64,000 nt of DNA from Xiphophorus maculatus (lineage: Eukaryota > Chordata > Actinopteri > Cyprinodontiformes > Poeciliidae). The notes under the pieces were generated by a model. The model worked only from the letters and a program-made list of their open reading frames with translations, was not told where the DNA came from and searched no databases. Made by a program: the position numbers and the translations under genes. Below, piece by piece: positions 1 to 64,000 of the stretch (the first letter of the stretch is position 1; each line of letters starts with the position of its first letter). Location of the stretch: the NCBI RefSeq assembly GCF_002775205.1, contig NC_036443.1, forward strand, positions 10,593,698-10,657,697, read 5' to 3'.

Positions 1-777
1 AATACTTAGCCTATGCAACAGTTAAATTATAATAAAAATGAAAAAAAAAAAGCAAAAAAGCATGTACCAAACCAAAACAGCCACTCTGAAATCACACTGA
101 ATTAATTTTAAGCGAGACATTCACACATTTATCTTTTTTCTGCCCATCATGAATGCATATTCAGATGAAGTGTCACTAAAAACTTCTAGGCAACTTCATT
201 TAGTATTTGTCCAACACACTTAGCAGAGCAGCAGATACTGAGATCCAGAACATTTATCATTAAGATTTCTTTTAAATCAAATTTCATACCTAATCACATT
301 CTTTTGCAAACAAACTTAACTGATTAATAATATACCACTGAATGTGTTACAAATAAGTAGGGACAACATATGAATTAAAAGTTGTCAGACTAAGATGGGG
401 AGATAATGCGGCACTGAAAGATCCACAATTTTGAAAAATTACTGTAATGTCAATTTAGTTTAGCTTCTACTTGATGAATATTTATTCATCTGATGGGGTC
501 AAAAGGCAGAACTAAGTTTTAACTACTGCTTAAAAAAACATTTTTTTTAACAAAAGAAATTTTGGGCAAGTGACTATTTTTGATCCGTGCTGCTGATAAC
601 TTCATCCAACACTGTCAATTACGGATCCAAGCTTAAGATTTTTTATTGTTATGTTTCAATGTTACTGTCCAGCTTACAAAAAAAAACGAAAAAAATAATC
701 TCTAATCTTCATCACTCCCTTCTAGCTGTGATGACTGCGTTTCAAATGAGACTGAGGCGAAGGGTAAGTTGGAGTTT
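1..777 (-). other. rer1: rer1 3' UTR and downstream sequence
   Basis: Sequence downstream of the rer1 stop codon. AATAAA signals on the minus strand (TTTATT on the plus) occur at 642-647 and 481-486, the second inside the short palindrome GATGAATATTTATTCATC. Either could end the transcript. No other gene is visible. Confidence 0.5.
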
Positions 778-3719
778 TTAACTAGCAAAAGTTTTCCCTG
801 TGTCTTCCTTGCCTTTATATGTCCTCTTCCCGTGTGTGAAGGGTAGGTATCTGTACTTGATCATATGCTACAGAGAAAAGAGCAAAGAGAGAGAATTAGA
901 GACAGGCAGGTTCTGATTAAATGTTTTCATGGCACAAAGAATGGAGATGCACACTTTTTGTCAAACAAATAAAGCAATCATTAATCCAAACATAATAAAC
1001 ACCAATATTTTAAAAGGTCATGTGCAGAAGAAGAGCTGTAAAATAATATTGCCTGTAATGTTAAAGAATTAATACTGTGGCTTTTCCAAAACAATTAACT
1101 TCACTGAGTTTAAACAGGTATATGTTTTGCTTGTTTAAACATTTATGACTATATTTTTATGTTCAACATAAGTCTGCATTGTTCAGCTAAGTTGTCCTTC
1201 TCAGCCATACAAAATATTTTCTGCCCAGCCCACAAAACCCTTACAATTGACTAAGGTTATCTTCGTTGCTGTTATTTCAAATGTTAATTTTATCCATTAT
1301 CCCAAACATGCAACCACTTCATACACTCTTTGTCTTTCCAGTTGTGGTTTACCTTAATCTGCCTCTTCATGGTGATGCAAAACAGCATGATGAAGTACAT
1401 TACGAGTATTGGCCAGAACACTGGAACATTGAAGGCATCGAAAAACGTGCAAATCATGGCGATGACGATGCCTTTTGTTGCAGAGTGCCTGTTGCCAAAA
1501 TCAGAGGAAGAGAAGACTTCTGTAAGTTTTTAAATGTTAAATTTTCAAATTTCTAACATTAAGACAGTGTTGCGGAAAATTTTATTCAAGGTAATATCTT
1601 ATGTTTTCATTAATCTGACAATCATGTCATGATATGTTATTAGTTTTATGCTTATGAACTTGTACCAAACTAATCTTTCTGAGCTTCACACTAAAGGTTA
1701 GCTGTTACAGAGTTGATGTTCTCTGCCACTGTAAGAGAACCAGACTGTCTCTCATATGTTTATGATTCTCTGACCAGGACATATGGTGGTGAAGAGCACG
1801 GCGGGTGTATAGATACAGGTGGAGCAGAGACTCGTGCAGATAGATGGAACACAGCGGGCTGCTGTTGCTGAAGCTTAGCACAAGTGTCACTTTACAACAA
1901 ATCTAATCTGGATATGAACAAAATGCTTTTAAAACTGACATTCAAAGCACGTCACGTGGTGGCTAAAGGATAACTCAAATCATTAATAAAGTACAGTATG
2001 TTACCAATCTAATCTTAATGAGCAAAAATGTATAAGCTTCAATCATGATTTTTTTCCACCAAAGCAGTTCCAGTGTTTAACCAGGGGTGTCGCTATAGAC
2101 AGTTTTTCACTGATTCTATAAGAAAACCAGACTAATTTTCCAAAACCTGAGTAACAATGGAGGGATATCATTGCATCACTACGCAATGATAGTGCATAGT
2201 GATAGTGCATAGTGACTTACTGATATCAATCAGTGTGTCATACAGTTTAATCACACAAATCTAATTATTTATCTCTGTATCTATGCCATGTTGCCAGCCC
2301 AGTTAACATGCAGAGTGTCAAAGTTTAGCACTTTCTTCTTAGTTGACACTGTTGATCAGTACCAGCAGTGTTGAGAGTTAAACAGGTTAATTGGAAGCTT
2401 TATTAACTCCCCTTGATGTTTAAAGGCTGAAGACATTTCAGAACTTAGTTAGAAATGGCTTTTATTTGCAAAAATATTGGGGAGGGAGGGGCGCCAGTAG
2501 AGTTGTTGCATCTGGTTTCAAGTCATAACATCTATTGAAATTAGTCTTGTAGTGTCTAAATTATTTATGTTCAAGTTTCACCCGTTTCTACTGAAAGTCA
2601 TCATCTTCTGGAAATGTTGTGTGTTTAAATCTGTTGCCACACAGATCATCCTAAAATAAAACGTAATTTGCCCATCCCTGTTGGGCAATCACAACACAAA
2701 GCCAGACCTAGAGCTGAACTCTTACCAGAATTTAAATTCAGGCAACCTCCTGATGAAAGGGCGAAACTCCTCGTTCTGCTTGGTCGGAAGGGATGGGCCC
2801 TCATCTACAAGAGAAATTAAATTACACGCTGCATTCCAAAGGCTTTAACAACGATCCAAAACAACAAACAGGATATAGAAAGGGACTTTGTGGCACTTAT
2901 TGATACTGAAACCAATTTTGCAATAAAATTAAATTACATTGGAATCACAAAAATCTATATTGAATAAACACAGCAGATACTTTGTTTATTACAAAAAACA
3001 CACAACACAAAAAAAACCCTGTTATGAATATAAGTGTCCACTTGCCTTCATCAAGTAAAGAAGGATCCACTTTTGGCGACAGAAATGCAATGAACAGGTT
3101 GAGGTGGTAGATTCCCAAAGCGTAAGTTACTATATACCACCCCTGAAAATCAACACAAGAACAAAACATAAAAAACTCCGGGAAAGACAGACAGTTTGCT
3201 AATCAAATGTACCCCAACCGATGATCACAGGACGCTCAGGAGAAATAGATTCTCATAGCCGTTTTCTTGCAATCAAGGTTTTCTCAAGGTGAATATGGAT
3301 TTTCAAAGTATTTTTAAAAAATATACAAGTAAAAATCCCAAAAAGGTTTTAATGGTAATACATGTGTATGGAAACAGGAGTTCCTTTTAATCAAAACAAC
3401 ATGCACATTCTGATTTTTGGAGAAAACAGGGATAATAATCACCTGTAGTATGTACACTCTGATCATGTAGATTGCAGTAAGTAGTAGAGTGAGCGCCCAT
3501 CGCACCACATAGAAGGGTGTTGACTTGTCAAGCCATGTCTGATAGACCTGTTGAAAAAATGAAGGAATTTTTGTCAGCAAATATGCACAATGCCACTAAC
3601 TTAATATCAGTGACGTGTGTGAACTAAATGATAGTCACCGTTCCAACCCCAGTGAAAAAGGCAGCAACTACAGATGGTTTCCCATGGATTGATTCTCCAA
3701 CACTGTCCCCTTCTGACAT
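778..3719 (-). CDS. rer1: RER1, Golgi-to-ER retrieval receptor
   Basis: Six coding exons on the minus strand: 3639-3719, 3443-3547, 3046-3142, 2726-2804, 1353-1488 and 778-867. They sum to 588 nt, a 195-residue protein (human RER1 is 196). The start [17 protein letters not shown] and the blocks [59 protein letters not shown] and [17 protein letters not shown] match RER1. Four hydrophobic membrane segments are visible, and the C-terminus is basic. From family knowledge, RER1 sits in cis-Golgi and ER membranes, returns escaped ER membrane proteins and helps assemble multisubunit complexes. All exon phases chain. The intron after 3046 uses a GC donor. The exon carrying the ATG begins in 5' UTR, so at least one noncoding exon lies upstream. 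Confidence 0.97.
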
Positions 3720-4859
3720 CCTGCCGTAAACCAGAAAAAAACATTTTCATTATGGGAGGTATTGGTGATTCATATGAATGCTACTGGTCTCATCGCAACC
3801 TCAAAAACAGCTTTTCATTTGCTCTTGCATGCTGCAGATTTGGTAATTGTTGAAAATGTAAACTTACCCACATAATAATTATTTATAAACATTTTTGTTC
3901 CAGTTAATAACAAAGCCTAAATGTTGAAGTTTGCTCTCGCAAAATGAAAGTTTGATTTACCTTCAGAGGAGCTGAATTTTATAAATAACCTAGCATTAAG
4001 TTTTCAAGTACCTATATTTCAAATCTCACTTTGTCTGATACATCATCAAGTGATTGATTAGCTACACAAGTCCAGTTTCTATTGACAAATGAAATTTAAC
4101 TATCATGGTGTATGTCACAAGAACATGATCTTTTGGCTGAACAAGACAACTACTCTGGGTCGTTCGCAACATTTGGTGATTTTAGTGTGGTCTGAAGGTA
4201 CTTTTAATGTTCATTCAGATTAAATTGTTTCTTTGACATACAACTCCTGTGAAGGGTTTGCTGACATACCCATTGTAAATACTGGTAACCAATCCCTTGA
4301 GAGTTTAAAGTTTAGCAATAGACAGACGTGTGGGAGAGACTAGATTATGGAAAACAATGTTGTAAATCTAACAAATACGACTTAAAGACAAATCTTTAGA
4401 GTCTTACCACGAGTTTATAGTTGAATACTGAAAATGGTAATCAGGAAATTAGTTGACTGTTGAATAGAGAATGGCTTCTGTTGCTATTGCTAGCTACCAA
4501 TTCTACCTTCCTGAAGCTTGCGTTTACGTAGTGTATTGCTTATTAATATCAAGAGAGAAGTATTTGCAGAGCAGCTAAATAATATATTATTTTAACTAAT
4601 ACATTTTAACATTAACATATAAGCTGATTTGAAAAACCGTGGGAAACTGTTCCTGGTTGTGGCTAGCAAAGATTTGTTTAATTACAAGCTAACCAGCGCT
4701 GGGTTTTGTCGATGTAAACAGATTCACAGGGAATGTACATGGAACAAGTGTGAATGACATTTCACTTGTGACATAAATCTGAACTATCCGCATTAGCTTA
4801 AAAATTAGCTCTAGAAATGGCTAACTAGACATGTAAATGTACGTTACCCTTTGGTCCAA

Positions 4860-5400
4860 ATTGTAGCCGGTATGGGTTATGTAGTTCTTGTAAGAGCCTA
4901 CGCTACTTACAGTCGTTCATAAAGCAACGTCATCTACCTACATTTCCCACAATTCCTAAGCAGAGGCAATTGCAGCACCTCGAAAGTACGTGTAGTTCAT
5001 TACGGCTTCTTGTTTAGTGGTGGGAGCCTGTTAAAAGGCTACTAAGAACTACAAATACCAGCAGTGAATAAGAAAACTGGACAACTCACTTCCTGTGATC
5101 CGTTTCTACGTTACCAGCGGTTTCGAAGCTAGTTTATTTTAGCATGTTTAGAAAATCAGTTTTCTCCAGTCAACACGTTAATGTTCAAATAATAACGAAA
5201 CATTTTTACGTCTGAACACCAGATGTAGTCCATCTTACTGCGGCTCGGTGGTGCTGGCAATTATAACGAAAAACAACAATGACAGTAATTCCTTACCTGA
5301 TATGGCCTCTGAGTCACTACCCGGCTCTACCTAGCTAGCTACACTAGCCACTTCTCGTGTGAACACGTCAGTACTTCCGCGAGCACGAGGGCATTCAAGT
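4860..5400 (-). promoter_or_regulatory. rer1: rer1 promoter and noncoding first exon region
   Basis: The ATG exon of rer1 has an acceptor just 5' of the start, so the transcript begins further upstream. Two good minus-strand donors are candidates for exon 1: ACT|GTAAGT, with the exon beginning at 4911, and ATCAG|GTAAGG, with the exon beginning at 5297. Near the first are two imperfect copies of the ACTACAATTCCCAG promoter motif bound by ZNF143/THAP11: CCTACATTTCCCACAATT at 4937-4954 and ACTACAAATACCAGCAGTG near 5048. CpG content rises around 5330-5400. Which first exon is used is inference. Confidence 0.45.
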
Positions 5401-5456
5401 ATGGCAGGCCGATGTAACATATAATCACCGACCTCAACGCTCATTCATACTTTCTA

Positions 5457-5544
5457 CTCCGCCTGTCGCCCAATGGCTGCTGGAAAACGACACCAGCACC
5501 CCGCCACCCCCCAAGGACAAGGGGCGATAGATGATGGATGGGAG
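5457..5544 (+). repeat. Decayed 3' tail of a teleost non-LTR retroelement
   Basis: The stretch holds CCGCCTGTCGCCCAATGGC, then CACCAGCACCCC, AAGGACAAGGGGCGAT and a GATGGATG tail. This matches the 3' tail of a very common fish non-LTR family, also seen at 25097-25221 in the same orientation and at about 14538-14776 in the opposite one. It lies just beyond the rer1 promoter. The family name is uncertain. Confidence 0.6.
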
Positions 5545-7351
5545 GATTCATATCTACTGGTGAAACTTTTCCCTGGTCTATCTTCTTCCACCTAACCCTA
5601 TCACACACAAAATGACCACTAAGTTATTAATATTTAACTTGTATAAAATTATTTAACTTATATAATGTTAAATAGCTTGTATTTAATTTGTTAAATACAG
5701 GTTAAATACTCGTTGCCTAACTTAAGGACCAAATCTTAATTTGCTATTTTCAGACATTTGCTTTATTCATTGCTCTATAAAAATATTTAATTATGGATAT
5801 TTGCACAATATCACTCAATATGAGAATGAGAAAATACTTGAAAACTTGAGATGTGAGTTGAAACTCTTTATTAATATGATAAGGAGAGACATTAAGGAGG
5901 GGAAATATTTAAAATTATGATTTAAAGAAAAACACTGTGTTTAGCAAAATACACTGAAGAACATCTTACATCGCTTTACAAAACCAATACAAAAAAGAAA
6001 GGATATTTGATCAGAATATTTAAACAAAACATTTTTTATTTACATTTTTGAAATTCCATTTACCTAATACTGATCATTTGGACATTTAACTTTAAAGCAT
6101 TAAAGTGCTTGTTCTTAGACCATGCAGTGGTGACTGGGTGACATTATGTTTCTCACTGGGGAGACTTCAAAAAGAAGCCATTTTCTAAGGATTTTAGAAA
6201 ATGGCCGTAAATTAGGTTTTTATTTTGGTGCACATAAATGTGATGGTATGAAACAATTTTTTGTTGTTGGTTTGAAATCTACAAAAAAAAAAAAAAAAAA
6301 AAAAACTGGAATGGAGTCATAAAAAAGAACCATAAAGACACACACACAAAACTTTGAAAAAGTCTTAAGCCATCTTCTTTTCTTCTTAATATTTTTCCCT
6401 TGAGTAACTGGGAAACTGGGAATTCCATTAGTAAACTAAAAGGGTTTTGAGAAAAAGTTTTCAGTCTTTGCATAATTGAAAAATGGTTTAAGACTATTCC
6501 ATGCTATTCCTGCAGTAGTCAACATATGGTGACCTTGCCCTGCAAGGACTTTCAAGCTACTCTGAAAATGCATCTTGATAAACAGGGATCTTGTTCTTAA
6601 TTTATTATTTACACAACAAATTAAAATCCAGTCATTTCACTATAATACTGTTTCAGAAGCTTCGTTTCTTCCTGCTGTTTGTGAGTATGTTACTAAAATA
6701 AAGGACAAGCACAGTATTTTCTAGAGCATATTAAATAGTAAAAGCTATAACACTTGTTAACATATACACAAGTAAAGCTGAAGCCAACATAAATGAACAA
6801 CATATTCAACTAAAAGTTATTCATGTTGTCATAGTTAATAAAAAATACATAACTGTGGTATTGTAGCCATAGCATTGACTTACTATTCAGTCCTAAACAT
6901 TTGGTTCATACAGCATCATTTAGAATCTAAATACCCTTAACCACATCTATTCCAAAACATTTACAACATACTCTATATACATTTGTACAAGTTAGGAAAA
7001 AAACTGAAAATAAATAATTTAGTTGAGAAGAAATGATATGCAAACAAACAAAAATACCCCGTAAAACTTGCAAACTGGTGGCTGACTTTCTACATGTGAA
7101 CATTATGACGGAACAAAATAGTTGTAGGTTTAAAAAGTCATGATTATATCTGTAATTTACTTTGCATGTGTAGAATTGTGTGTGTTATCCTGGGGAGGAA
7201 AATGATTTTTAAAGATATTGAGAATAATCCAACAATTCAAAAGGAAGTTAATTCTCTGGGAAAGATCCGAACTCTCGAAACCACCAGACGTCCTGATGGA
7301 GCACATAAACAAGCAATTAATTATGTTGACATAAAAAAAATAAGTGCAGTC
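5545..7351 (-). other. rer1-tp73 spacer and tp73 3' UTR
   Basis: No coding sequence is recognisable. The part next to 7351 is expected to be the tp73 3' UTR; a minus-strand AATAAA signal lies at 6601-6606 and others follow. An A homopolymer occupies about 6282-6304. The rest is AT-rich sequence without visible structure. Confidence 0.4.
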
Positions 7352-31185
<23,834 letters not shown>

Positions 31186-31637
31186 CTTAAAGGACGGGCA
31201 GTTTGATGAGGGGCAGATCGCACTGCGAGCCACAGAGATATTTCATTAAGTTTGCATAATGAATGGTGAATATCTGAAATAATAATTGAGTAGGAATGCA
31301 CGGATAATGCAGAAAAACACAATTAACATTCAAATCTCCGAAACAACCACTGGGGTGTGGTTATTTTATGGTAGAGCAATTTTGCTGTGAGTTATTTGCA
31401 AAGTAGAATCAAAGCACTTAACTCATGTAGAGCTTTGAGACACAGATAGTCAGAAATATAAATTATTTATCCACATCAATCTTTGGTTCATCATAAACGC
31501 CTTAAAAGAGAAGTTTGGTGGAGAGCAAGTCTAAGACTCTTTATAAAGGGTATTACAAGTGCTACTGTCTACTCGGTCCATTCACCTCTAAAGTCTGAAA
31601 CTTGTTTTTGGAAATGACATCAAGAACAACTAAACTG

Positions 31638-32022
31638 TAGGGGTGCACCGATTTATCGGCCAGCCTATTTATCAGAGCCAATTTCCCTAATTTTGAGAGA
31701 TCGGCCAGTCTTTACATATGAAGCCGATCCTATCCACTGATCTTATCTAGCTTGGCAAAGATCTAAGAATCAACCACTGTCTTCTTTTGCTCTCCTTTGA
31801 GAAAGGTTTGACTGACTGATCGGCCCACCAGGTTATGTCTGCACATTTATAATTAACAATATTGACCCCACTGTTACCAACTCAACAACTTTCTTGCTAT
31901 ATTGAGCAACATTTCAGACAAAAAAATTGGTATCGGTCAAAATTGGAATCGGCAGGTTAAGCTTTTTGGAAGATTGATAATCTGTGATAAACGGCCAGAA
32001 AATTGTAATCGGTGCACCCCTA
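31638..32022. mobile_element. Non-autonomous hAT-type miniature element
   Basis: A 385-nt element with terminal inverted repeats TAGGGGTGCACCGAT and ATCGGTGCACCCCTA, flanked by perfect 8-nt direct repeats CTAAACTG (31630-31637 and 32023-32030). An 8-nt duplication is the signature of hAT transposons. Several internal ATCGG/CCGAT words are typical subterminal binding motifs. There is no transposase reading frame. It lies just upstream of the TAp73 start exon, in the intron that follows the noncoding first exon. Confidence 0.92.
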
Positions 32023-33111
32023 CTAAACTGTGCTCTATTTCCATCATTGGTAATTCTTGCGTGATTGCTGCTCTCACTGAGCCCCTCCTGTGTCTGAGAC
32101 GGAGACAAATATTGAGCTACTTTTGAGGGAAAACTACATTTCTTAATAAGGTTCACAAACCAAGAGTTTGCTTAAAATAATCTGGAGTAAGTTGGAAAAG
32201 CGAGTATTTATTAATTGTATCTAGATGCTTTAAAAGTATTGTGTTTTTTAAAAACAGAAAGAAAAAAAAATCACAAACTGAGTTTTTAAATGTCTGTTCA
32301 GGACCGATCAATCTAGTTTACATATTTCAGATTTTGAACTACAGATTATCAAATACACACTAGATTTCTTTAAAAAAAAAAAAAAAAAAGTAAGCGCTTA
32401 ATTCACCAATTGCATTCTTGAATAGAAAACACCTGCAGCCTGCAATGATCAGTGGACAACAATGACAGACACCCGATGAACTGTCCGTGCCAATAAACAA
32501 CAGAACATTTGCTTGATTAGCAAGTGCTAACTTCTTTTGCATACCGCCTAGTAGAGAAAGACGCTCTGGGCGAAGAGCCATACCAAGAAGATCCAGCGCC
32601 GTGCTGTCCTTATTTTAAGTTAAGTATAGCTGTGGTGGTGCACGGCCTACTAGATAAAGTGTTTAGCGCGGTAGTTGTTACACAAAGTTTTCGTCGAATG
32701 AAATAGTGGAAGGGGTTCAACACACACGGGAACACAGAACGCCTTCATTCCCGTGTGATTGCACTCATGTAGCCCCAGCGAGGTGCCACAGGGCGCCAGG
32801 GGGCCTGAGCGAGTCCAGACCTGCCTCACTCATCGCCTTTTCCATTCCGAGGGGAAGCCTATCCTCCCCGGTTTCTGCACCGCATCCTCCTGTCCTCTTT
32901 TAATATGACTCCATCACACACATGGCTCATGGCAGAAACACTACTGCGCCGCCGTACCACTCCACTTTTGGATCACACTGAACAAACTGGTTTTTATTAC
33001 TATTTCGCTCACTAATAAGTAGGCCTATAGGCCTATATCTCTTGAGTTGTAACGTCTTTCTACGTGTTTCCAGCGGCCTACATTTGATAAAGTCGCAAAA
33101 ACCAGGCTTAC

Positions 33112-33300
33112 CGCGAGTGATGACGATTGGATGTCTTGACTTTTCGTTTAGTCTCCAGTTTGAATATGCAGAAATTGATCGCAGTTAAGACAGGCTGGCA
33201 TCTTGGTGGGCATATTTGTTTGTGAAAGTTTATTAAGAGCCGCGCAGCAGCGTCGCGTCTCGTTGGGAACCACAGGATCTGAAAAATACGCACTACAACT
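33112..33300 (-). other. tp73: Possible alternative first exon of tp73
   Basis: A strong minus-strand donor (TCGCG|GTAAGC) lies at 33111, preceded by a slightly CpG-rich stretch. It could splice to the acceptor before the TAp73 start exon. Known p73 genes have a noncoding first exon; whether this one exists is inference. Confidence 0.25.
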
Positions 33301-34603
33301 AGATAAGTCCCAAATCTTAATGATTTAACAAATTCTCCGAATTGCTAAAAGTGACTATAGGACAGTCTGTACAGGACACAGTCGTCTTTACTTTGGTCTT
33401 CAGCGAATCGATTGCAGATATGGAGCTTCCTCGGTAAACATCCGCGAAGACAGCTGAGCCAAAAATTATTTTAGTGGGTTTTTTTTTTGTTTTTGTGATG
33501 ATTCAAAAAAAAAAAAAAAAAGAAAAGAAATACCGACAAGGTCTGAAAAACAGTAGCAATTGGCTGCAGTAAATTCCCGCTGTTCCAGCAGGGATCTGCC
33601 GCCGCGGACAGGCGCAGATCGGATTGTGAGAGCAGGTGGTTTTGAAAAAAAAAAAAAAAAGTATTATCAAAGAGAAAGAAAAGGTTCTAAGCGCTCTTTG
33701 GCATCATAACTTTCATAAATAAATAAGTAATTAAATAAATCAAATGATCCTGCATTAATATTTTTACTGGACGTGCACATGTAATATTAATCAAAACACA
33801 CTGATGAGCTGGTGAGTAAGTAAATAAGGTGAATTCTCCAAATACAACAACAACAAAAAAAGGCGGGCAGTTTTTAAATTTGAAAATAAATTAAATATTT
33901 CAGTCTCTTTAATGTATGCTGGTCTTACGCAGAAAATTTTTAACCGGCCTCTTTGCGTCTTCACTCCACGGTTACAGCGACCATGACAACAAACATGGCT
34001 TATACGCGCACCTTCCCTTCCCAGGGGTTATTTAGTGCGAAGGAGGAAAAAAAAGCGGTCTCAAATGAGAAGAAATTAAATTTAAAAATTGTTTTAGATG
34101 CAATCAAGTTAGGCCCAAGTGAATTATCTCACTTTGGATCATTTAATGTGCTGCTTATCTTGATGTAAGATCTGAGCGCGTTTGAAGTTATTCATATTTT
34201 AATGTTGTTATGAAATGTGGACGTTAAATCCCAGCCATTATTTATGTAAGCTGTGTCTAAACTTCTATCTCAGGTATATATTTCAATAAAACAAGTTACC
34301 CTAGATTTTCGTTTATATCTACTTTAAAAGTCCACATCTAAAACGACGCTATTACTTCTATTATTTGTGATGTTTAACACAATCGGATGTATTTACTGTT
34401 GCTATGAGACTAAGCAACATAAAAAGGCTAAATGCGCACTATATGCAGTCCTTATCAACAGCTATCTTCACCACAGTTATTTAAATAAATAGCTTTACAT
34501 TTAAAGGGAAATTAGCTTTCCAAAAGTCTGTGGTTTTTTTTTTTCATCTTTTCTTTTTAAGTTATTTAAACAGAAGTTGAAATATGAAGAAATATTAGGC
34601 CTA

Positions 34604-34830
34604 CCTGAAGGTTACGCTTATTCCGATCCAAACAACCAGGAATGATATTGCACAGAGAACCAGTTTGTTTATCGAACATGCCAAGAAAGTGACCCTCCAT
34701 AAAAAATGGCAACATGGAAAAGGCAAGCAAACAAAACATATATCGACCGAATTTAGCTCTGATAAGAGGGAAAGGACTTCATTGACTTTTCAGAGAAGCT
34801 TTATGAACTGGAGAGAGGAGGGAAACTGAT
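34604..34830 (-). other. tp73: Probable noncoding first exon of tp73
   Basis: A minus-strand donor with the sequence CTTCAG|GTAGGC ends a putative exon near 34604. It lies about 3.4 kb upstream of the TAp73 ATG and faces wrap73, as TP73 exon 1 does in mammals. The 5' end is a guess. Confidence 0.4.
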
Positions 34831-34849
34831 TTGCATCCTCTTCAGAGAA

Positions 34850-35463
34850 GTGATGGCTTCGCTGATCGACACCGAAGAGAAGGAGGCGAAGCGTCTTTTT
34901 TGCGCTGAGGGAAGCAGAGAGGGGGTAGCGCGGTTTAGGCGCACACAAGCGGGAAAAAAAACCTTGTCACCTTTCAAGAAAGAAAATAGATGTAGCCTAA
35001 ATAAAACCTGCTTAATTTATTTGTATAGACATGTTGGGTTTGATATATAAATTACGAAAAGCCATTAATCAAACCATTTAATATGTTATACACATGAGGA
35101 CGGCATGAACACTGTAAAACAAATTAATAGACTGCAAAAATTTTTTTAAAAATGGCCTTTTCATGGGAATAAAATACTTCTGACAATACGTTTCTTTATA
35201 TTTGGTCTACATGAGCATTTTGACTCGGGCAGAGAAAAACAAAACAAAAAATCTTTTCTGAAACTACATTTCCCATAAGGCGTTTCGGTGAAAGGGAGCG
35301 CTGATTGGACAGCACCGGCGTGTCATTTGACGTTCATAGAAACAAACCCAACAACAGTTGGATTAAAAATGTGTGAGCGCAACGCTTTCATACGAAGAAA
35401 GAAACTCTGAATGTCTGTACAGCTCAGGTTTTGCCAAAGGAAGCGATGCTGCTGAAGTTAGCA
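34850..35463. promoter_or_regulatory. Divergent tp73/wrap73 promoter region
   Basis: Sequence between the putative first exons of the two genes. It contains ACTACATTTCCCATAAGG (35263-35280), a good match to the ZNF143/THAP11 promoter motif, an inverted CCAAT box (ATTGG, 35303-35307) and a CRE-like TGACGTTCA (35328-35336). A donor after 35463 (TTAGCA|GTAAGTG) marks the end of the wrap73 noncoding exon 1. These elements lie closer to wrap73. Confidence 0.5.
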
Positions 35464-36029
35464 GTAAGTGTTACTAGTTTGAATATTGTACGTGGTTTGT
35501 CTTCACATTAACCGCTAACTAGTGCTACATGCTAGCAGTGAGCGAGCCCAGGTAGAGCTAGTTTAACGGGATTCCTAATAGTTTATGTTTGCAGTTCACG
35601 TCTTCATTTCTACTGTAGTGGTTTGTTGACAAATAATATTTTCATTAAACAAGAAAAAAGAGAAATGGTTGTACCACCGGGGGTTGATGGCGCTTTTATT
35701 CTGTGTTTTGACAGCGAGTCAAAATAACGTTTAGCTTTTTGTATCGGTGCTTTCGGGTGTTATGTTTAAAAACGGCGTCGTTTTAGTTTAAATTTGAACG
35801 TAGTTTACGTTTTAATGATTTGGCTTATTTCGAGAGAAAAACTTTATGTTGCCTGATGCATTAAGTGTGGTATTTTTTCCGGACTTATGGCGCCATCACG
35901 CGGGAGTAGGAGAAAACTACAATATCAACTGTGCGCAGTTGAAAATGTGAAGGCAGATCTCTGTGTGTGCTTTTAAGGTTGAATGCAAACTCTGTGTTAT
36001 CTTTTTATAGGAACAGTTGTGATTGCAAA

Positions 36030-39000
36030 ATGAATTTCTCCGAGGTCTTTAAGCAGTCCAACCATCTTTGCAAAGTTTCCCCAGATGGAAAATATCTGGT
36101 GAGTCTTTGAGTTGAATTCTTTTATTGTTTTATGGTAAAGCCGCGTTTACAGTGGCAGAAGTATCAATAAATATGTAGAGTCTTATGTAGAGATGCACCA
36201 ATCAGCACTTCTCTGGCAAATGACAATTTCCAGGTTTTTTATTTAGGTCTGACTTGCTGAAACAGATTTTGTTTAGTTTCTGTAGTTTCTGTATTATTAA
36301 TTAACATTAACATGGTTAATGTTAATGTTTATGTTTAACATTAACCGTGGAACGTTAAACATAAAGGAGAAAAATATGCTGTACGATTTTTGATAAAGGC
36401 AGTAGTTTTGAGTCTAACAGAAAATGGATTAATTATAAGTTTACACATTAAGGTATATGTAGCTGGCCTTAATCTGATTTTTAGAAATTCTTAGCTTTGT
36501 CTCATTTAATAGAAAAGCTACCAGATTTTTCATTTCAACATTTGATGTGCTGATCAAGGGGTATCGTCTGATTCCAACCTCTATCCAATTGATTGTGTAC
36601 CTCTGATATTATGGGCCTTTTCTTCTACAACCTTTGCTTTTTCTTCCACAGGCTACCTGTGTACAATACAGACTAGTTGTGAGAGATCTTAGCACTTTGC
36701 AAATCCTGCAGCTCTACACCTGTCTGGATCAAGTGTCACACATGGAGTGGTCCTCTGACTCTTTGTTCATCCTATGTGCTATGTACAAGAGGGGGCTGGT
36801 ACAGGTAACAGATACAAGTAGAAGCCAAGATCCAGATTTAAGTTTAGCAATTTTTTGGGGGGTGTCTTGATATGGTTTGCAGTTGTAGAATATTTTTTAA
36901 AGTCACATTCTGAAAAGTGGTTGCTAAAGTCTGGGTTGAGTCCCACTTGAGGCTGAGAATCAACAAGTTAGGGTATTGGGATTAAACTAAAAAAAAAAGC
37001 CAAACATATAATGCTGTACATTATATAGCAGACAGTGCTAGCAAATAGATATAAATCTGGCTAGTTATGTTCGTGTTGTCAATGTTTCTTTTTAATTAAT
37101 ATAATTTATAGTAAAACAATACTTGAGTATGGGTAGAAAGCTTAAAAGTTTGGCAACCACTGTTTTAAAATTCATTGAGTATCATAAACATGTTACTGAT
37201 TGCTATGGAAATTCTGTTTTATTTATTTATTTTGCCACAAAGTTAATCTAATAAGCAAACAAAAGATAAATGTTCACAATTATTTCTTCCCCTTAAAATC
37301 TTGTGGTGTTTAGTGTGACACTTAAAAACTGAAATCAACACCATGAAATGTATCTTTTATATAGCAGTTGTTAGTTGTTGTTTTGTACATTTTCTTTAAA
37401 ATTATGAATAGGCAATAGCCTGTTAAGATGCGTTGTTTGTGATAGTTTTCTCCATACAGTTTATATAAATTAGATTAAAGTAATTTCCCCCTTTTTAAAA
37501 ACACATTAAAAGATAGATTTATAAATATAGGATGCTTGACTAACTTTCCAAGGCTTTAATTATGATTTTGTCTCCTCTGGAAAATTATTAATAGAGAACA
37601 CGTCAGTGGTTTGTATTGGTAATTTTATTAGTACCGGTAAGTTAGTAATATTTTATGAAAAACTAATTTAAGTTTAAAAATACTAAAATCCTTCAACATC
37701 ACAGCCAAAGATTGGTGCTTTTTTTATTTAATACACTTTTTTTTAAGATAGGATTTAAAGTTATTCACTCAAATAAAAGGTTAAAACCCATCTGTTGCAC
37801 TGAAACACAAAGAGATGAGTCTTAGGCTTTTAACATTAGCAAATTGGTCTTAAAATGTACAGTGTGTAAACTGTATGCCTCTGACATGTTACTCAAAGAC
37901 TCCAGTCTTATTTTTGATTTCAAATACTTTTAGATTGTGAAAAATGTATTGTCAAAAAAACACCCCAGAAACAATAATCACTGGAATCAGTCATTTGTTT
38001 TTAGCCAAAAGCTTGGGAGAAATTGGGTGTCACTATTCTAGTGGAAATAATTTTTCTTTTCCTTGTGACCTTAGTCGTGCTGAATATAGTGGAAGCATCT
38101 TACCTTTGAAAGGGCATCCAGTGCCAGTCTTTCATGGTTTCGAACTTTCACTTGTCTTTCAAAGCTTAAAATCAACGGTTTGAAATTACCGGTGTGTCTA
38201 TAAGAACCGCTACGATAACTGCTTGATGGTTATTCTTCTGCCATTGTCTTCCCCCGGCTGTGGCGTCGTCTTCAGGTGTGGTCTCTGGAACAGCCGGACT
38301 GGCACTGTAAGATCGATGAGGGCTCAATCGGACTAGTCTCCTCACGCTGGAGTCCAGACGGACGTCACATTCTCAACACCACCGAGTTCCATGTAAGTGT
38401 GAAGGTAGTTGATGCACGCGTGCATGCATCTAATGCAAGTGTTTTTATGTGTGCGCTTGTTTGGTTTCAACTGTTGCTGGCTTGTGAGGAAGGGGAGACC
38501 TGAAAATAGCCAGACACCAGAGCTTTCCTTGACTGCCTCTACGCCCCCCTGACCCCCACCTGCTGCATGTATTCAGCCTGATTTCATTTCTCCCCTCCTG
38601 TTAGCGTCCTGTCATACATGAGTCTCAAGTACCTTTAACACTTGGGTGAAATGTGTGCATGCTCTGTTATGATCCTAGCAAGCAAGTTCTTATTATAAAC
38701 TTACAGTGCTAAAAAAAAATAGAAGTATAGTGAAATCACTTAATAAAAATGCCAGCTCTGAAAAAGGGGCCACTCAAACGTTTGTATTCTTTAATTTTTA
38801 AATAATTGATTTTATTAAATAGAGTTGGCTGGATGGATCCATGATTCTGCTGCCTGTCAGTAAAGAAATCAAGTTTCTTCTGTGAACCTTTGAGAATTCT
38901 TGACCATAGAATCCTCAGCAAGTGTTTTGATGCTTACGAAGAGTTGGTTTTCTCCCAAACATTTACGAATCTGAGTGTCTGGTGAAATAGTTGTTATTCG

Positions 39001-42000
39001 CAAACACAATCTTACTCTAAAACTTGAATGTAAAACAGTTTAGATAAAATGGAGAGATCAGCTAATTGAAGGCTCAGCAGGCTTTTCTTCTCTTTCTCAT
39101 TCTCTCCCTCAACTCATTAAAATTCCTCAAAGGATTTTTTTTTTGTTAAAAAGCTTCTGGAAGTGTACTGCGTTTAATGTACTTATATGTAGAAAACACA
39201 TGCTGACATCTGATGTTTTATAACCACTATGTGTAAAGTCATTGTTTTTTTTTTGTTCAGAGCTTATTTGTCGCTGCTATGAGACCCATCCTTCCTCGTC
39301 AAAGTTTTAAGATGATTCTTTAAGATTTAGCAAATAAAAAGGAAATTATTTTATCAATTTTCTAACTGGCAGAAAGCTTTAAATTATTCCAAAGTAAGTC
39401 CAACATCTACACACTTTTTATACAAAGATTGCTGTGGGCTTTAATATTTTGTTTATAGGTGAACTTTTCAAATAATGATGTCAGAAATGATCTCAACTTC
39501 AACCCTCCATACACCATCAATAAGCCGCAAGCAAAGCAGAATAAACCACGATGTGAGACACACAACAATATTTTATGATGGTAGATTGAATCAAGTTGAT
39601 ATCTCCGACTACATAACTACATTCTTAACTAAAAACAACCAGAGAAACGCATACAAAGGGAATTGTGTTTAGGCTTATGTTTATGCAGCATGGTGCAATT
39701 TGTCATCTCCTTAGAGATGGGGACACTTTCAAAATGTGAAAGTGATGTAATAACTACATAATATCTAAGACATGTGTGATGTGTGTTTATTTACATATTT
39801 GTAACGAGATACGTTTTATTCCACTCCCCTAAATACTTGGAATTGGTTTGATTTATATTTATCTCAGCTGAGCTGAGATGCGATTGATTAGCATGAACCA
39901 TTTAGCAGAAGTTGGACACTGCCGAACCTAAGAGGAATTAGGATTTAGATCTTGAGTTTTGAATTAAAACTTTTTTTCTGTCACTCATCTAGCACATAAA
40001 CATGTTCCACTCCTGTTTAACCAGCTCAACTGCCAAAAACAAAGAAGTCAGCAGAAGTTGATTGCACATTAATAGAAGTTGGCAAAACTACACCAACTTC
40101 TATTTATGTGAAGTTGGTGTAGGATAATAAAGATGTGTTTGGTTATTTTCTGTGCGTCCTAATTCCTGTTTTATATGGAGTCTAGAGCAAGCATGTGTTT
40201 ATAAAGGGTGAGAAAACATAGTAGCTGTCCTAAGACCATGTGGAATATGACAAGGCACCATGATAGGCCATGTCTGTCATGCTGAACCTGACTCCAGGAC
40301 TCAGTTGACAGGTGTTGAGGTGCAACTACGTAGTCCGTCTGGTCTAGAGAAGGGTGCAGGGAGTGCAAGTGTCTGTGGTGTTAGTGCTTTGTGTCTGTTT
40401 GTGTCTTCCAAGAAACAAAACAGGAGTGGGTGGAATGATCCCACCTCCTGTAAAAAAAAAAAAGAAGAAAAAATAGGACTTGAGAAGTTTGATTTTGATC
40501 TGCTCATTTCAGATTTGCTGATATGTTTTAATTAGAGATGCACCTATCTTGCTTTTATTGGTCAATATACAATTTTTATCTTAAAATATCATTTCCATTT
40601 ATTCATCAGGAAATGTTAGTCTTTCTCTTCTTTTTGCTGAAGTTAAACCAAACTGTGTCACAGAAAACGCATATAAACACACAAACCCTGAGTTTTAAGT
40701 TGATTTTCTTTTCTGTAATAATTTTATATTGGACATGCCTGTCATTTTGATTTAAGCAAAGATAAATAAAAATGGCATCACTAACTTAGACAATGTGGGC
40801 TTTATAATCAAAATGGCTGCACCAAGGGTTCCTGTGCATTCTGGCAGAGAATGGACTGCCGTTCAAGTTCAGCTCTGTAAAAATATGGAAAAATTATACA
40901 TGAAAAGTCAATATTTCTTGAATTTTTTCTGCATTTTAATCTTGAAAAGTTAAATCCCTCTATTAGTTCATCGACCCATACATCTGTGGAGTCATACATT
41001 CAATTCAGATCAGATTATTTATATAGTTTAATTTATCACTACAGTTAATATTAATTACTACTTGCGCCACTATCATTAATGTCATTGGGAGATAAAATTG
41101 TTGCAATTTTTAACAATTTATTTGTGCCTGACCAACAAAGCACACAATTTAAGAAATATGATCTTGAACTTTTGTTTGTAACTTTCATGTTTTCATGCTA
41201 TTCTTCTGCTCTGCCTGATTTAAAGCCTTTGTTATGCTCTTAATCTTACATTGTTCTGGATTGGAAGTGATGTGACTTTTCAACACTATGCTGCAAAAGT
41301 TTCAAAGAGAACGGAACTGTTGATTGCAGTTAATAAGCATGAATCATTTTTTAGCACTCTGCAAATTCACTGTTTCAGACTAAATGGTTCATAAGTTGCT
41401 GATCTGTATCCTATATAGCTTAGCTACACATAATTAATACTGTGGCATCCAGAGGGTATTGTTCTTTAAACATTCCATGGTAAATAACTAAAGATAGTTT
41501 GATTAATTAACGCTTCCTTACTTACCATGCTGTCGTGCGAAGGATGTGCCAAACAAACACAAAGCAAGAAAAAAAACTGATAATTCCAACTTTGCCAAAC
41601 AGCCCACTGAACTTACCTTCACCCCAAATCAGGATTTCATTAAGGCAGTGCCAGGCTGGTGTTCGTGTCAAGCTTAAATTTCAGCTCCACTCATAAACAG
41701 CCTGCTATATTAACTTGTTTAGTGACAGCTGCCTGTGCTTTGCATCGTGCCTTTGTGGAAGTGTTTGTGCGTCTATGTGCTGGTAAATCTGCTTGGTGTT
41801 CTGCTTTTGTTTTTCTCTTTTAACCTAAACCAAAATACCTCACTATTTTTGGTATTTTATTTTTTTTTTTTGATCACTTTCCTAATCTGGGAGAAAAGGA
41901 TGGGTCCACATCGAAGACTTACTAAGAAGTAACTCAGCTGGAAGTGTTGCATTTGCTTGTCTTCTGTAAGTTTTAAGTTCCAGTCATTTGCCTGAATACC

Positions 42001-45000
42001 TCACAAAATCCCCCTCCAACATCACTGTTTATCTTTATATCCAATAAACCCAAGTCGGAAAAAAAATTTATAGCCAAGGAGAGGCATGAGGGTATCTTCT
42101 TTTAGGATTTTTCACATTGTTGAGATCAGATTAGCCAGGATGTTTTTGGCAGGTTCAGCTGAAGCATTACTTACATGTAACATAGTTGGCAATACTGCTA
42201 CTGTAGACTGTAAATGTAGGCAGCAGATGGAACGCGGCATGGGACAATAACGCAGCCCATTGCCTTTGTAGGCCACGAGAGGCCATGGTTCCTTGGTAAA
42301 TTCATGAGACGGTAACTGGAGATATGGTCTATATTGGTTTGAGATAGTTTTTTATGTGGAATGCCCTCTGTCTAATCCTCTGTTGACAGATAGGGTTATC
42401 CAGCATCAGGTGCACTTTCCTATTCTCCAGCCCTCACACAACCATGCAATAAAATAGATGATAAATTTATTGCAGACTTTCCCCATTTCCTGTATTTTCT
42501 CACTGAGTTCTTTATTTTTTAAACACATGGTTGGGTTAGGGTAACCACCGGACCACCGATACTTCTCAAATCCTATCCACCCACTTTAAAACTGCTCCTC
42601 CAGGATTGGTGAGAATACCTCATTTTAATCCTAGCTTTACTGACTGGTTCTAATTGCATTCCACCACACAAGCGAAATCATTCCCCACCTATTTTGCTCA
42701 CACACACACATTTTTCCCTCCTCAGTTTAAAGTTACACTCTGTTCTGGTCCTGATCACTCTGCATTGCATATGTGGCGGCCTCGAAGCATTTATGTGCAA
42801 AGCATGTGGGTGTTTGAGCGGTGTTGACTCTGGTTGTTATGGCAGCTTAACGGAGGGGAAGTCCAGAAAGTCTGCTGTGAGATGTTATTGCAGGGTCTAC
42901 ACAGCTGGTTGTCCAAACTAGCTGACTAAACAGAAGGGTCAACACTTCAGTCCATTTCAGTGACAGATTTATCCCATGTTCATATGTCTGACTGAATGCT
43001 ATAACAAAAGGTCTTCATTTCAGAAGTGTTGTTAAAAGTTATAGACTCTAAAAGTTAAAATTAGGGTTATTAAGAATGATCATCCAAAAGAAGAGTTGCT
43101 TTCCTGTTTTTTTTTGTTTTTTTTACCAAGTAAAACTTACTCTTCTATTAATATTGAATTGTCTCAACCCTGTTTGTTATTTAATGATTCTTAGAAGATT
43201 ACCAGCAGAAATTGTATAAGTTACAACACTGAATATTTAATGCAAAAGATTCACTTCTGATACTTTGGATATGACATGTCACAATACTATTTAAGTATAT
43301 TTAAATATTGCCCCAAAAAATGACAACACAGGTTTGCAACCACATATAAAAGCTTGATATAAACGTATTATGCACTGCATAATAAATAGACATGTTTCTG
43401 TTTTCTAATAGCCATAAGTTGCCAAAAATATTATTTCTGGGAAACATTTAAAGTTTGACATAATTTTTTTAAATTTAGTTTTAGTCACAACCTGTACATG
43501 CTAAGTGAAAACAAACAAAAACAAAAACAACACTTCTCGGTGTCCGCTAACAACCAGGGAGATATTCTGTAGTAAAACATCATCAGTTATGGCCTAGCCA
43601 CTTTGGAGTTATTCTGTTTAAATGATCATTTTTGAGGATCCAAGCTTTTAAACGACCTTATTCAACTACTTTCCTTGACTATAATTTAAGTGCCGCTTCC
43701 TATTTTTTTTGCTCATGAACGTTGCTGAACTGAGATATGTGGATATTTGAGTGACTGTTGTCAAAACTGACCAATTAACACGTGGTTCCTTGTCATGTCG
43801 GCTTGTGGTCATATAGTTTTTCTTCGCTGCAGCTTTACATCTGTCAGTCTGCACGCCACTCGCAGCTACACAACTGTTAATTTGTCACACTTGTAGCGGA
43901 CGTGTCTAACATTAAACCATGGAGCAGACAGAACAGAGTGAGCCAGTTTCCTGCTATGTATGTATGAACTCTCATATATGAGTTAAATGATTGTAGACTC
44001 TACTCTACTTCCAATCAGTATATCCTCCCTTACTGTTCCTTTCAAATTTTACCAATTTTAATCAAATTAACATGTTTAAAATCTTCTAACAAAATAGATA
44101 TGAGACAAAGTTAACTTAAATGAATAATTAAAAAAAATGTTTATTTGATTTAATTTATTTTGACAATAAAGGAATCCAAGCTAACCTGATACTGTGGAGA
44201 AAAAAAAGTCAGTTCCCTGGTAAATATTAAATCATGAATTAACATTCATAAACCAAATTGTATTTGGTCAACTGACTTCAAGTATTTTCACTCAGGTCTG
44301 AATAAAGCCTGACCTGCACAATCAAGACTTTATGTCAATAGAACCTGTCTGACAACAGACTGAAATATTTTAAAAAGCAACACATGTCATCCGTATGTAA
44401 AGACCTTCTAGAATGTATGAGAGCAATTATCCAGAAATGGGGAAATCCTGACAGTGTGATAAAACTTCCTTGGAGTGTTTGACCTACCAATATTTCTCCA
44501 AGAACCTGTAGCGTTCTTTAAAAAAAACAAGAACAACTTAAAAAACACTTTAGACATCACTTTCGTCAGTTAAGGTTAATATTCATATTTCAAATATAAG
44601 AAACACAATCCCCTGCTAAGATTTTTAAGAAAATGCATAGGAAATATGGCCGTATGAGACAAAATTAGTGGAACTCGTAGAAGATGTAATGATCCATTAC
44701 ATCTGATGCAAACAAGTACAATATTTCAGAAACAGGAACATCAGACCAATGGTCAGACATGGTGAATGTTGGTAGTGTGACAGTCAGAGGTGCTCTGGTA
44801 ATCCATGACCCGAATAAGCGGCTGTAATTGACGAGGCCATGAATTCTTCTCTCTAGCAAAAATTCAGAAATAACAAGTCTGCAGTCCTTGAATGGCTTTG
44901 AAGAAGAAAACTTTTTTGAAGTGGACCACTGAAAGTAAAAATATATAACTGACCGAGTCAGTTTGACATGATCTCAAACGGGCTGCTTACATTACAAATT

Positions 45001-48000
45001 GTTCAAATATGACAGAATGAAAACAATAAAAAAAAAATAGTGGGCCAAAATTTCTAAAGTGGTGTTCAACGCTAATTGCTAGTTATCACACATATTTTTC
45101 AGTTGTTGCTGCTTTACTTTACATAAACAACTATTAGAATTATTGATTATTATTTCTTCACATAGGACCAACTTGGTTTGGAAAACCGGATTCCCTCAAT
45201 GAGTTAAATCACAATTTGCTAAAGCTAAAGTTTGTCCTTACGTTGATCATCTTAGTCTGGTGTTAAGACATAATTTGCTCATCTCAGACATTTGCATGAT
45301 TGTGGGTAAAAACATCTTCAAACCGCTGTTAAAACAAAACAGTCTTGAATTTGAGCAGCTTCTGTCTGTAGCTGGCTTGACACATTTTCTGAAGAGCTTT
45401 TCTCATCAAAGATCAGACTGTGAATTACATCTGTCTTTACATGTTGTAAGATAAATAAATTTGTGTTTTTTAGAGTATGTTTTTACTAAAATCAAACAAT
45501 TCTTGTGTTTTTTGTTGCTGTCGTGACAGCTGAGAATTACCGTCTGGTCCCTCTGCACGAAAGCCGTGTCTTACATCAAGTATCCCAAGGCATGTCAGAA
45601 GGGTGAGTATGGGAGTGGTATTATGAATGTTTACAGTATGTACTGCTATAGTACCTGAGGACAGGGTCAGCTGAGTGCCTTGACATACCTCATTAATCAC
45701 TTACTGCTCTTTACTTTGTGGCAAAACCCGGGATATGGCCAAAGTGTGGTCGTCACTGGTGACAGCTGTGCTCCCTCTTCAGTAAATGGTGCATGCTCTT
45801 CATAACGGCCCTGTCAGCAACTACTGGATATATGATTGTCTCGGTCTCTACTCATTTTCCACATGTAACGCTATGCCCCTCTGCAATCCGTTTATCTTCT
45901 GCACTGTCATATAAATGATTCGGCTGCGGTAGTTGCATGCCGCAGACTCCATGGTGCCAAACAATCAGATAATTACATTGCATCAAACACACAGAGTGCA
46001 TATTCAGTGGAAAACATCGGCCTCCGCTGTTATTCCAGTCGGTAGGTTGAACTGTTTATGTTAAATAGGAGAAAAATCTTTGGATAGTTTGATTGTATTT
46101 TTCATCAGTAAACTGTCAACGCCGTTATATAATTTATTACCAGTGAACACACTTGGTATTCTGCTAACTGCAGCTCTTTCAGCAAATTGTCATTGCGATG
46201 ATTATTTTTCAGTAAACAAGGGGTGTTGGGTTTTTTCGACTAAAACAGCGCTCAGGCCCACTCTCTCTCCTGACGCACTTTTGAACCAGATCAAAGTTTA
46301 AAAATAATTTTATTTCCAGGCGGGACAGTTATGCTGGTGTTGTTTTCACCTTATGACCTGTGCATTGCAGCTTGGGGAGTGTCTCTTGGTGTGGAACACT
46401 GCAGCTCGAACTGAATGTTGCCACTTAAAGGGATAGTTTAAGAGTTTAGTGGGGTTGAATCTACTTGCGAGTGGTTAGTATTGGCTATAGAAGGCAGCAG
46501 CCATTGTGATCAAAGTTAGAAGAATCATAGAAGAATACTTGAATTCATCTGTCCATTGTCCAGCTTTCACTAGCTGCTGGACAGCAATTGAGCCTGTAAA
46601 GATGAATTAAATGAAAGCAAGGATAACCTGTCTTTCTATGAGATGTTTCCTGTGTTAACCATCTTTAAAAAGATGCAGAACTTTAATTTCTGGCCAATCA
46701 ACAATCTTTAAAATGTCTGACCTGCCAATACTGCTTTTATTTTGTAATTATTTTTTTTGTATGAAAAGTTGCTAAATTTAAGTATTGCTCTACCATTTTA
46801 AGCAGACATTAAGAACCGATATGAAATCTGGTCTTGTTGCTCTCTCACCCACAGGAATAGACTTCAGCAGAGATGGATGCTATATGGCTTTAGCTGAGCG
46901 CCGTGATTGCAAAGACTATGTTAGTATATTTGTATGTGACGACTGGCATTTACTCAGGGTAAGCAGGACGCCGCTTTGCTTTATTTTTCTTTTGAAAAAA
47001 AAGAAATTGTTGATTCCATCTTTGCATAATCAACTTTGTTCATTTGTATTTTGTCAGAACGTCTTAAATTGTTGTTTTGTGTTGTACTTTGGTTTCATTG
47101 TTTCTAATTTTGTTCGTATTATATATTTAATTCATTTTTTTAACTTATTTTACAGCATTTCGAGACTGAAACTCAGGACCTTGCAGGATTGGAATGGTCT
47201 CCCAATGGATGTGTGCTAGCGGTGTGGGACAGCTGTCTAGAGGTCTGTTCCTTTAAGATTCAACAGCTGAAATAAACTAACTGTATTAATGGCAAATATA
47301 GGTATGAATCATTCTTGCTTCAAAGCATTAAAAAAGCAAAAGTTACCAAAGGCTTTTTAAAGCTGCTGATTGTGCTCATTGAAGTTAGACTGGTCTGTCT
47401 TCCACTTTTCCCAGTGAACAAAATTTAATTGAAATAAAAACCTGAACACACTGTTGATTTGATTTGATCTTCATATGTATATGTGTGTTAACTTACACAC
47501 TTTATTTAGCCTATTACACCATCTTTAATCCTGCCCATTTTGAGAACTTTTGTATAACTCAGACATGTTCAACATTGTTGAATATTTCATAAAGACCTTT
47601 TAAAATAAACAGCTGTTACTATTAGACATTGTGATGAAGAAAGCATCTTATTGAAATTTGTTAGAAGTCCAGTGAATTGTAGATTAATTTTGTAATGACT
47701 CTGGCTTTAAACATTGTTTTTATTTTAGAACGTGAGGACAATCTAAATACTCCTACTTCATTCTTTTCAAATCTTGAAGCTGCATAAAAATGCCAAACAC
47801 TTGTGGCAGTACCTTAGTTTATTAATTGTTTCTTTTCCACAGTATAAGGTTTTGCTATATTCCTTGGATGGCCGGTTGCTGTCGACCTACAGTGCCTATG
47901 AGTGGTCCCTCGGTGTGAAGTCTGTGTCCTGGAGCCCCAGCAGCCAGTTCCTGGCTATAGGCAGTTATGATGAGAAAGTACAGTTTGTTAGAAAGTGTCA

Positions 48001-49318
48001 ACATTTTTTATGCACCAATGGTCATTATTTGTAGATTTCTTACTATGTTTCTTATATTTGTCAGGTGCGCATCCTCAATCATATTACATGGAAGAAAATC
48101 GTACAGTTTGAACATCCTGCAACCATTGACAACACGAAAGCTGTGAGTATTGATGATGAAATTAAATACTTTGTATTTTATTTTTCTTATCAAGCTTATT
48201 TGCTGCATCCCGTGTCCTTAGATTGTGTATAAGGAAGTGGAAAGAAGACCAGCCATGGTCAGCGATGAGCTGTCACTACACAACATCACAATGAGCCCCA
48301 CGCTTCTCAGCACCCAGAGCAAGTGTATGTCAGCAATACTCATTTATAAAAAAAAAACAATATTTGATAAAAAAAAAAAAATCCCAGTTGAAGTATGCTT
48401 GTTTGTTTACAAAATCTGATTTGTTTTTCCTCATCCAGATGAGATCTGCCCCCTGCCTGTCCACATTCCTGTGGTCAAGCCAGAGCCAGACAGAGCTAAT
48501 CCCAAAATAGGTGTGTCTGTTCTGGCATTCAGCTCAGACAGTCGCTATCTTGCCACCAAAAATGGTAAGTATCGATGGCTGGGTTTTTTTTTTGTTTTGT
48601 TTTTTTTTACTTCATGGTGACCCCAGTAAACTGTGTGAAATGTGTTTATGGCTTCTAAATTATTCAGTAATATATCCTTATCCTTAATATACCTTAATAT
48701 ATCACACTCAACTGTTTTTCACCCTCCTGGTATTTTAACACCATTATAAACAGAGTGTCTCTGAAAGTTTATGAGCATTTCTGTCTCTGTAGACAACATG
48801 GCCACTGCCATTTGGGTGTGGGACTTGCAGAAGATGAGCCTGGCGGCTGTGCTGGAGCACACATCAGCCGTACGCTGCATTATGTGGGATCCCCGTCGCC
48901 CCCGACTGGCCCTGTGTACCGGCAACAGCAAACTTTATCTTTGGTCTCCAGGAGGCTGCGTTTCTGTTCAGGTTCCTGCTGAAGGTATCACACTTACTAT
49001 TTAAAATGTCACTTTATTCGTTAAAATCTCCAACTTTTTGGGTTAGCTATTAGCTTGGGCTATCTGTGGAATAAGACGTCCTCTATAAACTTTGCAAATA
49101 CTATTATTTTCAGTGCTTACTGTTATCTTTGACAAAAGCTTTTCTCTGTTTTTTTGTACGTGTTTAGTGATCAGTTACTCCTTTATTTTTTTTTTTGTCT
49201 TTCAGGTAGTTTTCATGTCCAGTCCCTAAACTGGCACTGGAGTGGTGACTCTGTGATCCTGCTTGGGAAAGACCAGCTGTGTTTGTGCTATATGGACACT
49301 GACCACGAAGAAGAGTAA
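36030..49318 (+). CDS. wrap73: WRAP73 (WDR8), WD40 centrosome/spindle protein
   Basis: Twelve coding exons: 36030-36098, 36652-36804, 38276-38392, 45530-45602, 46855-46958, 47156-47242, 47843-47977, 48065-48142, 48222-48324, 48439-48564, 48793-48984 and 49206-49318. They sum to 1350 nt, 449 residues (human 460), with all phases matching. Diagnostic blocks are [87 protein letters not shown] and [10 protein letters not shown]. The WD-type repeats form a beta-propeller. From family knowledge it works with SSX2IP at centriolar satellites and spindle poles. The start is the first ATG of exon 2, after a noncoding exon. It is divergent from tp73, as in human, where its name comes from lying antisense to TP73. 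Confidence 0.96.
38393..45529 (+). other. wrap73: Large wrap73 intron
   Basis: Seven kilobases between the exon ending NTTEFH and the exon starting LRITVWS. It is AT-rich with one recognisable element, the Tc1 relic at 44290-45200. A small inverted repeat (AGAAGTTGG/CCAACTTCT) lies near 40074-40103, and GAGATGCACC near 40535 is a possible hAT end fragment. Nothing else stands out. Confidence 0.6.
44290..45200 (+). mobile_element. Full-length but decayed Tc1-like transposon
   Basis: The order of words follows a widespread fish Tc1 element: AATAGAACCTGTCTGACAAC near 44338, GAGAGCAATTATCCAGAAAT near 44420 (DNA-binding region), TTGGTAGTGTGACAGTCAGA near 44768, GATCTCAAACGGGCTGC near 44970, AGTGGGCCAAAATTTCTAAA near 45040 and GTTGTTGCTGC near 45101. 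The reading frame is destroyed by many stops and indels. Terminal repeats are too worn to define. Confidence 0.75.
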
Positions 49319-49595
49319 AAGTCACAACATTTACTCCAGAGTTGGTTCAGGTCTAATTATGTACTTGTAGATCAGTGGAAGCACTCCTGGATATCTCTAA
49401 TGCTGGATTATAGCAGCTGAAAAACCAAAACATTTGCAAAACCTGGTGACATTCCTACTCCTTCAGAAAGCAAAAAACTTTTTAAACTAAAAGATACTAG
49501 TTTAAAAACCAGTGCTAGTTTTTCAGCACTTAGCCTTAAACTATTTGTGTACATGTTTCTTTGAATGTTTGTACTTATTCTAAATACATTTTTGA

Positions 49596-49601
49596 AATAA
49601 A
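49596..49601 (+). terminator. wrap73: wrap73 poly(A) signal
   Basis: A canonical AATAAA lies 278 nt after the stop codon, making a short 3' UTR. Confidence 0.7.
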
Positions 49602-49651
49602 TACTTCACAGTTTCTTACTTTGATGGATCTACTTCGTAAACTGTAATTTT

Positions 49652-49692
49652 CAATTATCTTCACATAATTAAAAATTATGTGAAGATAATTG
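49652..49692. other. Perfect 19-nt-arm hairpin after wrap73
   Basis: CAATTATCTTCACATAATT (49652-49670) and AATTATGTGAAGATAATTG (49674-49692) are perfect reverse complements separated by AAA. A further partial copy (CTTCACATAA) follows near 49701. It lies about 50 nt beyond the wrap73 poly(A) signal, between two convergent genes. Confidence 0.85.
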
Positions 49693-51708
49693 GAAATTAC
49701 CTTCACATAAATAACAGGTTAATCCTAATAGTTTTTAAGATCCAAACTGAAATTAATATTGGTATATCTTTTTGTAAACCTCAGGTTTTTTTTATAAGCA
49801 TGAAGCTATATGACCTGCACCATGAACAACCTAGCTAGTAGCACTGACAGAAAAAATCTAAATGGTTACATGTGAAACTATGAAAGTCCATCCTGTGTGG
49901 CTCAACAGGCTGGGGCCATGAACTGTGCTGTACTATCTCTGAAAAGGGAAGAAAGCAATACACTTCTTCTGCAACCAACAATAAGGAACCAGATAAACTG
50001 TCATTACAAAAACAGGAACGTCTTTATTACTTTTTTTCCGTCTTGGCTGGTGAGCTGCAAACACGGATCAAAAACGAAGCCTCAAAACATTTTTAACAAG
50101 ACATTTCTCTTTTTAAATAAAATACTTTTCAACTGGCATACATGAGACATTTTGTATTAGCCTTCATACATTAATTTTAAAAATCCAGATAAACATTTAT
50201 TTACAACTAAGCATAGCTTATTGTGCAACAAAAAAAAAAAAAGTCTGTCATGCAAACTTGCCATGCAAGGACCATGCGCAAGGACAGAGAAATGTGCTGC
50301 GAGACAAGTGTTTAGGTTTGCTTGTTTTGAAATTTTGGTTGGACAGGCATTGGCCTAGATTTAAAAAAAATGAAGTTATTTGGATAAAGGGGGAATTTTC
50401 TACTCACTCTTCTCAGGCACATCTTAAAAATTGTCATTGTGGATAAAGTTTGGATTCTGTGTTTGTCTATGTTGGTATGAAAATGTCAGTTCATTCTTCT
50501 TGAACCATATTTTCACCATTTAAGGCTTGGTGAATCGGTTAAGGTGAAAGCCTGGCCATTCAGGATGTTTCGGTAGGCAACTGATGTTTTTGGCACAAAC
50601 CATTGTTAAATCTGGACCTGACAAACTGAACCAGTTTTAAATCTATCCTACAATAGGCACCAGACGTGTGTTTTTTTACTGAGCATTTTTATCTTTTATC
50701 TTCTTTGAAAAAAACAAATGTAATCGCTGATACCTTGTTTCCCTAAGAATTCATGCCCATTTCGTTCCAAGTACTCCTTGCATCATGTCTGAAGAAATGC
50801 TGCTACTCTCACTTTGCCATGGATTGACGTTACTTTGCTAAATCTTTCAATCATCTCAGTGGTTCCTATGCAGGCTTAAAAAAGTTTTGAATTTCCTTTT
50901 GGTATTTTACAGGTCTGGGTAGCTGTAGAAATAAAATAAAAAAAGGCTATGGATCTCCCACACTATCCTGTTTCAGCTTTTGAAAATGTAAAAGCCTTAA
51001 ATTGTGTTAAAATAGAACCCATGATTTTTTTTTATTACACCACTTTAAGGCATTTTTCAACTTGCCTTCATCGAAAATGGCCAAGTTTTAATAATCTGTT
51101 GCTCAAAGTTCTTCAGGAGGAAACTTGGTTACTGGAAGCAAAATATAAAGGAAAAAGATCAAAACTCCTGCATAGAACACCAGTAACACATCCTTGCTCC
51201 TTACTCAAGAAAATTAAACAACATGTAACTTTCACTGTGCGTGTGTTGTTGATGTAGAGAAGCAATTTATTAGTTAGCCTCCTTATTGTGTCCATCATAT
51301 GACATAATTGGCAAATTCCCTTTTGGAATAATGCAGCCATTGAGTTCTGTACCATATAATGTACCAAGTCTAATGCTATTGTTTTAACTAACATTGTTTC
51401 ATGGTTTGCTGCTGTAGATAAAAACTCAACCAAAGCCAATTCCTGATTTAACCCATTTAAGAGCAGAAATGACAACTAAGTTTCAGGAACTTACTAAACC
51501 TACATGGTGTCTAGGAGTTTTGCAAGTTATCTTACTTAAAGCGTACGCTGCAGAGTGGGGAGTTGATCTGCAGATTTTTAATGGAAAGCAGTGAATAGAA
51601 TGAAACGGAAGTCATTACAGCTCCAACTGTCTTTTACCTGCTGCAGGCTGACCACATGTCTCCAACACCAAATTAAGAAAGTGTGGACATGTCACGGGCT
51701 CGACTGAG

Positions 51709-51739
<31 letters not shown>

Positions 51740-51816
51740 CAAGTTGTATTGAACTGCAGCTTCTGTCAGACAGTGCAGTTTAACAAAGACAGACGGGGAG
51801 AAACTCCGTGAGAAAC
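49693..51816. other. wrap73-tprg1l convergent spacer and tprg1l 3' UTR
   Basis: No gene is recognised. An open frame at 51113-51475 (minus) has no identifiable domain. A CA microsatellite spans about 51699-51737. Part of the right side is expected to be tprg1l 3' UTR; a minus-strand AATAAA signal is at about 51265-51270. Confidence 0.4.
51699..51737. repeat. CA microsatellite
   Basis: About 19 uninterrupted AC units, 80 nt beyond the tprg1l stop codon and so within its likely 3' UTR as a GU repeat. Confidence 0.95.
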
Positions 51817-55169
<3,353 letters not shown>

Positions 55170-57719
55170 GGCGGAGGAGACAATTTTGGAGGAATTTTCC
55201 TGACAACCAACGCGGAATTTCACATTGGAAAATGGATTTCCGAGGACGCGGACTCTCCCATTGCGCACGAATGTTTTGATAGTCGGGGGGTGAGAAGGAA
55301 GCAGTTCCGGCTGGTTTCCCGTTTCATTTCCTTCCTCTTAAAGGGACATTCATCCAGCTCACTGTGGATAAACGACTTAAACGACTCTTGCTGTTTTTCA
55401 CAAACATTATGTGCATTCCATGTATATCATTATCATCATCCACGTTCAATAAGTTCAGTATTGAAACAAATATATTCACCTTTATTTCAGATAAATGTCA
55501 GATAAAGGTCCATTCTAGAGAATAACATGTAAGCATCACTATCACAGAAGAAGAAACTGTCACAAAGTACATATATGGTTAATGATGTACATGTTTCCGT
55601 GTATAATACCGATTCGTTTTATAATTATGAATTAGTGTCTTGTCTTAAAAACGTGTTTTTATTGATAAAAAGATATTTGAATATGTCGTAAATTATCAGT
55701 ACAGCTGGAACAAAAGTTACGTAAAAAAAGGGGGGGAAAAATTGTCTTAGAGTAACAGAGATGAAAAAAATAGTTGTTGTTCTTAGCAAACAAAAACAAC
55801 CTTAACATTATTAACGTGCAATAATTAAAAGAAGCCACATTTTAAATGAGCTTATACTGGGTAAAAAATAATCACACAAGTTTGATATAAGGTCACGACA
55901 AATAGCCCCCTCTAGTGGAGGACTTTGATAACTGCTACTGCTTTATTTCTTCACGTGTTGTTTTTTGAGGAAGGACACAAAGAAAATACTCGGTTATCAG
56001 CAGTTTATCACATGTCTGATGCTGCTATCTGGTAAGTGTTGGTTTATCAGTCTGAGAGCAAATAAGAGCTGATCATTTATACTACTGTTATTGAGGAAGC
56101 ACAGAGAGAAAATAGTCCTTATCACTCATCTATCCGCTCATGGCACGTTACTGGGTTATAACATGATAATGTCACAATGTTTGTGGTGGGATTTTGTTGT
56201 TGTTATTAATCACACATTATAACATAAAACTCTCAGAAATGTCAGAAATGTAGGATTCTCTTATCAACCATTTTCACTAAAGCTGCATTTGAAATGAAAA
56301 CATAATGCGAGTTGGAAAACAGCTCACTTTCTAATTATTTATCTGGAACTATTCCAAAGAACTTGTTCTGATGTCAGCACTGGATGACAATGTCCTGCAT
56401 AAGTGTTTAATATAGACTTGTGCAGATAACTGTATAACAAAGTCCATCTTGGTCAGCACGTGTGGCATTGTAGTTTTTATTTTTTTAAACCATTAATACC
56501 TAAACTGTCCATGAGCTGAGGAATGTACATGCTTTATACCAGTCTATACCATTGAAGTGTATAGATGTTCAAATCCAGTGTCTTGAAAACTTTTTAAAAC
56601 AATATTTAGAAATTGATTTATCCAGGAAGCCATCGCAGTAACAAAAGGAGTAACAATAATTGATCAATTTTCTAGTTTTGGTCAGGACTCTAGGAACAGC
56701 AATGCAGAGGAGTTGATCTTCCTGCTAGATTTTTCTATACACAGCTGTAAAGACACATTCGCTGTAATCAATTATTTGTATTGAAATGTCTCTTTTCAAC
56801 ATTTAACAAAAATCAGGAAGATCACCTCTGTTGGATTGTACAGTGGAAAGAAATACATATTAATATTACATAACAGAGAATTGAAGCAATGAAAATATTT
56901 TGATGTCAATGTTTCTTTGCAAATAAAAAATTTAATCATATTTTTTCTTCAATCCAAAGATGAGAGAACAGGAGGAGTGAAAAAGATTAATACAATCTAA
57001 AACAACTCCATCAAGGTTTGTCACAAATGAAAGAAGATATTTAAAAATAAACTCTGGGTTTGTTAATGGCATCAAAATATGACTTTTGTGTCAATGTTTG
57101 AAAATATGAGTCAATATTAAACTGAAGCAAAAAATAACCATTGTTCTGTCTTCTGTGAAGAATATTTCTCTGAAGATTTTAAAGTGCTTTAAAACTATAT
57201 GGGTTTGTTGCTTGATATTGATCACCAGTTTAATTGAATGCTAATTCTCATTTTTTATTTTGGAGACAAAAACAATGACTGAATAATCAGGAGGGAGAAG
57301 ATTTTGCTCCATTTACTCATTTACTGATTGTTGTGTAAGGAAACATTAACAAGGACTATAAGCCACAGAGGCCATGTGGTAAAACTGTGTATCATCAGTT
57401 TTTGTGTATCTTCAAAATTGTAAAATTTTTTATAATGTTCTAAGATTTGCTCTACATCACATTCATACCAATAAAACAAGTTTTAAAAAAGCATCTGAGT
57501 TAAGTTATTGTTATAAACATGACTTTATTATGTTTTCCTTAAGACTTTTTCCTCCAAGATATTATTTCCTTGAAATTGTTTTTGTACAAAGAAATGTAGA
57601 AAGTTTGTATAACACTCATGGTGATCGCTCACAATGATGTCTCATTTTTCCCTTGATACAAATTCAGATCAAAGAATAACCAGTATAAAATATTTTCAAG
57701 TCTTATCACCTGTACGTTT

Positions 57720-57754
<35 letters not shown>

Positions 57755-57780
57755 AATCATTACTCACTGATAATAAATGC
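55170..57780. other. tprg1l-C1q intergenic region
   Basis: The left part is the tprg1l 5' flank. From about 56784 to 57140 it holds a decayed copy of C1q-like gene sequence (listed separately). Three related stretches resembling TTGAGGAAG...AGAAAATA...TTATCA occur near 55965, 56090 and 60785, indicating that flanking DNA was duplicated with the genes. Confidence 0.6.
56784..57140 (+). pseudogene. Relic of a third C1q-like gene copy
   Basis: This stretch aligns by eye with intron 3, exon 4 and intron 4 of the intact gene at 57843-60383 (about 58520-59110). Shared words are AATGTCTCTTTT, AACAAAAATCAGGAAGATCA, the exon end AATCTAAAACAACTCCATCA followed by AGGT, and TGAAGCAAAAAA. The exon remnant is about 56957-57015, still followed by a GT; its coding frame contains TAA and its acceptor is lost. 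No signal-peptide or gC1q exon belongs to it. Confidence 0.7.
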
Positions 57781-57790
57781 AATATTTAAG
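57702..57790 (+). promoter_or_regulatory. Promoter of the first C1q-like gene
   Basis: In order: CTTATCACCTG (57702-57712), a long A tract (57724-57751), the HNF1-like GTTAATCATTACT (57752-57764, two mismatches to GTTAATNATTAAC) and a TATA-like TATTTAAG (57783-57790). The same four elements recur in the same order upstream of the second gene. A start site near 57815 is inferred. Confidence 0.55.
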
Positions 57791-57842
57791 GCTTGGGTTT
57801 CCACACAACCCACAGACTGACCCAAGGAGACTGAAACTAAAA

Positions 57843-60035
57843 ATGGAGATGACAAAATTTTTTCCTGCATTGTTTCTGATCTGCTTTCTCTCCACAGCTC
57901 AGCTCCAAGCTGTGGCCGACAATGAAATTATTTCACATTTAAGACAAACTGGATCACAGGCAGCAGATGCAGGGAATCTCTCAGACAATCAACTAACTTT
58001 TGCACAGGACATCCATGCAGTGCTGAGAGAGATGAGCGCCTCACTGGCTGAACTGAAGGTGGAGATGAGGTACCTACAGAGAGATTATGAAGGTAACACA
58101 AGTACAGCATTTGGAATAATTCCTTTCAAACATTGTGCTAATATGTTATCGTTAACATAGAAATAAGATTATATTTCACTGTTTTCTTTTTATTACCACA
58201 ACAGCTAAAACGAGAGAACTGGAGCTGCAGAAAGATGAATTAGACAAGCTGAAACAACAGTACCAAGGTATTTATTGTCCAAGTAAATAAACTTAAAGAA
58301 CAAGATCAATTTTGCTAAGCTAAATAACTCTATATTAACTTCTTATTGTATTTCCAGCTCAGGCAGGAGAGCTGAGCAGTGTTAAAGCCCTGGCAAACAT
58401 CACTGAAGATCAAGTGGAGTCTCTGAGAAGAGAAGGAGAAGGTTAAAAATCCTTATTGAACACTCATATTATCATATCAACAACTGCCAAGGCTCTCATT
58501 CTTCATAATTATATTTATCTAAATGTCTCTTTTTAACATATCGGTGACTAAGAAACAAAAATCAGGAAGATCAGGATCCCTCATACAACAGCCGAAACAC
58601 TGAGTTTCTTTACATCTAGACTAAAACCCACCAGTTCAGAGTTGCTTTAGTATCATAATAAATGAAACACCAAACGATATTTTGATTTGTAATGGCGGCA
58701 CTTAGAAAAATGTTGAGTTTCAAAGGTTGATTTTTGTGTTTTTATGATATTAAAGCAGTTTAAACTGCCTTGCTGCCGAAATGTGCAATACAAATAAACT
58801 TGACAGACTGGCCAAAAATAAGATATAACGGAGAAATGTAGCAACAGAAATATTTGGATGTAAATATTTATTGCAAAGTCAATTTTTTTTAATTTTTTGT
58901 CAAATTATGTTTTTTCTTTGATCCACACACAGTTAATACGAAAGGACTGGAGGTGCAGAAGAAAGAGTTCGACAAGCTGAAAGAACAACACCAAGGTGTG
59001 CCAATAAGTAAAAAAATCAAAAAGAAACTATTATTAAATGTATCAAAACAATACTTTTCATGTCAGCTTCCGTGATTAAAAATATTAGCAAATATTAAAA
59101 TGAAGCAAAAAACAAAAAGTTTTCATTCATTGTGAATAATAATAGTCATAAGAGTTTTATATTTACATTAGACCTGCAGAGCTGACAAGAAGGAATCAAC
59201 AAAGACACCAAATGTCTTTTTTCACAAATATTAAGTGAATAAATTTTACTTTCTGTCTTGACAAACCCAGGATAGTTATTGTTAGAAAAATTATGTTCTG
59301 TTATCATTCTTACATAAGTAGTTACCAGTTTGCCCTTCATTTATATGTGTGAGACAGAGCTAACCTTTCTTTAATCCTTAAAACATGTTATTTGAAGATG
59401 GTCTTCTGAGAGTTTCCTTAGTCGTAAGCCTGTGTTTGTTTATGCTGTGTGCCCCCCTATGTAGAGATTCCTTAGTCGTAAAAAATACCTATCAATTATT
59501 CTGTCTTCTGTGCTGTTTCTGGATAAATGTAGAAGGAATCCAACAAATAATCTTTCATTCATATATTGATAGCAATTTTTTGCTTCGCATGATTCCAGCT
59601 CATGCAGAGGAACTGCTGAGAGTTCAAACCAGGGCAAACGTCACTGAAAAGCAGGTGGAGGCTCTGAGGAGAGAAGGAGAAGGTTTGTGAATTCAGAAAT
59701 AAATTCACTATGGCATCAATCACATTTGGTAGAAATGTTACATTTGTTTAAAATAAATAATGCATTGTTATTGTCAAAAATCTGACCAAATTTTTAATCC
59801 CACATTCTTCTTTTTTATCCAAATCAAATCAGCTTACAGTGGATAATTTCATGGTGGATCCTAATAATTATTTCCTGATTTACAGTGAAAAAAGTGGCTT
59901 TCTCAGCTTCCTTGTTGGCTTCAGGCAACCAAGGAGAAACTGGACCATTCAACACACGCACACCGTTGGTCTTCAGACATGTTGTTTCAAACATTGGAAA
60001 TGCCTACAACCCAAATACAGGTACCTCAGTTTACA

Positions 60036-60073
<38 letters not shown>

Positions 60074-60383
60074 GTTATTATTATTATTTTGCATTTCAGG
60101 TTTTTTCACAGCTCCAGTCAAAGGAGCCTACCACTTTGAGTTCTATATCTTTGGACATGGACATGCTTCATATCCTGCAGCTGCTGGGTTGACCAGGAAC
60201 GGAGAGCATATTTTTATTGCATATGAACATCAGCCTTCTCATGGTGCTAATTCCGCTAATGGTGTCACATTGCTGTTAGAGGTTGGAGATGTTATATTTT
60301 TGCGCCAGTGGCAAAACTCAAGGATTTATGATAACATATATTGTCACACAACCTTCAGTGGTCATCTGCTTTTCACCATGTGA
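57843..60383 (+). CDS. Secreted coiled-coil C1q-domain protein, copy A
   Basis: Seven exons: 57843-58092, 58205-58267, 58358-58441, 58933-58995, 59599-59682, 59886-60020 and 60100-60383. They total 963 nt, 320 residues, every junction in phase 1. A signal peptide ([20 protein letters not shown]) is followed by a heptad coiled coil made of two duplicated exon pairs ([13 protein letters not shown] with [20 protein letters not shown], and [12 protein letters not shown] with [20 protein letters not shown]). A C-terminal gC1q domain ([64 protein letters not shown]) ends the protein. There is no collagen region, so it is a cerebellin-like or 'complement C1q-like' fish protein, expected to trimerise outside the cell. 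Three N-glycosylation sequons are seen (NLS, NIT, NVT). The start was chosen because it begins the signal peptide; an in-frame ATG lies 66 nt upstream. Confidence 0.9.
60041..60088. repeat. ATT microsatellite in C1q copy A intron 6
   Basis: About 15 ATT units, one interrupted, between the two gC1q exons. Copy B has an AAT/ATT repeat at the same place (63516-63563). Confidence 0.95.
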
Positions 60384-61792
60384 GAATCAAGCAGTGCTGA
60401 TCTTCATCATCATCTCTACAACATGTCAGAACTGACACGGAGCTACAGTGGTGTGAAAAAGAGTTTGCTCTTTTCCTGAGTTTCTATTTTTGGAATGAGG
60501 ATGGATACTTTTTATCTTTGAAAAAATATATCTTTTTTTTTTTCCATCAACAAAACACAAACTTAAGAAAATTCTTCACTGCTTTTTACTGTTTCAGCAA
60601 CAACGAGGACGTGGTTTGGGACTTAATTACCGAGAAAATTGCAGATTACACATCTTTATATCTATTTACTTAATAAAGTCTCTACAAAGACCAAAACAAT
60701 ATATATTAAACCAGACCAAATGTTGCCAAACCAGCTTTTTTCTAAGATGATACATGAGTGTGATTAATGATGATGATGCTTTTATTGAGGAGGCGATAAG
60801 AGAAAATCCTCTTTATCATTTGGTTTATAGGATAAAGAAAAGGTAACTCTGGCTTTGCCTTTTGTTGTTTGTCTTTTTTTGTGCAAAAAATTAAGTCATT
60901 ACAAATCTTAGAAATATTCATAAATTCAGGAATTTCTTTGCAATAAGAGCTGTATTGTGGACTTCCTGAAATGACCCACCGATTGTAGTAGGATAACTTC
61001 ATAATAGATATTGTGTTACTTATAAAATGCAGGTCTGACTGTGTGACTGAATCTAGGTTTCTAGTGTACTCTGGTTTGTGGCCTCATTGATTTAAGTGCT
61101 GATTTCTAATAAAAAACAATAACAATTTTGTTTCCTGCCTTTTGCTGGAAAAGACTGTGGTGAGTGTAACCATTAAACTTAGACATTATTTCTCAGTGAC
61201 TGCAAAGCATTGTGGTCATGTGGTGACACAGGAACATCAACATGTATCACATCAGCATACATGAGTGGGAAGAGATGTTCTTAAAATGCTTTATCTGAGC
61301 TAGGAAGAGTACATAGATATTGTAATGTGGTGTGACACCAGAGCTTGAGAAACTCCACATGTGGTTTTTGTTTCCTCAGAATTATAGTTGCCAAGTAAAT
61401 GAAGAGAGTCCAGGACTGCCAAATACAATTTAATCCAGTTGTTTAGTACAGTACCAGAGTTTGCTATGTAAGAAGGACTATTTTGTGTCAAGAGCACAAT
61501 TGTTTTTAACAGAGAGGTGCTCAAGTTACTGTCAGAAATCTATTTAAAATATGTTTGTCCTTGGTTCTTATCATGGAGAGAATTCTGTCCTTGAAATGTA
61601 AGAATTTATCTTCATTTTTTGTAAAGAGAAACATTTTATAGTTTTAAGAATGAAAATAACACCAACCAACAACACTAACAACAAAAACAGACTAATTACA
61701 GAAAAAATATTCTAAATTCAAAACTATGGTTTGTCATTTGTTTCAAAATATTGTGCTTTTTGATTTTACACGACAAGTCCAACGTATCAAGC
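60384..61792. other. Spacer between the two C1q-like genes
   Basis: It contains the 3' UTR of copy A and upstream DNA of copy B. The stretch TTATTGAGGAGG...AGAGAAAATCC near 60782 resembles sequence near 56090, upstream of copy A, and CATGTGGTGACAC near 61219 resembles CATGTGGTAAAAC near 57374. The duplication unit therefore includes more than 1 kb of upstream DNA. No further coding sequence is seen. Confidence 0.6.
60672..60677 (+). terminator. Poly(A) signal of C1q-like gene A
   Basis: AATAAA 289 nt after the stop codon. The first 50 nt after the stop are almost identical to those after the second gene. Confidence 0.6.
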
Positions 61793-61871
61793 CTTATCAC
61801 CTGCAAGTGTCTGTAAAAAGAAAAAAAAAAAAGGTAATAATTAATCAGCTATAGTAAATGCAGTATTTAAG
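61793..61871 (+). promoter_or_regulatory. Promoter of the second C1q-like gene
   Basis: CTTATCACCTG (61793-61803), an A tract, the HNF1-like GGTAATAATTAAT (61833-61845) and TATTTAAG (61864-61871). HNF1-like site to TATA spacing is the same as in copy A within one base. TATA to ATG is 65 nt, against 60 in copy A. Confidence 0.55.
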
Positions 61872-61928
61872 GTTTGGGTGAAGTGAACCCACAAAGCTGA
61901 TCTGTAGAGACTGAGCACAGAGATCAAA

Positions 61929-62968
61929 ATGTTTTTCCGAGCATTGCTGCTAATCTGCTCTCTTTCCAGCGCTCAGCTGCATGCTGCCGCTGAAAATGAA
62001 ATCAGACAAACTGGATCACAGGAAGGAGACGCAGAAAATCTTTCAAATAATCAACAAACCTTTACGCAGGACATCAACGCTGTGCTGAGAGAGATGAGCG
62101 CCTCACTGGCTGGACTGAAGGTGGAGCTCAGGTGCTTACAGAAAGATCATGATGGTATGTTTTGAAACAGAAGAATATCACAGGGAATTCCTACTTTATA
62201 TAACTAAAATGTTTGCATAGAAATAATGATATTGTTCACAATTTTGTCATGTTGTCCTAATAGCGAAGGTGAGCGAACTGGAGTTGCAAAAGACTGAGGT
62301 GGAAAAGTTGAAACAACAGCACCAAGGTATTTATTACAAAAGCCTTCATGAGTAAAAGTTAGACATCAGAGGTAAAATCCATTTTGTTTAACATAAGCAT
62401 GACTCCTGTCTAGGTTTTTTAATTGATAATTATTCATTTTATTCTAAATTTATCGGAGATACAATTGCAAGTACAAAAGTACAAGTGTATCTATGGAACA
62501 TGTGTAATAACAACAGCTTCAAATAGTAATAGACTAAAGGCAGATTTTAACTTCTATCTGTTAAAATCTTCACTGACAGGGAGAATAGATTAAAACTATT
62601 ATTCAACCGTGCTGGCATGAAAATTCAATTATGCATTAAATTACAGAGAAACCTAAAGAAAATATGTTTAAAATGAGAAGTGTGGCATCGGTAAATAAAC
62701 ACGCTGTCTTATTTTTTCAGAAAAAAATAAAGAGTTGGACAATCTGAAACAACACTACTAAGGTATTTAAATACTGATTATATGTTATCTATGACATCAT
62801 CTTGTTTGCCTGCATTTTGCTAAATCTAGCAAATATAACAGAACTGAGGCAAATCAAAGTGTCTCTTGTGTGTCATGTACTTATAACCACTTAAATCTTA
62901 AGGAAAACAAGACAACTAAAGTGAAACGAATATCTGTTTTTTTCCCCTAGGTAACAGGAAGGGGTAAC

Positions 62969-63060
<92 letters not shown>

Positions 63061-63534
63061 TACTGTGGTTTATTTGATTTCAGGTCAGGCTGAAGAACTG
63101 CTCAGAGTTCAAACCAGGGCAAACAGAACTGAAAACCAGGTGGAGGCTTTAAGAAGAGAAGGAGAAGGTTTGTGAATTTAGAAATAAACACCCCAAGTTA
63201 ACAGTCATATCTGTTAAAAATTTTACATTTATCTAAAAAAAATAATACATTTCTATTGTTAAAAAGATAGACAATTTTTTAATTCTTGTTTTTTATCCAA
63301 ATCAAATCAGCTTGCAGAGAATAAATTCATGCTGGATCCTAATATTTACTTTCTGTCTCACAGTGAAACGAGTGGCTTTCTCAGCTTCCTTGTTGACCTC
63401 TGGTTCAGAAACCTTTGGACCATTTAACACACACACACCGTTGGTCTTCAGACATGTTGTTTCAAACATCGGAAATGCCTACAACCCAAACACAGGTACT
63501 CCAGTTTACATTATTATTAATAATAATAATAAGA

Positions 63535-63567
<33 letters not shown>

Positions 63568-63856
63568 TTCAGGTTTTTTCACAGCTCCAGTCAAAGGAGC
63601 CTACCACTTTGAGTTCCATATCTATGGACCTGGACATGCTTCACATTCTGCAGGTGCTGTGTTGACCAAGAATGGAGAGCATATTTTTATGGCATATGAA
63701 CATCAGCCTACTCTTTATGTTAAATCTGCTAATGGTGTCACATTGCTGTTAGAGGTTGGAGATGTTATATTTTTGCGTCAGTGGCAAAACTCAATAATTT
63801 ATGATAACCAAAATCGTCACAATACCTTCAGTGGTCATCTGCTTTTCACCATGTGA
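61929..63856 (+). CDS. Secreted coiled-coil C1q-domain protein, copy B
   Basis: Exons 61929-62154, 62264-62326, 63084-63167, 63364-63495 and 63573-63856, all in phase 1, total 789 nt and 262 residues when the exon-like unit at 62721-62762 is left out. The signal peptide [19 protein letters not shown] and the N-terminal, coiled-coil ([37 protein letters not shown]) and gC1q regions parallel copy A. The gC1q exons are nearly identical to those of A, with one codon less in 63364-63495. If the unit at 62721-62762 is always included, the protein stops in the coiled coil and the gene is dead. Skipping restores an open frame because the unit is phase-symmetric. One coiled-coil exon of copy A (58358-58441 type) has no counterpart here. 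Confidence 0.75.
62721..62762 (+). pseudogene. Decayed coiled-coil exon with in-frame stop
   Basis: The unit has an intact acceptor (TTTTTTCAG) and donor (AAG|GTATTT) and resembles exon 58933-58995 of copy A, but it is 42 nt instead of 63, and its penultimate codon is TAA (62759-62761) in the reading frame. Phases 1 and 1 mean it can be skipped without a frameshift. Confidence 0.8.
62970..63060. repeat. AAT microsatellite
   Basis: About 30 uninterrupted AAT units (90 nt) in copy B, ending about 24 nt before the acceptor of exon 63084-63167. Likely to be length-variable. Confidence 0.98.
63516..63563. repeat. AAT/ATT compound repeat in C1q copy B last intron
   Basis: AAT units followed by ATT units, at the site of the ATT repeat in copy A. 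The two halves are complementary and can fold back. Confidence 0.9.
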
Positions 63857-64000
63857 GCAGCAAGCAGTGCTGATCTTCATCATCATCTCTACAACATATA
63901 GGAACTAATGTGTACACTTAGCTATATATACATTTCTTACTTGTTTTTAGAACTTCAGTTTTTAGTCACATCAGTAAATGCAATGATTGCGACTTTTAGT

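Follow-up and report, generated by a model that had tools for sequence, protein, structure and literature searches.

A coiled-coil exon with an in-frame stop in one of two tandem C1q-domain genes

Two neighbouring C1q-domain genes and their coil exons

The window, a stretch of 64,000 nucleotides from Xiphophorus maculatus, carries in its last 6.5 kb two C1q-domain genes on the same strand, referred to here as copy A and copy B, whose exons were assigned from homology between the copies, reading frame, and splice sites. Copy A (57843-60383, plus strand) is predicted to consist of seven exons, at 57843-58092, 58205-58267, 58358-58441, 58933-58995, 59599-59682, 59886-60020, and 60100-60383, encoding 320 amino acids with no internal stops. 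Copy B has five ordinary exons on the plus strand between 61929 and 63856, which together give a 262-residue product. Exon 1 (61929-62154) contains the start codon, a hydrophobic leader, and the first coil heptads, with a dN/dS of 0.25 between the copies. It is followed by exon 2 (62264-62326; three heptads in 63 nt, phase 1-1), an 84-nt exon of four heptads (63084-63167), and two exons for the C1q head (63364-63495 and 63573-63856), the second with the normal stop inside. Between the 63-nt and 84-nt coil exons sits a further unit of 42 nt, here called U (62721-62762, plus strand), which resembles a two-heptad coiled-coil exon in phase 1-1 and has an in-frame TAA at 62759-62761.

The promoter side is partly kept between the copies, which agree at 89 of 118 aligned bases. 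An HNF1-like site 5' of copy B (61833-61845, plus strand), with two mismatches to the consensus, aligns with 57752-57764 5' of copy A; with 12 such matches in the window against 6.7 expected, and as many in 7 of 100 shuffles, the site is weak evidence alone. A long TAA trinucleotide repeat (about 62970-63060) occupies the copy B intron just 5' of the 84-nt exon, and TTA-type repeats occur in both copies in the intron preceding the last exon. Elsewhere in the window, 20 of the 135 listed open reading frames (ORFs) were scanned with Pfam, of which 19 had no match and one, an exon-like ORF at 3317-3595 (minus strand), matched Rer1 with 33.2 bits (cut-off, 23.9). The ORF at 46782-47216 (plus strand), which we take to resemble WRAP73 (WDR8), gave no match in its Pfam scan.

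The coil exons measure 63, 84, 63, and 84 nt in copy A and 63, 42 (U), and 84 nt in copy B. All are in phase 1-1 and hold whole heptads, and dropping any one of them leaves both the frame and the heptad register unchanged. Beyond exon 1, the stalk counts 14 heptads in copy A and 7 in copy B with U skipped. From the later part of exon 1 to the end of the coil exons, a single register prevails, scoring 19.4 in copy A (next best, 9.1) and 12.0 in copy B (next best, 4.9) by an ad hoc score used in place of a coiled-coil predictor. By this score, the register is continuous from leader to head in both copies, as in a coiled-coil stalk. In translation, all three 84-nt coil exons (58358-58441, 59599-59682, and 63084-63167) also share an N-x-T sequon for glycosylation at one and the same position of the heptad pattern (NIT, NVT, and NRT).

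Exon 5 of copy A matches the 84-nt exon of copy B at 72 of 84 positions and exon 3 of its own gene at 66 of 84. Because the former is the closer match, the exon-pair duplication of copy A may be older than both genes, copy B having lost one 84-nt exon, although this is only a guess. When the lost exon 3 was sought in the two introns of copy B with A exons 3 and 5, 287, 26, 211, and 468 of 500 shuffles scored as well. The A exon 3 match in 62763-63083 (26 of 500 plain shuffles) is weak and was not accepted as a remnant.

Unit U, its splice sites, and its sister exons

U is flanked by AG (62719-62720) and GT (62763-62764) and translates in phase 1 to 13 residues followed by the stop. Joining the copy B exons without U gives 262 codons and a stop, and with U, translation ends after 109 residues. 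The earlier note had described an in-frame stop in a phase 1-1 exon whose skipping leaves the protein intact and whose inclusion truncates it; the phase 1 reading and the exon joining bear out both statements. In the inclusion form, the stop lies 217 nt 5' of the last junction and is followed by three junctions. PMC7764535 gives the rule for nonsense-mediated decay as a stop more than 50 to 55 nt 5' of a junction. U has two of the features of a poison exon: skipping restores the full frame, and the stop lies more than 50 to 55 nt 5' of a later junction. The corresponding codon is CAA in each of the three sister exons of the window, namely exons 2 and 4 of copy A and exon 2 of copy B, so one C-to-T change accounts for the TAA of U.

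The finding hangs on one base in one assembly, and the same picture would arise from a mistake in sequencing or assembly, or from a null allele present in part of the population. We consider this very improbable: against an error, the base lies outside a homopolymer (ACTACTAAGG), and the 21-nt difference between U and the 63-nt coil exons is independent of that base.

Splice sites were scored with approximate vertebrate frequency tables. The acceptor of U scores 11.9, the highest of the 11 acceptors in both genes (the other 10 range from 2.7 to 9.8). Its donor, AAG/gtattt, is identical to the exon 2 donor of both copies and scores 5.4 in a range of 3.0 to 8.1. On these approximate tables, both splice sites of U look usable. 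With the scores of U as thresholds, the window contains, on both strands, eight acceptor-donor pairs 20 to 150 nt apart, among which U alone has a length divisible by three. These scores bear on the idea that U is dead and always overlooked by the splicing machinery, in which case its stop would be without consequence and copy B would just make the short protein. An exon of 42 nt is short, and splicing enhancers may have gone with the missing 21 nt. An old dead exon should nevertheless show decayed sites, not an acceptor of 11.9 and a donor of 5.4, and we give this idea little chance.

The intron 3' of U contains, at 62937-62954, a strong pyrimidine tract ending in AG/GTAA (acceptor, 12.9; donor, 5.3). 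Its acceptor score exceeds those of U and of the following exon (9.1). This element resembles a zero-length (recursive) splice site. Were it to act as a conventional acceptor, a stop would again result, after 101 residues.

Local alignment of U with the three sisters and their flanking sequence gives scores of 57 (A exon 2), 52 (A exon 4), and 55 (B exon 2), against maxima of 36, 35, and 29 over 200 shuffles each; U is more like the 63-nt coil exons than chance would produce. Over its last 36 nt, U is identical to A exon 4 at 29 positions, to A exon 2 at 28, and to B exon 2 at 26. These data do not single out one counterpart in copy A. Order favours exon 4 (58933-58995, plus strand), which precedes exon 5, and donor sequence favours exon 2 (58205-58267, plus strand), an equally good candidate with the donor in common. 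The counterpart in copy A named in the earlier note thus holds as a resemblance to the A coil exons and not as a match to one of them, exons 2 and 4 fitting about equally (28 and 29 of 36).

The shorter length of U had been read as the loss of 21 nt, exactly one heptad, with the splice sites retained. The difference in length and the flanking AG and GT are there, but a second history fits as well. In the best alignment, the acceptor CAG of U (62718-62720) falls on a CAG codon inside A exon 2 (58228-58230), and the 5' part of U may have been lost, an old exon-internal CAG becoming the new acceptor. Alternatively, U may derive from a clean heptad deletion with an inherited acceptor. The pyrimidine tract of U has a weak match in the 30 nt 5' of A exon 2 (29 of 1,000 shuffles as good), which would favour the inherited acceptor. 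A longer comparison, over 57 nt of upstream intron, found nothing for A exon 2 (646 of 2,000 shuffles as good) or for the other two sisters (1,240 and 1,200 of 2,000). Nor did 60 nt of the downstream intron of U resemble those of the sisters (161, 1,081, and 163 of 2,000). Residual 5' exon sequence sought before U was weak at best against the three sisters (45, 552, and 859 of 1,000 shuffles as good). The similarity between U and its sisters extends no further than the exon and the adjoining donor.

The condition of copy B outside U

The C1q heads of both copies score well above the curated Pfam cut-off for the domain (72.6 bits for copy A and 77.4 for copy B; cut-off, 23.7), and matches to solved chains relate them to cerebellin-1, C1q chains, and adiponectin. 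With both heads used as query and bit scores compared by eye, 34 chains, many of them near-duplicates, were matched by both; copy B scores higher on 29 and copy A on 5 (three caprin-2 chains, EMILIN-1, and CTRP5). Four further solved chains were matched by the copy B head alone. Differences between the heads are rarer at positions on which solved C1q proteins are agreed (6 of 67 versus 20 of 71 positions; Fisher P = 0.0045). Where the heads differ, cerebellin-1, C1QL2, and collagen VIII side with copy B 3, 5, and 3 times and copy A 1, 0, and 1 times, in a small, overlapping comparison that used these three proteins, leaving out adiponectin and the C1q chains, and whose alignments had copy B as query and may lean towards it. 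The head differences show no clustering, as 0.63 of random placements are as tight. A search for the C1q last exon in prokaryotic and viral contig collections gave 34 and 2 pattern matches, respectively, with none confirmed, and is uninformative on fish.

Silent divergence is 0.136 in the head (59886-60423 and 63364-63896) and at least 0.45 in the exons upstream of it; in rounded counts, 12 of 94 silent sites differ in the head versus 34 of 82 upstream (P = 2.6e-5). Shortly 3' of the stop, ungapped similarity falls from 38 of 40 to 26 of 60. Together, these values suggest that the head underwent gene conversion while amino acid differences persist, with a head dN/dS of 0.82, a ratio that is unstable because silent divergence is low. 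One possible reading of this ratio is that either copy has come under relaxed or diversifying selection. Over all shared exons, dN/dS is 0.38.

Outside U, the other 789 nt of copy B are open, with zero stops or frameshifts. The protein alignment of the copies has three gaps (4, 4, and 1 residues), all in-frame; at the DNA level, the first of these spans 6 nt, is accompanied by a different start codon, and is in-frame as well. We simulated neutral evolution of copy B in 4,000 runs, with per-branch divergences of 0.265 upstream and 0.068 in the head, each half the rounded silent distance. Neutrality since the duplication gives a mean of 4.8 stops and a stop-free probability of 0.007, rising to 0.06, 0.24, and 0.55 when half, a quarter, and a tenth of the branch are neutral.

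The marks of a pseudogene that copy B does show are one stop, confined to a skippable exon, and the dN/dS of its head. The open remainder, the in-frame gaps, and head scores at least as high as those of copy A mean that pseudogenisation of the entire copy is disfavoured by the sequence. Whole-copy pseudogenisation is still the main rival explanation, in the form of a very young pseudogene in which U is constitutively included and all products are truncated, the remainder having not yet decayed. Constitutive inclusion is plausible given the top-scoring acceptor and ordinary donor of U, and very recent loss of copy B may leave no trace. The elevated dN/dS of the head agrees with this rival, as does the even chance of a stop-free remainder after neutrality over a tenth of the branch. 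It has to be set against a reading frame without any second lesion and against Pfam and most solved-chain matches, which do not mark copy B as the faster-decaying copy. Overall, we judge it unlikely, though worth keeping in view. The earlier note had offered pseudogenisation or a poison switch; its splice logic (symmetric phase, good sites, and a stop before three junctions) stands, and pseudogenisation of the whole copy is disfavoured by a remainder that is open and apparently constrained.

Interpretation and comparison with known systems

We give about an even chance to U being a decaying, removable coil exon in a live C1q gene, whose inclusion would waste some transcripts. In an array of phase 1-1 exons of whole heptads, the gain or drop of an exon would alter stalk length alone. 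U would have come to hold two heptads where its sisters have three, and a C-to-T change would have turned its last CAA into TAA, in either order. With splice sites that are still good, U is probably included in part of the transcripts. Such mRNAs, with a stop after 109 residues and no C1q head, should undergo nonsense-mediated decay, whereas skipping would yield the full protein with a stalk beyond exon 1 half as long as that of copy A. The stop would be tolerated because skipping is harmless, making U poison-like as a by-product of exon loss and not a tuned switch. Efficient inclusion of U, to which its acceptor score might point, would leave copy B effectively dead.

A regulated poison exon, in which tissue or inflammation sets the inclusion of U and thereby the amount of copy B protein, would share the symmetric phase, the high acceptor score, the usual donor, and the position of the stop far 5' of the last junctions. 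However, the introns flanking U are unlike those of its sisters, so that a shared control element is not visible, and the stop is one transition from CAA, as random loss would give. In addition, known poison exons lie mainly in RNA-binding protein genes; examples are given in PMC7764535. We regard such regulation as quite unlikely. Slimmer still is the chance of a broader scheme, in which heptad-quantised, frame-neutral exons form a splice-adjustable stalk and one exon of copy B has been turned into an on/off switch setting plasma C1q dose. Loss of one dispensable exon fits better than either whole-copy pseudogenisation or a poison switch.

Should RNA show mixed splicing, U would represent exon death caught in the act in a gene that survives, and a case of a single transition turning an ordinary, removable exon into a poison exon. 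Whole-heptad phase 1-1 exons would also provide a simple route to changes in stalk length between tandem C1q-type copies.

Poison exons coupled to nonsense-mediated decay by alternative splicing (AS-NMD) are usually regulated and often conserved. U is like them in being cassette-like, in having an in-frame stop before later junctions, and in that skipping gives the full protein; it differs in its host, a C1q-domain gene. Among papers judged by title and the start of the abstract, with subscription papers mostly outside the scope, none was found on a poison exon in a C1q gene.

Both copies resemble secreted C1q-domain proteins (gC1q/TNF superfamily) of the coiled-coil-stalk type in their hydrophobic leader, stalk, and C-terminal C1q domain. 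Fish precerebellin-like and C1q-like proteins are presumably examples of this type. The stalk here, perhaps in contrast to these, is built of repeated phase 1-1 exons of whole heptads, and their number differs between the copies. The arrangement also recalls the tandemly duplicated oyster C1q clusters described in PMC6835236, where neighbouring paralogues lie on the same strand with conserved splice sites and one exon carries a 3-nt in-frame deletion. Compared with that description, the fish locus has a seven-exon gene, an array of coil exons, and an unequal number of exons between its two copies.
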